Positions 1 through 64,000 of a stretch of 64,000 bases of DNA are shown here, piece by piece. Numbering within the stretch: the first letter of the stretch is position 1; every line of letters begins with the position of its first letter. Source of the stretch: Microlunatus soli (GTDB taxonomy: Bacteria; Actinomycetota; Actinomycetes; Propionibacteriales; Propionibacteriaceae); assembly GCF_900105385.1 (NCBI RefSeq), contig NZ_LT629772.1:1674001-1738000 (forward strand). Reading direction: 5' to 3'. A model generated the notes under the pieces. The model ran no database searches and had not been told where the DNA came from. It saw nothing but the letters and a program-made list of their open reading frames with translations. Position numbers and translations under genes: made by a program.

Positions 1-1
1 G

Positions 2-1183
2 TTCATCCTCGGCTCGACCTTCCTCGGGATGTTCGCGGGCGCGATGATCTTGGGACGGCTGGCCGACCGATTCGGTCGGAAGAGGTCCTTCCTGTTCAAC
101 ATCGGACTGTATTCGGTCGCCACGGTGGTGGCCGCCTTCGCTCCCGGGCCGGTCTTCCTGATGATCAGTCGGTTTGTCGCCGGGATCGGCGTCGGTGCGG
201 AATATCCCCTGGGTGACACCTATCTCAGCGATCTGCTGCCGGCCAAGCATCGCGGGCGGGTCGCGACCTGGGCGTACACCATCTCCTTCCTCGGCGTGCC
301 GGTGGTCGGGTTCCTCGCCCTGCTACTCACTCCGCACGCCCCGCTCGGGATCGACGGTTGGCGATGGATCATGGCTCTCGGCGGACTCGGCGGCATCATC
401 GTGCTGGTACTGCGCCGCCGACTGCCGGAATCGCCACGCTGGCTGGCCTCCCAGGGCCGCGTCGCCGAGGCCGACGCCGTGGTGACCGCGATGGAGCAGG
501 AGGCCGGACCGTTGCCGTCGGTCGAGCTCGAGCCGGCGACCGCAACCGAGTCCGACGCCCCGTTGCCGGTACGCACCCTCACCCGGCCCCCATACCGCAA
601 GCGGATGATCATGCTGGTGATCTTCCAACTGCTGCAGGGATTCGGCTACTACGGCTTCGGCACCCTGGCTGCCACCGTCCTGACCAGCCAGGGCTACACG
701 ATCACCGAGTCGTTGCTCTACACCTCACTGACCTACCTCGGCTATCCGATCGGCTCGCTGATCTCCACCCCGATCATCGCCCGGCTGGAACGCAAGTACG
801 TGATCATCGCCTCGGCAGTCGCGATGGCCGGGTTCGGGATCGGATTCGCGGTCGCGGGGAGTCCTGCGCTGATCGTGATCTTCGGCTTCTGCGTCACGGT
901 CACCAGCAACGTGTTCTCCAACTCGTTCCACATCTACCAGGCCGAGATCTTCCCGACCTCGTTGCGCTCCACCGCGGTCGGGTCCACCTATTCGTTGTCC
1001 CGCTTGATGAGCGGTGTCCAAGGATTCATCCTGCTGCCGGTGCTGGCCGCGGCCGGCGCCGGAGCGATGTATGGGATCGTCGGCGTCGCGATGTTGATCT
1101 TGGTGGTGAACGTCGCCGCACTCGGACCGCGGACCGCCGGCCGGGGCGTCGAGGAGATCAACCCGATCCCGGAGCGCCGCTGA
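2..1183 (+). CDS. MFS transporter (sugar/organic-acid type), 5' end missing
   Basis: Cytoplasmic-membrane secondary transporter, cut at its 5' end by the window edge; the frame is open from base 2. The first visible loop contains the MFS signature GRLADRFGRK (loop 2-3), followed by RFVAGIGVGAEYPL, a sugar-porter-like helix 4, and PESPRWL after helix 6, typical of the sugar-porter/metabolite-H+ symporter branch. About ten transmembrane helices remain, with a charged central loop (roughly residues 150-195). The substrate cannot be told from sequence. A divergent TetR/dehydrogenase pair follows, with no sign of co-transcription. The family is certain; the substrate is unknown. Confidence 0.9.
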   Translation, partial: FILGSTFLGMFAGAMILGRLADRFGRKRSFLFNIGLYSVATVVAAFAPGPVFLMISRFVAGIGVGAEYPLGDTYLSDLLPAKHRGRVATWAYTISFLGVPVVGFLALLLTPHAPLGIDGWRWIMALGGLGGIIVLVLRRRLPESPRWLASQGRVAEADAVVTAMEQEAGPLPSVELEPATATESDAPLPVRTLTRPPYRKRMIMLVIFQLLQGFGYYGFGTLAATVLTSQGYTITESLLYTSLTYLGYPIGSLISTPIIARLERKYVIIASAVAMAGFGIGFAVAGSPALIVIFGFCVTVTSNVFSNSFHIYQAEIFPTSLRSTAVGSTYSLSRLMSGVQGFILLPVLAAAGAGAMYGIVGVAMLILVVNVAALGPRTAGRGVEEINPIPERR

Positions 1184-1204
1184 TCACGGTACCGACGCAG
1201 ACGG

Positions 1205-1783
1205 TCAGGGAGTGATGACCCGGGCAACGGCGTCCCGGAGCAACTCCCGGCGCTGGTCATGCACCGCGTCCGACTCGTCGACGGTTGCGGTGTACACACT
1301 GCTCGCCGGTGACCAGGCCGACGCCATGGCGATGATCAGGACCATCAGGTCGAGCGGATCGCCCGCGCGCAGCCGACCGGCCGCCTGAGCCGCAACGATC
1401 GCAGCCAACTTCGGGTCATAGCTGTCGCCGTCGAACCAGCGCCCGGTCGGTCGACGTTCGAGCCGGGTCCAGGCGATCAGCCGGGTCAGCTCCGGTTGGT
1501 GCAGGTGCCGGTCGTAGAGCGCGACGGCCCAGGACGGCAGGTCGTCGGCATCGAACGGCACGCCGTCGGTGGTGTCGTCGACGCAGCGCGCGATGACCGC
1601 ATCGAACAACCCCTCCTTGCTGTGGAAGTAGCTGTAGACCTGGGCCTTGTTCGCCTTGGCGGCAGCCGTGATGCGCTCCATCCTGGCGCCGGCGAGGCCG
1701 CGTTCGGCGAACTCGACGGTGGCAGCGTCCAGGATCCGCCCGTGGGTGGCGATTCCCCGCGGCGTGCTCGGTGCCCAAGGCAT
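1205..1783 (-). CDS. TetR/AcrR family transcriptional regulator
   Basis: A 192-residue one-domain repressor. Residues 14-60 form the TetR helix-turn-helix (ILDAATVEFAERGLAGARM, then KANKAQVYSYFHSKEGLFDAVI, including the usual Y-YFxSKExLF recognition-helix pattern). The rest is the helical ligand-binding domain, rich in Trp and Leu. The ATG at 1783 lies about 20 bp from an operator-like inverted repeat in the divergent promoter region shared with the alcohol dehydrogenase at 1901. It therefore probably represses both itself and that dehydrogenase, releasing on an aldehyde, alcohol or xenobiotic ligand. Ligand identity is inference only. Confidence 0.88.
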   Translation of the reverse strand: MPWAPSTPRGIATHGRILDAATVEFAERGLAGARMERITAAAKANKAQVYSYFHSKEGLFDAVIARCVDDTTDGVPFDADDLPSWAVALYDRHLHQPELTRLIAWTRLERRPTGRWFDGDSYDPKLAAIVAAQAAGRLRAGDPLDLMVLIIAMASAWSPASSVYTATVDESDAVHDQRRELLRDAVARVITP

Positions 1784-1801
1784 AGTCGCAGATTAACAAA
1801 A

Positions 1802-1864
1802 AGACCGGTTAGTTGTTTTCCCTGTCGGAGCGTTCTACGGTGGACAAAACAAACCAACTGGTCT
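1802..1864. promoter_or_regulatory. Paired TetR-type operator half-elements between tetR and adh
   Basis: AGACCGGTTAGTT (1802-1814) and AACCAACTGGTCT (1852-1864) are inverted copies of each other, matching at 11 of 13 positions, and both sit in an AT-rich spacer between divergent genes. Size, symmetry and position fit two binding sites for the adjacent TetR protein, one near each start codon. The second site overlaps the likely promoter region of the dehydrogenase. Confidence 0.6.
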
Positions 1865-1900
1865 GTTTCTTTTTTGAACCGCGCCACCCGAAGGGACATC

Positions 1901-2956
1901 ATGCGCACCACCACCGCCTGGCAGAGCCACGACAACTCCACCGCGCTGCGCCGAGGAGAGATCGACCGTCGAGAGCTGCGAGCCGACGACATCGCCGTCC
2001 GGGTCGACTACTGCGGTGTCTGCCACAGCGACCTGCACGCCATCCACGGATTGGTCGGCAAACCCACCGACGGACTCGTCCCGGGTCACGAGTTCACCGG
2101 AGTCGTCACCGACCTCGGGCCCTCGGTGACCCGGTTCGCGCTCGGTGATCGGGTCGCGGTCGGAACCCTGGTCGATTCCTGTGGGGAGTGTCGGATGTGT
2201 CGGGCCGGGCAGCAGAACTACTGCACCCAGGGGCCGACCCCGACCTACGGCGGCACAGACCGGATCGACGGCACCCCGACACGCGGCGGGTACAGCCGCG
2301 AGTACGTCGTCCGGGATCGGTTCGCCTTTCAACTCCCCGCAGCGCTCGATGCTGCGGCTGCTGCGCCCTTGATGTGCGCCGGGATCACCATGTGGGAACC
2401 GCTCCGCGCTGCCGGGGTCGGTGCGGGCAGCCGCGTCGCGATCGCCGGTCTCGGCGGCCTCGGCCACGTCGGCGTCAAGTTCGCCGTCGCCCTCGGTGCT
2501 GACGTCACGGTGCTCAGCCGGACCCCCGACAAGATCGAGGACGCGCGCCGACTGGGCGCCACGGACGTGATCATCACCACCGATGAACGCCAGCTGGCTG
2601 CTGCCGCGGGCAGCTTCGACCTGATCCTGGACACCGTCTCCGCGCCACACGATCTCCGGCCGTTGATCGCACTCCTCGACCTCGATGGCACACTGAGCGT
2701 TGTCGGGCTCCCTCTCGAGACGACGGTGCCGTTGATGGCGCTGGCCATCGGTCGCAAGAAGCTGACCTCATCCGGGACCGGCGGCTCGACCGGCACCGCC
2801 GAGATGCTGACCTTCGCCGCCGACCACAAGATCGCCGCCGACATCGAGCTGCTCCCCTCGGCCCAGGTCGGGCAAGCGCTCAGCCGACTCGAGCAGGGCG
2901 ATGTCCGGTACCGGTTCGTACTTGATCTTGCCGATCTTGATCAACGAGCCTCCTGA
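1901..2956 (+). CDS. Zinc-dependent NAD(P) alcohol dehydrogenase (cinnamyl-ADH/YahK-like)
   Basis: A 351-residue medium-chain dehydrogenase interconverting alcohols and aldehydes with NAD(P)H. N-terminal GroES-like domain: catalytic zinc site CGVCHSDLH and GHEFTGVV, then four structural-zinc cysteines (DSCGECRMCRAGQQNYC). Rossmann domain with AIAGLGGLGHVGVKFA. The length and the CGVCHSDLHAI motif match the cinnamyl-alcohol dehydrogenase/YahK subgroup, which prefers NADPH and broad aldehydes. The frame stays open upstream, but the ATG at 1901 is chosen because homologs start here and the upstream part crosses the operator region. Probably repressed by the divergent TetR. Confidence 0.9.
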   Translation: MRTTTAWQSHDNSTALRRGEIDRRELRADDIAVRVDYCGVCHSDLHAIHGLVGKPTDGLVPGHEFTGVVTDLGPSVTRFALGDRVAVGTLVDSCGECRMCRAGQQNYCTQGPTPTYGGTDRIDGTPTRGGYSREYVVRDRFAFQLPAALDAAAAAPLMCAGITMWEPLRAAGVGAGSRVAIAGLGGLGHVGVKFAVALGADVTVLSRTPDKIEDARRLGATDVIITTDERQLAAAAGSFDLILDTVSAPHDLRPLIALLDLDGTLSVVGLPLETTVPLMALAIGRKKLTSSGTGGSTGTAEMLTFAADHKIAADIELLPSAQVGQALSRLEQGDVRYRFVLDLADLDQRAS

Positions 2957-2997
2957 GAACCGAACAGTCGCCGGACCGGCCCGGCGCGAAACTTGTT

Positions 2998-3018
2998 GCA
3001 GCCGGCCGGCCCGGCTGC
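2998..3018. terminator. Short GC-rich hairpin after adh
   Basis: GCAGCCGG (2998-3005) and CCGGCTGC (3011-3018) form a perfect 8-bp stem with a 5-nt loop, 40 bp after the dehydrogenase stop and just before the kinase start. No T-run follows, so termination is only a possibility. Confidence 0.3.
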
Positions 3019-3031
3019 GACGCTGCGGACC

Positions 3032-3622
3032 ATGAGCGAGTCCAAGCCGCGCGGACAGGTGATCTTCCTGACCGGCCCGACGCTGGCCGGGAAGACCACA
3101 ACGGCGATGGCCTGGGCGGCCCAACGTTCCCGGATCACCGCACCGATGGACTGGGACGAGCTGCGCGGCACTCTGTTCCGCGGGAGCCGGCTGCAGGCGG
3201 CCGACGACATCAGCACGGAGTACCGATTCGCGGCCAGGATCGCAACCCTGACGGCGGCCCACATCATCGACTCGGGCTTCGACTGTCTGATCGCCGGGCC
3301 ACGGGTGCCGGCCGGCCCGAATGACCCGCCGTCCTGGGTCGGCGTCTGGGACGAGCTTGATCAACTGCAGCCGATCACCATCGCCCTGCTGCCCAGCCTG
3401 GAAACCCGCCTCGAACGCCGCCGGCTGGATCCGGGTCGGGTGCAAGCCCTGAGCGAGGACAGCGTCCGGGAGAGCCATCGCTGGGCCTGGGAGTCCTGGC
3501 GGGAGCAGCCTCGTGCCGACGTCCTCGACACCTCGGAGATGACGCTCGACCAGGTCCTCGTCGCCGTCGAGCAGACTGCGGCGCGACTGACCGACCGGCC
3601 GCTCAGAGCGGCCGATGCATGA
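3032..3622 (+). CDS. P-loop nucleotide kinase (chloramphenicol phosphotransferase-like)
   Basis: A 196-residue AAA/zeta-toxin-like P-loop protein. It has a Walker A GPTLAGKTTTAMA near the N terminus, followed by DWDELRGTLFRGSR, where chloramphenicol phosphotransferase-like kinases place a substrate-contacting loop. A late motif TRLERRRLDPGR fits a lid arginine segment. It probably transfers phosphate from ATP to a small metabolite; the acceptor is unknown. ATG 3032 (MSESKPRG) is preferred over an upstream start at 2993 because the domain starts directly after it. The 3' end overlaps the convergent acetyltransferase by 20 bp. Confidence 0.7.
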   Translation: MSESKPRGQVIFLTGPTLAGKTTTAMAWAAQRSRITAPMDWDELRGTLFRGSRLQAADDISTEYRFAARIATLTAAHIIDSGFDCLIAGPRVPAGPNDPPSWVGVWDELDQLQPITIALLPSLETRLERRRLDPGRVQALSEDSVRESHRWAWESWREQPRADVLDTSEMTLDQVLVAVEQTAARLTDRPLRAADA

Positions 3623-4121
3623 TGTGCAGGCCGACGTAGCCGTGTACCGGGTGTCGGAAACCTGCTGGCAGCGTTCCCACCAACTCGAAGCCCAAGGAAC
3701 GCCAGAGGGCGACGGCCCGTTCGTTGGTCTCGACGACGGCGTTGAACTGCATGGCCCGGAAACCGTCCAGGCGGGCCTGCTCCACCACATGCTCACCGAG
3801 GGCCCGACCGACGCCACGTCCGCCGTGCTTCGGGTCGACCATGAAGCTGGCTCCGGCGATGTGTGAGGCACCGCCGCGGTGATTGCGCACGCTGGTGGCG
3901 GTGCCGAGCACGGTCCCGTCGGCGTCGACCGCCACAAAGGTGCGGCGCCCCGGTGAGTCCGCGAACCACAGTTGCCGCGCCTGCGACTCTGTGGTGTCCC
4001 GGTCCCAGGAGAATGTCTCGCCCGCCCGCACGATGCCCTCCATGAATGCCCACATCGCCGGCCAGTCCTCCGCAACGGCCTCGCGGACGGTGGGTGCCGC
4101 GGTATCTGCCATGGGCGCCAT
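3603..4121 (-). CDS. GNAT family N-acetyltransferase
   Basis: About 172 residues with the GNAT fold. Motif A is at SFMVDPKHGGRGVGRALGEHVVEQA (the acetyl-CoA pyrophosphate-binding R-G-x-G-R-A loop lies inside it), followed by NAVVETNERAVALWRSLGFELVGTLP, the usual motif B with N-x-x-A-x-x-L-Y/W. It resembles phosphinothricin/antibiotic-type acetyltransferases but the acceptor is unknown. Start: two ATGs, 4121 and 4112, share one AGGAAGA Shine-Dalgarno; either is possible. Upstream in-frame sequence is long but uncharacteristic and was left out. Confidence 0.8.
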   Translation of the reverse strand: MAPMADTAAPTVREAVAEDWPAMWAFMEGIVRAGETFSWDRDTTESQARQLWFADSPGRRTFVAVDADGTVLGTATSVRNHRGGASHIAGASFMVDPKHGGRGVGRALGEHVVEQARLDGFRAMQFNAVVETNERAVALWRSLGFELVGTLPAGFRHPVHGYVGLHIMHRPL

Positions 4122-4236
4122 TCTTCCTGCACCGCCCGTCGGGCGAGGAGTGGCACCGTCATCGGCCTGCACCGACACCCGATGCGCCGCCCTGGCAGGA
4201 GTTGCCGATCGTCGGATCACCCGCCGGCCGGCATGA

Positions 4237-4593
4237 TCAGGATTCGGCGTCGTCTGCCGAATGGTCTCCTTGTTGCGACCGCCAATACGCCGCTGTGAGC
4301 TGATCCCGTGCTCGTCGGACGACGATGATCCTCGTCGTCTGGACGACGACGGCAAGGATCACGAACACCCCGGTCGACCGGTTGGTGAGGAGATAGCGGA
4401 AGCCGCGCCGGCGCCGGGCGAACCCGTTGATGATCATGACGACCAGGGCGATCACTGCGGCGATCTGCCCGAGAGCGATCGGGAGGATTCGGCCGACGTA
4501 GGTCCAGATCGCATCACCGGAGGACTCCGCATCGAGCTGCGCGAGCGCCTCGCGAAGCTGCTCGGGAGTCCCACGCTGTCGCCGCTTCCGCAT
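4237..4593 (-). CDS. Small membrane protein, two predicted TM helices
   Basis: A 118-residue protein of unknown function. The cytoplasmic N terminus is basic (MRKRRQRGTPEQLREALAQL), followed by one hydrophobic helix at about residues 36-57 (LPIALGQIAAVIALVVMII), a basic loop GFARRRRGFRYLL and a second helix (GVFVILAVVVQTTRIIVV). The C terminus is soluble and acidic. ATG 4593 is chosen over an in-frame upstream ATG because it gives a clean positive-inside topology and avoids overlap with the methyltransferase. No family recognised. Confidence 0.6.
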   Translation of the reverse strand: MRKRRQRGTPEQLREALAQLDAESSGDAIWTYVGRILPIALGQIAAVIALVVMIINGFARRRRGFRYLLTNRSTGVFVILAVVVQTTRIIVVRRARDQLTAAYWRSQQGDHSADDAES

Positions 4594-4619
4594 CGTCCGA
4601 CCGTAGCCGATGCCGATCG

Positions 4620-5291
4620 TCAGTTGAGTCGGGTGACCCGAACGACGAAGTCCTGCAGCGGCGTCGGGCGGCCGACCACCGTACGGCTGTGCTCTGCTGC
4701 CGTGACGACCCCCCACTGGGGCTCGGCGAACAATGCCGTCACTGTCGCCGGCGTCGCCGAGGCTTCGGACGGTGGCTGCTCGCCGTGACCGGAATGTCGA
4801 CCGTGCAGATGACCGACGATCAACAAGGTGCCACCGGGTGCCACCCAGCGGGCGATGCGTTCGTAGAAGTCGAGTTGCGGCATCGCCGGATGGGCGTAGT
4901 GGGTCGTCACCAGATCGAACGGGTGTTCCGGTTCCCAGACTCCGAGGTCTGCCCGGATCCAGTCCAGCGGGCCGGCATCATCGGCCGGTGCGCGTGCGGC
5001 TGCGCGGGCCAGGGCCTCGGTCGAGATGTCGGCGGCGGTGACCCGCCAGCCGGCCGAGGCGAGCCAGATCGCCTCCGCGCCCGCACCGCATCCTGCGTCG
5101 AGAGCTGTGCCCGGAGTCAGGTCGGCGACCTCGTCGATCAGGTACGGGTTGGGTGGCTGTCCGGCCGGGGCACTTTCCCCGTGCGGCTGCCTCCAATGCC
5201 GTTCCCAGTAGGCCTTGTCGAAGGCGTGGTCTTCGGCGGCGCCGGTGCCGTGGCTTCGTTCGTGCACTCTCCGATCATGGGGAGCAACCAT
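4620..5291 (-). CDS. Class I SAM-dependent methyltransferase
   Basis: About 223 residues. Motif I is LDAGCGAGAEAIWLASAGW, motif II gives the acidic residue after beta-2 (VTAADIST), and post-I/IV segments are IRADLGVWEPEHPFDLVTTHYAH and PGGTLLIVGH. The AYWERHW start resembles thiopurine/tellurite-type (TehB-like) methyltransferases, but the substrate cannot be read. ATG 5291 has GAGAGGTGG 5-8 bp upstream and is preferred to ATG 5324. It lies just upstream (in transcription) of the small membrane protein at 4593 with a 26-bp gap, so the two may be co-transcribed. Confidence 0.82.
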   Translation of the reverse strand: MVAPHDRRVHERSHGTGAAEDHAFDKAYWERHWRQPHGESAPAGQPPNPYLIDEVADLTPGTALDAGCGAGAEAIWLASAGWRVTAADISTEALARAAARAPADDAGPLDWIRADLGVWEPEHPFDLVTTHYAHPAMPQLDFYERIARWVAPGGTLLIVGHLHGRHSGHGEQPPSEASATPATVTALFAEPQWGVVTAAEHSRTVVGRPTPLQDFVVRVTRLN

Positions 5292-5452
5292 CGGGTCCAC
5301 CTCTCCATCGCGTTCTGCCGACACCGGGTCGACTCCATCGCGAGAGTAGCCGGTGATTGCCTGTCTGGCACTACTACTTGCGGTTATGGCAAGTCAGAGA
5401 TCAACGGTTCGGTCAGTTGATCTTGTCGCTGCCGGGTGGGCCCTGCCTTCGT

Positions 5453-6946
5453 TCAACCGAGGTGGCTGATCTCGGGCCAGATGACCTGCCAGGGCAGCCG
5501 CCGTCCGGTGCAGACCCAAACAACGGCGCCCTGCTCGTCGTTGTCGATGCCGAGCCTGTTGTCGACGCGCGTCACACGGCGTACGGAACCGAACCATCGC
5601 CGCAGTCGCTGGTGTTCGATCCCGATGGCGACGACCGTGTCGACCGAGTCCGGCGGCGGCCCCCATTGTGCGTAGGAGTTGTGTCCGCTGTAGGCCGGTG
5701 GAAGATCCATCCGGCGGCGGAAAAGGTCCACCGCTCCCGCTTCTCCGTAGTTGCCGGTCAGCGCGACCGTCTGCGGTCGGCGTTCGGGTGGCACGGTGCG
5801 ATAGGCGACGGCAACCGCATCGGCGAGTTCGGGCCATCCGACGGTCTCGGCGGTGATCGGCTGGATGTCGCCGACCGGATTGTCCGGAACGGTCCTGACC
5901 GGCAACAGCGGCAACATCAGCACCGGAACGATCACCGCACTCGCGCCGATGCCCAGCCCGACCAACAGCCGACGCGGCCGGGACCGAAGCATCCAGCGCA
6001 CGGTCGGCGCGGCACCGGCGGCCAACAAGATCGGATACATCCCGGCCAGGTAGTAGTGCTTGCCACCGCCGACCAGCAGGATGACGAACAGCACGCCGTA
6101 GGCGACGGCAAACGCCCGTACCGACCGCAGCCTCGGATCGCGTATCAGAGCGACCAGTCCGGCAACCCAGATCGGCACCAGCAGTGGGCTGACCTCGAGG
6201 AGTTGGAAGAGCGGGAAGCTCCAGGCCGGTGCACTACCGCCGTTGCCGACGGTCGCGATCTGCCGGGCCATCGCCAGTTGCGGCCAGCCGTTGGCGATCT
6301 GCCACGCCAGGTGCGGCGCCCACAGCACGACAGCCACCGCCACACCGACCCACAGCCATCGATCACGGAACACCGTACGTGGACCGACGGCAAGCACCCC
6401 GATCACCACGGCACCGAGGAAGGCGAGCACCAGCGACTTGTTCTCCAGGGCCACGCCGGTGACCAGGCCGACGGCCAACCAGGAACGTCCGCCGTGCCGC
6501 AGCGCCCGGATCAGCAGCACTGTCAACGCCGTCCAGGCCAGCAGGTCGAAGGTGCTGGTCGCCAGCACGTGCCCGGTGGCCAGCGCAAAGGCCGACACCG
6601 CCGCACAACAGGCGGCGAGTGCCCGCGCGGCCGTGCCGGCGCCGAGCTCGCGTGTGATCGCGGCGGTCAGGTAGACGGTGGCGCCGGCGGCGATGGCCGG
6701 CGCGATCCGCAGCGCGGTCGGCGAGTAGCCGAACAACGCGACCTCAGCCCGGGCGATCATCGGCGTGAGCGGAGGCTGGTCGACGTAGCCCAGTGCCGGA
6801 TGCAACCCGGCCGCCAGGTAGTAGAACTCGTCGCGGTGGTAGCCGTAGCGGCCGCTGATCACCAACAACAGCCCGGTCACCGCGGCGCTGACCAGCACCG
6901 GCACGACTGCCATCACCCGCGCTGACCGACCATCGGCTCTCTCCAC
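5453..6946 (-). CDS. GT39/ArnT-like polyprenyl-phosphate glycosyltransferase
   Basis: A roughly 497-residue integral membrane protein with about 10-12 hydrophobic helices. The first periplasmic loop holds GYHRDEFYYLAAG, the Asp-Glu motif of GT-C (PMT_2/ArnT) enzymes, followed by GYVDQPPLTPM, also conserved in this group. These enzymes move a sugar from a polyprenyl-phosphate donor to an acceptor outside the membrane. The C-terminal domain (from about residue 370) is soluble. Start: GTG 6946 has GGAG 9 bp upstream; a longer GTG start at 7000 is possible. Donor and acceptor are unknown. Confidence 0.85.
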   Translation of the reverse strand: MERADGRSARVMAVVPVLVSAAVTGLLLVISGRYGYHRDEFYYLAAGLHPALGYVDQPPLTPMIARAEVALFGYSPTALRIAPAIAAGATVYLTAAITRELGAGTAARALAACCAAVSAFALATGHVLATSTFDLLAWTALTVLLIRALRHGGRSWLAVGLVTGVALENKSLVLAFLGAVVIGVLAVGPRTVFRDRWLWVGVAVAVVLWAPHLAWQIANGWPQLAMARQIATVGNGGSAPAWSFPLFQLLEVSPLLVPIWVAGLVALIRDPRLRSVRAFAVAYGVLFVILLVGGGKHYYLAGMYPILLAAGAAPTVRWMLRSRPRRLLVGLGIGASAVIVPVLMLPLLPVRTVPDNPVGDIQPITAETVGWPELADAVAVAYRTVPPERRPQTVALTGNYGEAGAVDLFRRRMDLPPAYSGHNSYAQWGPPPDSVDTVVAIGIEHQRLRRWFGSVRRVTRVDNRLGIDNDEQGAVVWVCTGRRLPWQVIWPEISHLG

Positions 6947-7039
6947 GCGACCAGCCTCCAACCGCCGTCGTTCCGGAACCTTAGGGCCGACAAGTTCCAC
7001 GATCGCACGCCGGCACAGGGCAACGGCCCGGTCCGGCGT

Positions 7040-7633
7040 TCAGCGTCTGGGATGCTCTGCGCCCGCGACCCGATCCGCACGGCTGCTGCTCCGGGCCGCC
7101 CGTCCGTCACGGGATCTCGCGGGGTCCGGCGGGCGCAGCATCACCTGCGCGTCGGCGTCCAGGAGACCGAGTGGCGCCCAACCCCGGGAGCGGTAGAGCC
7201 GCACCGCCGGATCGTCCGGATCGGAGGAGGTGCCGAGCAACGCGTGCCGGTTCGGCAACGCAGCGAGCAACGCATCGTGGAGCCGCCCTCCGATCCCGTG
7301 CCGCCGCGCCCTGCGGGACACGGCCAGTTCGACGAACTCGACGTGACCGCCGACCCAGGGTTCGGCAACGCGGCCCAATCGGTCGAGCACCCGGTCCGGC
7401 CAGAACTGTCCCCGCTGACCGATGTATCCCCAAGCCAATCCCACCGGCCCATCGATGTCGAAGGCGACGGCGAGCCGGTACGCCTCGCGGCCGCGGTGCC
7501 GATCGAAGATCGTGTCCCGCCACTCGGCCAGGTCGTCGATCGGGTCGAACGCATCACACCAGACCGCCGCGACAGCGTCGGCCTGGGCTGCCGCATCGGT
7601 CGCGTCGAAGATCTCCACCCATGCTTCACCCAT
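7040..7633 (-). CDS. GNAT family N-acetyltransferase
   Basis: About 197 residues. Core acetyl-CoA motif: FVELAVSRRARRHGIGGRLHDALLAAL, with the R-x-x-G-I-G loop; then DDPAVRLYRSRGWAPLG gives the motif B Tyr. The N-terminal half begins with an acidic helix (DATDAAAQADAVAAVWCDAFDP). Substrate unknown. The C-terminal 25 residues are basic and low in complexity. ATG 7633 is taken as start because the in-frame codon further up is TTG with no better ribosome-binding site. Confidence 0.8.
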   Translation of the reverse strand: MGEAWVEIFDATDAAAQADAVAAVWCDAFDPIDDLAEWRDTIFDRHRGREAYRLAVAFDIDGPVGLAWGYIGQRGQFWPDRVLDRLGRVAEPWVGGHVEFVELAVSRRARRHGIGGRLHDALLAALPNRHALLGTSSDPDDPAVRLYRSRGWAPLGLLDADAQVMLRPPDPARSRDGRAARSSSRADRVAGAEHPRR

Positions 7634-7684
7634 GGCCGAACTCAACAGCAGACGTTTCGGAAGCGGACCGAGCCGCAGCGGCGT

Positions 7685-8224
7685 TCAGGCGACGCCGGCG
7701 CGCTCGGCGAGGCCACGGATGTAGTAGGCCTGGCCGAGGTGCTGGGTGGTGTCGCCGATGACGCTGACCAGTCGGGCGGAGGCGGTGACCGGCGGATCCC
7801 AGTTGGTGTCGACGACCCGTTCCAATTCGGCGGCGGTGAGACGGTCGAGATAGCCGGAGGTGAGCGTGTGGACGTCGCGGTAGTAGCCGGCGAGCAGGTC
7901 CCCGCTCACCGCGACCTTGCCGACGTCATCGGCACTCTGCCCGTAGCCGGTGGCGAACGGCTCGAACGGCAGCGCGAAGCGGTCGCGCCAGGTCGGCCAG
8001 ACCTGGTCGATACCGGCCAGGTCGGCGATGTGGTCGTCCTGGACCCGTGCCGCGTGCCAGACCAGCCAGGCGATCGTGTTGGCTTCCGGATCGGGACGGT
8101 AGCCGGCCAGTTCGGGGCTGAGGTCGGCGGAGATGCCCTCGACCAGTTCCAGTACCCGTTCGAACGCGTCGGTCACCAGGGCACGCAGCGCCGCGGTGTC
8201 GTTCGGCGATCCGGTCTCACTCAT
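7685..8224 (-). CDS. DinB/DUF664 family protein (mycothiol-transferase-like)
   Basis: About 179 residues, all-helical DinB fold. The metal-binding pattern of the family is visible: NTIAWLVWHAARVQDDH (first His pair) and VSVIGDTTQHLGQAYYIRG (third His in H-x-x-Q). In actinobacteria such proteins are often mycothiol S-transferases or metal-dependent detoxification enzymes. ATG 8224 has AGGAGA 6 bp upstream. It lies 87 bp after (on the minus strand) the penicillin acylase stop. Confidence 0.85.
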   Translation of the reverse strand: MSETGSPNDTAALRALVTDAFERVLELVEGISADLSPELAGYRPDPEANTIAWLVWHAARVQDDHIADLAGIDQVWPTWRDRFALPFEPFATGYGQSADDVGKVAVSGDLLAGYYRDVHTLTSGYLDRLTAAELERVVDTNWDPPVTASARLVSVIGDTTQHLGQAYYIRGLAERAGVA

Positions 8225-8311
8225 CGATCTCTCCTGCCCTCGACGCAAGGTGACGATCCCGACATTAGTACGCCGCCGACCGCGTCGGGCACAGGCTCAG
8301 GATCCGGGCGA

Positions 8312-10831
8312 TCAGGTGACCGGCCGCAGGGTCAGGGTGGCGGTCGCGTTCCGGTGCACTGCTGCCCTGCTGAAGCGGAACGGCAGCAGTCGGCCGTCGG
8401 CCCACAGCGGCAGTTGATCGGCGTAGTTGCGATGGTAGGCGTGTCCGGAGTTGCCGCTCTGGTTGATCCAGCGCGAGTTGTCCAGGTCGGCCCAGTTGAT
8501 CAACATCCGCATCGTCGGCCCGTTGGTGACGGCAAAACTCGAGCGGTCGTCGAAGGCCATCGCGTTGACCACCGCCGGACCGCCGGCCGCTGGGATGTCA
8601 CCGCGGTTGAAGAGCCTGCCGATGCCGCCGATCTCGCCGAAGGCCTGATGTTTCACGGTGATCCGATGCAGCTTGCCCCATTGCCACCGGTCGGGGTCAC
8701 GTGCCATCAACGCGGTGATGTCCTTGCGGGCCTCGGTCTGCGCCGTGACCAGGATGTCGTCGCGTGTCTCCACCACGTCCTTGGTCCGGACGTCGTCCCA
8801 CCAGACGCTCTTCGGATGCTTGAGCAATTCGGCGAGGACGGCGTACCACCGATCGCCCGACGACGGTCGCAGCTCGGCCGGAAGTTGATCATCGAAGGTG
8901 GCCTTCAGCAGGTTCTTGATCACCACGTTGAAATAGGCCGCACCGGCCGAATCCTTGCTGTCACGGCGATCCCAGGCGCGCAGCACATCCTGCCCCTGAG
9001 AAATCCAACGATCACTGATCGTGACATCGGTCAGAGCCGGCAGCAGCGCGTCGGCATAGGGAACATGATCATCGGTGAACAGATCAGCCGCGGTGTCCGG
9101 GTCGATCTTGCCGGCGGCCGTGATCCTCTTCGCCAGCTGTTGACTGCGCCAGCCGTAGGACTCGCCCGCCGACAACGGATAGGGATAGTCCTCGGAGACG
9201 ATCGGCTGATTGGCCGCCACGATGTAGCCGCTGGGCGGGTTGTAGCTGTACGGCAGCGCCGCGAAGTCGATCATGGACTTCCAGTCGTAACGTCGGTCCC
9301 AGCCGGGCACCGGCACGGATCCGTCGCCGCGGCCGCGGATCGGGATGTCGCCGGGCAACTGGTAGCCGATGTTGCCCGATCGGTCGGCGTAGATCAGGTT
9401 CTGCGACGGCGCGTGCAACTGTCGGGCCGCGCTGCGGAACTCGGCGAAGTCGGTTGCCCGGTCCAGTGCGAAGATCGCGTCCATCGTGTTGGACGGGCGC
9501 AGTGCCGTCCAGGACAACGCCACCGCGTACGTCGTGCCCGAAACCCTGCCGACCTTGCGGAACTGATCATCGACGTCGGACAGCAGCGGACCGTGCCGGG
9601 ACTCCCGTACGGTGATTCGACGCGGCTGCGCCTCACCCTTGACCGCGATCTCCTCGACCCGGGTCGTCAACGGCTGCCAGTCGTTGCCGACCCTGGCCTT
9701 GCCGTCCCTGATCTGTTCGGTGTAGAGGTCCTCCACATCGACGTAGGAGGTGGTGAGTCCCCAGCTGATCTCCCGGTTGTGGCCGATGATCACCCCCGGC
9801 ATCCCGGAGAAGGAGTAGCCGCTGACGTCGAACGGGCAGGATGCGCTGACCGTCCGGCAGTGCAGCCCGATCTGCTCGAAGATCGACGGGATCGACAGTG
9901 CCAGGTGCGGATCGTTGGACAGCATCGCCTTGCCGGTCGTCGTCCGGTCCCCGGAGACCACCCACGAATTCGAACCGATCCCGCCGCCGGCCCCGCCCTG
10001 ACCGATCAGGTCCGGGATCGCGTCCAGCGCACCGGCCGCACGAGTCAACGCCGCCTGCTGCCCCGGCCCGGCGACCGGCGGTCGTCCCGAAGCCGCCTTC
10101 GCCCCGGGGTCGAACGAACCCCCAGCCACCTTGCCGGCACCGACGATCGGCCGGTAATGATCAAGATCGTAACCGGGGAACAGCTCGGCGATCTGGCTCT
10201 TGGAGAAGCGGGACGACAGCAGGGCGCGTTCGATCTCGTCGTCCTTGTTGCTGCTCAGATCCCAGGCCATCGCCTTCAGCCAGGCGATCGAGTCCACCGC
10301 GGTCCACGGTTCCGGCCGATAATCCAGCCCGGTCAGCCCGAGCACGTTGTACTCCAAGGACAGGGCCGACCGGGACTGACTGCGCAGGTAGGCGTTGACA
10401 CCGTCGGCGTAGGCGTCCAGATAGCGCCGGGTCGCCGATGACAGCATCGGTAACTCCTGCTCGGCCACCCGCCGCCAGCCGAGTGTCCTGATCACCTCGT
10501 CGGTCTTCAGCTGGGACGGCCCGAAGAGCTCCGACAACCGGCCGGCGGTCACGTGTCGCCGGAAGTCCATCTCCCAGAATCGGTCCTGGGCGTGCACATA
10601 CCCCTGTGCCGCGAAGAGATCCTCGGCATTGTCGGCATAGATGTCGGCGACCCCGGACGCGTTGCGGACCACCTGGACGGGGCTGTTCAGCCCGGGCACC
10701 GACTCGGTGCCGTCCTGCTCGGGGAACGAGGACCGCACCGTCGTCACGGCAAGGCTGGACAGCGCGCCGATGATCAACACCAGCACGAAGATCACGAAAA
10801 GCATCCACCGATGCACCCGACGCACCGGCAC
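8312..10831 (-). CDS. Penicillin acylase family protein (Ntn-hydrolase), membrane anchored
   Basis: About 839 residues. N-terminal signal/anchor helix (about residues 10-30, MLFVIFVLVLIIGALSSLAV), then the acylase alpha subunit (AAQGYVHAQDRFWEMDFRR is the family's typical early motif), a linker, and the autocatalytic junction GGIGSNSWVVSG with Ser-287 as the N-terminal nucleophile of the beta subunit. Downstream PHLALSIPSIFEQIGLHC and GVIIGHNREISWGLTTSYVDVEDLY are conserved beta-subunit motifs. It hydrolyses amide bonds of acylated substrates outside the cytoplasm; acyl-homoserine lactones or N-acyl amino acids are plausible. No ATG is available in a sensible place; GTG 10831 (or 10825) is chosen because the frame further up runs into the divergent DUF6351 gene. 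Confidence 0.88.
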   Translation of the reverse strand: MPVRRVHRWMLFVIFVLVLIIGALSSLAVTTVRSSFPEQDGTESVPGLNSPVQVVRNASGVADIYADNAEDLFAAQGYVHAQDRFWEMDFRRHVTAGRLSELFGPSQLKTDEVIRTLGWRRVAEQELPMLSSATRRYLDAYADGVNAYLRSQSRSALSLEYNVLGLTGLDYRPEPWTAVDSIAWLKAMAWDLSSNKDDEIERALLSSRFSKSQIAELFPGYDLDHYRPIVGAGKVAGGSFDPGAKAASGRPPVAGPGQQAALTRAAGALDAIPDLIGQGGAGGGIGSNSWVVSGDRTTTGKAMLSNDPHLALSIPSIFEQIGLHCRTVSASCPFDVSGYSFSGMPGVIIGHNREISWGLTTSYVDVEDLYTEQIRDGKARVGNDWQPLTTRVEEIAVKGEAQPRRITVRESRHGPLLSDVDDQFRKVGRVSGTTYAVALSWTALRPSNTMDAIFALDRATDFAEFRSAARQLHAPSQNLIYADRSGNIGYQLPGDIPIRGRGDGSVPVPGWDRRYDWKSMIDFAALPYSYNPPSGYIVAANQPIVSEDYPYPLSAGESYGWRSQQLAKRITAAGKIDPDTAADLFTDDHVPYADALLPALTDVTISDRWISQGQDVLRAWDRRDSKDSAGAAYFNVVIKNLLKATFDDQLPAELRPSSGDRWYAVLAELLKHPKSVWWDDVRTKDVVETRDDILVTAQTEARKDITALMARDPDRWQWGKLHRITVKHQAFGEIGGIGRLFNRGDIPAAGGPAVVNAMAFDDRSSFAVTNGPTMRMLINWADLDNSRWINQSGNSGHAYHRNYADQLPLWADGRLLPFRFSRAAVHRNATATLTLRPVT

Positions 10832-11031
10832 AGCGTACCCACTGGGGCGTGTCTCGTTGTTCGGGTGGGAGCGATCAGGTGCGCGGTCGAGTGCCTCGGC
10901 GTGGCCGGCGATCCAGGCATATCGGGATATGGCGACCGAGTCCGGCTGCGGCGAGGTGCCGACCGCGTGCCGCGCAGCCCCACCCTCCAGGCCGGTTGTG
11001 GTCCGGGCAGCGGCCCGGTAAGAATGCCGAA

Positions 11032-13257
11032 ATGCCCTCAATGACGAAGGTTCTCCCCCATTGGAAGCACCGCTTCGCGGTGATCATCGGCGCCGGTGCG
11101 ATCGCTCTCCCGCTGGCACTCGCCGCCCCGACCCCAGCCCTCGCCGACCCCGACGATTCCGCCACTTCCACCGGATCGACATCCACCGGATCGGGTGGCC
11201 ACGAGCTGGCGATCGAGACACTGTCCAGTCGACCGGAGGTGGTCAGTGGCGGCGACGCCCGGGTCCGGATCACGGTGCCGCGCAACGCCTCCCCGAAGTC
11301 GGTCCGGGTGCGTACCGCCGACGGTGACCACACCGACGAGTTCCGGACGACCGGACGCCACACCCTCGAAGGTGTGCTCACCGGGCTGCCCGACGGGCGG
11401 TCGACGATCGTCGCGACAGCAGCCGGTCAGCGGTCGACGCTCAAGGTGACCAACCACCCGATCACCGGCCCGGTGTTCGCCGGACCGGCGGAGCAGCCGT
11501 TCGTCTGTCAGACCGAGAAGTTCAAGCTCGCCGACGGCAGCACGCTCGGCCCGGCGTTGGACGACGACTGCTCGATCGAGCCGCGCACCGACTACGTCTA
11601 CCGGACCGCCGCCGACACCTGGAAGGCGCTGCCGGCCGACGCGCAGGATGATCAACGATCCCGCCCGGACGATCTGCAGATGATCACCGTCGACGGCCGG
11701 ACCGTGCCGTTCATCGTCCGGATCGACACCTCGACCATCGACCGTGGCGTCGCCCAGCGCAGCATCCTGGACGACCCGGCGGACGGCACCTCGGCCTGGA
11801 ACAACAAGTTGATCTACACCTTCGGCGGCGGCTGCCACGGCGGCTGGTACGTCCAGGGCACCGGCACCGGCGGCGTCCTGTCGCCCAACCTGCTGTCCCA
11901 GGGCTACGGGATGGCGTCCAACTCACTGAACGTGTTCGGCCAGAACTGCAACGACCTGATCGCCGCCGAGGCGATGGCGATGACCCGTGAGCAATTCATC
12001 GAGGATCACGGCCTGCCGACCTTCACGATGGGCGTCGGCTGTTCCGGCGGCTCGTACCAGGCCCAGCAGATCGCCGACAACTATCCCGGCCTGCTGGACG
12101 GCATCGTGGTCGGCTGCAGCTTCGCCGACGTCGGCTTCGACCAGTCCCAGAAGCTGTTCGACGCCCGACTGCTCGACCAGTACGCCCGCAAGAACCCCGA
12201 TGCGCTGACCAAGGAACAACTCACCGCGATCTCCGGCTTCGGCTCCTACCAGGCCGTCGCGTCGATGAGCAGCGAGGCGCGCCGGATGGACCCTGACGCC
12301 GACTTCATCGGCGACTTCCCCGCGGTCCTGCGCTACGACCCCGTGAGCAATCCCGATGGCGCCCGGTCGACGCTGTGGGACCACGGCAAGAGCGCCTACG
12401 GTGTCGACGATCGCGGGTTCGGTCGGCAGCCGGTGGACAACGTCGGAGTGCAGTACGGTCTGGCCCAGGTCCGGGACGGCTCGATCAGCTTCGATCAGTT
12501 CCTCGACCTGAACGCCGGCGTCGGCGGTGTGGACATCGACTTCAACCCGACCACCGAACGCACCACTGCTGACCCGGAGGCGGTCGCAGGAGCCTACGCA
12601 ACCGGCCGGATGCTGAACGCCGGTGCCGGTCTGAGCGAGATCCCGATCATCGACGACCGGGCCTGGACCGAGGCACCGGGGTCCGGCGACATCCACATGC
12701 GCTATCACACCTTCGTGATCGAGCAACGGCTGATCAAGGCAGCAGGCGACGCCGACAACCAGGTGCGGTGGACCGAACCCGGTTCCGGTGGCTTCAACAT
12801 CGAGACCGGCCACGCCGCCGACGCGATCGAGCAGATGGACGACTGGATCATGGCGGTCCGGAGCTCCGGACGGCACGGGCACGACGCGGTCGTGGACGCC
12901 AAGCCGGCCGACCTGAAGGACGCCTGCTGGGCACCGGACGGAACGAAGATCACCGAGCCGCAGGTGTATGGCGGTCAGACCCGGTGCAACGACCTCTACC
13001 CCGCCTACTCCTCACCACGACTGCAGGCGGGTGAGGCGCTGAGCGCCGACATCATCGGCTGCACCCTGAAGCCGGTCGATCCCGACGAGTACGGCAAGAC
13101 CCTCACCGAGGACCAGCTCGGCAGGCTGCGCGAGGTCTTCCCCGACGGCGTCTGCGACTGGCGTCAGCCGGGCAAGGGACAACGGGAGCTGGCCGGCAGT
13201 TGGCTGACCTTCGGGCCGGAGCCGGGTGAGTATCACCGGCTCGGACGGGCCGGCTAG
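11032..13257 (+). CDS. Secreted DUF6351 family protein (alpha/beta-hydrolase-like)
   Basis: A 741-residue protein with a Sec signal peptide (basic HWKHR, hydrophobic stretch to about residue 36, APTPALADP cleavage region) and then a Ser/Thr/Gly-rich linker. A small beta domain (about residues 58-140) precedes a large hydrolase-like domain. Key motif TMGVGCSGGSYQAQ at residues 333-344 looks like a nucleophile elbow (G-x-S-G-G), with FGGGCHGGWYVQG resembling an oxyanion-hole segment. The family is known as DUF6351; the substrate is undescribed, though tannase/feruloyl-esterase-like folds are similar. ATG 11032 or 11041 could start it. Divergent from the acylase. Confidence 0.8.
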   Translation: MPSMTKVLPHWKHRFAVIIGAGAIALPLALAAPTPALADPDDSATSTGSTSTGSGGHELAIETLSSRPEVVSGGDARVRITVPRNASPKSVRVRTADGDHTDEFRTTGRHTLEGVLTGLPDGRSTIVATAAGQRSTLKVTNHPITGPVFAGPAEQPFVCQTEKFKLADGSTLGPALDDDCSIEPRTDYVYRTAADTWKALPADAQDDQRSRPDDLQMITVDGRTVPFIVRIDTSTIDRGVAQRSILDDPADGTSAWNNKLIYTFGGGCHGGWYVQGTGTGGVLSPNLLSQGYGMASNSLNVFGQNCNDLIAAEAMAMTREQFIEDHGLPTFTMGVGCSGGSYQAQQIADNYPGLLDGIVVGCSFADVGFDQSQKLFDARLLDQYARKNPDALTKEQLTAISGFGSYQAVASMSSEARRMDPDADFIGDFPAVLRYDPVSNPDGARSTLWDHGKSAYGVDDRGFGRQPVDNVGVQYGLAQVRDGSISFDQFLDLNAGVGGVDIDFNPTTERTTADPEAVAGAYATGRMLNAGAGLSEIPIIDDRAWTEAPGSGDIHMRYHTFVIEQRLIKAAGDADNQVRWTEPGSGGFNIETGHAADAIEQMDDWIMAVRSSGRHGHDAVVDAKPADLKDACWAPDGTKITEPQVYGGQTRCNDLYPAYSSPRLQAGEALSADIIGCTLKPVDPDEYGKTLTEDQLGRLREVFPDGVCDWRQPGKGQRELAGSWLTFGPEPGEYHRLGRAG

Positions 13258-13385
13258 ATGTGCCGTCCAGGGCGCCGAGGAATAGGTTTCGGTTAGCAGT
13301 CGTTATGCTGGAGTGCCAGCTGGTGCGGCCACGGCGCCGACCGGCTGTGCTACGTCCCGAGACCTTCGTGCCGAAGAGAGCCCAG

Positions 13386-13748
13386 ATGCCGACCTATCAG
13401 TACCGCTGTTCCGAGTGCGGACAGGACCTTGAAGTGGTCCAGAAGTTCAGCGACGCGTCGCTGACCGAGTGCCCCAATTGCCACGGCGCGCTGCGCAAGG
13501 TCTACAACGCAGTGGGTGTGGTCTTCAAGGGATCGGGTTTCTACAGCACCGACAACCGGAGCAAGGGAACCAAGGTCGGCGCCGGCAACGGCTCGGACTC
13601 CTCCAGCTCGTCCTCGGACAGCAAGTCCTCCTCCGATGCCAAGGCCGACTCCTCCTCCGGCAAGTCGGATTCGTCCAGCAGCAGCTCGGGGTCCAGCTCG
13701 TCGGAGTCGAGCAGTTCCAAGGCTCCGGCCAAGGCTGCGGCGAACTGA
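13386..13748 (+). CDS. FmdB family zinc-ribbon protein
   Basis: A 120-residue protein. The N-terminal 45 residues are a classic FmdB zinc ribbon: MPTYQYRCSECGQDLEVVQ, with the second Cys pair in CPNCHGALRKVYNAVG, and GVVFKGSGFYSTD afterwards. The C-terminal half (about residues 62-120) is low-complexity Ser/Lys/Asp with Ala-Lys at the end, probably disordered. The role is unknown but it is widely conserved, often as a putative regulatory protein. A candidate terminator follows. Confidence 0.92.
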   Translation: MPTYQYRCSECGQDLEVVQKFSDASLTECPNCHGALRKVYNAVGVVFKGSGFYSTDNRSKGTKVGAGNGSDSSSSSSDSKSSSDAKADSSSGKSDSSSSSSGSSSSESSSSKAPAKAAAN

Positions 13749-13799
13749 GCGACCGGCGCGAGCTGGGCGATCGCTGGCGCCGGCGATACTGACGACCCG

Positions 13800-13845
13800 A
13801 ATCGGGCCGCCTGTGGATAACCACGCCACGGGTCGGCCCGATTTT
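13800..13845 (+). terminator. Candidate terminator after fmdB-like gene
   Basis: AATCGGGCCG (13800-13809) pairs perfectly with CGGCCCGATT (13834-13843), with TTTT over 13842-13845. The loop holds a second small hairpin GTGG-ATAA-CCAC. It lies between the zinc-ribbon gene and the SAF-domain gene. Confidence 0.55.
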
Positions 13846-13859
13846 CGTACCGTCGCTGC

Positions 13860-14495
13860 ATGGCCCGTCACGGCAGTTCCCCGTTCACCGATCTGATCCG
13901 GCTGATCTCCTGGCATCGGCGCAAGCTCGCCGTGCTGGCCGCGATGTCGGCTGCCGCTCTCGGGATCACCGCGGCAACACCCGACCCGCCGCCGACCACC
14001 ACGGTGACGGTCGCAGCCCATCGGCTGACCGGCGGCCAGCAGCTCACCGCCGGTGATGTGACGACCAGGGACGTCTCCAGCGACCTGCTGCCGGTCGACG
14101 CCATCACCCGACCCGATTCGATCGTCGGTCGGACGCTGGTCGCACCATTGAGCGAAGGATCGGTGCTGACCTCGGTGAGCGTGCTGCGTACCCGTCCGGA
14201 GTCCGCCGCCGGCCTGGTGATCACCCCGCTGCGGATCGGTGACGCAGCGGTGCTGGCGTTGCTCCGGGTCGGCGACCGGGTGGATGTGGTTGCCTCCGAT
14301 CCGGAGTCCGGCACCGGCGCCCGGGTGATTGCCGAGCAGGTCCGGGTGGTGACCATCCCGCGGACGTCCGGCGCCGGTGGTCTCGGCGGCACCGACCGCG
14401 ATGCCGCGTCGTTGTTGCTGGTCGAGGTCGATCGGCAGCAGGCCACCGTGCTGGCCGACGCGGCCGCCAGGAGCCAGATCAGCCTGCTCCTGTAG
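13860..14495 (+). CDS. SAF-domain protein, CpaB/RcpC-like
   Basis: A 211-residue protein. One N-terminal transmembrane helix (LAVLAAMSAAALGITAA, residues 25-41), then an SAF domain (VTVAAHRLTGGQQLTAGDVTTRDV through GRTLVAPLSEGSVLTSVSV), then an RcpC-like domain with VLALLRVGDRVDVVASDP. This is the architecture of CpaB/RcpC, a periplasmic component of Flp/Tad pilus assembly. No other tad/cpa genes are in the window, so it may act alone or with distant genes. In actinobacteria single copies beside fmdB are common in my recollection, but that was not checked here. Confidence 0.8.
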   Translation: MARHGSSPFTDLIRLISWHRRKLAVLAAMSAAALGITAATPDPPPTTTVTVAAHRLTGGQQLTAGDVTTRDVSSDLLPVDAITRPDSIVGRTLVAPLSEGSVLTSVSVLRTRPESAAGLVITPLRIGDAAVLALLRVGDRVDVVASDPESGTGARVIAEQVRVVTIPRTSGAGGLGGTDRDAASLLLVEVDRQQATVLADAAARSQISLLL

Positions 14496-14705
14496 CGCTC
14501 TTCGCGTCACCCACGAAATGCCATAGGAAGACCCTCTGGCAGCTACTGATATTTCGTCTTTGCCCGGCCGGATATTCCGAACGTACGGTGATATCACTCG
14601 ATCAATTGCTGTCGCAGCAGGATTTCCGACACGTCATCGCCGACGATCTCAGCGACCGCATTCCGTCGAGCCGACAACTCGGGATATCCGGAAGGAATGA
14701 CGGCC

Positions 14706-15473
14706 ATGACTCTCACTCAGACCGAATCCAGAACGCAAGAATTCGCCGGCAAGCGGGCCGTGGTCACCGGCGGCACCCGCGGCATCGGCGCGGCGGTCGT
14801 TCGTCGACTCCAGCAGGCCGGCGCCACGGTGCTGACGACGGCGCGGTCGGCGCCCCGGGACGCTCCGGACGGCGTCCAGGTCGTCGAGGCCGACGCCCAG
14901 TCCCCGGTCGCCGCCGAGACCGTCGCAGCGGCCGTACAGGATCGACTCGGCGGCGTGGATCTGCTGGTTCACAATGTCGGCGGCGCCCGTCCGTACCGTG
15001 CCGCGGCAGAGATCACCGACGAAACCTGGCGGGCCGCGCTGGACCTGAACTTCCTGTCGGCCGTACGCCTGGATTCCCTACTGACACAGGGAATGCGGGA
15101 TCAGCGCGCCGGGTCGATCGTGCATGTCTCCTCGGCTGCCGTGCCGGCCGTGGCGCCGCCGTTCCTGCACTACACCGCAGCCAAGGCAGCACTGGAGAAC
15201 TACAGCCGCGGGATGGCCCAGGACCTGGCTCCGTACGGCGTCCGGGTCAACACCGTCTCACCCGGCCGGACCGCAACACCGGGCGGCGAGGCGACCCGTG
15301 AGCAGTGGGCGCACCTGGGCTCCGGCCCCGGCCAGGACGTCACCAGCCCGCCGCTGGGACGGGACGGACAGCCCGACGACATCGCCGAGGCGGTGCTGTT
15401 CCTGCTGTCGGACCGGGCCGGATGGCTGACCGGAAGCAATCTTTTCGTCGACGGCGGCGAATTCCCTCGATAA
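14706..15473 (+). CDS. SDR family oxidoreductase
   Basis: A 255-residue short-chain dehydrogenase. NAD(P) motif TGGTRGIGAAVV near residue 18; D-x-x-V-N-equivalent LVHNVGGARP; catalytic Ser in HVSSAAVPA, Tyr and Lys in YTAAKAALENYSRGMA; C-terminal LTGSNLFVDGG. The Arg after beta-2 (TTARSAP) suggests NADPH preference. ATG 14706 (MTLTQTE) is preferred to ATG 14697 because the GGAAGGA ribosome site abuts the latter and lies 9 bp from the former. The 200-bp region upstream is relatively AT-rich. The divergent-facing LysR gene ends 106 bp downstream and may control it. Confidence 0.88.
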   Translation: MTLTQTESRTQEFAGKRAVVTGGTRGIGAAVVRRLQQAGATVLTTARSAPRDAPDGVQVVEADAQSPVAAETVAAAVQDRLGGVDLLVHNVGGARPYRAAAEITDETWRAALDLNFLSAVRLDSLLTQGMRDQRAGSIVHVSSAAVPAVAPPFLHYTAAKAALENYSRGMAQDLAPYGVRVNTVSPGRTATPGGEATREQWAHLGSGPGQDVTSPPLGRDGQPDDIAEAVLFLLSDRAGWLTGSNLFVDGGEFPR

Positions 15474-15579
15474 CGCGCCGGCGTCGGCTATCGATCTCGA
15501 AGAAATTCCGCGGCCGCCGCTCGCGCAAGGCATGACGTCCGGTCACGCGGATCGCCGAAACGCATCGAAGAACGCACGA

Positions 15580-16479
15580 TCAGGACGCCGCCGACATCGG
15601 TGCGGAATTCTCCGACCAGCTCTCCCGGCGCAGCAGTTCGAGCAGTGCCGAACCGCCGGGACCGGCGTCGCGGGGCAGGACCGCGATCACGGGCTGAGTC
15701 ACCGCCGGCCACACCGCCCGGACCAGATGATCATGACCGGGCGGCACCGCCGAGGCAGGGACCAGCGCGGCGCCCAGGCCCTGCGCGGCCCACCGGACGG
15801 CAGTCGCGGTCTGGGACACCCGGGCGGCCGTGGACGGCGTCAGATCGTGAGCACCCAGCGCCTCCCGCAGGACGGCATCCAGCGCGCTGTCCGGGTCGAA
15901 TCGGACCCACGACGCTCCCCCGAGATCGCGCAACGGGACCCGGTCCGCGGCCAGCTGGGGGTGCCCGGGTCCGAGCACCACCACGAACTCCTCCTCGCCC
16001 AACCGATGGGCGTCATCCGGGGACTGACGGCAGGCAGCCATCAGGCTGAGATCGAGGTTGCCCCTTCGACAGAGGCGGTCCAGCTCGACGGCACTCGGCT
16101 CTTCGAAGACGGTGACCTCCAGCCGCGGGAATCGCCGACGCAGAGCACCCAACGCGCCCGGCAACTGTCGGGAGCCGAGACCCAACTGGGCAGCGACCAC
16201 CAGTTCACCGGTCAGCTCCCCGATTCCGGCGCGGGCCGTCGCCGTGGCTCGCCGTGCGGCGTTCACCGCAACTTCGGCCTCGCGCAGGAACGCCTTCCCG
16301 ATCGCGGTAGGAACCAGTCCGGTCGGGGTGCGGTCGAACAGTTCGACGCCGAGGTCACGTTCCAGGCCGCGGATCTGTTGCGACATCGACGGCTGAGCGA
16401 CGCGGAGCAGCTCGGCGGCAGCGGTCACCGAACCCGCTTCGGCAACGGCCAGGGCGTACTCGTATTGACGAAGACTCAT
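15580..16479 (-). CDS. LysR family transcriptional regulator
   Basis: A 299-residue LysR protein. Winged HTH at residues 1-60 (SLRQYEYALAVAEAGSVTAAAELL then VAQPSMSQQIRGLERDLGVELFDRT), followed by a periplasmic-binding-like effector domain beginning at ELVVAAQLGLGSRQLPG. ATG 16479 has GGGAG 5 bp upstream. It is convergent with the SDR gene. The effector is unknown. Confidence 0.9.
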   Translation of the reverse strand: MSLRQYEYALAVAEAGSVTAAAELLRVAQPSMSQQIRGLERDLGVELFDRTPTGLVPTAIGKAFLREAEVAVNAARRATATARAGIGELTGELVVAAQLGLGSRQLPGALGALRRRFPRLEVTVFEEPSAVELDRLCRRGNLDLSLMAACRQSPDDAHRLGEEEFVVVLGPGHPQLAADRVPLRDLGGASWVRFDPDSALDAVLREALGAHDLTPSTAARVSQTATAVRWAAQGLGAALVPASAVPPGHDHLVRAVWPAVTQPVIAVLPRDAGPGGSALLELLRRESWSENSAPMSAAS

Positions 16480-16601
16480 CGGGCTCCCTCTCCTCACCGG
16501 CGCTCCGGTCGGCGGCTGCCAGTATTGCTCGCCCGAGGTCGGGCCCCAGCCTCAGCCTGGATCCACCCTCAGTGCCGCTGACGCCGATCCGAGGTCTGCC
16601 T

Positions 16602-16991
16602 TCAGTGTCCGTGGTGCGGGGGCACGTCGGCGAGCAGTCGGCGTTCGTCGGCATCGGGCGCTCGGTTGCTCAGCACTGCGCGCTCCGGTTCGTCCAGCAG
16701 AAGTCGACGCCGCAACTCGGCCAACGCTGCCAGCAGCTGAGCCGCACCCAGCCCTCGGCGAAGATCATCGGGAATCGGGTACGGCCACGGTCGCCCGGCC
16801 GCCCGCCGGGCCCGGACGTCGGCTCGCAGCTGTTCCAACCCGCCCGTGCGCGCCGCCAGTTGATCACCGACCGCGGCCAGGTCGGGCCGTAGCTGTGACG
16901 TACCGGCCGCAGTTCGCTCGCCGGTGATCGCGAAGATCAATGCCGGATGCCAGGCCGGTCCTGCCGCGCCGTCATCCTGTCCTTGCGCCAT
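16602..16991 (-). CDS. Conserved-looking hypothetical protein, 129 aa
   Basis: A small, Arg/Leu/Ala-rich, probably helical soluble protein with no motif I recognise. A strong GGAGGTG ribosome site lies 4-5 bp before ATG 16991, which supports it as real. The centre, RADVRARRAAGRPWPYPIPDDLRRGLGAAQLL, could be a functional core. It is divergent from lutA (188-bp spacer), so a link to lactate metabolism is possible but unproven. Confidence 0.55.
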   Translation of the reverse strand: MAQGQDDGAAGPAWHPALIFAITGERTAAGTSQLRPDLAAVGDQLAARTGGLEQLRADVRARRAAGRPWPYPIPDDLRRGLGAAQLLAALAELRRRLLLDEPERAVLSNRAPDADERRLLADVPPHHGH

Positions 16992-17179
16992 CGCGCACCT
17001 CCGCTCCCGACTCCTCGGTCATCGTACGGCGATGAGGGCGTTCTCCTTACTCGTGTGGGCTGCCACCCGAATAGGGAGACACACCCTGGGTCGAGCTCGG
17101 TCGCCCCGACCGGTGCCACGGCGGCCGGTGCCATAGGGTTGGAGCGTTCGATCCATGTCTGGACGCAAGGAGGTGTCGG

Positions 17180-17875
17180 GTGAGGGTGTCGCTGTTCGTC
17201 ACCTGCCTGGCCGACACGCTGTACCCCGACGTCGGCCGCGCGACCGTCACCGTGTTGGAGCGACTCGGCTGCGAGGTCGATTTTCCGGCTGCTCAGACCT
17301 GCTGCGGCCAGATGCACATGAACACCGGGTACGCCCGGCCCGCCGGCGACATGGTCCGCAGCTACGCCGACACCTTCGCCGACGCCGACGCCGTCGTGGT
17401 GCCGTCCGGGTCCTGCACCGGGATGCTGCGCGAACACGGCAGCAACGTCGCGCCCGGCGTACACCTGCCGCCGACCTACGAGCTCAGCGAATTCCTGATC
17501 GATGTGCTCGGGGTCACCGACGTCGGCGCATCGTTCCCACACAGCGTCACCTACCACCCGACCTGCCATTCGCTGCGACTGCTCGGCGTCGGCGACCGGC
17601 CGTACCAGCTGTTGTCCAAGGTCACAGGGATCGATCTGCGGGAACTGCCCGAGGCCGAGCAGTGCTGCGGCTTCGGCGGCACCTTCGCCCTGAAGAACGC
17701 CGACACCTCGTCGGCGATGGGTAGCGACAAGATCGACAACGTGATCAGGACCGGCGCCGAGATCGTCTGCACCTCCGACTCCTCCTGCATGATGCATCTG
17801 GGCGGATTTGCCAGCCGCCGCAAGCTCCCGGTGAAGTCGATGCACCTGGCCGAGATCCTCGCAGCCCAAGAGTGA
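17180..17875 (+). CDS. lutA: L-lactate oxidation subunit LutA, (Fe-S)-binding CCG-domain protein
   Basis: A 231-residue protein of the LutA/YkgE family with two CCG (DUF224) cysteine-rich domains: CCGQMH (residues 41-46) and EQCCGFGGTFALKN, each with paired upstream cysteines (VTCLADTLYPDVG; YHPTCHSLR). These bind a non-cubane Fe-S cluster similar to heterodisulfide reductase. With LutB and LutC it oxidises L-lactate to pyruvate. GTG 17180 has a perfect AAGGAGGT 5 bp upstream. First gene of lutABC. Confidence 0.93.
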   Translation: MRVSLFVTCLADTLYPDVGRATVTVLERLGCEVDFPAAQTCCGQMHMNTGYARPAGDMVRSYADTFADADAVVVPSGSCTGMLREHGSNVAPGVHLPPTYELSEFLIDVLGVTDVGASFPHSVTYHPTCHSLRLLGVGDRPYQLLSKVTGIDLRELPEAEQCCGFGGTFALKNADTSSAMGSDKIDNVIRTGAEIVCTSDSSCMMHLGGFASRRKLPVKSMHLAEILAAQE

Positions 17876-17936
17876 ACGCCCGCACGGACTGAACATCACG
17901 GCCTGAACGCCCCGGACTGAACGAGAGGAGTTGATC

Positions 17937-19472
17937 ATGACACCGGGTCACCAACTCGAACCGGTTGCCCGACGACGCGGCAGGGTCTCCCGGCGACGAA
18001 CAACCGAGGTCGGCCTGAAACCCCAGCCCGGAGTCGCGTTCCTGGGGATGCCGTCCTTCACCAAGGCCGCACACATCGCGCTCGATGATGATCAACTCCG
18101 CAACAACCTCGGCCGAGCGACCCACACCATCCGGGACAAACGCAAGCGGGCGGTCGCCGAGTTGGACGACTGGCAGCAGCTGCGCACCTCGGCGGCAGCG
18201 ATCAAGGACAGCACGCTGGCCGACCTTGATCGACATCTCGAACAGTTCGAGGCCGCCGCCACCGCGGCCGGCGCCACCGTGCACTGGGCGGCCGACGCCG
18301 AAGAGGCGTGCCGGATCAGTCTGCAGATCGCCCGGCAGCACGAGGCCACCGACGTGATCAAGGTCAAGTCGATGGCCACCCAGGAGATCGGACTCAACGA
18401 AGCCCTTGCCGACAACGGGATCCATGCCTGGGAGACCGACCTTGCCGAGCTGATCGTGCAACTCGGCGGCGACACCCCCAGCCACTTCCTGGTGCCCGCC
18501 ATCCATCGCAACCGCGACGAGATCCGCCAGATCTTCCTGGACAAGATGGGCGAAGTCGGACGCGCCGCCCCCGACGATCTGACCAACGAGCCGCGACGGC
18601 TGGCCGAGGCAGCGCGGCTGCACCTGCGGGAGAAGTTCCTGTCCACCAAGGTCGCCTTCTCCGGTGCCAACTTCGCGATCGCCGAGACCGGGACCCTGGT
18701 AGTGCTGGAGTCGGAGGGCAACGGCCGGATGTGCCTGACCCTGCCCGACGTGCTGGTGTCGGTGGTCGGGATCGAGAAGATCCTGCCGACCTTCGCCGAC
18801 CTCGACGTCTTCATGCAGGTCCTCCCCCGGTCCTCGACCGCCGAGCGGATGAACCCGTACACGACGATGTGGACCGGTGTGACGCCCGGAGACGGACCGC
18901 AGGAGATGCACATCATCCTGCTGGACAACGGCCGGACCCGGGCGCTGGCCGATCATGTCGGCCGGCAGGCGCTGCGCTGCATCCGCTGCTCTGCCTGTCT
19001 CAATGTGTGTCCGGTGTACGAGCGGGTCGGCGGGCACGCCTACGGTTCGGTCTATCCCGGACCGATCGGCGCCATCCTGAATCCCTTGCTGCACGGGGTT
19101 GCCGACGAGCACGACGCCGCCCTGCCGTATGCCTCCAGCCTGTGCGGTGCTTGTTACGAGGCCTGCCCGGTCAAGATCGACATCCCGACGGTGTTGATCG
19201 AACAGCGGGCCGAGGTGGTCGACGAGAAGGCCGACCACACCGCCCCGGATCCAGAGGCGCTGGCGATGCGGGTGGCGGCCTGGACCTTCGCCGATCACCG
19301 GCGGCTGGAACGTGTCCAGAAGGTCGCCGGCGCGGTCGGGCCGGCCGCCAAATACGTACGCCGGCTGCCGGGCATGCTGGGTGGCTGGACGCAGAGCCGC
19401 GACCTGCCGCCGGTGCCGAAGGAGTCCTTCCATCAATGGTGGGCGCGAACCCGCGGACAGGGGTCCCGATGA
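17937..19472 (+). CDS. lutB: L-lactate oxidation subunit LutB, iron-sulfur protein
   Basis: A 511-residue protein with the LUD domain (about residues 60-300, including SGANFAIAETGTLVV) and two [4Fe-4S] ferredoxin motifs: CIRCSACLNVCP near residue 347 and CGACYEACP near residue 402. A DUF3390-like C-terminal tail follows. It shuttles electrons in the LutABC lactate dehydrogenase complex. The ATG at 17937 has GAGAGGAG 6 bp upstream. The stop overlaps lutC by 4 bp (ATGA), indicating translational coupling. The 60-bp lutA-lutB spacer carries short direct repeats of CTGAAC. Confidence 0.94.
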   Translation: MTPGHQLEPVARRRGRVSRRRTTEVGLKPQPGVAFLGMPSFTKAAHIALDDDQLRNNLGRATHTIRDKRKRAVAELDDWQQLRTSAAAIKDSTLADLDRHLEQFEAAATAAGATVHWAADAEEACRISLQIARQHEATDVIKVKSMATQEIGLNEALADNGIHAWETDLAELIVQLGGDTPSHFLVPAIHRNRDEIRQIFLDKMGEVGRAAPDDLTNEPRRLAEAARLHLREKFLSTKVAFSGANFAIAETGTLVVLESEGNGRMCLTLPDVLVSVVGIEKILPTFADLDVFMQVLPRSSTAERMNPYTTMWTGVTPGDGPQEMHIILLDNGRTRALADHVGRQALRCIRCSACLNVCPVYERVGGHAYGSVYPGPIGAILNPLLHGVADEHDAALPYASSLCGACYEACPVKIDIPTVLIEQRAEVVDEKADHTAPDPEALAMRVAAWTFADHRRLERVQKVAGAVGPAAKYVRRLPGMLGGWTQSRDLPPVPKESFHQWWARTRGQGSR

Positions 19473-20089
19473 GCAGCAGGGAGCAGGTGTTGGCCGCCGT
19501 CCGGGGCGCGATCCGGGATGCTGCGGCGCCGGAGGTGCCACGGGACTACGTCCGCGATCTCGGCCTGGACCGGGACGGGCTGATCGAGTTGTTCACTGAA
19601 CGCGTCGACGACTACCGCGCCGAGGTGACCGCGGTGCAGCGTTCCGATCTGGGCCGCACGATCGGTGCCCAGCTGGGACGCCGACAGGCCGGCTCGGTGG
19701 TGGTTCCCGATGATCTTGATCCGGGCCTGCTCACCACGGTCACCTGCAAGGTGATCAAGGACGCACCGGATCTCGCCGCGGGCGATCTCGACGGAGTTGA
19801 CGCGGTGGTCACCGGCAGCGCACTCGGCATCGCTCAGACCGGAACCATCGTGCTCGACGCGGGCCCGATCCAGGGCCGGCGGGCGATCAGTCTGGTGCCG
19901 GATCTGCATCTGTGTGTGGTCGAGGCGGACAGCATCGTCGGCACCGTGTCCGAGGCGGTGGCCCGGCTGGACGCCACCCGCCCGCTGACCTGGATCTCCG
20001 GCCCGAGCGCCACCAGCGACATCGAACTGGACCGGGTCGAGGGCGTCCACGGACCCCGTACCCTGGTCGTCCTGATCGTCACCGACTGA
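19469..20089 (+). CDS. lutC: L-lactate oxidation subunit LutC (LUD domain)
   Basis: A 206-residue LUD (DUF162) protein. Family hallmarks are GTIVLDAGPIQGRRAISLVPDLHLCVVE and the C-terminal SATSDIELDRVEGVHGPRTL, shared with LutC/YkgG. It starts inside the lutB stop codon (ATGA), the third gene of lutABC. No lactate permease or LutR regulator lies adjacent. Confidence 0.93.
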   Translation: MSSREQVLAAVRGAIRDAAAPEVPRDYVRDLGLDRDGLIELFTERVDDYRAEVTAVQRSDLGRTIGAQLGRRQAGSVVVPDDLDPGLLTTVTCKVIKDAPDLAAGDLDGVDAVVTGSALGIAQTGTIVLDAGPIQGRRAISLVPDLHLCVVEADSIVGTVSEAVARLDATRPLTWISGPSATSDIELDRVEGVHGPRTLVVLIVTD

Positions 20090-20123
20090 CCTCGGTCGTG
20101 ACCATCGTCACAATACATAGCCG

Positions 20124-20152
20124 GAACATCCAACCGTCTCTTGAATGTTCAA
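20124..20152. promoter_or_regulatory. Palindromes at the 5' end of the nitroreductase gene
   Basis: TTGAATGTTCAA (20141-20152) is a perfect 5-bp-arm palindrome, and GAACAT (20124-20129) repeats the complement of ATGTTC (20145-20150) 15 bp away. Both lie directly upstream of the start codon and could bind a redox/quinone-sensing repressor. No cognate regulator is adjacent. Confidence 0.35.
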
Positions 20153-20158
20153 CCGACT

Positions 20159-20809
20159 ATGATCGACACCACGACATCCGCCGAGCTCGCCGACTTCGAG
20201 GCCGAGTTCGCCGCTCAGCTCGCGCTGACCCCCGACGCCCAGGATCTGCTGTTCCGCAACGCGCGGACCGCCAACACGTTTGCCGACGAACCGGTCAGCG
20301 ACGAGCAGATCAAGGCGATCTACGAGCTGGTGAAGTACGCCCCGACGGCGGCCAACAGCCAGCCGCTACGGATCGCGTTCGTCCGTTCTCAGGAGGCCAA
20401 GGAGCGGCTGCTGCCGTTGATGAGCGAAGGCAACCGCGCCAAGACCGGCACCGCGCCGTTGGTCGCGATCCTGGCCGCCGACACCGACTTCCACGACGAA
20501 CTGCCGAAGGTCTTTCCGCATGCCGGTGAGGCCTACCGCGAGATGTTCGCCGGCAACGACGAGGCCCGCGTCGGCACCGCCCGGTTGAGCGCCGGCCTGC
20601 AGATCGGATACTTCATCCTCGGTGTCCGCGCCGCCGGCCTGGCCGCCGGTCCGATGGCCGGCTTCGATGCCGCGGCCGTCAGCAAGGAGTTCTTCCCCGA
20701 CGGCAAGCACGAGGCGCTGGTCGTGGTGAACATCGGCAAGCCCGGCGACAACCCGTGGTTCGACCGTCAGCCGCGGCTGTCCTTCGACGAGGTCGCCACC
20801 GTCCTCTGA
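20159..20809 (+). CDS. Nitroreductase family protein, RutE-like (malonic semialdehyde reductase)
   Basis: A 216-residue flavoprotein of the RutE/HadB branch. Visible elements: FRNARTANTFADEPVSDEQIKAIYELVKYAPTAANSQPLRI (FMN-binding Ser/Asn region) and C-terminal GPMAGFDAAAVSKEFFPDG, characteristic of malonic-semialdehyde/3-hydroxypropionate reductases. Other rut pathway genes are absent here, so it may be a general NAD(P)H:quinone or nitro reductase. ATG 20159 chosen; TTG 20141 lies inside the palindrome. Confidence 0.85.
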   Translation: MIDTTTSAELADFEAEFAAQLALTPDAQDLLFRNARTANTFADEPVSDEQIKAIYELVKYAPTAANSQPLRIAFVRSQEAKERLLPLMSEGNRAKTGTAPLVAILAADTDFHDELPKVFPHAGEAYREMFAGNDEARVGTARLSAGLQIGYFILGVRAAGLAAGPMAGFDAAAVSKEFFPDGKHEALVVVNIGKPGDNPWFDRQPRLSFDEVATVL

Positions 20810-20830
20810 CCGCCAGGAGCACAACACCCC

Positions 20831-20900
20831 CTTCCCGCACCAGTTATGTACTTCCGCACCGTGTACACGCGGTGCGGAGAGACGTAACTGGTGCGGGAAG
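20831..20900. repeat. Nested hairpin element, copy 1 (between convergent genes)
   Basis: The arms 20831-20860 and 20871-20900 are inverted copies, 26 of 30 positions paired, with the loop GTGTACACGC. Each arm is itself duplicated: an outer CTTCCCGCACC and an inner CTTCCGCACC flank a variable segment. The same layout recurs at 52389-52457. It can act as a bidirectional terminator for the convergent nitroreductase and uridylyltransferase genes, but the shared architecture indicates a repeat family. Confidence 0.8.
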
Positions 20901-20906
20901 GTGGTT

Positions 20907-22286
20907 TCAGGCTGTGGGGCCGATGGTGGAGCCGTCGGAGACGGTCTGCGGGGTGCCGTCGTCGGACAGCTCGGCGGCGCCGACCACGCGGACACCCGAG
21001 CCGAAGGTCCAGTCGCCTCTGACCGTCAGGCTGTCCGCCTCGGTGAGCGACGGGACGCCGGCCGGGAAGTGCGCGTCAAAACCGGCGATCTTCTTGAAGT
21101 ACCGCGAGTCCAGATCGATCAGCGGCACCGTCCCGACGGCCTCGATCCGCCCGTCCTCGGTGACCCGGTAGGCATCGGAGCGCAACAGCAACAGGTCATT
21201 GGTGGTCTTCACCGGCAGGAAGCGCTCCCGCCCGACCACGATCGCGGTCGCACCCGGGAAGACCTCGATCGCCGCGCCCATCGCCGACTCGATCTGGATC
21301 ACCTCCGGCGAGGACGAGTCGGACGGATCGACGGTCTTGACGTTCTTGATCAACGGCAGCCCGAGGACGCCCTTGCGCTCGACCAGGGTGCGGTGCAGCG
21401 CTTCCAGATCGAACCAGAGGTTGTTGGTGTGGAAGAACGGGTGCCGGTCCTGGTCGGTGAAGTAGTCCATCTCCTCCGGCGGGGTCTGGGCGGTGTCACG
21501 CAGGATGAGTTGTCCGTCGGACTTGCGGATGGCCAGGTGGCCGCCCTTCAGGTCGGCCTTGGTCCGCCGACACAGCTCGGCGGCGTACGGAGCCCCGGAG
21601 GCGGCGAACCAGCCGGCGATCTCCGGACTCGGCGCGGCACCGAGGTTGTCGGAGTTGGACACCGACGCATAGCGGTAGCCGGCGTCCAGCAGGGACTTCA
21701 AGACCCCGGAGGCCAGCAACGCGGTGTACAGATCACCGTGCCCGGGCGGGCACCATTCCAAACTCGGGTCCGCCGGCCACTCCACCGGTGTCAGGTCGGA
21801 ACTCAGCAGCTTCGGCTCGCGGTTCTGCAGGAAGTCCTGCGGCAGCCCGTCGACCGCCAACTCCGGATACGGCTGCAGCGCGGCCAGGGTGTCGTCCCGG
21901 GTCCGGAAGCTGTCCATCAGGATCAACGGAAGCGGCACGTCGTACTGCTTGCGCGCGGCGAGCACCTGGCCGACGATCATGTCCAGGAAGGTCTTGTCAC
22001 CGCGGACCGGGAGCAGCGACTTGGCCTGCTCCATCCCCATCGAGGTGCCGAGACCACCGTTCAGCTTGATGATCACCGTCTTGGCGAAGGCGGCTTGCTG
22101 GTCGGCGTCGCTGATCTGCACGTCCGCCAGCCGGTCGGGGTCGGTGAGCGGCCTGATCGTCTCCTCACCGATCAGGCCGGTGGCGCCGGAGGCGAGCTGC
22201 TCGTAGTAATGGCTGAAGACCTCGATCGCTTCGGCAGCCACGCCGGCGTCGGCCATCTTCTCCCGGGCTTGGGTCAGACCATTCAT
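20907..22286 (-). CDS. UTP--glucose-1-phosphate uridylyltransferase (UGPase, eukaryote-like family)
   Basis: A 459-residue enzyme making UDP-glucose from UTP and glucose 1-phosphate. Nucleotide-binding KLNGGLGTSMGMEQAKSLLPVR matches the family motif; WCPPGHGDLYTALLASG binds the sugar/uridine; NSDNLGA contains the catalytic Asp region. It belongs to the UDPGP Pfam family rather than GalU. A long open frame extends upstream, but it is antisense to the next gene; ATG 22286 (MNGLTQAREKM) fits family starts, with 22307 as alternative. UDP-glucose feeds wall polysaccharides and storage glycans. Confidence 0.92.
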   Translation of the reverse strand: MNGLTQAREKMADAGVAAEAIEVFSHYYEQLASGATGLIGEETIRPLTDPDRLADVQISDADQQAAFAKTVIIKLNGGLGTSMGMEQAKSLLPVRGDKTFLDMIVGQVLAARKQYDVPLPLILMDSFRTRDDTLAALQPYPELAVDGLPQDFLQNREPKLLSSDLTPVEWPADPSLEWCPPGHGDLYTALLASGVLKSLLDAGYRYASVSNSDNLGAAPSPEIAGWFAASGAPYAAELCRRTKADLKGGHLAIRKSDGQLILRDTAQTPPEEMDYFTDQDRHPFFHTNNLWFDLEALHRTLVERKGVLGLPLIKNVKTVDPSDSSSPEVIQIESAMGAAIEVFPGATAIVVGRERFLPVKTTNDLLLLRSDAYRVTEDGRIEAVGTVPLIDLDSRYFKKIAGFDAHFPAGVPSLTEADSLTVRGDWTFGSGVRVVGAAELSDDGTPQTVSDGSTIGPTA

Positions 22287-22370
22287 GTGCCTGATCGTAA
22301 GGGACATGAGATATTGGCCACCAACCAGCCAATCGCGGTGGCGGGCAGTGCCGAACGACGGGAGCAACCG

Positions 22371-23339
22371 ATGTACGACGGTCCACGGCTCGACCGTCGG
22401 AGGCTGCTCGGTCTGGTCGGCCTGGCCGTCACGGTGCCGATCCTCGCCGGCTGCCAGCGCCCGGGTGACAACGTTCCCCGGCTCACCGCCGCGGAGGTGC
22501 AACAGCTCCAGGACCGCTACGCACGGGAATCGTTCAAGGCGATGCGGAAGCGGGACCAGGCATTGATCAAGACCGTCGAGGCCGGCGATCTGCTGGAACG
22601 CGATCTGGCGGCCATGAAGCTCGCGGCGCGGCTGCACAACCCGAGGACGACCGACGAATTCACCTTCCCGCAGTCCACCGGTCACCCGATCGCTTCCACC
22701 ACCGACAGTGATCAACAACGCCTGGTCACCGTCGGGAGCTACAGCAACACCACCGCACCGTGGCGCAATCTCGGTCTCTACGTCCGGCAAGGAGAGGCCG
22801 GACGATGGCTGCGGGTCTTCAGCGGCGGCATGTACGCCGACGACGTGCCGGACTTCGGCTCTGAGGAGGCGTTGTCCTCGATCGCTCCGGACAGCACCGA
22901 CTTCGCCGCCGTCCCGAACACGGTCCCGAGTCTGGTGGCCAAGGCGTTGCAGGATCCGGACTCGGCCGACGCGAAGAAGTTCGGAGCCAGTGATGTCCGG
23001 CAGCGCTTCGCCGACGACCTGGCAACCGAGACCAGCAAGGCGGCCGCGATGGGGACGGTCGCTCGTGAATACACGCCGGGCAGCCTGTTGATCGCGATCG
23101 GCATCAATGGCGGCTACCTGGCACTGGGCAGCTACAGCTTCAACCAGACCGTCACCGCGTCGGCCGGCAAGTCGGTGTTCTTCGCACCGGCCGCGACCGA
23201 ACACAAGACCTATCCCGACCACTATCGCCAGGTGGTCTCCGACTGGGGCGGCATGTTCGCCGCGATCGTCCCGGAAGCCGGCAAGCTCACCCTGGTCTCC
23301 GGTGAGGAACGGCAGACCGGCCTCGAGGTCAGCCGATGA
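22371..23339 (+). CDS. Secreted lipoprotein of unknown function
   Basis: A 322-residue protein. Signal peptide with RRRLLGLVGLAVTVPILAGC; the lipobox LAGC puts the lipidated Cys at about residue 27. The mature part is mixed alpha/beta with AMRKRDQALIKTVEAGDLL, reminiscent of proteins with tandem NTF2-like folds, but I recognise no family with confidence. ATG 22371 has GGGAG 7 bp upstream. Its stop overlaps the GH13 start by 4 bp (ATGA), so the two are made together. Confidence 0.75.
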   Translation: MYDGPRLDRRRLLGLVGLAVTVPILAGCQRPGDNVPRLTAAEVQQLQDRYARESFKAMRKRDQALIKTVEAGDLLERDLAAMKLAARLHNPRTTDEFTFPQSTGHPIASTTDSDQQRLVTVGSYSNTTAPWRNLGLYVRQGEAGRWLRVFSGGMYADDVPDFGSEEALSSIAPDSTDFAAVPNTVPSLVAKALQDPDSADAKKFGASDVRQRFADDLATETSKAAAMGTVAREYTPGSLLIAIGINGGYLALGSYSFNQTVTASAGKSVFFAPAATEHKTYPDHYRQVVSDWGGMFAAIVPEAGKLTLVSGEERQTGLEVSR

Positions 23340-24640
23340 TCGACTGGTCCGGTACGGCGATCTGGTGGCAGGTCTACCCACTCGGCTTCGTCGGCGCCGA
23401 GCCGAGCCGATTGCCCGCCGGTCGGCTGGAGCACCGGCTACCCGATGTGTCGTGGCTGGATCACCTGATCAGCTTGGGATGTAACGGGCTGTTACTGGGG
23501 CCGATCTTCGAATCGGAGAGTCACGGGTACGACACCGTCGACCATCTCGCGATCGATCGGCGGCTCGGCGATGATCATGACTTCGACCGGCTCGTGGCGG
23601 CAGCCCACGATCGTGGGATCCGGGTCCTGCTGGACGGCGTGTTCAACCATCTGGGTCGCGCCCATCCCCGCGTCCGCGCAGCCGTGCAGGACGGACCGGA
23701 CTCCGAGGCCGGCCGCTGGTTGCGCTGGACCGAACGCGACGGACAGCCGGTGCCGGACAACTTCGAAGGCCATGATCGACTCGTCGCGCTCAATCATGAT
23801 CATCCACCGGTCGCCGAGCTGGTGACCGGCGTCCTCGATCGTTGGCTGCAGCGGGGTGTCGACGGCTGGCGGCTGGATGCCGCTTATCAGGTGCCGGCGG
23901 CGTTCTGGGCCGGGGTGTTGCCGGTCATCCGCGAACGACATCCGCAGGCCTGGTTCGTCGGTGAGATGATCCACGGCGACTACGCCGGATACGCCGCCGC
24001 CTCGGGGTTGGACTCGATCACCCAGTACGAGCTGTGGAAGGCGATCTGGAGCTCGATCAACGACCACAACTTCTTCGAGCTGTCCTGGGCCCTGCAACGA
24101 CACGCCGACTTCGTCGCCGCCTTCCAGCCGCTGACCTTCATCGGTAATCACGACGTGACCCGGATCGCCAGCATGATCACCGACGAACGCCATCTTCCGC
24201 ACGCGGTCGCACTGTTGTTCTTCCTCCCGGGGGTGCCGAGTGTCTACTACGGTGACGGGGACGGGCTGCCCGGTGTCAAGGAGGACCGGCTCGGCGGTGA
24301 CGATGCGATCCGGCCGGCGTTCCCGCCGACTCCGGACCAGCTGACTCCGGCCGTCGACGGCTTGCCCGATCTGTATCGGCAGTTGATCGCGGTGCGTCGC
24401 CGCCATCGGTATCTGGCAGACGCCACCGTCGACGTCGAGCTACTCGAGGATGAACGGCTGGTGCTCGCCGCGTCCGGGCGAGCCGCGGACGAATCCGTTC
24501 TCCGGCTGATCCTCAATCTCTCCGACGAGCCCCTGTCGACCGACTCCAGTGCCGGTGATGCCGTGCTGGCGGCTTCCGCCCCCGGGCGCCCACCAGGCGA
24601 CGTGGAGCCACACGGCTGGTGCATTCTCGCTGCGGAGTGA
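23336..24640 (+). CDS. GH13 family glycoside hydrolase (alpha-glucan active)
   Basis: A 434-residue cytoplasmic alpha-amylase-superfamily enzyme with no signal peptide. Conserved regions: DGVFNH (residues 100-105), GWRLDAA with nucleophile Asp-181, FVGEM with acid/base Glu-210, and FIGNHD with the transition-state Asp-273. It is shorter than typical amylases and resembles small maltase/neopullulanase-like members. It probably acts on maltooligosaccharides or trehalose-related glucans inside the cell. Translationally coupled to the upstream lipoprotein gene, an odd partner for a cytosolic enzyme. Confidence 0.9.
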   Translation: MIDWSGTAIWWQVYPLGFVGAEPSRLPAGRLEHRLPDVSWLDHLISLGCNGLLLGPIFESESHGYDTVDHLAIDRRLGDDHDFDRLVAAAHDRGIRVLLDGVFNHLGRAHPRVRAAVQDGPDSEAGRWLRWTERDGQPVPDNFEGHDRLVALNHDHPPVAELVTGVLDRWLQRGVDGWRLDAAYQVPAAFWAGVLPVIRERHPQAWFVGEMIHGDYAGYAAASGLDSITQYELWKAIWSSINDHNFFELSWALQRHADFVAAFQPLTFIGNHDVTRIASMITDERHLPHAVALLFFLPGVPSVYYGDGDGLPGVKEDRLGGDDAIRPAFPPTPDQLTPAVDGLPDLYRQLIAVRRRHRYLADATVDVELLEDERLVLAASGRAADESVLRLILNLSDEPLSTDSSAGDAVLAASAPGRPPGDVEPHGWCILAAE

Positions 24641-24669
24641 GGCCGTCGGTCGGGACCGGCCCGCGCCAC

Positions 24670-24745
24670 TGGCGCCCTCGGTGCGATTCGAACGCACGAC
24701 CTACCGCTTAGGAGGCGGTTGCTCTATCCCCTGAGCTACGAGGGC
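24670..24745 (-). tRNA. tRNA-Arg (anticodon CCU)
   Basis: On the minus strand the cloverleaf closes: acceptor GCCCTCG with CGAGGGC, D-arm starting TAGCTCAGGGGATAGAGC, anticodon stem ACCGC/GCGGT around loop CTCCTAA (anticodon CCT, reads AGG), T-arm GTGCGTTCGAATCGCAC, discriminator G and encoded CCA at 24670-24672. 76 nt including CCA. Confidence 0.95.
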
Positions 24746-24927
24746 AACGCCGGGAGTCTCGGTTCCGGCACCCAGTCGGGCGACCCCAGCGTACGGCATC
24801 GGCCGCCGAAGCTGCATCTTGCGCCCGCCGCGGCACAGCAGCCGACCACGATGCGCCTCGACCACAAGGTGCGCTTGTGGCTACACAAGTCGCGCAGGGG
24901 TACTCCGGACAGCCGGCGGGACAGACG

Positions 24928-26004
24928 ATGGATGCTGCCATGACAACATCTGCCACCCCACCCTCAGGGCCGACCATCGCGCGCCGCGTCCTCGCGGTCC
25001 TGCCCGGTCTGGGGTTGGCGCTGGCGATCGCGGCCTGCGCGACCGGTATCGGCCGGATCCTGCCGGTGCTCGGGAGCGCGGTGCCCGGGGTGCTCCTGGG
25101 CGTGCTCGTGCGATTGATCTTCCGGCCGGGCCGGCCGGCAACGCCGGGCATCGAGCTGGCCAGCCACCCGGTGCTGCAGCTGTCGATCGTGCTGCTCGGA
25201 ACCCAGCTGTCGGTCGGCGAGGTGGCCCGGGTCGGCCTGACGTCGCTGCCGGTGATGCTGGGCACGCTGGCGCTCTGCCTGACGGCCGCCTGGCTGTTCG
25301 GACGGCTGCTCGGCGTGGTCGGCGACCTGCGGACGCTGATCGGGGTCGGCACCGGGGTCTGCGGTGGCTCGGCGATCGCGGCGGTCTCACCGGTGGTCGG
25401 GGCGCTGAGCGCGGACATCGCCTACGCGATCTCGACGATCTTCCTGTTCAACATCGCCGCCGTCGTCACCTTCCCGGCGATCGGTCACCTGCTCGGGATG
25501 AGCCAGCAGGCCTTCGGCCTGTTTGCCGGCACCGCGGTCAATGACACCTCCTCGGTGGTCGCTGCGGCAGCCGCCTACGGGCCCGAGGCAGCCCACCACG
25601 CGGTGGTCGTCAAACTGGTCCGCAGCCTGATGATCATCCCGATCTGCCTGGGCTTGGCAGCGTTGGTCCGGCGCCGACAGGCCGCGGCCGAGGTCGCCGC
25701 CGGTCAGGCCGCCGGCGAGGCGCGGCGCACCCGCTCTCCCCGCGTGCTGCGGTTGGTGCCGTGGTTCCTGGTCGGCTTCGTCCTGATGGCGATCGCCAAC
25801 TCCGTTGGCCTGATCCCCACCGCACTGCAGCAGCCGCTGGGCAGCCTCGCGCTCTTCATGATCACCGTCGCACTGTCCGCGATCGGGTTGACGACCGACA
25901 TCGCGGCCTTGCGTCGGGCCGGTGGCAGGCCGTTGTTGCTCGGCGCGCTGCTCTGGGTGACGGTCACCCTGAGCAGTCTGGCGCTGCAGCTCCTGGTGGG
26001 CTGA
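24928..26004 (+). CDS. YeiH family putative sulfate exporter (UPF0324)
   Basis: A 358-residue membrane protein with about 10 transmembrane helices. Family signatures: LGTQLSVGEVARVG, GVGTGVCGGSAIAAVSPV (the most conserved stretch) and FLFNIAAVVTFPAIGH, plus GTAVNDTSSVVAAA. The family is described as putative sulfate or anion exporters. Start: ATG 24928 has a GGGA 7 bp upstream; ATG 24940 or a GTG at 24877 are alternatives. The upstream 180 bp carry the tRNA on the other strand. Confidence 0.88.
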   Translation: MDAAMTTSATPPSGPTIARRVLAVLPGLGLALAIAACATGIGRILPVLGSAVPGVLLGVLVRLIFRPGRPATPGIELASHPVLQLSIVLLGTQLSVGEVARVGLTSLPVMLGTLALCLTAAWLFGRLLGVVGDLRTLIGVGTGVCGGSAIAAVSPVVGALSADIAYAISTIFLFNIAAVVTFPAIGHLLGMSQQAFGLFAGTAVNDTSSVVAAAAAYGPEAAHHAVVVKLVRSLMIIPICLGLAALVRRRQAAAEVAAGQAAGEARRTRSPRVLRLVPWFLVGFVLMAIANSVGLIPTALQQPLGSLALFMITVALSAIGLTTDIAALRRAGGRPLLLGALLWVTVTLSSLALQLLVG

Positions 26005-26025
26005 CGACATCACGGAACGCGAACG

Positions 26026-26055
26026 GCGGGACCGCACCGAGGTGCGATCCCGCCG
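26026..26055. terminator. Bidirectional terminator hairpin
   Basis: GGCGGGACCGCACC (26026-26039) and GGTGCGATCCCGCC (26042-26055) form a 14-bp stem with one mismatch and a tight loop, between the convergent yeiH-like and ABC substrate-binding genes. Confidence 0.65.
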
Positions 26056-26083
26056 ATCAGTCAGTCCAACTGAGGATCCAGTG

Positions 26084-27802
26084 CTACTTCTGCCAGCCGA
26101 AGTTCTGTACCGGCTGGATGCCGAATCCGTCCAGACCCGAGTACGGCTCCGGGGTCAGGTTGGCCAGCCCCTTCTTCGTCACCGAGATCGACGGGCCGTT
26201 CCACATCGGCATGATGCCCCAGGTCTTCTTCATGATCTCGACCTCGAGCTTCATACCCGCCTCGGTCTGCTCCTTCTGATCTGAGATCTTCCAGAGCGCC
26301 TCGATCTTGGCATCGTCGGCCTTGTCCGCCGTTGCCGACTTGTTCAGCGACGTGGAGCTCGAGCAGTACAACTGGCACATGTAGGCCACACCGAACGGAT
26401 CGCTCTGGGTGAAGCCGAGCAGGAAGGCATCCCAGTCGCCACCGCTGAAGACATTGGAGAAGTCCGCGCTGGCGATCTGCTTGATCTTCATGTCGACGCC
26501 GATCTCCTTCAGCATCGACACGATCGCCTTGCCCTGAGCGATGATCGACGGGTCGTCGCCGGTCAGCGGCAACTCGAAGGTCAGTTTCTTGCCGTCCTTC
26601 TCACGGATGCCGTCCGACCCCTTGGTCCAGCCTGCTTCGTCGAGCATCTTGCCGGCCGCGGCCTTGTCGTACTTGTAGCCGGCTTCGGTGAAGGAGTCTT
26701 TGTAGCCGTCCTGGAAAGGCAGCAGGTTCAGCGAACCCGGCGGCTTCTCGCTGTAGTCCAGCCCGTTGAAGCGGATCTTTGCCACCGTCTGCCGATCGAT
26801 GCCTTCCATGATCGCCTGCCGCACCTTGGCGTCCTTCAGTACGGGTCGATCAGCGTTCAGCTCGAACACTCCGACGTAAAGCCGCGTCGCGCGATGGATC
26901 GTGGTGTCGGGCATGTCCTTGACCTGCGCCAACCGGTCCTTGGTGGCGACACCGGTCTGATCGATCTCACCGTTCTTGAAGGCATTGATGGAGGCGGTGT
27001 CTTCCATCTGCTTGAAGGTCAGCTTGTCCAGCTTGCCCTTGTCGCCCCACCACTTCGGGTTCTGCTTGAAGTTGACGATGCCGGTCTTGAAGTCGACGTT
27101 GTCGATCGTGTACGGGCCTGCACCCCACTCCGGGTGCATCTTGTTCAGGTAGCCCTTGTTGTAGACGTCCGGGTTGTCCACATGCGGATTCAGCACCAGG
27201 TTGAACAGGCCCTGCCACCATGCCCAGGGACCATCGAAGGTGACGACGGCCTGCTTGTCGTCAGCGCCCTTGGTCACTGACTTGATCTGGGAGTAGCCGT
27301 CGGTGCTGCTGGCGATGTACTTGGAATTCTTACCGTTGTTGGTCTCCCAGGTAGTCTTGAACGTCTCCCAGGTGATCGGTGACCCGTCGTTCCACTTGGC
27401 CTTCGGGTTGATCGTGTAGGTGATGACGGTGTTGCCGTCCTTCTCCTCGTCCTTCACATCGCTGAGGTAGTCCTTGTTGAAGGACCATTCGCCCTCGGGG
27501 CTGAAGAACATCATCTGCGGGTTGTACCAGGTCCACAGCTGGTTGGTGTAGGCAGATCCATCTGCCTGGAACGTGTTCTGCTGAGCCGAGACCTCGGTGA
27601 TCGGCAGCGTGACCGTGCCGCCGTCCTTCACCTTGTCCCGCGGCTGCGGGTTGTAGTCAGCCAACAGTTCGGTGCTGCCCTGGCCCGCCCCGTCACCGTT
27701 CCCATCGCCACCGCTGCCGCTGCTACCACCACTGCCGCAGGCAGACAGCGCGAGGGCGAGTGCCGCCACGCCGGCGACCACGGCCTTTTTGCCGAGTCTC
27801 AT
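26084..27802 (-). CDS. ABC transporter substrate-binding lipoprotein, family 5 (Dpp/Opp type)
   Basis: A 572-residue extracytoplasmic binding protein. Lipoprotein signal MRLGKKAVVAGVAALALALSAC with lipid Cys near residue 22, followed by a Gly/Ser-rich linker. Family 5 pattern: AKWNDGSPITWETFKTTWE (SBP_bac_5 signature) and the NPKWWGDKGKLDKLTFKQ segment. Ligand could be peptides or oligosaccharides. ATG 27802 has AAAGGAAG 6 bp upstream. It is the last gene of the operon dppB-dppC-dppDF-SBP, 158 bp after the ATPase; its own promoter is possible. Confidence 0.92.
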   Translation of the reverse strand: MRLGKKAVVAGVAALALALSACGSGGSSGSGGDGNGDGAGQGSTELLADYNPQPRDKVKDGGTVTLPITEVSAQQNTFQADGSAYTNQLWTWYNPQMMFFSPEGEWSFNKDYLSDVKDEEKDGNTVITYTINPKAKWNDGSPITWETFKTTWETNNGKNSKYIASSTDGYSQIKSVTKGADDKQAVVTFDGPWAWWQGLFNLVLNPHVDNPDVYNKGYLNKMHPEWGAGPYTIDNVDFKTGIVNFKQNPKWWGDKGKLDKLTFKQMEDTASINAFKNGEIDQTGVATKDRLAQVKDMPDTTIHRATRLYVGVFELNADRPVLKDAKVRQAIMEGIDRQTVAKIRFNGLDYSEKPPGSLNLLPFQDGYKDSFTEAGYKYDKAAAGKMLDEAGWTKGSDGIREKDGKKLTFELPLTGDDPSIIAQGKAIVSMLKEIGVDMKIKQIASADFSNVFSGGDWDAFLLGFTQSDPFGVAYMCQLYCSSSTSLNKSATADKADDAKIEALWKISDQKEQTEAGMKLEVEIMKKTWGIMPMWNGPSISVTKKGLANLTPEPYSGLDGFGIQPVQNFGWQK

Positions 27803-27960
27803 GAGACTTCCTTTCACAACTTTGATCAAACGAAACAAAGGGTTCTGTTGTTCATCTCATCACTCGATAGCCAGGACCTTTCCCCTCGTGCAAACCGGAC
27901 GGAGCACCCGGTCGCACGCGCCGATCGGCAGTGATCGTCTGATCGGCAGCACTGGCTGCA

Positions 27961-30051
27961 TCAGCGGTAATGGCATGCATTGGTGTGGACCCCCTCCGTT
28001 CCGGTGAGCTGTGGTGTTTCTTCCCGACAACGAACCCGCTGATCTTCACGCAGCGTCAGGTAGAGCGGGCAGCGGCTGACGAACCGGCAACCCGGGGAGT
28101 TGTCGATCGGGCTGGGTAGATCGCCCGACAACAGGATGCGTTCGCGGGTCCGTTCCTTGATCGGATCCGGCAACGGGATCGCAGACAGCAAGGCCTGCGT
28201 GTACGGGTGCTGCGGATTGTCGAAGACCGAGTCGATGTCGCCGTACTCGACGAACTTGCCCAGATACATCACGCCGACCCGGTCGGCGATGTGTCGGACC
28301 ACCGACAGGTCGTGGGCCACGAACAGGTACGACAGGCCGAGCTTGGCCTTCAACTCGTCCAACAGGTTGATCACACCGGCCTGGATGGACACGTCCAGTG
28401 CCGACACCGGTTCGTCCAGCACGATCACCTTGGGGTTGCTGGATAGCGCCCGGGCGATGCCGATCCGCTGCCGCTGACCACCGGAGAAGGCGGCCGGGAA
28501 CCGATCGCTGTGCTCGACGTTGAGACCGACCAGCTCCATCAGCTCGTCGACCCGGGCCTCGATGTCGGCCGAGCTGTAACCGAAGGACCTCAGCGGCTCG
28601 GCGATGATGTCGAAGACCGTCAGGCGCGGGTCCAGCGCCCCCATCGGATCCTGGAACACGATCTGCAGGTCGCGACGCAGAGCACGGGTCTCCCGACGGC
28701 TGAGCGTGGAAACGCTGCGGCCGGCCACCTGGATGTCACCGTTCGGCTGGTCGGCCAGATCCATGATCTCCAGCAGGGTGGTGGTCTTGCCACATCCTGA
28801 TTCGCCGACGATGGCCATCGTCTCGCCTTCGCGGATGTCGAAGGAGATGCCGTTCACCGCGTACACGGTGCCGACCCGCCGCTTCAGCACCGCGCCCTTC
28901 AGCAGCGGGAACTCCTTGATCAGGTTGTCCACCCCGAGCACCACCGGGCGCTGCTCGCGCGGGACGGTGGCCAGTTCGCCGTCCGGGATCTCCGGCACCG
29001 GATAGACCGGCTCGTCGTTGATCATGCCACCGGCCCGGATCTCGTCGGAACGGATGCAAGCAGCCTGATGGGGCACCGCCAACGTGTCGCGTCCGGCCGC
29101 GGCATCGACGGTGCCGAGATCGGGGACCGCGATCAGTTCCGGATCGGTCACTCGGCACTCGTCGACCGCGATCGGGCAGCGATCGGCGAACCGGCACCGG
29201 GCCGGGAGATCGATCAGGATCGGCGGATTGCCCTTGATCGGGACCAGCGGAGCCTTCTCACTCTTGTCCGCGCGCGGGATCGCCGCCAGCAGACCGATCG
29301 AATACGGCATCCGCGGCTCGGAGAACAGGTCATGCACCGACGCCTGCTCGACCGGACGTCCGGCGTACATCACCACGACGTCGTCGGCGGTGCCGGCCAC
29401 CACTCCCATGTCGTGGGTGATCATGACCACCGCCGCGCCGGTCTCCTCCTGGGCCCGCTTCAGAACCTGCAGGATCTGTGCCTGGATGGTGACGTCGAGG
29501 GCCGTGGTCGGCTCGTCGGCGATGATCACCTTCGGGTTGTTGGCGATCGCAATGGCGATCACCACACGCTGCCGCATGCCGCCGGAGAACTCGTGCGGGA
29601 ACGACTTCATCCGGCTCTCCGGCTGGGGGATGCCGACCAGCCGGAGCAACTCGACGGCCCGGGCGGCGGCATCCCGCCGGGACATCGTGTTGTGGATGGT
29701 CAGCGCCTCGATGAGCTGATCGCCGATCGAGAACACCGGGGTCAGCGAGGACAGCGGGTCCTGGAAGATCATCGAGATGTCGCGACCGCGGATCTTCGAC
29801 ATCTCGTTGTCGTTCAGGTTGAGCAACTCGCGGTCGCCGAGCTTGATCGAACCGCGGATCCGGGCCGAGTCGGCCAGCAGTCCCATCACGGCCAGCGAGG
29901 TCACCGATTTGCCCGATCCGGACTCACCGACGATGCCCAGCGTCCGGCCGGGCAACAGATCGAAGGAGACACCGTCGACGGCGTCCACCCGTCCGGCTTC
30001 GGACGGGAAGCTGACCCGCAGGTCCCGGACACTCAGCACCGGATCGGTCAT
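27961..30051 (-). CDS. Fused double ABC ATPase (DppD-DppF fusion)
   Basis: A 696-residue protein with two complete peptide-type ABC domains. Domain 1: Walker A GESGSGKS, Q-loop FQDP, signature FSGGMRQR, Walker B VIIADEPTTALD, H-loop THD, followed by the C-terminal Cys-rich oligopeptide motif (CRFADRCP). Domain 2: GESGCGKTT, FQDP, FSGGQRQR, VIVLDEPVSALD, AHD, then CRFVSRCP. This GsiA/YejF-like fusion powers the transporter. ATG 30051 overlaps the dppC stop (ATGA). The frame stays open upstream but is antisense-like noise there. Confidence 0.94.
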   Translation of the reverse strand: MTDPVLSVRDLRVSFPSEAGRVDAVDGVSFDLLPGRTLGIVGESGSGKSVTSLAVMGLLADSARIRGSIKLGDRELLNLNDNEMSKIRGRDISMIFQDPLSSLTPVFSIGDQLIEALTIHNTMSRRDAAARAVELLRLVGIPQPESRMKSFPHEFSGGMRQRVVIAIAIANNPKVIIADEPTTALDVTIQAQILQVLKRAQEETGAAVVMITHDMGVVAGTADDVVVMYAGRPVEQASVHDLFSEPRMPYSIGLLAAIPRADKSEKAPLVPIKGNPPILIDLPARCRFADRCPIAVDECRVTDPELIAVPDLGTVDAAAGRDTLAVPHQAACIRSDEIRAGGMINDEPVYPVPEIPDGELATVPREQRPVVLGVDNLIKEFPLLKGAVLKRRVGTVYAVNGISFDIREGETMAIVGESGCGKTTTLLEIMDLADQPNGDIQVAGRSVSTLSRRETRALRRDLQIVFQDPMGALDPRLTVFDIIAEPLRSFGYSSADIEARVDELMELVGLNVEHSDRFPAAFSGGQRQRIGIARALSSNPKVIVLDEPVSALDVSIQAGVINLLDELKAKLGLSYLFVAHDLSVVRHIADRVGVMYLGKFVEYGDIDSVFDNPQHPYTQALLSAIPLPDPIKERTRERILLSGDLPSPIDNSPGCRFVSRCPLYLTLREDQRVRCREETPQLTGTEGVHTNACHYR

Positions 30052-30986
30052 GCCCGGCCTCCAGCCGCCGAGGTCGGATCGAGAGCGTCGCGCAGGCCAT
30101 CGGCGACCAGGGCCATCGACACCGTGAGCAAGGTCAGCGCGCCGGCCGGGAAGTAGAACAGCCAGGGCGAGCTGGTGATCGTGTCGGCACCGCCACCGAT
30201 CAGCGAGCCGAGCGACACATCGGGGGCCTTCACGCCGAAGCCGATGAAGGACAGGCTGGTCTCCGCCAGCACCGCACCGACCACACCGAGGGTGAACTGG
30301 ATGATCAGCAGCGAGCCGATGTTGGGGATGATGTGCCGCAACACGACCTTGAAGCCGCCGACACCCATGTAGCGGGCCGCCGACACGTACTCCCGCTCCC
30401 GCAGTGACAGCGACAGCGTCCACACGGTGCGGGCCGGGAAGAACCAGTTGATCAACAGCAGGATGATCGCGATCACCTTCCAGTCGCCGCCGGAGCTGTT
30501 GGAGAACAGCGACAGGATCAGGAAGGTCGGGATCACCATCAGGAAGTGGATCACCGTCAGCACGATCCGCTCGTACGGGCCGCCGAAGTAGGCCGCCGAG
30601 GCGCCGATGACGGCAGCGAGCACGGTGCTGCCGGCAGCAACGATCAGGGCGATGATCAGGGACCGCTGCAGACCGTGCACGGTCTGGGCGTACAGGTCGT
30701 TGCCGGCGTCGTTGGTGCCGAACCAATGGTCCGGCGTCGGTCCGGTCGACAGGTTCATGAAGTCGGTCGCCAGGTAGTCGTGTTTGGCGATCAGTCCGCC
30801 GAGCACGGCAAACAGGACCAGGATCGCGAAGATCCCCAGACCGACCACGGCCGGGCGGTTGCGCAGGTAGCGCCGGGTGTAGAGCTGCCGCCGGGACAGC
30901 CGTCGCCGTCCGGTCGACGGAGCCGGCGTCGTCGAGGACGCCTCCGGATCGCGCATCGAGTCGTTGTCGATATCGGTCAAAGCCAT
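30048..30986 (-). CDS. ABC transporter permease, DppC type
   Basis: A 312-residue permease. A cytoplasmic N terminus of about 45 residues (OppC_N-like basic segment RRQLYTRRYLRNRP) precedes TM1, then a periplasmic loop with HWFGTNDAGNDLYAQTVHG (OppC hallmark), and five more helices. EAA-type coupling loop: EYVSAARYMGVGGFKVVLRHIIPN. Start region lies in a 26-bp tandem repeat (see 30982-31050). It overlaps the ATPase start by 4 bp. Confidence 0.93.
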   Translation of the reverse strand: MALTDIDNDSMRDPEASSTTPAPSTGRRRLSRRQLYTRRYLRNRPAVVGLGIFAILVLFAVLGGLIAKHDYLATDFMNLSTGPTPDHWFGTNDAGNDLYAQTVHGLQRSLIIALIVAAGSTVLAAVIGASAAYFGGPYERIVLTVIHFLMVIPTFLILSLFSNSSGGDWKVIAIILLLINWFFPARTVWTLSLSLREREYVSAARYMGVGGFKVVLRHIIPNIGSLLIIQFTLGVVGAVLAETSLSFIGFGVKAPDVSLGSLIGGGADTITSSPWLFYFPAGALTLLTVSMALVADGLRDALDPTSAAGGRA

Positions 30987-31050
30987 CTCAGCTCACCTCC
31001 GTTCGGGGCCATCTCAGCTCACCTCCGTACGGGGCCATCTCAGCTCACCC
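30982..31050. repeat. 26-bp tandem repeat duplicating the dppC ribosome-binding site and start
   Basis: Units 30982-31007, 31008-31033 and a partial 31034-31050. On the minus strand each unit reads GGAGGTGAGCTGAGATGGC, holding a Shine-Dalgarno, a TGA and an ATG. The true dppC start is ATG 30986; the other ATGs (31012, 31038) are out of frame and open 11- and 16-codon ORFs. The first repeat contains the dppB stop. Confidence 0.85.
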
Positions 31051-32020
31051 GCACTCGTGGATCCAGCACCACGACGGCGATGTCGGCGAGGATCGCGCCG
31101 ATCGCCGTCATCAATGCACCGAACGCCGCGACGGCGACAACGCCGTGGACGTCGGACTTACCGATCGTGTCGATGAAGTACTTCCCCATGCCTTCCCAGT
31201 TGAAGATCGACTCGGTCAGCACCGCACCGGTGAACAGGGCGGGGATCGAGAAGGCGACCTGGGTGGCGACCGGGATCAGCGAGGGCCGCAGCGCGTGCTT
31301 GCGGATCGCCTGGGCCTTGGTCAGGCCTTTGGCTCGCGCCATCCGGACGTAGTCGGCGGAGATGTTGTCCAGCAGCAGAGACCGCTGCAGCATCTGGGTG
31401 GAGGCGTAGTTCACGATGATCAGCGCGATGGTCGGTAACACCAGGTGCTGAGCGACGTCGGGGATCACTGCCAGACCGTGCACGTCCTGGCTCTTGGAAC
31501 CGGTGACGTAGAAGATCCGTGTTCCGACGGCGTTATTGAACTTGATCGCCAGCAGAACGATCCCTAGTGCCGCGACGATGATCGGGATGTTCAGGGTGAT
31601 GATCGACAGCGCCTGGGTGACCCGGTCGGCGGCTTTGTACTGCCGGGACGCTGCGAAGACGCCGAGCGCGACGCCGATCAGCGTGTAGAGGATGAAGGCG
31701 CCGATCACCAGCTCGCCGCTCACCCAGATCCGGAACCCGACCTGGGCGTTGACCGGATCACCGACCGGGCTGTTACCCCAGTCCCAGTGCAGGACGATGC
31801 CCTTGATCCAGATCCACCAGCGCTCGAAGATGCTGACCTTGTCGTTCAGGTTGTTGACCTGCAACAGCTGATCGATCGCCGACTGCGACAGCGGTGGTCG
31901 TCGACCGATGTACAACGACCGGGGATCGAGGAAGGCGTTGGCCAGGAAATAGGTGAGATTGGTCGCGACGACAATCATCAGCAACCAGCCGCCGATGCGC
32001 CGGAGCAGATACTTGACCAC
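31040..32020 (-). CDS. ABC transporter permease, DppB type
   Basis: A 326-residue permease with six transmembrane helices. N terminus MVKYLLRRIGGWLLMIVVATNLTYFLAN is the typical DppB TM1; EAA loop DYVRMARAKGLTKAQAIRKHALR; C-terminal DPRVRVS is a DppB trademark. GTG 32020 has GGAGG 8 bp upstream. First gene of this ABC operon; a hairpin in the 5' leader (32135-32160) may attenuate it. Confidence 0.92.
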   Translation of the reverse strand: MVKYLLRRIGGWLLMIVVATNLTYFLANAFLDPRSLYIGRRPPLSQSAIDQLLQVNNLNDKVSIFERWWIWIKGIVLHWDWGNSPVGDPVNAQVGFRIWVSGELVIGAFILYTLIGVALGVFAASRQYKAADRVTQALSIITLNIPIIVAALGIVLLAIKFNNAVGTRIFYVTGSKSQDVHGLAVIPDVAQHLVLPTIALIIVNYASTQMLQRSLLLDNISADYVRMARAKGLTKAQAIRKHALRPSLIPVATQVAFSIPALFTGAVLTESIFNWEGMGKYFIDTIGKSDVHGVVAVAAFGALMTAIGAILADIAVVVLDPRVRVS

Positions 32021-32134
32021 TACCGAGTCCTCCAGGATGCGGGTCGCTGCGAAACGACGCCGAGAAATCCGGACGGGCAGGACAGTCCGTCCGACGATGG
32101 ACGGTAACCCACAGACACGCCACGCAACAAAACG

Positions 32135-32160
32135 TCCTCAGGAGCTGCCGCTCCTGAGGA
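32135..32160 (-). terminator. Hairpin plus U-rich tract in the dppB leader
   Basis: TCCTCAGGAGC (32135-32145) and GCTCCTGAGGA (32150-32160) form a perfect 11-bp stem with a 4-nt loop. On the minus strand it is followed by CGTTTTGTTG, as in an intrinsic terminator. It stands 115 nt before the dppB start, so it is either a leader attenuator or the end of an upstream transcript. Confidence 0.55.
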
Positions 32161-32443
32161 ACTGGTCACTTTGGCCCCCGCCGCGACAAGATCTTGCGCC
32201 TGCACCCCTCGCGCCTCCTGGTCAGCCATTCCTCGCGAGACTATAGACCGCCAGCGTCGAACGCGCGTCGAGTTCTGGGCGCCAAACTGTCACAGTGTTG
32301 CAACAGTCGTGTGTATTCGGCCGGTGTCGAATCGGCGGCGTCGGCCGGCCCTGAGCCCCACCACCTGGTGAATGTGCCGGCGAAGTATCCCGACCGGGCA
32401 GAACAATCCCGAACCCGGCAGAAAGATTCCCGGGCACAGCAAA
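32161..32443. other. Non-coding interval upstream of the ABC operon
   Basis: No convincing gene. A TATAGT hexamer on the minus strand (32240-32245) could be a -10 box for the ABC operon, but no good -35 is visible at 17 bp. A 69-codon minus frame starts at 32229 and overlaps the dppB start; its composition and lack of motifs leave it unsupported. Confidence 0.35.
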
Positions 32444-32475
32444 GGGCCGGATGGAGACCATGCTCCACCCGGCCC
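32444..32475 (-). terminator. Terminator hairpin of trxA
   Basis: GGGCCGG-A-TGGAG pairs with CTCCA-C-CCGGCCC around a 6-nt loop, directly after the thioredoxin stop (minus strand), with a weak CTTTG tract following. Confidence 0.6.
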
Positions 32476-32489
32476 GTTCGTTGCTGGTG

Positions 32490-32894
32490 TCAGCCCTGCT
32501 CGGCGGAAGCGCCTTGCGCCTGACCGTCCTGCTCGGCCTGCATCTTCGCGACCTCGGCGTGGACCTCTTCCATGTCCAGCCCCTTGACCGCGGTGACGAC
32601 CTCCTCCAGCGACTTGGCGGGCAGCGCGCCGGCCTGGTTGAAGACCAGCACACCTTCCCGGAACGCCATCAGCGTCGGGATGCCCTGGATGCCCAGCGCG
32701 CCGGCCAGCTCCTGGTTGGCATCGGTGTCGAGCTTGGCGAAAACGACGTCCTCGTGGGTGCTGGACGATTTGTCGTACACCGGCCCGAACTGCTTACACG
32801 GGCCGCACCAATCAGCCCAGAAGTCGACCAGCACGATGTCGTTGTCAGTGATCGTCTTCTCGAAGGTGTCGGCACTGATGTCGACGGTTGCCAT
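32490..32894 (-). CDS. trxA: Thioredoxin
   Basis: A 134-residue thioredoxin: beta strand IVLVDFWADWCGPCKQF with the redox pair WCGPC at residues 29-33, and cis-Pro in GIQGIPTLMAF. A C-terminal extension of about 30 residues (KMQAEQDGQAQG and onwards) is acidic and Gln-rich. General disulfide reductase of the cytoplasm. A good GAGGAG ribosome site precedes ATG 32894. It is a monocistronic unit with its own terminator. Confidence 0.95.
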   Translation of the reverse strand: MATVDISADTFEKTITDNDIVLVDFWADWCGPCKQFGPVYDKSSSTHEDVVFAKLDTDANQELAGALGIQGIPTLMAFREGVLVFNQAGALPAKSLEEVVTAVKGLDMEEVHAEVAKMQAEQDGQAQGASAEQG

Positions 32895-33015
32895 CCGAAC
32901 TCCTCTGTTGCCCGGCCCGCCGGCGGCGGATCAGGCGGTTTGGTTCTGTTGCCTTCGTGATGTCCAACGCCACCGTACCGGCGACTATTCCGACGGTCGT
33001 GACGTGCGGGACGCT

Positions 33016-33789
33016 CTACTTGATCGCGACCAGCCGACGGATCGGGATCGCCATCTCGAACGGTCCACGGGAGGCGACCCGGTCCTCCAGGTGCTCGATC
33101 GCGGCCTCGACCCGGGACCAGCGGGTGTCCGGCAGGTAGATCGCCGACATCACCGTCTCGGCATCGGCACGGGAGGTGATCCAGAAGCCGTACCGTTGGC
33201 GGCCGTCCTCGACCTTGCGCAGGCCGCGGGCCTCCAGCGCCTTACTGAAGCCGGTGAATTCCAACGGTCCGGCGAATTGCGGTTTTGTCCGCAGTCGGGT
33301 GGTCACCCGGGTCAGCACCCGCAGGTCCCGCGGTGCGATCCCGCGCAACGCCGGTGCGATCGCTGCCAGCACTCCCCCCGGCTTTAACACCCGGGCGACC
33401 TCGGCGAGCACCTGATCCCGTTCGGGCACCACCACCAGGCCGAGCGATGCGGTCACCGCATCCACCGAACCATCGGCCAGTGGCAGCGCGCGGATGTCGC
33501 CGCGCAGCCAGGGCCCGGGCCCCCGTTCGGCGGCCAGCTTCAACTCCGCAGCGGAGTTGTCGATGCCGATCACCGTACGGTCCGGTGCGGCGAGTTCGCG
33601 CGACATCGCGCCCGAACCGCAGGCCAGATCCAGCACCGTCCTGGCCGGCCCGGAAACGGCGCGGGCCAGCCAGCGGTACGGAGTGTGGTCGCCGGCCAGG
33701 GACTGGGAGAGCACCGTCTCCACCGCTCCCGGCCGCTTGGCGTGGAAGTCGGCCAGATAGTCCGACCAGTCGGCGTCCTCGGGCGCCAT
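33016..33789 (-). CDS. Class I SAM-dependent methyltransferase (UbiE-like)
   Basis: A 257-residue methyltransferase. Motif I TVLDLACGSGAMSREL; acidic loop GIDNSAAEL; RGDIRALPLADGSVDAVTASLGLVVVPER is the usual motif II/III region; VLKPGGVLAAIAPALR follows. Small-molecule acceptor unknown. ATG 33789 stands 5 bp after the stop of the DtxR gene on the same strand, so the two form an operon. The longer in-frame start overlaps the regulator and is not preferred. Confidence 0.85.
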   Translation of the reverse strand: MAPEDADWSDYLADFHAKRPGAVETVLSQSLAGDHTPYRWLARAVSGPARTVLDLACGSGAMSRELAAPDRTVIGIDNSAAELKLAAERGPGPWLRGDIRALPLADGSVDAVTASLGLVVVPERDQVLAEVARVLKPGGVLAAIAPALRGIAPRDLRVLTRVTTRLRTKPQFAGPLEFTGFSKALEARGLRKVEDGRQRYGFWITSRADAETVMSAIYLPDTRWSRVEAAIEHLEDRVASRGPFEMAIPIRRLVAIK

Positions 33790-33794
33790 CGGAA

Positions 33795-34490
33795 TCAGAC
33801 CGTCGCAACGAACAGGTGGACCCCGGAAGCGGAGTCGATCTCGCATCCGCTGCCCTGTTCGGGCTGCAGCACGTAGCCCAGACCGCCGACGCCGGCCTTC
33901 ACCTCGACGCCCGGCTGGATCCCCGCGTTGCGCAGGGTGGCCATCAGCTCGACGTCCTTCTGCAGCTCCTCACCGATGCGTGACACGCGGACCGCCAACG
34001 GTGCGCCGTCGGGATCGACGACCTCGGCCAGCGGCGCGTTGCCGTCCCGGAAGCCCTCCACCTGACAGCTGACACCGAGCTCGTTCAGGCCCGGGATCGG
34101 GTTGCCGTAGGGCGAGGCACTCGGCGCCTTCAGCAGCTCGACCAGCCGCTCCTCGACCTCCTCGGAGATCACATGCTCCCAACGGCAGGCCTCGTCGTGC
34201 ACCAGCTCCCACTCCAGCCCGATCACGTCGGTCAGCAGCCGCTCGGCCAGCCGGTGCTTGCGCATCACCCGGGTCGCTCGCTGCCGGCCCAGCTTGCTCA
34301 GCTCGAGGTGCCGGTCGCCCTCGACATGCAGCAGCCCGTCGCGCTCCATCCGGGCCACGGTCTGGGACACCGTCGGTCCGCTGTGGTGCAGCCGCTCGGC
34401 GATCCGGGCCCGCAGCGGGACGATGCCTTCCTCTTCCAGCTCGAAGATGGTCTTCAGGTACATCTCGGTGGTGTCGATCAGGTCCCGCAC
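33795..34490 (-). CDS. DtxR/IdeR-family metal-dependent regulator
   Basis: A 231-residue regulator. Winged HTH beginning [23 protein letters not shown] and [18 protein letters not shown]; dimerization/metal domain [33 protein letters not shown] (His, Glu and Cys ligands in E-A-C-x-x-E-H); C-terminal FeoA/SH3-like domain. It senses Fe(II) or Mn(II) and represses uptake or storage genes. GTG 34490 (AGGAG 6 bp upstream) reproduces the family's usual start. No iron-uptake gene is adjacent. Confidence 0.92.
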
Positions 34491-34556
34491 GGCAACTCCT
34501 CGTGACAAACCGGCAGGTCGGGCCGATTCTGCTCAAATCTGGAACGATGCAAGATT

Positions 34557-34716
34557 AGCGTGGATCCATCGATGTGCCGTGTCGCGAGCGGCACCAGACG
34601 GGTACATCGGCCAGGCGCCGGCGCGAGGGCGGTCTGGTTGACCGTTGAGCGTCGGCAACGCCGGCGATGTGCCCGTATGGGGCCGCGCAGCAGCGGCACA
34701 TCGATGGATCCACGCT
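34557..34716. repeat. 160-bp foldback (MITE-like) element
   Basis: Arms 34557-34579 and 34694-34716 are a perfect 23-bp inverted repeat (AGCGTGGATCCATCGATGTG... on the left). Inside, further imperfect complementarity continues (ACGGGTACATCGGC with GGCGATGTGCCCGT), down to a small central hairpin CGGTC-TGGTT-GACCG at 34631-34645. The whole 160 bp can fold on itself. No transposase and no obvious target duplication. Confidence 0.75.
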
Positions 34717-34844
34717 GCAGTGCACTGCGGGAACCGAACGGGAGTCCAGCGAAGGCGCCGACCGTACGCCTCCGCTCACCCGACGTCGGTGGGGATGACC
34801 TCGGCTGCCCGAGCCCTCGCCGCTGTCCTGCTCCGGCTGCCGGG

Positions 34845-35711
34845 TCAGTTGCTGTCGAGCAGGGCCAGCAGGCGCGCCACTTCGACGGCGACCGCCTCCC
34901 GGGCCGGGCCGAGATACTTCCGGCTGTCCACCATCGAGGCGTTCTCGGTGAGCAGCCCGCGGACGACATCGGTGAACACCACGTTCAGATGGGTGGCGAT
35001 GTTGACCTTGGTGATCCCGGCCCGGACCGCGCGGGCGATCTCGTCGTCGGGGACTCCCGAGGAGCCATGCAGCACCAGTGGTACGCCGACCACCCCAGCC
35101 AACTGTGAGATCAGGTCCAGATCGAGTGCGGCGGTCCGGGTGGTCATCGCGTGCGAGGAGCCGACGGCGACCGCCAAGGCGTCCACTCCGGTGGCCTCGA
35201 CGAACGCGGTGGCCTCGGCCGGATCGGTACGGGCTCCCGGCGCGTGGACGCCGTCCTTGCCGCCGACCTCGCCCAATTCCGCTTCGACGTCGATCCCGGC
35301 GGACCGGCAGCGGCGGACGACATCGGCGGTGGCCGCGAGATTGGCGTCGTAGTCCAGCGCGCTGGCGTCGTACATCACCGAGCCGAACCCGTCGCGGCCG
35401 GCCGCCTTCTCGGCTCGGGTGATCGCGATCGCCTCGTCGACCAGAGCGTCGTCGGTGGCATGGTCCAGGTGCACGACGACCGGGACGGTCGCGGTTCGCG
35501 CGATGGACAGGGTGGCCAAGGCGATCGGCTCCAGGCCGCGGTGATACTTCACTGCGTTCTGGGACAACTGCAGGACGACCGGCAGCCCGGCTTCCTCGGC
35601 ACCGGCAACGTGCGCCTCGGCATGCTCGATGCTGAACACGTTGAACGCCCCGACGCCGCGGCCGTCGGCAGCTGCGCGGCCGATCAGGTCGGTCAGTCTG
35701 GCCAGTGTCAC
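34845..35711 (-). CDS. Class II ketose-bisphosphate aldolase (tagatose-1,6-bisphosphate aldolase-like)
   Basis: A 288-residue zinc aldolase. Zinc ligands in VVHLDHATDD (residues 80-88) and VAVGSSHAM/VPLVLHGSSGVPDDEI; GAFNVFSIEH near the N terminus. It cleaves tagatose- or fructose-1,6-bisphosphate into DHAP and glyceraldehyde 3-phosphate. In this operon with a SIS isomerase and a deacetylase it most likely plays the AgaY/KbaY role. GTG 35711 overlaps the nagA-like stop (GTGA) and has GGAGG 7 bp upstream; an ATG at 35726 is less likely. Confidence 0.88.
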   Translation of the reverse strand: MTLARLTDLIGRAAADGRGVGAFNVFSIEHAEAHVAGAEEAGLPVVLQLSQNAVKYHRGLEPIALATLSIARTATVPVVVHLDHATDDALVDEAIAITRAEKAAGRDGFGSVMYDASALDYDANLAATADVVRRCRSAGIDVEAELGEVGGKDGVHAPGARTDPAEATAFVEATGVDALAVAVGSSHAMTTRTAALDLDLISQLAGVVGVPLVLHGSSGVPDDEIARAVRAGITKVNIATHLNVVFTDVVRGLLTENASMVDSRKYLGPAREAVAVEVARLLALLDSN

Positions 35712-36898
35712 TGACGGTCCTCCCATTGTCCGGCGGCCATCACCGCGTGCAGATTTCCTTGATCATCGACGACCACCAGATCGGCTCGACGGCCCGGCTC
35801 GACGGTGCCGACGGAATCCAGCCGATGGGTCCGAGCCGGAGTCGTCGCCGCCATCGCGGCGACGTCAGTGATCGACAGCCCCAGCGTCTGCACGGCATAA
35901 CCGAACGCAGCCTGCATGGTCAGCGTCGACCCGGCGATCGAGCCGACGCTGCCGTCGGCAGTACGCAGCCGGGCGACCCCGGCCTCGACGGCCACCTCCA
36001 GGTCACCGAGCCGGTAGTCACCGTCGTCCATTCCGGTCGCGACCATCGCGTCGGTGACCATCGCCACCCGGTCCGGCCCGGCGGCCGCGACCGCCATCGC
36101 CAGCACCTCCGGATGCAGGTGCACGCCATCCATGATCAACTCGACGGTGACCCGCGGATCGGTGAGCAGTAGCGGGATCGGCCCCGGGTGACGGTGATGG
36201 ATCGGCGGCATCGCGTTGAACAGATGGGTGGCGACCCGAGCACCGGCATCGACCGCCGCAGCGACGATCCGGTCGTCGGCGTCGGTGTGCCCGATCGCCA
36301 CCGCGACGCCGTTGTCGACGAAGCGGCTGATCGCCTCCGGCGCGCCCGGCAACTCGGGTGCGATCGTGATCATGGACAGTCGACCGTCGGCAGCGGTGAG
36401 GATCCGGTCGACGGCCTCGGGTTCCGGATGTCGCAACAGGCGCGGATCGTGGGCGCCACGTCGTTCCGGTGACAGGAACGGACCCTCGGCGTGGATGCCG
36501 GCGATCTCTCCGGCAGCGACGAGTGGCCCGAGAGTTCTCAGTTGATCTTCGATCCGGGTCAGCTCGGCGGTGACCAGGCTGGCGAAGATGCTGGTGGCGC
36601 CGTGCCGGCGGGCGAACGCGGCGACGGCGCGGATGTCGTCACTGTCGGTGCTGCCGAGATCGCGTCCGGCACCGCCGTGGGTATGGGTGTCGACGAAGCC
36701 CGGCAGCACCCATCCGTCGATCTTCTCGATCGGCTCACCCGACTCGAGATCGTGATCGGTGAAGGATCGGACCTCGGTGATGGTGTCGCCGTCGATCACC
36801 ACCACGCCGTCGGTCAGCGTCCCGGTCGGAGTCACCAGATGTGCACACCGCAAGCGGATCCGAGCCGTCGACCCGGTTGACTGCTCGGCCATGATCAT
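35708..36898 (-). CDS. nagA: N-acetylhexosamine-6-phosphate deacetylase (NagA/AgaA family)
   Basis: A 396-residue amidohydrolase removing acetate from GlcNAc-6-P or GalNAc-6-P. Metal site GFVDTHTHGGAGRD (HTHGG, residues 72-76), IHAEGPFLSPERRGAHDP with the conserved Glu, GHTDAD, THLFNAMPPIHHRHPG and VTDAMVATG (catalytic Asp). It starts in the stop of the ROK gene (ATGA at 36898; ATG 36892 is a second possibility) and overlaps the aldolase. The aldolase and SIS context suggests GalNAc specificity, but sequence does not decide. Confidence 0.92.
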   Translation of the reverse strand: MIMAEQSTGSTARIRLRCAHLVTPTGTLTDGVVVIDGDTITEVRSFTDHDLESGEPIEKIDGWVLPGFVDTHTHGGAGRDLGSTDSDDIRAVAAFARRHGATSIFASLVTAELTRIEDQLRTLGPLVAAGEIAGIHAEGPFLSPERRGAHDPRLLRHPEPEAVDRILTAADGRLSMITIAPELPGAPEAISRFVDNGVAVAIGHTDADDRIVAAAVDAGARVATHLFNAMPPIHHRHPGPIPLLLTDPRVTVELIMDGVHLHPEVLAMAVAAAGPDRVAMVTDAMVATGMDDGDYRLGDLEVAVEAGVARLRTADGSVGSIAGSTLTMQAAFGYAVQTLGLSITDVAAMAATTPARTHRLDSVGTVEPGRRADLVVVDDQGNLHAVMAAGQWEDRQ

Positions 36899-37878
36899 CT
36901 GCCTTCCGGTCGGCCCGGGTCGGTCGACGAGTCGTTCTCCTCCGCCTGCCGCCAGCCCAGCAGCCCGGCACCGATCAGTCCTGCCTGACTACCGAAGACC
37001 GAGGTGATCAAGGTCGGTCGGCGTTGGAAGCTCAGTCGCCGGTCGAACTCGGATTCGATCTGCCCGAAGAGCAGGTCGGCGGCGCCGGAGAGGCCACCGC
37101 CGACGACGATCATCTCCGGACCCAACAGAGTCAGGGCCATCGTGAACGCCTCGGCCAGCGCACGGCCGGCGATCTCGAACGCCGCGAGCGAGGCGGGGTC
37201 CCCGCCTCGCGCTGCGACCGCGATCTGCTCGGCGGTCGGCGGCGCCGTCTCCCCGGTCAGCTGGGCGTAGTTGCGGACCACGCCGGAGGCCGATGCGACG
37301 ATCTCCAGACACCCGATCCGGCCACAGGCGCACACCTGGTCACCGGCAGCCGGCACCGACACGTGGCCGAGCTCGCCGGCGTACCCGTCGGCTTCCAACA
37401 ACCGGCCGTCGACCACGGCCGCAGCAGCGATCCCGGTGCCGAGCGGGACGAAGATCAGATTGGAGACGCCCTTGCCGGCCCCCAGCTGCCATTCGGCCAG
37501 GCCGGCAGTCCGGACGTCGTGCCCGATCGCACCCGGCAGCCCGAGCCGGTCGGTCAACGGTGCAGCCACCTCGATCTGGGACCAGCCGACATTCGGCGCG
37601 GCGATCACGGTGCCGGCGACGGCGTCGATGATGCCCGGCACGATCACCCCGAAGGCGGTGACGCTGCCGCCGATGTCGGTAGCACCGGCCGCGGCCAGCT
37701 CGGCGATCTGGTCGCCGAGCCAGTCGACGGTGCCTCGGCCGTCATCATCGGCTCCGGCGGTGATCTTGGTCGGCACCCGCTGCTCGGCCCGCACCGTACC
37801 GGTCCGGTCGATCAAGCCGAGTTTGGTGAAGGTGCCACCAAGATCAACAGCAGCGACCAGCTCGGCGGTCGTCGTCAT
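36895..37878 (-). CDS. ROK family sugar kinase
   Basis: A 327-residue ROK kinase. ATP loop AAVDLGGTFTKLGLID; catalytic Asp in IGHDVRTAGLAEWQLG; zinc site GHVSVPAAGDQVCACGRIGCLE (His plus three Cys). The probable substrate is an N-acetylhexosamine taken up unphosphorylated, giving the 6-phosphate used by the next gene. ATG 37878 lies 9 bp after AGGAGG; ATG 37887 abuts it. Confidence 0.9.
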   Translation of the reverse strand: MTTTAELVAAVDLGGTFTKLGLIDRTGTVRAEQRVPTKITAGADDDGRGTVDWLGDQIAELAAAGATDIGGSVTAFGVIVPGIIDAVAGTVIAAPNVGWSQIEVAAPLTDRLGLPGAIGHDVRTAGLAEWQLGAGKGVSNLIFVPLGTGIAAAAVVDGRLLEADGYAGELGHVSVPAAGDQVCACGRIGCLEIVASASGVVRNYAQLTGETAPPTAEQIAVAARGGDPASLAAFEIAGRALAEAFTMALTLLGPEMIVVGGGLSGAADLLFGQIESEFDRRLSFQRRPTLITSVFGSQAGLIGAGLLGWRQAEENDSSTDPGRPEGR

Positions 37879-37921
37879 CGCGCCCATCCTCCTGGCGTCC
37901 TCCCCCGCGTCGTGGTGACGG

Positions 37922-38821
37922 TCAGGACAGCACGACCGAACGGGTCAGGTTGCGCGGGGTGTCCGGATCGCCACCGAGCTGCAGTGCCCGGGCCACCGCG
38001 ACCCGCTGTGCGAGCACCAGATCGACCATTCCGTCAAGATCATGATCGACGAACTCGGCGCCGGTCGCCGCCACCTGGTCGGCCAGACCCTGCGGCGCCT
38101 TGCCGAACATCCAGGTCAACCGTCCCGGCTGTGCGACGCTGATCGGGCCGTGCCGATACTCCATCGCCGAATACGCTTCGGCCCAACTGGACGACGTCTC
38201 ACGGAACTTCAGTGCCGCTTCGTTGGCGATACCGATGGTCCAGCCGGCGCCGAGGAAGCTGACCTGCTCGGCGGCGGCGTGGGCCGGCGGCAGCTCGGCG
38301 GTGGTCGCCTCGCTGCACGCTTCGACGATGCCGTCCGGCACCAGCCCGTAGGCCTGTCGGAACAGCATCATCGCGGTGGTCGCGAAGCGCGTCTGCACCA
38401 CCGAGCGCTCGTCGGCGAAGGACAGATCGACGATCTCGTCCGCGGCGTCGACCACCGGGGTGGACAGGTCCGCGGTCAAGGACACCGTCGGCGTCTTGCC
38501 ACGGAGCCCGTTCAGCAACTCGATGATCTCGGTCGTGGTGCCGGATCGGGTGATGGTGACGACCCGGTCGTAGCCCCGTTCGAGCGGGGCCTCGGTGGCG
38601 GTGAAGGCGTCGGACTCACCGAGGCCGGCCGATTCGCGCCAGGAGGCGATCACCTGACTGACGAACCAGGACGTGCCGCAGCCGACGAATGCGATACGTT
38701 CGCCGGGCTTGCCGAGCTGCCCGGCGACCCGGCCGGCGAGCTCGATGCCGCGGGCCCAGGTCTCGGGCTGGGAAGCGATTTCGGCCGTGACGTGCTGCCC
38801 GGCATCCGACGCAGTGCTCAC
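37922..38821 (-). CDS. SIS-domain sugar isomerase (AgaS-like galactosamine-6-phosphate deaminase/isomerase)
   Basis: About 299 residues, two SIS domains: FVGCGTSWFVSQVIA with TITRSGTTTEI in the first (phosphosugar-binding Ser/Thr loops), and FLGAGWTIGIANEAALKFRETSSSWAEAYSAMEYRHGP in the second, typical of GlmS-C/AgaS proteins. No glutaminase domain. It probably converts GalN-6-P (or GlcN-6-P) to the ketose phosphate plus ammonia. GTG 38821 has GGAG 6 bp upstream; ATG 38833 is an alternative. First gene of the four-gene operon. Confidence 0.87.
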   Translation of the reverse strand: MSTASDAGQHVTAEIASQPETWARGIELAGRVAGQLGKPGERIAFVGCGTSWFVSQVIASWRESAGLGESDAFTATEAPLERGYDRVVTITRSGTTTEIIELLNGLRGKTPTVSLTADLSTPVVDAADEIVDLSFADERSVVQTRFATTAMMLFRQAYGLVPDGIVEACSEATTAELPPAHAAAEQVSFLGAGWTIGIANEAALKFRETSSSWAEAYSAMEYRHGPISVAQPGRLTWMFGKAPQGLADQVAATGAEFVDHDLDGMVDLVLAQRVAVARALQLGGDPDTPRNLTRSVVLS

Positions 38822-38869
38822 CGTGATCTCCATCTGCGAGAAGAGGGGCCCGAAGGGCTGATATTTGCG

Positions 38870-38929
38870 TGTTTGCTACTCAAACAAGCAGATATGAACA
38901 TATCATGCTGGAAACGCCCACACGGGCGT
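38870..38929. promoter_or_regulatory. Operator cluster between the amino-sugar operon and deoR
   Basis: Three palindromes stand in the divergent spacer: TGTTTG-CTACT-CAAACA (38870-38886), GATATG-AA-CATATC (38891-38904) and ACGCCC-ACAC-GGGCGT (38914-38929). The first two, AT-rich and near both promoters, are good candidates for the adjacent DeoR protein; the third could be an mRNA hairpin in the deoR leader. Confidence 0.55.
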
Positions 38930-38976
38930 CGCTCTGATCTTCTCGCCATGAGGGATCGAACAGGAGGCCCACCCCG

Positions 38977-39747
38977 ATGACCCGAGCCGAGCGATTGACC
39001 GCCCTCCTCGAGCGCTTGGTCGACCACGGACGGATCGACGTCGAGCAGTCGGCAGAGTTCTTCGGGGTGTCCGCGGCCACCATCCGGCGCGACCTTGATC
39101 ATCTGGCCGACCAGCAGTTGCTGTCCCGTACACACGGTGGTGCGGTGCCCAATTCGACGAGTTACGACCTCCCGCTGCGCTACAAGTCCAGCTCGCATGC
39201 CGAGGCCAAGACCCGGATCGCCGAACGCGCGGTGGAGATGCTGTGGCCCGGCTGCACCGTCGCGCTCAACGGCGGCACCACCACCGTGGAGATCGCCCGC
39301 ACCATCCCGACCTCGGCAGCACTGCACAACGGCGTCACGATCCTGACCAATGCGATCAACATCGCCACCGAGCTGACCGTCCGGCCGTTCATCAAGATCG
39401 TCGTCTGCGGTGGTGTGGCCCGGCCGCAGAGCTATGAACTGGTCGGATCTCTGGCCGCGGACACGCTCAGCCAGCTCACCCCCGACATCTGCTTCCTCGG
39501 CGCGACCGGGATCGACGCCGACGCCGGCGTCAGCACCGGGGACGAGGCCGAGGCCGCCATCAACCGGATCATGGTGACCCGCGCCAAGCAGACCATCGTC
39601 GTGGTGGACGCGACCAAATTCGGTGAGATCGGCTTCTCCCGGATCTGCCAGCTGGACGAGGTCGCCGCGGTCCTCACCGACAGCGACGCCGACCCCGACC
39701 AGGTCAAGCGGATGCGCAAGAACGGCGTCGAGGTCATCCTCGCCTGA
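38977..39747 (+). CDS. DeoR/GlpR family transcriptional regulator
   Basis: A 256-residue sugar-phosphate-sensing repressor. HTH RLTALLERLVDHGRIDVEQ with FGVSAATIRRDLDHLADQQLLSRTHGGA (DeoR signature), then the isomerase-like sensor domain with LNGGTTTVEIAR and CFLGATGIDADAGVSTGDEAEA. It probably represses the divergent amino-sugar operon and releases on a sugar phosphate. AGGAGG is 9 bp before ATG 38977. Confidence 0.93.
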   Translation: MTRAERLTALLERLVDHGRIDVEQSAEFFGVSAATIRRDLDHLADQQLLSRTHGGAVPNSTSYDLPLRYKSSSHAEAKTRIAERAVEMLWPGCTVALNGGTTTVEIARTIPTSAALHNGVTILTNAINIATELTVRPFIKIVVCGGVARPQSYELVGSLAADTLSQLTPDICFLGATGIDADAGVSTGDEAEAAINRIMVTRAKQTIVVVDATKFGEIGFSRICQLDEVAAVLTDSDADPDQVKRMRKNGVEVILA

Positions 39748-40013
39748 TCCCGTTCCCTGAACGCGACACCCACGCCGGCTCGCAGCCCTTCCCGGGCAGG
39801 CGCCACCCCGCCCATTCCCTCGGGTCAGAACGCAGCACGTGGCGCCATATCGTCCTCGAAAAGCGGGCGGACGGGGCGATTTCGCAGTACGAGATGCCAC
39901 ATGGCGGGGAGCGGGCGGAACGGTGGTGTCCCAGGCTCGACCCTGCCGGCCCGAAAGCTCTGCGGAGGCGGCGGCTGTGACGCGCACCACATCTGGCTGC
40001 CCCGGCAAATCCG

Positions 40014-40042
40014 TTGACCGGCAGAGCGGCGCGACCTACCGT
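40014..40042 (+). promoter_or_regulatory. Promoter of a stand-alone small RNA
   Basis: TTGACC (-35, 40014-40019), 17-bp spacer, TACCGT (-10, 40037-40042). Transcription would start near 40049, only about 5 nt before the extended Shine-Dalgarno at 40054. Confidence 0.6.
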
Positions 40043-40074
40043 TGATCACACACGGAAAGGAGGTGGTCCGAAGA

Positions 40075-40113
40075 ATGATTGCTTATCGGACATGTGAGGT
40101 GACGGCTAGCTAG
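40075..40113 (+). CDS. 12-residue leader peptide
   Basis: ATG-initiated peptide MIAYRTCEVTAS, 11 nt after the core GGAGG of an unusually extended Shine-Dalgarno. Too short to be an enzyme; if translated it is a leader or sensing peptide. I have an unverified memory of similar short ORFs behind the same hyper-Shine-Dalgarno in other actinobacterial intergenic regions. Confidence 0.45.
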   Translation: MIAYRTCEVTAS

Positions 40114-40381
40114 CCGCTGCTAACGATTCAGCTGGTCTGGATCACTGGCCGAGCGGCCGGCGAATCCACAGCCGCACACCCGAACCCGCGAGCGCCGGAG
40201 TTGTCCCCCGGCCGACGGACCCACCACCTCCCCGCGAGGACCGTTCTCCCTAAGTGAGCGGTTTGGGATCGTCGCAAGCTCGCGGGTTTGTCCGTTCCTG
40301 GGACCGACCGCGAAGCAGATCCTCGGATGCAGAGCCTGGTACGCCTTCGGCTCCGGAGCAGCGCTCGAATCCCGGGCCTGC

Positions 40382-40423
40382 TAGCCCGGGCCTCCTAGCC
40401 CAGAACTCCTAGCCCGGACCTCG
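40382..40423. repeat. 14-bp tandem repeat, three units
   Basis: Units CTAGCCCGGGCCTC (40382-40395), CTAGCCCAGAACTC (40396-40409) and CTAGCCCGGACCTC (40410-40423), preceded by a partial CCCGGGCCTG. The first unit forms a hairpin with the partial copy. Confidence 0.8.
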
Positions 40424-40504
40424 TCGGAAGCTCAGACGTCCGCAGCAGCCCGACCTCCGCTGAGCGCGTCCGCCGGCGTTGACGATCCAGTGATCCCCCG
40501 CTGA

Positions 40505-41293
40505 TCAGTCCACAGCCAGTTCCTCCGGTAGCCGTCCTCGTCCGTCGGCGACCGGGATCGCGGCCAGCAGCCGTTTGGTGTAGGCGTCCGCCGGCTCGCG
40601 CCAGACCTGCTCGGTCGGTCCGAGCTCGACGATCCGGCCGGCGCGCATCACCGCCACGCGATCGGCGATCAACCGGACCACGGCGAGGTCGTGGCTGATG
40701 AACAGCATCGACGCGCCGGCGGCCAGGGCGACCTCTCGCATCAGGCTGGCGATCCTCGCCTGGAGGGAGGCGTCCAGCGAGGCGATCGGCTCGTCGCCGA
40801 TCAGCAGTGTCGGTCCGGCGGCCATCGCCCGCGCAATCGCGATCCGTTGCCGTTGCCCGCCGGAGAACTCATGCGGGAACCGGGCACCGGCATCGGCCGG
40901 CAGCTCGACCTGGTCGAGCAACTCGGCCACCGACGGCGCCGCACCGGGATTGATCCGTCGACCGTCCTGGAGTTGATCACGCACCCTGCGGCGCGGATTG
41001 AGTGAGGCGTACGGATTCTGGAACACCATCTGGATCCGCCTCAGCTCGGCTGCCCGGGTCCGCAGACCGAGCCTGCCGATCGGCCGATCGTCATAGCGCA
41101 CCCGGCCGGCGGACAGCGGCACCAGACCGCAGATCGCCTTGGCCAGTGTCGATTTGCCGCAGCCCGACTCACCGACCAGACCGACGACCTCACCGGCCGC
41201 CACCTGCAGATCGACGCCGTCGACGGCAAGCAGTCGCTGACCGCCGGGCAATCGATAACTGACACCGACGTCATCCAACTGCAGCGTGCTCAC
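40505..41293 (-). CDS. ABC transporter ATPase, DppF/OppF type
   Basis: A 262-residue ATPase: Walker A GESGCGKST, Q-loop FQNPYASLNPR, signature FSGGQRQR, Walker B LLIGDEPIASLD, H-loop SHD. Gly in place of the usual Leu or Val before the Walker B Asp is a small variation. It lacks the Cys-rich tail of the DppDF fusion at 27961. GTG 41293 overlaps the stop of the next ATPase (GTGA). Last gene of the second ABC operon. Confidence 0.93.
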   Translation of the reverse strand: MSTLQLDDVGVSYRLPGGQRLLAVDGVDLQVAAGEVVGLVGESGCGKSTLAKAICGLVPLSAGRVRYDDRPIGRLGLRTRAAELRRIQMVFQNPYASLNPRRRVRDQLQDGRRINPGAAPSVAELLDQVELPADAGARFPHEFSGGQRQRIAIARAMAAGPTLLIGDEPIASLDASLQARIASLMREVALAAGASMLFISHDLAVVRLIADRVAVMRAGRIVELGPTEQVWREPADAYTKRLLAAIPVADGRGRLPEELAVD

Positions 41294-42117
41294 GACGTCC
41301 CCTCCTCGGCAGCGATCCGGTCCGGCAATGCGTCGATCAAGGAACGGGTGTACGGGTGCTGCGGGTCGTTGATCACCTGGTAGCGCGAGCCGTGCTCCAC
41401 GACGCTGCCGGACCGCAACACCGTGATCGTGTCGGCCAGTGCCGACATCACACCAAGATCATGAGTGATCAACACGATGCCGATCCCCCGGTCGTCACAG
41501 AGCCGACGCAGCAGCCGCAGGATGCCGGCCTGGACGGTGACGTCGAGCGCGGTCGTCGGTTCGTCGGCGATCAACAGCTCCGGCTCGCAGGCCAGCGCCG
41601 ACGCGATCGCGATCCGCTGCAGCTGTCCGCCGGAGAACTGATGCGGGTAACGTCGCAACGCAGCCCCCGGGTCGGGGACCCGGACCTCACCCAACAGATC
41701 GGTCGCGCGCTGCAGTGCGTCGGTTCGCCGGATCCGCAGATGGTGTCGTAGATGGTCGGTGAGCTGCGCGCCGATGCTGATCATCGGATGCAACGCAGTG
41801 GACGGATCCTGCGACACCATCGCGATATGACGTCCGCGCAGCCTGTTCCGCTGCTTGTCGGCCAGCCCGATCAGTTCGCTGTCGCCGAATCGGATGCTGC
41901 CGCCGAGCACCGCGCCCGCCGGCTGCAGTCCCATGATCGTCATCCCGGTCATCGTCTTGCCCGATCCGGATTCGCCGGCCAGCCCGCTGACCTGCCCCGG
42001 CGCCGCGGTGAAGTCGACACCGTCCAGGACGGTCGCCGATCCGATCCGCAGCTCGAGTCCGCTGATCACCAGACCCCCGGTCGACGCATCCGGACCAGCG
42101 CTGTTCGGGCCGCTCAT
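41290..42117 (-). CDS. ABC transporter ATPase, DppD/OppD type
   Basis: A 275-residue ATPase: Walker A GESGSGKT, Q-loop SQDPSTALHP, signature FSGGQLQR, Walker B LLIADEPTTALD, H-loop THD. Typically pairs with the DppF-like subunit below. ATG 42117 overlaps the dppC-like stop (ATGA). Confidence 0.93.
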   Translation of the reverse strand: MSGPNSAGPDASTGGLVISGLELRIGSATVLDGVDFTAAPGQVSGLAGESGSGKTMTGMTIMGLQPAGAVLGGSIRFGDSELIGLADKQRNRLRGRHIAMVSQDPSTALHPMISIGAQLTDHLRHHLRIRRTDALQRATDLLGEVRVPDPGAALRRYPHQFSGGQLQRIAIASALACEPELLIADEPTTALDVTVQAGILRLLRRLCDDRGIGIVLITHDLGVMSALADTITVLRSGSVVEHGSRYQVINDPQHPYTRSLIDALPDRIAAEEGTS

Positions 42118-43019
42118 ATCGACTGCCCCCGTACCGATTCCTGCGTCCGCGGGTCGAGCGAGTCACGCAGAGCATCTCCGACGAAGTTGAACGCGATCAC
42201 CACCGTGAAGATCGCCATCCCGGAGAAGACCGCGATCCACCAGTAGCTGAACTGGCCGACCCCCTCCGACACCAGAGCACCCCACTCCGGACTCGGCGGC
42301 ACGGTGCCCAGCCCGAGGAACGAAAGCCCCGAGATGGTCAGGATCGCCGAGCCGAAGTCCATGGTGGCCAGCACCAGCAGCGGCGTGATCACGTTGGGCA
42401 GGATGTCCCGCAGCAACGAAGCCCAGATGCTGCGGCCGAGCAACCTGCCGGCCACCACATAGTCGCTCTCCCGGGCGCCGAGCACCAGCGACCGCGTGAC
42501 CCGGGCGTAGCTCGGCCAGGACACCAACAACATGGCCAGGATCGCGTTCTGGATCCCGGGCCCGAGAGCGGCGGTGATCACCATCGCCAGGATGATCGTC
42601 GGGAAGGCGAACACCAGGTCGGTGATCCGCATCAGCACCTCGTCGATCACCCGACCGAAGTAGCCGGCGATGGCGCCGACGGTGATCCCGACGACGGCCG
42701 ATGCGACCACGACGATCAACGCCACCGGAAGCGTGATCCGGGACCCGGCGATGATCCGGGACAACAGATCCCGTCCGAGGCTGTCGGTCCCCAGCAGATG
42801 ATCACCGCTCGGCGGCCGCAGCCGGTCGGCCACCTGGGCCAAGGGATCGTACGGCTGGATCAGCGGCGCGAAGACCGCGATCAGCGCCCACAGCACGATG
42901 ATCACGACGCCGATGACCGACAGCGGCTGCCGCCACGTCGACGGGAGATTGATCATGGTCCGACGGCGTCGGACCGGCAGCGTTCCGGTCGTCCCCGGCT
43001 CCCCGGTGTTCTGGCTCAT
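42114..43019 (-). CDS. ABC transporter permease, DppC type
   Basis: A 301-residue permease. Cytoplasmic N terminus, TM1 (WRQPLSVIGVVIIVLWALIAVFA), a periplasmic loop with HLLGTDSLGRDLLSRIIAGSR (OppC motif), five more helices and EAA loop ESDYVVAGRLLGRSIWASLLRDILPN. Ends in SLDPRTQESVRG. Start overlaps the dppB-like stop (ATGA). Confidence 0.93.
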   Translation of the reverse strand: MSQNTGEPGTTGTLPVRRRRTMINLPSTWRQPLSVIGVVIIVLWALIAVFAPLIQPYDPLAQVADRLRPPSGDHLLGTDSLGRDLLSRIIAGSRITLPVALIVVVASAVVGITVGAIAGYFGRVIDEVLMRITDLVFAFPTIILAMVITAALGPGIQNAILAMLLVSWPSYARVTRSLVLGARESDYVVAGRLLGRSIWASLLRDILPNVITPLLVLATMDFGSAILTISGLSFLGLGTVPPSPEWGALVSEGVGQFSYWWIAVFSGMAIFTVVIAFNFVGDALRDSLDPRTQESVRGQSI

Positions 43020-44116
43020 CCGACACGCACCCGAGGATCGATCAGACCGTAGAGCAGGTCGACGACGAAGTTGACGCCGACGAACACCGCCCCCACGACG
43101 ACACCGACACCCATCACGGCCTGCAGGTCCAGGGTCGTCGACGCCTTGTAGGCGTACTGTCCCAGGCCTCCCCAGGAGAAGACCGTCTCGGTCAGCACGG
43201 CCCCGGACAGCACGCCGCCGAAGGAGATCCCGACGATGGTCAGGATCGGCACCAGGGCACCGCGGAGGATGTAGCGACCGGTCACGGCGTGGGCAGGCAA
43301 GCCCTTGGCGCGCGCTGTCGTCACGTAGTCGTTGCCCAACACGTCCAGCACCGACGACCGGGTGAACCGGGCCAGGTAGCCGAGGTTGTAGATCACCAAC
43401 ACCAGCGACGGCAACACCAGGTGCTGGACGGCGTTGATGAAGACGTGGGACTGTCCGGCGATCAGGGCGTCCACGGTGTAGAAGCCGGTCACCTGCGGCG
43501 GCGGCACCAGCGCCGGGTCCAGCCGCCCCGACCCAGGGAACAGATTGAGCTTGTAGAACAGCAGGAAGTAGATCACCAGCGCCATCCAGAAGGTCGGTGT
43601 CGACACCCCGATCAGGCTGACCACCCGGATCAGTTGATCAACCGGCGACCGCTGGTGCAGCGCCGCATGGAGGCCGAGCAGGATCCCCAACAGCGCAGCG
43701 ATGATCACCGCGACGACGGCCAGCTCGACCGTCGCCGGGAAGACCGTCGCCAGGTCGGCAGCAACCGGCTGATGGGTCTGTGTCGACCGGCCGAGATCGC
43801 CGTGCAGCAGATGGGACAGGTAGACGCCGTACTGCACCCACACCGGACGATCCAGGCCGTACTCGTGGTTGAACTGTGCCACCACCGCCGGATCGGACGC
43901 TGCCCGGTCGCCGAGGGCCGCCTGCGCCGGATTCGACGGCACCAGATTGGTGAACACGAAGGTCACCAGCGTGACACCCCAGAGCAGGACGACGCTGACC
44001 ACCAGGCGGACCAGGATGTAGCGGACCAACGGATAACGGGCGAAGAAGCCACGCTGTCCTTCGATCTTCGGTCCGGCCGACTCCAGTGCCGTCGCCGGTG
44101 TTGCGGAGGCCGTCAT
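43016..44116 (-). CDS. ABC transporter permease, DppB type
   Basis: A 366-residue permease, six transmembrane helices. A 35-residue cytoplasmic tail precedes TM1 (RLVVSVVLLWGVTLVTFVF); a large first periplasmic loop contains NLVPSNPAQAALGD; EAA loop DYVTTARAKGLPAHAVTGRYILR; C-terminal DPRVRVG. The ATG at 44116 shares one base with the TGA of the binding-protein gene, so it is translationally coupled. Confidence 0.93.
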   Translation of the reverse strand: MTASATPATALESAGPKIEGQRGFFARYPLVRYILVRLVVSVVLLWGVTLVTFVFTNLVPSNPAQAALGDRAASDPAVVAQFNHEYGLDRPVWVQYGVYLSHLLHGDLGRSTQTHQPVAADLATVFPATVELAVVAVIIAALLGILLGLHAALHQRSPVDQLIRVVSLIGVSTPTFWMALVIYFLLFYKLNLFPGSGRLDPALVPPPQVTGFYTVDALIAGQSHVFINAVQHLVLPSLVLVIYNLGYLARFTRSSVLDVLGNDYVTTARAKGLPAHAVTGRYILRGALVPILTIVGISFGGVLSGAVLTETVFSWGGLGQYAYKASTTLDLQAVMGVGVVVGAVFVGVNFVVDLLYGLIDPRVRVG

Positions 44117-45693
44117 CAGGTGATGTTGCGGTAGAGGATTCCGGTCGCGGGGTTGTCCACGACGTTCTTCAACGTCGGCGCCGCGACGGTCACCGCCGGC
44201 GGCTGGTAGAGCGGGATCCACGGCCCGCTCCGGTTGAACTCCCGCTGAAGCTCCTGGTATGCGGCCGCTCGATCGTCGTTGTCGGTGATCGCGGCAGCCT
44301 TCTTGGCCAGTGCCGCCGCTGCCTTGCCGCGGGCCGGTGTCCAGGCTGCTCGGACGGCAACACTCTGCCCCGGCGCAAACACCAAGTAGTCGGCCGGGTC
44401 CGGATAATCCGCACCCCAGTAGGCGATTCCGGCCTGTTGCTTGCCGCTGCGGAACCGATCCAGCGAGGTCGCCGACGGTTGCGGCGCCAGCTTGAGGTTG
44501 ATGCCGACCTTCTTCACCTGTGCCTGAACGGTCTGTGCGACCTCGTCCAGGCTGTAGCCGACGTCGTTGGAGTACAACACCGTGATCGGCTCACCGTTGT
44601 ACGGCGACGCCGCCAGTTCCCGCTTGGCCTCCGCCGCGTCGTAGCTGTTCGCCTCGTCGGACTCCAAGGCACCGAGGAACGAGACCGGCACCAGACCGCC
44701 GGGCTGGACCGAACCGACTCCGGCGACCTTGAGCACCTCCTGATAGTCCACTGCATGCCGCATCGCGTTGACGAAGTGCACATCGGAAACCGCCTTGCCG
44801 TACTTCGGGTCGGCGTTGAACCAGAGGAAGATCGTCGTCGTGCTGGTCCCCTTGATCAACTGTGCCTTGGAGGTGTCCAGGCTGGCGATCTCGTCCGGGG
44901 CGATGCCGGTGGCGATCTGTGCGGTGCCGCCGAGCAGGTTGACCTTCTGCGAGTCGGCGGTGACGTTCTCCATCACGATCCGGCCGTAGACCGGTTTGTC
45001 ACCGGCGTAGTGCGGATTCGGCTTCAGGGTGATCTTGGACTGGGCGTTGTAGGACTCCACCATGTAGGCACCGGAGCCCTGGGACTTCTCGTTCAGGAAC
45101 TGCTCGGCCTTGTCGTCGGTCCCGGTGGTCCCACCGTTCTGCTTGACGACCTTGGAGTTGACGATGCTCAGCGACGCATTCGGCAGGATGTACGGCAACT
45201 GCGGATTCGGTGCCTCACTGGTCAGCTTGACGGTGCTGTCGTCGACCTTCTCCACCGTCACCCCGTCCAACATGAATGAGGGATTGCCCTTGATCCCCTG
45301 CACCCGCTGATAGGAGAACACGATGTCGTCGGCGGTGACTTCGGTGCCGTCGGAGAAGGTGTGCTTGCCTTCGATCTTGAGGGTGACGATCTTGTTGTCC
45401 GAGGAGATCTGGTAGCTGCAGATGTCCGGTTGGACCTTCTTCACATCGGTGCCGGTGAAGGTCAGCGCCTGCTGGTAGATCTGCTGGTCCAGCGTCGATC
45501 CGGTCGGTTCGAACTGCCGCGCCGGGTCGATCGTCTTGACGTCGAACTGATCATCGACCACCAGCGCCTTGGCGCCGCCCGAACCGCCGCCGGAGCCACC
45601 GGAGACCCCGCTGTCGCTGTTGCATCCGGTGACCGCACCGCCGACGGCCAGCGCCGCCAACCCACCGAGCACGGTACGACGTTTCACTCCCAT
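44116..45693 (-). CDS. ABC transporter substrate-binding lipoprotein, family 5
   Basis: A 525-residue binding protein. Signal MGVKRRTVLGGLAALAVGGAVTGC contains a twin arginine and a lipobox VTGC (lipid Cys near residue 24), so it may use Tat. Family 5 features: KHTFSDGTEVTADDIVFSYQRV and a C-terminal REFNRSGPWIPLYQPP. Gene order SBP-dppB-dppC-dppD-dppF, all with 1-4 bp overlaps, is a complete dipeptide/oligosaccharide importer. ATG 45693 has AGGAG 6 bp upstream. Confidence 0.93.
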   Translation of the reverse strand: MGVKRRTVLGGLAALAVGGAVTGCNSDSGVSGGSGGGSGGAKALVVDDQFDVKTIDPARQFEPTGSTLDQQIYQQALTFTGTDVKKVQPDICSYQISSDNKIVTLKIEGKHTFSDGTEVTADDIVFSYQRVQGIKGNPSFMLDGVTVEKVDDSTVKLTSEAPNPQLPYILPNASLSIVNSKVVKQNGGTTGTDDKAEQFLNEKSQGSGAYMVESYNAQSKITLKPNPHYAGDKPVYGRIVMENVTADSQKVNLLGGTAQIATGIAPDEIASLDTSKAQLIKGTSTTTIFLWFNADPKYGKAVSDVHFVNAMRHAVDYQEVLKVAGVGSVQPGGLVPVSFLGALESDEANSYDAAEAKRELAASPYNGEPITVLYSNDVGYSLDEVAQTVQAQVKKVGINLKLAPQPSATSLDRFRSGKQQAGIAYWGADYPDPADYLVFAPGQSVAVRAAWTPARGKAAAALAKKAAAITDNDDRAAAYQELQREFNRSGPWIPLYQPPAVTVAAPTLKNVVDNPATGILYRNIT

Positions 45694-46020
45694 GAGAAAC
45701 TCCTCGGTTCGTGTTGCCCTGCGCGACCGACGGTCGTGGCCGAACCTATGACAGCCACCCGGTCCGTGTCAGGAATTGTCCGCGTTTCTTACACAGTGGT
45801 AACACCTGACACGCCCGAACGGGCGGATCGATACGCGGCTGCGCTGATGAGGGAAGCACTGAGTTGTTCAGGCGTTGCGAGGACCCGCGATGCGCGGCCG
45901 CTCGCCAGGCGCACGAGTGCAGGCGGGCCGGGGCCCGTCAAACGAGTGCAACGCAGCGAGCGGGCGTGCAGCGTGGGCCGCAGTAGCCCGAACAGGTCGG
46001 TGCTTCCCTAAGCTCGTCCC
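45694..46020. other. Promoter region of the second ABC operon
   Basis: A 327-bp interval between divergent genes. CGTGTCAGG (45765-45773) and CCTGACACG (45805-45813) are a perfect 9-bp inverted repeat separated by 31 bp, flanking AT-richer sequence with TTCTTACACAG; this fits an operator or promoter for the ABC operon. The segment nearer 46020 is GC-rich with a repeated ACGAGTGCA word and no gene. Confidence 0.45.
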
Positions 46021-46653
46021 ATGGCCCGCATGATCAGCATCGACCGGCACCGGTTGCCGCGCTGGCTGGACAACTTCGGTTCCCGGCACGGCAGCGTGAC
46101 GGCAACGGCGGAGCAGGGAGCGGTGCTGTTCCAGGCTGTCGACGGCGCCGAAGCACGGGTCCGGGTGCCCTTCGGACCGCTCGCGCCGGACATCGGCGAT
46201 CCGACGGCGCGACTGCTTGATCATGTTGCCGCCGACCGGCTGATCGGCGCCGTCCTGGTCCGACGCGGCGGTTTCGCAGTCGGCGTCTTCGACGGCGATT
46301 CCTTGAGCAGCTCCAAGACCGGGTCCGGCTACGTCCAGGGCAGGACGAAGGCCGGGGGATGGTCGCAGCAGCGCTACGCCCGACGTCGCAGCAACCAGGC
46401 CCAGCAGCTGTATGGCAAGGCCTCGGCGGTGGTCGAGTCGATCTTGCTGCCGGTGGTCGATGATCTTGTCGCCGTCGTCGGGGGCGGTGACCGCGCAGGC
46501 GTCGTGGCCGCCTTGGAGCCGAGCGTGCTCGCCCCGGTACGGCAGCTGCTGCTGCCGACGATCCATCCGACCGACGATCCTCGACGCCGGGTTCTCGAGG
46601 ACTTTCCGGCTCGCTTCCTCGCAGTCGAGATCGAGCTGAACGACCTGGCGTGA
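46021..46653 (+). CDS. acVLRF1 family peptidyl-tRNA hydrolase
   Basis: A 210-residue actinobacterial Vms1/ANKZF1-like release factor. The core is the eRF1-like VLRF1 domain: an N-terminal beta region (ARVRVPFGPL), central VLVRRGGFAVGVFDGDSL, then TKAGGWSQQRYARRRSNQAQQLYGKA, in which the catalytic Gln lies in the GGxSQQR loop. Such proteins release stalled nascent chains from tRNA on the 50S subunit in ribosome quality control. ATG 46021; stand-alone. Confidence 0.85.
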   Translation: MARMISIDRHRLPRWLDNFGSRHGSVTATAEQGAVLFQAVDGAEARVRVPFGPLAPDIGDPTARLLDHVAADRLIGAVLVRRGGFAVGVFDGDSLSSSKTGSGYVQGRTKAGGWSQQRYARRRSNQAQQLYGKASAVVESILLPVVDDLVAVVGGGDRAGVVAALEPSVLAPVRQLLLPTIHPTDDPRRRVLEDFPARFLAVEIELNDLA

Positions 46654-46811
46654 TCGGCTGCCGTACCGAACCGGGCCATTCACTGCGGCGGTTGCGGTGG
46701 GGTCAGCCCTACCCCGGATCGGCCGGGCACCATCACTGACTCGGCGGCCCCGTCTCCATAGCGTCGAGGGTGACTCCTTCGACCTGCGGGTCGCCGATCC
46801 GGAAGGCCCCG

Positions 46812-47864
46812 ATGTTGCCCACAGCCACAAGCATTGCTCAGCAGAACGGCGTCGATCCCCGCCGCTGGCATCGACCTCTGATGATCATGGTCACTGCGAT
46901 GGCCGCGTTGGCCGTCGTCGCCGCCGGCGGGCTGATCGTCGACGGTCGGCAGATCCTCGGTGAGTCCGTCTGGCTGAAGCCGTTCAAGTTTGCCGTCTCG
47001 TTCGTGCTGTACGGGGCAACGCTGGCCTGGTTGCTGAGCCGCCTCGACCCCCTGCGCAGGATCGCCGGTCGGATCGGGTGGTGGTGTGGCACCGCGTTCG
47101 CGGTCACCGGCATCATCGACGTCGCGTTCGTCGCGATCCAGGCGGCCCGCGGAACCTTCAGCCACTTCAACTCCGACCCTGAACGCTTCAACCGGATCGG
47201 GCAGCAGGTTTTCCAATGGGGCGTGATCGGCCTCTTCCTCGCCAACCTGGTGCTGGTGATCGTCCTGCTCATCCAGCGTGCGGGGTCGAGAGCGATCAAC
47301 ACGGCGATGATCTTCGGCCTACCACTGGCAGCGGCCGGGATGGTGGTGGCGTTCGCCCTGGCCGGCGGCGGTCATCGCTACCAGGTCACCGACGCCTACG
47401 GTCATCCGGTCGAGCTCGGCGCAGCCCACACCGTCGGTGCGGCACCGGGAGGGCCCGGGCTGCCGTTGGTCGGCTGGAGCACGACCGCCGGCGACCTGCG
47501 GGTGCCGCACTTCTTCGGCATGCACGTGATCCATCTGTTGCTCGCGCTGGTGTTGGTGCTGGTGATCGCGTCGTCCCGGTATCCCTGGCTGCGGCCGGAA
47601 CGGATCCGCACGGTGCTGATCACGGTCGCCGGGATCTGGTGCACCGGCATCTTCCTGCTGCTCGCCGCGCAGGCAGCGATCGGGCAGTCGGTGATCATGA
47701 TCGATCCGAGGATCACCGGTGCCGGCTGTGCGCTGACCGCGCTGTCGGCGGTCGCCGTCGGGCTCGCCGTCGTCCACGCCCGACGGACGGCGGCGGCGCC
47801 GCGGCCGCCGGAGACCTCGGCGGCCGGCACGATCGAGTCGGTCCGGGCAACCGTCGATTCCTGA
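46812..47864 (+). CDS. Multi-spanning membrane protein of unknown function
   Basis: A 350-residue membrane protein with about eight hydrophobic helices. After TM1 comes GESVWLKPFKFAVSFVLYGATLAWLLSRL; later VPHFFGMHVIHLLLALVLVLV. The His and Trp residues at helix ends (WLKPFKF, HFFGMHVIH) might bind a cofactor. I recognise no named family. ATG 46812 has GGAAGG 5 bp upstream; an upstream ATG at 46770 gives an uncharacteristic extension. Confidence 0.7.
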   Translation: MLPTATSIAQQNGVDPRRWHRPLMIMVTAMAALAVVAAGGLIVDGRQILGESVWLKPFKFAVSFVLYGATLAWLLSRLDPLRRIAGRIGWWCGTAFAVTGIIDVAFVAIQAARGTFSHFNSDPERFNRIGQQVFQWGVIGLFLANLVLVIVLLIQRAGSRAINTAMIFGLPLAAAGMVVAFALAGGGHRYQVTDAYGHPVELGAAHTVGAAPGGPGLPLVGWSTTAGDLRVPHFFGMHVIHLLLALVLVLVIASSRYPWLRPERIRTVLITVAGIWCTGIFLLLAAQAAIGQSVIMIDPRITGAGCALTALSAVAVGLAVVHARRTAAAPRPPETSAAGTIESVRATVDS

Positions 47865-47993
47865 TCTCGGTCACGGCGGACGGTCGGGGACGGCACACTC
47901 GTCGGCTTCCCGGCAGCCCGTCCCCGGCAACTCAGGCCCTCATCAGCGTCCCCCGGCAGCCGACCATCGGTGCCCTCCTAGGCTGGGGCGGTC

Positions 47994-49211
47994 ATGAATC
48001 ACACCCCTGCCTCCTCGGATGCCGACACCGCCGACCATTCCGGATCGGTCTGGTTGCTGCCGGGGATGCGATCACTCGCCGTGGTGTCGCTCCTGGGCTT
48101 CGGCGGCTTCGATTCGTTGATCTCGGTGGTCCCGCTCTGGGTGGTCCGCGGCGGCGCGAACGAGACCGGCGCCGGCCTGGTCACCACCGTGATGCTGCTC
48201 GCGACCGTGCTCACCCAGACCTTCGTCCCCCGAATGCTGGGCCGATTCGGTCTGTCGGTGGTGCTGTCTGCCGGGCTGATCACGCTGGGCCTGCCGGCGG
48301 TCGGCTTCGGGCTGTCGTCCGACCTGGCCTGGGTGTTGCTGCTCTCGGCCGTTCGCGGATTCGGCTTCGGGATCCTGACCGTCACCGGCAGCGCGGTGGT
48401 CGGCGATCTTGCTCCGCCGAGCCGGCACGGGGCGGCGATCGGTGCGTACGGTCTGGCGATCGCCCTGCCCAACTTGATCTTCCTGCCGTTCAGTGTCGTT
48501 GCGGCGGAGACGTTCGGCTTCGGGTGGGTGTTCGCGGCGGGCGCGATGCCGCTGGTCGGCGTACCCGCCGCGATGCTGCTCGGCCGCGCAGTGCACCGAC
48601 ACAACCGACACGCGCACGAATCGTCACCCGAACAGCGAGCCGGCCGCCGGACCGCACTGCTGCGGCTGTGGCCGCCGGCCGCGATCCTGTTGTCGGTCAC
48701 CTTGGCCGGCGGCGCGGTGATGACCTTCCTGCCACAGCTGACCAACGACCTGACAACGAGCCGGGCGGGCATCTGGTCGGCTGCCGGACTGTTGGCGTTC
48801 ACCGCCACCGGGGCCTTCACCCGCTGGTGGATCGGCCATCTCGCCGATCGTCGCGGCGCCGGCCGGATGATGATCCCGTTGCTCTTCCTGGGTGCCCTCG
48901 GGATGGGCCTGCTCGCCGCATCGTTGATCGTCTCCGGGGTCGCGTTGATGATCATCGGCGTCGCCCTGGCCGGTTGCGCCTACGGCGCCCTGCAGAACCT
49001 GACCCTGCTGTCGGCTTTCCAACAGGTCCGCGCATCCCAGTACGGCACAGCGAGCGCGGTCTGGAACATCGGTTTCGACTCGGGTACCGCGATCGGCGCG
49101 ATGCTGTTGGGCGTCGTCGCAACCTCCGCGAGCTTCGCCGCCGGCGTGATCGTCCTCGGCGCACTGATGCTGATCGCTGTCCCGTTGGCGTGGCGGCTCG
49201 CCACCCGCTGA
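47994..49211 (+). CDS. MFS transporter
   Basis: A 405-residue transporter with about 12 transmembrane helices and a His/Glu-rich central loop (HRHNRHAHESSPEQRAGRR). It lacks the sugar-porter PESPR motif; AVRGFGFGILTVTGSAVVGDLAPPSRHGAAIG marks helices 4-5, and WWIGHLADRRGAGRM gives the second D-R-x-G motif. Resembles drug/metabolite exporters; substrate unknown. Convergent with the surface protein gene. Confidence 0.88.
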   Translation: MNHTPASSDADTADHSGSVWLLPGMRSLAVVSLLGFGGFDSLISVVPLWVVRGGANETGAGLVTTVMLLATVLTQTFVPRMLGRFGLSVVLSAGLITLGLPAVGFGLSSDLAWVLLLSAVRGFGFGILTVTGSAVVGDLAPPSRHGAAIGAYGLAIALPNLIFLPFSVVAAETFGFGWVFAAGAMPLVGVPAAMLLGRAVHRHNRHAHESSPEQRAGRRTALLRLWPPAAILLSVTLAGGAVMTFLPQLTNDLTTSRAGIWSAAGLLAFTATGAFTRWWIGHLADRRGAGRMMIPLLFLGALGMGLLAASLIVSGVALMIIGVALAGCAYGALQNLTLLSAFQQVRASQYGTASAVWNIGFDSGTAIGAMLLGVVATSASFAAGVIVLGALMLIAVPLAWRLATR

Positions 49212-49235
49212 GCAGGAGCGCGGCGAGCGAGCCCG

Positions 49236-51395
49236 TTACCGATGACGCCGACGCAATGCCAGAGTGCCGGCTCCGGCCAGGATCGCCAGCGCTCCGGCGA
49301 AGACGATGATCAGCGAGACGCCACCGGTGCTGGCCAGACCGCCGTCCGGACCTGCGGGCCCGGACGGCCCGGTGGACGGCGCGGCACCGGTCGGTGTCTG
49401 ATCCGGGGTGCTCGGGACGTCGGACGGTACGGGGCTGCCGGAGACCGACGGAGTCGGTGCTGCGCTGCTCGGACGCGTGCTCGACGGGGGCGCAGAGCTG
49501 GGCGGAATCGAGCTCGGCGGAATCGAACTCGGCGGAATCGAACTCGGCGGGGCCGTCTCCTCAGCCGTCACAGCGAAGCTGATGTCGGTGACATCGCCGT
49601 CGGTCAGGTCAACCGGCTGGGTCGCGTACTCGTCGTCGATGGTGAACCCGTCCGGCGGCGTCACGGTGAGCTGGTAGCCGTCCTGGGGCGGCAGGCTCTC
49701 GAAGCCGAAGTCACCATCCTTGTTCGTGGTCGTGGTGATCTCCTCGCCCTTCGGCGGGTCGAGAGTCAGCACCGCACCCGGTACCGGGTCGTGGTCGGCA
49801 TCGACCACGCTGCCGGCGATGTCGTTCAGGACCGGGGTCGCGACGACGAAGTCGACGTCGTCGACCGAGGTCTGATCCTCGGTGATCGTCGCCCGCTGGG
49901 TGTCCTCCCCCACCACCTCGGTGCCGTCCGGCGGAACCACCGTCACGTCGTAGTCGCCGGCCGGCATCTCATCGAAGGTGTAGTCGCCGTCGCTGTCGGT
50001 GTGGGTGACATAGGACTCTCCGGCGGCGTCGGTCGCGGTGACCTCGACAGCCGCGGCCGGTCCGTCGGCCGTCTGGTCGGTGATCGTCCCGGAGATCGAA
50101 CCACTGACCGGCGACGGCACCGGGTCGAGCGTGAAGTCCTGATCGGTGATCGGCTCCTCGGTATCGGCCGGGACGTCGATGGTCAGGCTGTCGTCGGTCG
50201 GCTGATAGCCGTCGGGCTGATCGGTGACGGCCAGTTGGTAGTCGTCGCCGACCGGCACGTTGTCGAAGACATAGCCGCCGTCCTCGTCGGTGACCGCGGT
50301 GTCGACGGTGTCCCCGTTGCTGTCGGTGAGAGTGACCGTGGTTCCCGGGATCGGATCGCCACTCTCGGTGTCGGCGACGGTGCCGCTGACCTGGACCGGT
50401 TCGATGGCGCGCAGCGCGAAGTCCACGTCGATCCGGTCACCGGAACCGAGATCGACGGTCTGGATCAGCGGGTCGTCGGAGGTCAGACCGCTCGGCCGAT
50501 CCAGCTCGACCTGATAGCCGTCGTACGAGGCGAGTTCGCCGAAGCTGTAACTGCCGTCGTCTTCGGTGGTGGTGTTCGCGACCTCGTTCCCGTCCGGGTC
50601 GACCAGCCGCAGGCCGATGCCGCCCTGCTCACCTGCCGGCGCGGTCACGGTGCCGCTCAGCTCGTAGGACCTGGCGGCGAACCAGGTCTGGTAGACCGGG
50701 CTGCCGGATCGCTGTTCGTAGGTGAAGGTCAGCGAGGACAGGGCGACCGTCGGCTCGAACCAGGCGGCCGCGCCGGCGGTGTCGGCGGCGGCATCGTTCC
50801 CGTTCAGCACGCCGGTCTTCTCGTCCCAGCTCGGCAGATCGCTGCCGTCGTTCCCCGGCCCCGAGCAACTCGGCTTCGGGGTCGTGCCCGCCGCGCAGTA
50901 GTTGAAGACGCTCCGGAACCCGAGGTCCGCCGGAGCCACCGGGTGGCCGTCGGTATCGGTCGCGGTGATGATCACTCGGTCGGCGTCGACGTCACCGAGC
51001 ACGAAGGTCCAGCCGGATGTCGGCGTCGGCCGCTCGAAGGTGTACGTCGTCACCGACGGCGGAGCGCTGCTCAACCCGTTCGGTCGCAGATTGAGGTAGG
51101 GCTGATTCCTGCTGGATCCGTACGCATCTCCGGGTGGTGTCGTCGGGGCAAGGAAACTGCTGGCGCCCGATTGTGGCCCGACACCGCTGCCACCGACCGA
51201 GGTGGTCGTGACCGCGGCCGCCGGAAAATATGCCGGGCTCTGCCTCATGGTCGTGGTGTAGTCCCTGGACGCACCCTGCAGCGGGCCGAAGGAGGCCCAA
51301 CTCGTCTCGGCAGCCGCGGCCGGCAGCCACCCCGCAGACATGATCATCAACGATGCGGCGACGACAACGGCCAGGAAACGGACGACTGGGCGCAC
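49236..51395 (-). CDS. Cell-wall-anchored surface protein with SdrD-B-like repeats
   Basis: A 719-residue exported protein. Signal peptide (RFLAVVVAASLMIMSAGWLPAAAA), a beta-rich N-terminal domain to about residue 240, then four Cna-B/carboxypeptidase-regulatory-like repeats (first GTVTAPAGEQGGIGLRLVDP, then ISGTVAD-like starts with D-G-x-Y-x-F endings). A Pro/Ser linker carries 15-bp tandem repeats coding PPSSI (49501-49545), ahead of the sorting signal LASTGG, a hydrophobic helix and RRRHR. Start GTG 51395 has GAGGAG 8 bp upstream; a TTG at 51428 is unlikely. Probably a sortase substrate of unknown role. Confidence 0.85.
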   Translation of the reverse strand: MRPVVRFLAVVVAASLMIMSAGWLPAAAAETSWASFGPLQGASRDYTTTMRQSPAYFPAAAVTTTSVGGSGVGPQSGASSFLAPTTPPGDAYGSSRNQPYLNLRPNGLSSAPPSVTTYTFERPTPTSGWTFVLGDVDADRVIITATDTDGHPVAPADLGFRSVFNYCAAGTTPKPSCSGPGNDGSDLPSWDEKTGVLNGNDAAADTAGAAAWFEPTVALSSLTFTYEQRSGSPVYQTWFAARSYELSGTVTAPAGEQGGIGLRLVDPDGNEVANTTTEDDGSYSFGELASYDGYQVELDRPSGLTSDDPLIQTVDLGSGDRIDVDFALRAIEPVQVSGTVADTESGDPIPGTTVTLTDSNGDTVDTAVTDEDGGYVFDNVPVGDDYQLAVTDQPDGYQPTDDSLTIDVPADTEEPITDQDFTLDPVPSPVSGSISGTITDQTADGPAAAVEVTATDAAGESYVTHTDSDGDYTFDEMPAGDYDVTVVPPDGTEVVGEDTQRATITEDQTSVDDVDFVVATPVLNDIAGSVVDADHDPVPGAVLTLDPPKGEEITTTTNKDGDFGFESLPPQDGYQLTVTPPDGFTIDDEYATQPVDLTDGDVTDISFAVTAEETAPPSSIPPSSIPPSSIPPSSAPPSSTRPSSAAPTPSVSGSPVPSDVPSTPDQTPTGAAPSTGPSGPAGPDGGLASTGGVSLIIVFAGALAILAGAGTLALRRRHR
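49501..49545. repeat. 15-bp tandem repeats in the wall-spanning linker
   Basis: Three near-identical units of GGCGGAATCGARCTC encode Pro-Pro-Ser-Ser-Ile on the minus strand, inside the surface protein gene. Such repeats can change copy number and linker length. Confidence 0.85.
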
Positions 51396-51604
51396 GAGAC
51401 GGACTCCTCGGATCACCGGCCACGTCAAGGGAGAGGTCGGCAGGGCCGATGCGGTCCGGATGGAGATGAGCGTAGAGCAGCTTGTGCTCGGTGACCAGAC
51501 TTCTGTCGACCCGCCGTTGGCGATGGTCCCGTGCTGATCGGCTCCGAGGTCGAGGCCGATGTGCCCCGGTCACTGCACCGGGGTCCTCGGTTGCCGCTGC
51601 TGGA

Positions 51605-54731
<3,127 letters not shown>

Positions 54732-54850
54732 GCCTGTGTGATCCCCTCATCGCTCGGTACGCCGACGCGGCGGGACCCGTGTCCGCCGCGCAGAACTGGA
54801 GCGTACGCGATCAAGGGCAACGGAGCGGAACCACACCGAAGCGAACCGGC

Positions 54851-54946
54851 TCAGCGCACCGCCTGGATCACCGCGCCGAGGACGACGACGGCGACCAACA
54901 GCACCAACAGACCCGTGACGATGATCCGACGCGTCCGGGTGTCCAT
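54851..54946 (-). CDS. 31-residue single-pass membrane peptide
   Basis: MDTRTRRIIVTGLLVLLVAV at the N terminus, ending in VVLGAVIQAVR: a short basic start followed by one transmembrane helix. Composition is exactly that of a real small membrane protein, and an AGGA lies just upstream of ATG 54946. It lies in the 287-bp spacer upstream of the secreted propeller protein gene. No function known. Confidence 0.5.
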   Translation of the reverse strand: MDTRTRRIIVTGLLVLLVAVVVLGAVIQAVR

Positions 54947-55018
54947 GATCCTGAGCCTAGTTGCCTTGTCGGCGTCGCCTTACTGGCCTCGGCCATTCGG
55001 CTGGTTTACCGTGTGAGC

Positions 55019-55678
55019 ATGGGCGAGCTACGGCTGTACGCCATCGGGATCGACGAAGTCCGGGACATGTTCGGCGCACCCGCCGGACTGGCCGAACGTC
55101 TGCGCCGGCAGGCCCAGGTCGCCTTGGCCCCGCCCGAGGATCCGCGGCACGGCGGTCTGTTGTCCCGGCTCGGCCCGATCTTCCGACGGCCGCCCGGCAC
55201 CCCGGTGCTCGATCCCGACGATCCGATCCCGGCCGACCTGGACCGGATCCTGGCCGGCAGCTACATCCCGGCCGAACGCAGTGCGGCGACCTGGCGGCTC
55301 TGGGAGTTGTTGATCAAGGAGAACAGCTGGGGCTGCACCGGCCTGACCCTGACCGGCGAGGAGTTGGACAGCCTCGACTTCGCCCTGGCCCGCGGCGGCG
55401 TCCACGCCGCCGCCGGTCTCCGGCATCTGCTGACCACCCCGACCCAGCTGCCGCTGGTCACTCCACACGGTCTGATGGTCGGCTATCACACCGGCGACCA
55501 GGCGATCTGGATGGCGGAGTCCTACCACCAGGCGATCGGCGAGATCGAGTCCGAGGACCATCGAGAACTGGTCCGCCGGATCGCCACCTGGCTCGACGGC
55601 TTCGCCCACTGGACCGAACTGGCCCCTACCACCGCCCGCCCCACCCCCGACCTCATCGGCCTCTGGGGCATCTCCTGA
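55019..55678 (+). CDS. Conserved hypothetical protein, 219 aa
   Basis: A soluble protein. Begins MGELRLYAIGIDEVRDMFGAP; further segments are LLSRLGPIFRRPPGTPVLDPDDP, a region ELLIKENSWGCTGLTLTGEELDSLDFALARGG and a Trp-rich C terminus. I recall similar DUF-type proteins in actinobacteria but cannot name the family. ATG 55019 is taken; GTG 55013 is adjacent. A long perfect inverted repeat follows its stop. Confidence 0.65.
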   Translation: MGELRLYAIGIDEVRDMFGAPAGLAERLRRQAQVALAPPEDPRHGGLLSRLGPIFRRPPGTPVLDPDDPIPADLDRILAGSYIPAERSAATWRLWELLIKENSWGCTGLTLTGEELDSLDFALARGGVHAAAGLRHLLTTPTQLPLVTPHGLMVGYHTGDQAIWMAESYHQAIGEIESEDHRELVRRIATWLDGFAHWTELAPTTARPTPDLIGLWGIS

Positions 55679-55700
55679 CCCCCAGGTCACAAGCCGGAAC

Positions 55701-55763
55701 GCGATATATCAAGGTTAGGCACGTTCCAGCACCGCGGGAACGTGCCTAACCTTGATATATCGC
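55701..55763. repeat. Perfect 27-bp inverted repeat, AT-rich stem
   Basis: Left arm 55701-55727 (begins GCGATATATCAAGG) and right arm 55737-55763 are perfect complements, with a 9-nt loop AGCACCGCG. No mismatch in 27 bp, and the stem is far more AT-rich than the neighbourhood. It lies 22 bp after the hypothetical gene and 40 bp before the hydrolase pseudogene, so it may terminate transcription. Confidence 0.9.
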
Positions 55764-55804
55764 GCCCAGGTGCTCACCCGGTGAGGGATCGTTAACCTGG
55801 GGAC

Positions 55805-56959
55805 GTGTCGGACCGACTGCGGAGCGCTCTGGGCGAGCTTGCGGGCGCGATGTGTGCTGACGTTGGTCCGGCTGGGTTGGCGGCGCCGCCTGGGACGGCG
55901 CTCGGGGCGGACGTCGGCGACCGTGTCCTGGGTGCGGCGGTCGGTGACGCACAGCGGATCGACGGGGGCCGTCGGGTCCCGTTCACCACGACGACCTGCA
56001 CCGATGCCGGGTCGGTGACCAAGATCATGGCGACGACGGCGGTGCTGATGCGGCTGGTCGACGACGACAGGCTGTCCCTCGACCAGTCGGTGGACGCGGT
56101 CCTCGGGCTCGGTCTGGCCAGTGACATCACGGTCCGGGACCTGTTGGAGCACCGGTCCGGGTTATGGGAGTGGTGGCCGCTCTACCTCGACTGCAGCGAT
56201 CGCACCGCCGCGCTGGCCACGATCGGTACGCTTCCGCGGCGCTAGCCGGCACGCTCCGGTCGGCACTATTCCGATCTTGGATTCATGTTGCTCGGTGCGG
56301 TGATCGAATCAGTCACCGGACTGCGATTGGACCGGGCCGCCGAAAGCCTCGTCTTCACCCCGTACGGATTGGCCGACACCCGCTTCGGCACGCCGGTCGA
56401 GGGCAGGCCGGTCGCGGCCAGCTCTCCGGGCGACCGGATCGAGCGGACCATGATCGCGACCGGGGTGCCGTATCCGGTCGACGGTTCGCCGGACGACTTC
56501 GCCGGCTGGCGTGATCATCCACTCGTCGGTGAGGTCAACGACGGCAACAGCTTCCACGCGTTCGGATCGTGCGCCGGTCACGCCGGCCTCTTCACCTCGC
56601 TCGGTGACCTGCTGCGGTTCGGCCGGGTGATCCTGCAGAGCCTGGCCGGCAGTGGACCGATCAGCCGACGGACGGCGGACATCTTCGTCACTGCCGGTGA
56701 CGACCCGGGTCAGGCGCTCGGCTGGCGGATCTGGCAGACCCCGGCCGGCCCTGCCATCGGTCACACCGGCTTTCCCGGCGTCGGCTTCGCCGTGCTACCG
56801 GACGCCGATGCCGTGCTCGCGATGATCACCAACCGGCTGCACACCGACGGCACGCCGGTCGGGCTGGAGGATCTCTGGCAGACGGCGCTGCACGGCATGA
56901 TCGAGGCGGTGACGGCGACCTCGTCGACACCGACGGAGCCGACGGAGGGACCACGATGA
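55805..56959 (+). pseudogene. Serine hydrolase (beta-lactamase/PBP4-like) with an in-frame TAG
   Basis: One reading frame runs from GTG 55805 to the TGA at 56959, broken only by TAG at 56243-56245. The part before the stop carries the active-site S-x-x-K (DAGSVTKIMATT) and VRDLLEHRSGLWEW; the part after it resumes in the same frame with RHYSDLGFMLLGAVIE (Y-S-N-like motif), the Tyr/Asp region GSCAGHAGLFTSLGDLLRFG and HTGFPGVGF (K-T-G equivalent). Homologs have Tyr at the stop position (…R-Y-P…), one base from TAG. Either a recent nonsense mutation or a sequencing error; a restart at ATG 56285 could give a fragment. Coupled to anmK (ATGA). Confidence 0.8.
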
Positions 56960-58155
56960 CGTTGCGGGTGGCAGGGATGATGAGCGGCACCTCCTACGAT
57001 GCGGTCGATGTCGCGGTGGCCGACTTCGACCAGGACGGTGAGCTGTTGACCTGCACGCCGCTCGGCATGATCAGCCGTGCCGTCGCGCCGGAGCTGCGGG
57101 CCAGGATCTCCGAGCTGCTGCCGCCGAACGGCACCAGCATCGAGCAGGTGTGCCGGCTGGACACCGAGCTCGGGCAGCTCTTCGCCGACGTCGCCGGCGA
57201 GGCGGTGCAGCGGTTCGGCGATGTTGATCTTGTCGTCTCCCACGGCCAGACCGTCTTCCATTGGGTACGGGACAGCACCGTCCTCGGCACCCTGCAGCTC
57301 GGCAGTCCCGCCTGGATCGCCGAGACGACGGGCGTGGCTGTGCTGTCCGACGTCCGGACCCGGGACATCACCCGCGGTGGCCAGGGTGCGCCGCTGGCCG
57401 CCGTCCTGGACGCGTTGCTGGTGCTGTCCGACGACGTCCGCCGCGGTTCCCTCAACCTGGGCGGGATCGCCAACATCACCGTCCAGGACTCCCCGGTCCC
57501 CGGCACCGCGATCGGCGCACCGGAGGTGATCGCGTACGACCTCGGCCCGGCCGGCGCCCTTCTTGATCTTGTGATCGGTCGGCACACCGGTGGCGCCGAG
57601 CGGATGGACACCGACGGCCGACGAGCCGCCCACGGCCGGGTCCATGATCAACTCCTGGAACGGCTGCTGGCCGAACCCTACTATCGGCTCGATCCGCCGA
57701 AGTCGACCGGCAAGGAGCTCTTCCACACCGACTACCTGGACGCCATCATCGGCGACGACGACCTCGAGCTCGATGACCTTGTCGCGACCCTCACCGAACT
57801 GACCGCTCGACTGGTCGGCGATGCCTGCCACCGACACCAGCTGGCCGAGCTGGTGGTCGCCGGCGGCGGAGTCCGCAACCCGACCCTGATGGACCGGATC
57901 GGAGCGCTCACCGACGGCGTAGCAGTCCGCCCGATCGAGGACTTCGGGATCCCCGCGCAGGCCAAGGAGGGCTATCTGATGGCGCTGATCGGCTACCTGT
58001 CCTGGCATGGCCTACCGGGGACGATCGGCACCGCAACCGGCGCCAGTTCGCTGCTCGGCTCGTTCACCCCCGGCGCCGCTCCACTCCGGCTGCCGACAAC
58101 CGAGACCATCGCTCCCAGCCGGATGCTGGTCGTCCCACCCGATGAGCGGATCTGA
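56956..58155 (+). CDS. anmK: Anhydro-N-acetylmuramic acid kinase
   Basis: A 399-residue kinase opening and phosphorylating 1,6-anhydro-MurNAc to MurNAc-6-P in cell-wall recycling. Motifs: RVAGMMSGTSYDAVDVAVADF (ATP), VVSHGQTVFHW, VLSDVRTRDITRGGQGAPL (catalytic D-x-R-x-D region), LNLGGIANIT, and VAGGGVRNPTLMDRI. Starts in the stop of the broken serine hydrolase gene. No murQ etherase is in the window. Confidence 0.93.
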   Translation: MTLRVAGMMSGTSYDAVDVAVADFDQDGELLTCTPLGMISRAVAPELRARISELLPPNGTSIEQVCRLDTELGQLFADVAGEAVQRFGDVDLVVSHGQTVFHWVRDSTVLGTLQLGSPAWIAETTGVAVLSDVRTRDITRGGQGAPLAAVLDALLVLSDDVRRGSLNLGGIANITVQDSPVPGTAIGAPEVIAYDLGPAGALLDLVIGRHTGGAERMDTDGRRAAHGRVHDQLLERLLAEPYYRLDPPKSTGKELFHTDYLDAIIGDDDLELDDLVATLTELTARLVGDACHRHQLAELVVAGGGVRNPTLMDRIGALTDGVAVRPIEDFGIPAQAKEGYLMALIGYLSWHGLPGTIGTATGASSLLGSFTPGAAPLRLPTTETIAPSRMLVVPPDERI

Positions 58156-58173
58156 TCAGAAGAGTGGGCCTGA

Positions 58174-59214
58174 TCAGCTGGCGAAGATCTCTCGCAACGC
58201 GCCGAGTTGATCTTCGGACAGCTCGACGGCTGCGGCCGCGGCGTTGTCCTCGAGCTGTTCGACCGACGAGCTGGACGGGATCTGGGTACCCATGGCCGGC
58301 AGCGTCAGGATGTAGGCCAGGGTCAGCGTGCTGACCTTGATCTTCCACTCGGTCGCGAGCTCACCGAGCCGGTGGACGGCAGCGAGTTGATCTTGACCGA
58401 TATCGGCGAAGGTGCCCTCGTCGAAGAGCCGGTCCCCCGGGCCGACCTTGGCCGGATCGAGGTAGCGATCGGTCAGCAATCCCTTGGCCAGCGGCGAGTA
58501 CGGGACGAACGCGACCCCTTGATCGGCGCAGATGTCGAGCACCCCCGGCATCGACTCGCCGGTCAGTGGGTCGAAGCGGTTCTGGACCGCGATCGGACGA
58601 CAGCGTCGGGACAGCGAGTCGCTGACCCGCAGGCAGTCGGTGAGCTGGTCGGCGGTGAAGTTGGACACCGCGAGGTAACGCACCAAGCCTTGGCTGACGA
58701 GGTCCTCGACGGTCTCCAGGCTCTCCTCCAGCGGTACCCGTTCGTCGAACCGGTGGAACCAGAGCACGTCGACGTAGTCGGTCTGCAGCCGGGCCAGCGA
58801 CGCCTTCACCGATTCGGTGATCTGCAGCCGGGACAGCCCGGAGTGGTTGGGCGTCCAGCCGTCCATCCCGCCGTGCGTCTTGGTCGCGAGCACCACGTCG
58901 CGACGGCGCTCCGGATGGGCGGTGAACCATTGACCGATGATCCGTTCGGAGTTGCCGGAGGCGGCGTTGTAGCGATTGGCGGTGTCCCAGAACATCACGC
59001 CCAGTTCGGCGGCCCGGTCCAGGATCTTGATCGCGAGGTCGGGGCCGATCCGTGCTTCGTCGCCGGTGTCGGGGTAGCCGAACTTCCAGGTCCCCAAGCC
59101 GATCGCCGGGCCCTGCAGTCCACTGCGCCCCAGGAACCGGTACGGCATCGACTGGTAGCTGTCGGCCTGATAGGTGACGTTGTAGAGATCGGGATTCGGA
59201 GTCAGCGGGTCCAC
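58174..59214 (-). CDS. Aldo/keto reductase
   Basis: A 346-residue TIM-barrel NADPH oxidoreductase. Catalytic tetrad: Asp and Tyr in FWDTANRYN, Lys in LATKTHGG, His in LWFHRFD. Begins with YRFLGRSGLQGPAIGLGTWKFG, as in YghZ/AKR14-like proteins. GTG 59214 has AAGGAG 6 bp upstream; a TTG at 59262 is less likely. A LacI-type palindrome lies 63 bp upstream. Confidence 0.92.
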   Translation of the reverse strand: MDPLTPNPDLYNVTYQADSYQSMPYRFLGRSGLQGPAIGLGTWKFGYPDTGDEARIGPDLAIKILDRAAELGVMFWDTANRYNAASGNSERIIGQWFTAHPERRRDVVLATKTHGGMDGWTPNHSGLSRLQITESVKASLARLQTDYVDVLWFHRFDERVPLEESLETVEDLVSQGLVRYLAVSNFTADQLTDCLRVSDSLSRRCRPIAVQNRFDPLTGESMPGVLDICADQGVAFVPYSPLAKGLLTDRYLDPAKVGPGDRLFDEGTFADIGQDQLAAVHRLGELATEWKIKVSTLTLAYILTLPAMGTQIPSSSSVEQLEDNAAAAAVELSEDQLGALREIFAS

Positions 59215-59276
59215 CAGGGTCTCCTTCGGCGAGATGCGTATCTGTTGTCCGGGCGGTGACAACCACCCGACGAGCA

Positions 59277-59289
59277 GGAAAGCGCTTCC
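59277..59289. promoter_or_regulatory. LacI-family operator-like palindrome upstream of the aldo/keto reductase
   Basis: GGAAAGCGCTTCC (59277-59289) has the GGAA...TTCC arms with central GCGC typical of LacI/GalR sites and matches the palindrome upstream of the GH92 gene. Position fits a promoter. Just beyond it, CGATCGACCGGTCAGC is repeated in tandem. Confidence 0.45.
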
Positions 59290-59346
59290 GCGAAAGCCTA
59301 TCGGCTGCTGTGCGGAGCCGATCGACCGGTCAGCCCGATCGACCGG

Positions 59347-60285
59347 TCAGCGCTGTGCGGCCTTGGCGATCACGATGGACATCGTCACCCAGTCGTTGCC
59401 GGCCGCGTCCTCGCCGTCGGCCAGAGCCCAGAGGACGTTGACCAGTTCGCGGACCAGCACCCAGTCCCGGACCCGGTCCTCGTCCAAGCCGGTGTGATCG
59501 ACGACGGTGTAGATCCGGTCCAGGATGGCGTTGCGGACGTTGCCGGTCGCGACGATCTCGTCCCAGCGGTTCCACAGCAACGGCGCGACCTCGTAGTGCG
59601 GATCCCCTGACAACGGCTTCGGGTCGATCGCCAACCATTCGTCCGCCGATCCCTGAGCTTGTCGAAGGGCAGCCCGACGGGATCCGAGGACGTTGTCGAA
59701 GTGCAGATCGGTGTGGATCAACCGGCCGTCGGTCTGTGGGTCGGTCGCCAACCCCGAAGCAAGACTCGCGGCGTGGTCGATCAGCCGGCGCGGCACCGCC
59801 GGATGGTCATGCAGGGAGCGCAACCGGTCGGCCCAGCCGGCCGTCTCCTCCGACAGCCGCCGCAATTGCGGGATTGCCGGGATGTGCAGCCGTGCATACA
59901 GATCGGCCACCTCCCGGCATGCGTCCAGCGGATCAAGATCATCGAGGGTACGGGCACTGTCAGCGCGTTCCAGCAGCATCGCCCACCGGTGCGGGTCGGC
60001 ACGCAACAGTCGGATCGCCCCATGACCGGCCCAACTGCGCAGTGCCAGGTGCTCGTGCTCGGCCTCGGGGTGCGGGAAACTGATCTTGAGTACGGCCGAC
60101 GCGCCGTCGTCAGTGCTCACCGGCAGCACGTAGCCGGCGGCACCGTGCATCGCGGCCCCGTCCGGCGTCAGCGACCACTCAGCCAGCAGATCCTTGATCA
60201 GCTTCGGCAGTCGTTCCAGCCAGTCGGCCCAGTCCGGCGACTGACCGGCCTTGGCCAACAGACCGGCGGGGATCGACGAAGACAT
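59347..60285 (-). CDS. Aminoglycoside/hydroxyurea-type phosphotransferase (APH(6)-like kinase)
   Basis: About 312 residues. Nucleotide-binding N-lobe with SAVLKISFP (Lys), catalytic loop LIHTDLHFDNVL (Asp and Asn) and metal Asp in WLAIDPKPLSGDP. Family name derives from streptomycin/hydroxyurea kinases; the real substrate here may be a metabolite. Between HFDNVLGSR and WLAID lie extra residues containing LRQAQG, encoded by an inserted repeat at 59651-59669. Start ATG 60285 (spacing 9 from CAGG), alternative 60294. Confidence 0.88.
   Translation of the reverse strand: MSSSIPAGLLAKAGQSPDWADWLERLPKLIKDLLAEWSLTPDGAAMHGAAGYVLPVSTDDGASAVLKISFPHPEAEHEHLALRSWAGHGAIRLLRADPHRWAMLLERADSARTLDDLDPLDACREVADLYARLHIPAIPQLRRLSEETAGWADRLRSLHDHPAVPRRLIDHAASLASGLATDPQTDGRLIHTDLHFDNVLGSRRAALRQAQGSADEWLAIDPKPLSGDPHYEVAPLLWNRWDEIVATGNVRNAILDRIYTVVDHTGLDEDRVRDWVLVRELVNVLWALADGEDAAGNDWVTMSIVIAKAAQR
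59651..59669. repeat. Short interspersed repeat inserted inside the kinase gene
   Basis: CCCTGAGCTTGTCGAAGGG, the widespread imperfect palindrome known in many GC-rich bacterial genomes (CTTCGACAAGCTCAGG in the other orientation), lies in frame in the coding region and encodes the LRQAQG peptide typical of such insertions. Confidence 0.75.
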
Positions 60286-60316
60286 CCCGTTCATCCTGTC
60301 ACAGCATCCCAACCAG

Positions 60317-60375
60317 CTGATCCGTCAGTTCCTCCCCGACTTGCCGGGCGAGTCGGGGAGAAACTGACGGGTCAG
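60317..60375. terminator. Long hairpin between GH92 and the phosphotransferase
   Basis: Arms 60317-60341 and 60351-60375 pair at 24 of 25 positions (one G-U), with loop TGCCGGGCG. It follows the GH92 stop on the minus strand by 32 bp, consistent with a strong terminator, and belongs to the same style of long intergenic foldbacks as the elements at 20.8, 52.4 and 55.7 kb. Confidence 0.7.
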
Positions 60376-60406
60376 CGGAATGGGGTGGGCCTCCGCGGCG
60401 GCGATG

Positions 60407-63400
60407 TCACCGCAGCAACTCGATCTCACTGAGGGCGAATCGCCCCGGAGCCCGCGTGATCACCAGCCGGTAATGCTGATGGTCACCGGCATTGTCGATC
60501 ATGAACGGCCGGGTCTGTCGTCGCCAGTCGAAGCGTTGGTCCGTCCGCTCGTCCAGCAGCACCCAGTCCTTGCCGTCGGCCGAGCCCTCCAGCCGCCAGG
60601 CCGAGGGGTCGCCGTCATTCTGCCCCGACGTCAGTGTGTAGAACTCCGCACGAGCCGGTTCGGTCAGCGACCAACTGATGGTGGGTGTCGCGGTGGCGAA
60701 GGTTGTCTCGGTCGTGGAGTCGTCGTCGAAGAGCTCGGTCGGCGTCGACGAGGATCCGATCAGGTCGGTCAACGGGGCCGCGATCCGATCATGATCGGTG
60801 ATCGACGGCGGGGCCACATCCGCGCCCGCTGCCCAGGTGGACGGCTCGGCTCCGAGGGTGAAGTCCAGCGTCCCGCCGTCGCGCAAGGCGGCAGCATCGA
60901 TCGACGAGGTCCGCACCGGTCGGCCGTTCAGCTGGACGGACTGGATGTAGTGGTGTTCGTGATCTTGGTCGTGGGCGGTGATCGACAGCGGCTCTCGGCC
61001 CTGCGGCCGGACCTCGGCACGCCGGAACAGCGGTGCGGTGACCGCATACTCCGGAGCGCCGACCCGGAGCGGATACAGCCCGAGCGCGCTGAAGATGTAC
61101 CAGGCCGACATCTCACCGTTGTCCTCGTCGCCCGGGTAGCCCTGGCCGATCTGCTCACCGACGAAGAGCCTCTGCAGCACCTCCCGGGTCACCTGCTGGG
61201 TCCGGTGCGGGGCACCCGCGTAGTTGTACAGGTAGGCGATGTGGTGAGCGGGCTGGTTGGAGAAGCCGTACTGCCCCATCCGCACCGCCCGGGCCTCGGT
61301 CATCTCATGGATGACGGTGCCGTAGGTGCCCTTCTTGTCGGCCAACTCCGGCGTCGTGAAGAATTCGTCGAGCTTGGCCCGCAGCCCGTCCCGGCCGCCG
61401 TACAGGTTGGCCAGGCCACGGCCGTCGTGGGCGACGTGGAAGGCGAAGTTCCAACCGTCGGTCTCGGTGAAATCGCCGCCCCATTCGGCCGGATCGAATT
61501 CCTCGGGTGACTTGGCGAACTCGCCGTCTGCTCGCCGTCCCTGGAAGAAGTTGATCTTGGGATCGAAGAGCAGCACGTAATTCAGCGACCGGCGACGGAA
61601 GTAGACGGCCTCCTCGCTGAGCTGTCGGCGGCGATCGGCCGGGGTGGCCGGATCGGCGGCCAGCCGTTCGGCCATCAGGGCCAGTCCGAAGTCGTTGAGA
61701 TAGCCCTCCAGGGCCCAGGAGACGCTCTCGTCGACGTCGGTGCTGACGTAACCGGTGAAGAGTCCTCGGTCGACACCTTTGCGTCCTACGGCGGGGTCGG
61801 TCGGGGTCACGGTCGCGTTGCGGAGCCCGGCGTCGTAGGTGGACAACGGATCCGGGAGTGGTACGTCCTTGACGTAGGCGTCGGCGAACGCGACGTCGGA
61901 GCTGGTGCCGGTCATCAGATCGGCGTAGCCCGGCGAGGACCACCGGGCGACCCAGCCGCCGTCGCGATACTGACTGACGAAGCCGTCGACGAGTTCGGCG
62001 GCCAGCTCCGGATAGAGGAAGGCGTAGGCCGGCCACGCCGTCCGGTAGGTGTCCCAGAAGCCGCTGTTGACGTAGACCTTGCCGGACTTGATCACCGCCG
62101 CCGTGCGGTCGTCGGTCGATTCGCCGTCCGGCGGCAGCACCGGGCTGGCGTAGCGATACTCCGGTTGATCAACGCTGCCCGCGTTCTCGAACTGGCTGTT
62201 CGGGTACAGGTTGAGTCGGTAGAGACAGCCGTAGAGCGTCCGCAGCTGGGGCTCGGTGGCGTCCTCGACCGTGATCACCGACAGCCGCTGCTGCCACGCC
62301 TGCCGGGCGTCCTGCCGGATCTCTTCGAGGCTGCGACCGGCAAGTTCCAGTGCCAGATTGTGCTTGGCCTGCTCGGTGCCGATGAACGAGGTGGCGATCC
62401 GCAGGACGACCTCCGACTCGTCGGCGAAGGAGGCCGCCCGCGCGGACGGTCGACCGCCGACGGTCGGTCCGAAGTCGGCCGGTGCGACGGAGAACTCGCC
62501 GTAGCAGTACATCCGGGTCCGACCGAACTCCGAGCCGTTCTCGACCCAACCGGTCAGCACGGTGCCGTCGATCTGATACCGGGCATGGTCATCGATGGTG
62601 TCGATGATCACGTGCCGTCCGGCCGCATCGGCACCGAAATCGAAACGGAAGATCGCGCCGTGGTCGGTCGGCGCCAGTTCGGCGACCACGCCGGAGTCCA
62701 GCCGTACCCGGTAATGGTCGGGACGTGCGGTCTCCTGATCGTGACTGAACGCGGCCGCTCGCTCGGCCGGATCGCCGAGTGGCTCGGTCGATGCCACCGG
62801 CATCACGATCAGCTGATCGCGATCGCCCATCCACGGGCTGGGCTGATGGGAGAAGGCCAGCCCCTGGAGCTCCGGCCGATTGTCGGCGTTGTTGGCACGG
62901 TGGTACTCATACGGCCAGCGATGGGTGCTCGCATTCGTCACCGGGGTGAGGAAGTTGAAACCGTTCGGCCACGCGGTGATCGGCAGATTGTTACCCCGGG
63001 AGAAGTCTCCGCTGGCGTTGCTGCCGCGCCGGGTGTCGACGTAGCCGACGAGATCGGCCGGATCGTTGCGGGCCGGCGCCGGGCCGATCTCGATACCGTC
63101 CAGCCAGCCGGTGAAATCCTGCCCTGCAAGAGAAGTCGGGGTATCGACGACCAGCACGACCTCGGCAACGGTCCGGCCGGCGGCAGCGGTCAGGTCGACC
63201 TGGACGTCGTTCCACTGGCCGCAGTAGAGGATCTTCGCCGCTCCCTGGCCGGCCGCACCGAACGCCATCTGATATTGGTCGGTCACGCCGAGATCGGAGA
63301 GCAAGCTGCCGTCGGAGAACCGGAGGTCGACCGCGGCGTAGGTCGCGACGTAGCTCAGCGCGTCGTCGAGCTCGGGATAGATCAGGTAGCGCAGCCGATC

Positions 63401-63553
63401 GCCGGCAGCCACCGGCACCGACCGTCGGTCGATCACCGCCGACTGTCGCCCGTCGGCCGTCCCGGCATAACGGGTCGCCTCGACAGAGGAGAAGCCTGCA
63501 CCGTCCTTGCTGGTGGTTCCGTCGACGGGACCACTACCCACCTCGATGATCAC
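60407..63553 (-). CDS. GH92 family alpha-mannosidase with C-terminal F5/8C-like domain
   Basis: A 1048-residue enzyme. N-terminal beta-sandwich (about 1-270, including YVDTRRGSNASGDFSRGNNLPITAWPNGFNF), then the catalytic (alpha/alpha)6 domain. The core GH92 signature GYPGDEDNGEMSAWYIFSALGLYP (near residue 800) is complete, including the catalytic acidic cluster, and GTYGTVIHEMTEA is also present. A discoidin-like domain ends the protein. GH92 enzymes remove alpha-1,2/1,3-mannose with Ca2+. There is no signal peptide from GTG 63553, which is unusual, so it either acts in the cytoplasm on imported oligomannosides or starts elsewhere. Confidence 0.92.
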   Translation of the reverse strand: MIIEVGSGPVDGTTSKDGAGFSSVEATRYAGTADGRQSAVIDRRSVPVAAGDRLRYLIYPELDDALSYVATYAAVDLRFSDGSLLSDLGVTDQYQMAFGAAGQGAAKILYCGQWNDVQVDLTAAAGRTVAEVVLVVDTPTSLAGQDFTGWLDGIEIGPAPARNDPADLVGYVDTRRGSNASGDFSRGNNLPITAWPNGFNFLTPVTNASTHRWPYEYHRANNADNRPELQGLAFSHQPSPWMGDRDQLIVMPVASTEPLGDPAERAAAFSHDQETARPDHYRVRLDSGVVAELAPTDHGAIFRFDFGADAAGRHVIIDTIDDHARYQIDGTVLTGWVENGSEFGRTRMYCYGEFSVAPADFGPTVGGRPSARAASFADESEVVLRIATSFIGTEQAKHNLALELAGRSLEEIRQDARQAWQQRLSVITVEDATEPQLRTLYGCLYRLNLYPNSQFENAGSVDQPEYRYASPVLPPDGESTDDRTAAVIKSGKVYVNSGFWDTYRTAWPAYAFLYPELAAELVDGFVSQYRDGGWVARWSSPGYADLMTGTSSDVAFADAYVKDVPLPDPLSTYDAGLRNATVTPTDPAVGRKGVDRGLFTGYVSTDVDESVSWALEGYLNDFGLALMAERLAADPATPADRRRQLSEEAVYFRRRSLNYVLLFDPKINFFQGRRADGEFAKSPEEFDPAEWGGDFTETDGWNFAFHVAHDGRGLANLYGGRDGLRAKLDEFFTTPELADKKGTYGTVIHEMTEARAVRMGQYGFSNQPAHHIAYLYNYAGAPHRTQQVTREVLQRLFVGEQIGQGYPGDEDNGEMSAWYIFSALGLYPLRVGAPEYAVTAPLFRRAEVRPQGREPLSITAHDQDHEHHYIQSVQLNGRPVRTSSIDAAALRDGGTLDFTLGAEPSTWAAGADVAPPSITDHDRIAAPLTDLIGSSSTPTELFDDDSTTETTFATATPTISWSLTEPARAEFYTLTSGQNDGDPSAWRLEGSADGKDWVLLDERTDQRFDWRRQTRPFMIDNAGDHQHYRLVITRAPGRFALSEIELLR

Positions 63554-63573
63554 GGCACTATGCTACGGGTCCG

Positions 63574-63585
63574 GGAAACGTTTCC
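63574..63585. promoter_or_regulatory. LacI-family operator between GH92 and the divergent Tat protein gene
   Basis: GGAAACGTTTCC is a perfect 12-bp palindrome with a central CG, the classic LacI/CcpA-type site. On the minus strand, a TAGCAT -10-like hexamer follows and leads directly to GTG 63553, implying a nearly leaderless mRNA that the repressor would block. Confidence 0.6.
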
Positions 63586-63615
63586 GCCGACCCAGGACGC
63601 CTGAGGAGACATGCA

Positions 63616-64000
63616 ATGACGCATCGCCCCGCCATCCCTGCTCGCCCACAATCTGCTGCCGGCCCAGCATCAGCTGAGGGTTCGGCGACCGCCACACCGA
63701 GGCTCAGCCGCCGCACTGCACTGACCGGAGGACTGGCAGCAACCGCCGCGGTCGCTGCCGGCTGGCGTTCGACGCCGGTCGCTCGGGCCGACGACGACCT
63801 GCCGTCCCATCTGGTGCGCGCCGGCCAGGCCTACTCCGCGCTGCAGGATCATCTCTACGACCCCGAGACCGGTCTCTATCGCGAACACACGCCGCAGACC
63901 GACGGCAATCCCTGGTCCTACGTGTGGCCCTTCTCCCAGGCCGTGGTCGGCACCCAGGTGCTGGCCGGTATCCCCGGTGTCGGCCGGCAGTATGCGTCGG
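63616..64000 (+). CDS. Tat-exported protein, probably glycan-active (3' end missing)
   Basis: The frame opens at ATG 63616 (GGAG 7 bp upstream) and is open to the end of the window, 128 codons. Signal peptide with SRRTALTGGLAATAAVAAG, a Tat motif, cleavage after ARA. The mature start is DDLPSHLVRAGQAYSALQDHLYDPETGLYREHTPQ, then WSYVWPFSQAVVGTQVLAGIPGVG, resembling (alpha/alpha)6 glycosidases such as GH76. Divergence from GH92 across a shared LacI-type site supports mannan degradation. The family call is inference. Confidence 0.6.
   Translation, partial: MTHRPAIPARPQSAAGPASAEGSATATPRLSRRTALTGGLAATAAVAAGWRSTPVARADDDLPSHLVRAGQAYSALQDHLYDPETGLYREHTPQTDGNPWSYVWPFSQAVVGTQVLAGIPGVGRQYAS

Follow-up and report, generated by a model that had tools for sequence, protein, structure and literature searches.

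The plus-strand RNA locus at 40048–40295 of the 64,000-nucleotide stretch of Microlunatus soli DNA analysed here (the window) is, by its sequence, a new member of the known, unexplained Ms_IGR-5 family (RF02471) and is predicted to be a stand-alone, structured and translated RNA. Comparison of its homologues indicates that selection acts on a reading frame, or on translation as such, and apparently not on the first residues of the peptide, and the covariation found supports helices P1 and P3 and a pseudoknot, P4, none of which is in the structure printed by Rfam. With about even confidence, we propose that the Ms_IGR-5 RNA may be a ribosome-responsive switch or a ribosome sink, which would capture ribosomes and be refolded by their translation. 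The locus has the following features.

40014–40042, plus strand: promoter, read in the sequence; -35 box TTGACC at 40014–40019, 17-nt spacer, -10 box TACCGT at 40037–40042.
40048–40295, plus strand: predicted transcript; start at about 40048–40050, end at about 40295 inferred from the terminal stem.
40049–40052, plus strand: 5' strand of P1, CACA, pairing with UGUG at 40093–40096.
40054–40069, plus strand: hyper-Shine–Dalgarno (hyper-SD) segment SD1, GGAAAGGAGGTGGTCC, complementary to the whole 16S 3' tail.
40075–40113, plus strand: mini-ORF of 12 codons, ATG to TAG, MIAYRTCEVTAS; the stop TAG lies inside CGGCTAGCTAGCCG at 40103–40116.
40088–40092, plus strand: 5' strand of pseudoknot P4, GGACA, pairing with UGUCC at 40202–40206.
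40096–40101, plus strand: SD2 (GAGGTG), within the ORF; the stop codon starts 15 nt after its first base.
40098–40106, plus strand: 5' strand of P3, GGUGACGGC; covariation at j+8 and j+10.
40138–40145, plus strand: TGGATCAC, within the hairpin that follows the ORF; similar to the 16S tail, candidate for pairing with the GAATCC motif or SD1.
40162–40167, plus strand: GAATCC motif, before the 3' strand of P3; motif and downstream ACC found by regular expression in 208 of 245 distinct homologues.
40171–40180, plus strand: 3' strand of P3, GCCGCACACC; in the window GGUG/CACC and GGC/GCC with an internal loop (loop read by eye).
40183–40193, plus strand: 5' arm of the terminal stem, from sequence and congener comparison.
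40202–40206, plus strand: 3' strand of P4, UGUCC, from the N-pair statistics.
40223–40231, plus strand: anti-SD ACCACCTCC, between the terminal-stem arms; lineage-specific.
40278–40289, plus strand: 3' arm of the terminal stem, then GTCC; pairs with 40183–40193, probable terminator (predicted).

The Rfam covariance model of RF02471 matched positions 40048–40249 over its full length (model positions 1–184) at 68.7 bits, the gathering score being 45 (E = 4.1e-13 in the search of the 64-kb window); the match contains several pairs that are non-standard relative to the Rfam consensus structure and is the single one in the whole 6.73-Mb genome. The only other Rfam match at the gathering threshold in the window was a tRNA gene at 24673–24745 on the minus strand. 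An earlier, sequence-only reading of this DNA had suggested similar elements in other actinobacteria; this was right, and the elements are those of RF02471. The Rfam entry describes Ms_IGR-5 as an actinobacterial sRNA and gives no function. The Streptomyces lividans RNA is reported as validated by RNA-seq (PMC8079986), that of S. avermitilis is listed as an sRNA transcription unit (PMC8780764), and ribosome footprints are reported on the homologues of Mycobacterium abscessus and M. smegmatis, with the caveat that RNPs co-isolated with ribosomes can footprint noncoding RNAs too (PMC4974804). The passages of these three open papers that name the family hold no proposal for its function, and the table of M. 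avium sRNAs in PMC3774663 has no entry between the homologues of Rv0812 and Rv0813c.

The promoter TTGACC-N17-TACCGT, noticed already in the sequence-only reading, is present, and its arrangement of TTG and TANNNT recurred upstream of 155 of 203 homologues in our first actinobacterial set (0 in one shuffle) and of 17 of the 41 Zixibacteria-phylum homologues (2 in one shuffle); among 39 divergent homologues both boxes were found once (0 in one shuffle) and the -10 box alone in 19. The strong hairpins of that reading (arms at 40183–40193 and 40278–40288) are there as well, and the 3' arm could be made out by eye in 14 of 20 congeners, the window counted. Folded as a single sequence, the window RNA is more stable than its shuffled versions by only 1.6 standard deviations. 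Upstream on the same strand, a gene that by eye encodes a DeoR-type regulator ends at 39747; the genes at 35708–39747, which by eye resemble those for N-acetylglucosamine-6-phosphate deacetylase, a ROK kinase, a SIS-domain sugar isomerase and a DeoR regulator, are perhaps an amino-sugar cluster. The next likely gene downstream, ABC-transporter ATPase-like by eye, occupies 40505–41293 on the minus strand, and we recognised no same-strand gene just downstream of the RNA, in agreement with the earlier remark that none follows.

Among 396 genomes of the window's phylum, the RF02471 model matched 70 at E up to 0.001 and 35 above the gathering score. A model of the 5' domain, R1, built from 81 nonredundant sequences, matched 149 of them, with one match each in 147, and gave no match in the other 247 under strict filters and with some genomes incomplete. 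In a pattern scan of named genomes, which required the SD2 letters and listed at least 120 loci, nearly all named homologues among the matches listed were Actinomycetota, and the matches listed included two Zixibacteria metagenome-assembled genomes. In the phylum of one of these, the 5'-domain model matched 48 of 132 genomes, once in each and with E down to 2e-13; Rfam's own model passed its gathering threshold in four of seven loci tested there, so the extension to a second phylum is not an artefact of R1. Closer to the window, the RNA was found in all 20 genus members (window included), in 7 of 25 other family members and in 29 of 32 other members of the order. Given the many genomes with no match (the 247 of 396, and 18 of the 25 family members of other genera), the RNA is in these dispensable, lost or too divergent. 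The master table leaves out L255, a second copy of the window, and L291, which had no regular-expression match, and 280 homologues were reduced to 245 by removing those cut short or identical in the 5' domain. Viral contigs gave no match to one strict pattern; the plasmids gave one weak Nocardia farcinica match for the window RNA and a 23-nt chance match for a Zixibacteria-phylum RNA. In some control genomes RF02230 and RF01867 matched below their cut-offs, and the RF01867 matches could be 16S-gene antisense. Two other families, sX11 and Hrs13, were rejected as relatives: what they matched, weakly, in L192 was only a hairpin and terminator.

The complementarity of 40054–40069 to the 16S tail, put at 14 of 16 positions in the sequence-only reading, was confirmed against the genome's own 16S 3' end (...GGATCACCTCCTTTCT): 14 positions are Watson–Crick and the remaining two are G.U, so that all 16 can pair, and with the next base the run reaches 17 contiguous pairs. 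We scanned the genome with the pattern AGAAAGGAGGTGRTCC, allowing up to two mismatches and accepting A or G at position 13, and found five places: the antisense of the 16S gene (0 mismatches), the window site (1) and three others (2 each); the reversed pattern gave three. Counted as a strict complement, the window site has two mismatches, the same as the three others. The energy of the 16-nt duplex is -27.8 kcal/mol for SD1 and -24.8, -19.5 and -17.3 kcal/mol for those three, the second-strongest complement among the sites found being ATGAAGGAGGTGATCC in L229 (C1:5683665–5683680, minus strand). With its flank, SD1 reaches -29.8 kcal/mol, and the best of 40 long ORFs of the window, picked by length alone and scored by the minimum over candidate starts, reaches -17.5. 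Across the homologues, the median contiguous run with the common 16S tail, G.U counted, was 17 in the 204 actinobacterial and 16 in the 41 Zixibacteria-phylum members. Measured against the genome's own tail, it was 15–19 bp in all 18 genomes whose tail was read (the window's genome and 17 from 30 tried, of which 11 gave no match and two only fragments); the pairing reached the UUUCU end of the 16S in 16 of the 18 and in none extended beyond it into the 16S precursor. The second letter of the complement, which faces the penultimate C of the 16S, is 100% conserved in both sets, and at position 13 (window 40066) G is kept in 97% of actinobacterial and 88% of Zixibacteria-phylum members, although A would pair perfectly.

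The 12-codon ORF at 40075–40113, with its stop inside CGGCTAGCTAGCCG, is as first described. Of 284 distinct homologues, 255 have a canonical start (ATG, GTG or TTG) at SD distance followed by a stop just beyond SD2, 28 a near-cognate start (CTG, ATT, ATC or ATA) and one, L151, neither. The near-cognate starts, seen in L153, L154, L160, L161, L164, L168, L170, L174–L176, L183, L190, L204, L211, L212, L218 and others, are an unusual choice after an SD of this strength; a connection with IF3-sensitive starts would be a guess. The frame is 7 to 17 codons long, mostly 11 to 15, and has 12 codons in 171 of 283. Canonical ORFs were present in 185 of 204 actinobacterial homologues, compared with 37.2 after shuffling the variable loop, and in 35 of 41 Zixibacteria-phylum homologues, compared with 7.4. 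In the 204 actinobacterial homologues, chosen regardless of ORF, the codon seven before GAG was ATG in 87, TTG in 63 and GTG in 10, with CTG outside the twelve commonest; all four letters are represented at the first position of codon 5 among the 161 twelve-codon members. The 283 ORFs end in TAG (246), TGA (27) or TAA (10), in contrast to the long ORFs of the window, of which 33 of 40 end in TGA, and the stop begins 15 nt after the first base of SD2 in 266, 14 nt in 15 and 17 nt in 2. The constant distance and the frequent use of UAG are in keeping with a part played by termination, but the structure of the RNA might also be what dictates them.

Codons 2–4 showed no sign of purifying selection on the peptide, with 50 synonymous and 278 nonsynonymous single differences against neutral expectations of 71.5 and 256.5 (the pairs are not independent). 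Further on, Glu-Val is encoded in all 199 actinobacterial and 41 Zixibacteria-phylum members that read SD2 in frame 0, and the residue ahead of it varies (R, C, L, S, P, H, E or Y), its codon holding a P1 strand. The invariance of SD2 is partly imposed, as its letters were required when most homologues were collected. In 17 of the 283 members (L173, L178, L179, L182, L295, L299–L308, L325 and L326), SD2 is read in another frame, mostly as GGA GGT instead of GAG GTG, and these are the members with the stop at 14 nt (15 members) or 17 nt (2). In the last codons, RNA pairing imposes too much constraint for selection on the peptide to be judged.

P1 pairs the 5' end of the RNA with four bases, the last of which is the first G of SD2, in a register shifted by 1 nt in the window. 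In the 81 nonredundant 5' domains (alignment A1, 81 of 82 clusters; L112 was left out for broken coordinates, and L069, at a contig edge, from one set of P1 counts), 96.2% of P1 cells were paired and 64 were changed on both sides, and the joint covariation score of P1 and P2 was reached by none of 500 shuffles and by no slid version. In 41 Zixibacteria-phylum sequences, the four P1 pairs were standard in 36, 37, 40 and 31, taking the forms A-U, G-C, C-G and U-A. P1 was fully paired in 34 of 40 divergent members compared with a mean of 6.9 with swapped partners, an agreement biased upward because these were fetched with R1, which contains P1; in two of the 40, L303 and L306, P1 was absent in the fixed register. 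We rejected two other 5' helices: P2 (GGUC of SD1 with GGAC, whose pairs lie one column off in R1) as unproven for lack of covariation, and the 5' helix printed by Rfam (SD1 with GGCUGC), in which none of the cells of the 81 sequences changed on both sides.

P3 joins SD2 and the letters after it to the segment following the GAATCC motif. In the actinobacterial set, position j+8 was paired in 166 of 176 with 43 double changes (7.5 in shuffles) and j+10 in 161 of 176 with 38 (9.9 in shuffles), counts that leave out the 37 of 245 homologues with no GAATCC anchor. In the Zixibacteria-phylum set, the ungapped register gave no standard pair at j+7, and CUG faces CAG across the internal loop in 32 of 32, never varying. 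Several positions of P3b, which surrounds the stop codon, showed covariation in the actinobacterial set, but the U and A of UAG did not. P4 pairs GGACN of the actinobacterial ORF with a downstream NGUCC, and in this set, on which alone it was tested, the N pair was Watson–Crick in 90 of 159 members (17 of 176 were not testable), the shuffled mean being 41.1 and the maximum 61 (0 of 1000). Three of four neighbouring control pairings showed nothing and the fourth, [N]GGAC with GTCC.[N], gave 54 against 37.9 (1 of 1000); the outer P4 pair was weak (49 against 39.1; 32 of 1000). Of 38 members with no GGAC, 20 had an exact 5-nt downstream partner, compared with 5.2 in shuffles, using pairs such as GGATG/CATCC, CGACC/GGTCG and GTGAC/GTCAC.

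The earlier reading had also pointed out ACCACCTCC at 40223–40231, which is present and exactly complementary to the SD core. Five of 20 congeners, the window included, have an anti-SD-like stretch at a comparable place, and a sixth (L264) has one further on; we therefore rejected it as the conserved switch element of the family. Exact complements of SD1 of at least 8 nt were found in 30 of 300 homologues against 9.25 expected, and of at least 9 nt in 14 of 300 against 2.6, uncorrected for relatedness and at differing places, so that such stretches appear to be recurrent in some lineages and not a conserved partner. Of the switch first imagined, in which the RNA binds 30S subunits or senses translation of its peptide, the engagement of ribosomes is supported by the published footprints on homologues, and being translated is supported by the conservation of SD, start and stop in relatives; the anti-SD as partner and the peptide as what is sensed fall away, neither the anti-SD pairing nor codons 2–4 being conserved. 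A translation-dependent switch would likely work through a different structure, the covarying P1, P3, P3b and P4 that overlap the ORF.

From the conservation of the family, its helices and its frame, we infer ribosome capture, mutual exclusion of fold and ribosome, and a switch between the two. SD1 would pair with the full 16S 3' tail and so capture a 30S subunit, and the ribosome would then read the short frame, with no particular peptide to make, melting P4, P1 and P3 on its way. When it arrives at the stop codon, about 8 nt would separate SD2 from the P-site codon, a distance that should suit anti-SD pairing well, and this renewed pairing should slow the release of the terminating ribosome. 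The second half of the ORF supplies strands to P1, P3 and P3b, and in actinobacteria to P4 as well, so the compact fold and a translating ribosome should exclude each other. With plentiful free ribosomes the RNA would be open and ribosome-bound, and on failure of initiation it would fold. A bolder version, to our minds possible but rather doubtful, is an ancient class of RNAs in at least two phyla whose function is being translated: a binder of the full 16S tail would load ribosomes on a frame for a meaningless peptide, SD2 would hold the terminating ribosome, and the presence of ribosomes would toggle a pseudoknotted fold through which free 30S subunits are reported or limited; the CC2171-type RNAs of Alphaproteobacteria may work alike.

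The locus could instead encode a trans-acting sRNA that regulates mRNAs by base pairing, its SD-like part being incidental. Such a gene would fit the S. avermitilis listing as an sRNA transcription unit, and it is expected to have neighbourhoods that differ among loci, as they do in those looked at (by eye, on crude gene calls): pabC-like and nitrobindin-like genes in M. colombiense (L039), nitrobindin-like ones also in L038 and L076, MsrA-like and RNase Z-like in Micromonospora (L059), and Rrf2-like and exonuclease III-like in L149. We consider it unlikely, as it leaves the conserved start, stop and open frame unexplained. An RNA of dual-function or mRNA type, with a product of roughly 12 residues that might for example be regulatory, would account for an ORF conserved across two phyla and for the Glu-Val common to all frame-0 members; the dipeptide is encoded by the SD2 letters that the search required, the residue before it varies over a P1 strand, SD2 is out of this frame in 17 of 283 ORFs, and codons 2–4 evolve with no purifying selection, so we rate this as somewhat less probable still.

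The reach of the pairing to the UUUCU end and the fully conserved letter opposite the penultimate C would also suit an antisense to the 16S tail that serves 16S 3'-end maturation or surveillance by a route other than translation. Such an RNA would not need the ORF, and in none of the 18 genomes does the paired run go beyond UUUCU into the precursor; we regard it as improbable, a little below the peptide product. The short ORF and hairpins resemble a leader-peptide attenuator, and a cis-acting leader of a neighbouring gene was already disfavoured: the likely gene that follows lies on the minus strand and the neighbours differ among loci, which makes this reading very improbable indeed. The ribosome-responsive switch or sink that we prefer turns the comparative evidence into a specific hypothesis for Ms_IGR-5, in which translation and not the peptide is selected; if true, bacteria would own a dedicated RNA for monitoring or absorbing initiating ribosomes. 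The analysis also revises the printed 5' structure of Ms_IGR-5 and extends its range to a second phylum, and in open PubMed Central papers we found no prior account of selection on the frame but not the peptide, of the P1/P3/P4 fold or of the second phylum.

Among known systems, the closest is Ms_IGR-5 as described by Rfam, with which the window RNA shares the 5' end, the SD, GUGAGGUG and the downstream motif; it differs in that the Rfam structure is without P1, P3 and P4 (P3b is printed), and in the second phylum in which we found the family. In leader-peptide attenuators, a short translated ORF overlaps RNA helices and the position of the ribosome sets the fold. The window RNA resembles them in its ORF, predicted to be translated and overlapping helices, and differs in that no cis-controlled gene was recognised downstream. 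RNA polymerase is the partner of 6S RNA, which imitates a promoter; the likeness to such decoys lies in a small RNA that would mimic the natural ligand of a core machine, whereas the target here would be the 30S subunit and the RNA has a frame predicted to be translated. The Caulobacter sRNA CC2171 (RF01867) has near its 5' end the consensus GAAAGGAGGUGAUCCAGUG, a full complement of the 16S tail, followed by GUG. Its model (cut-off 75 bits) gave no match in the window's genome at E up to 0.1 and aligned weakly to two Zixibacteria-phylum members (L205:1499–1647 and L193:509–580, E 0.008 and 0.13). The resemblance may go no further than the 16S complement that both have, and CC2171 is another hyper-SD RNA, perhaps a convergent one; if RNAs of its type work alike, hyper-SD RNAs would be a general bacterial device.
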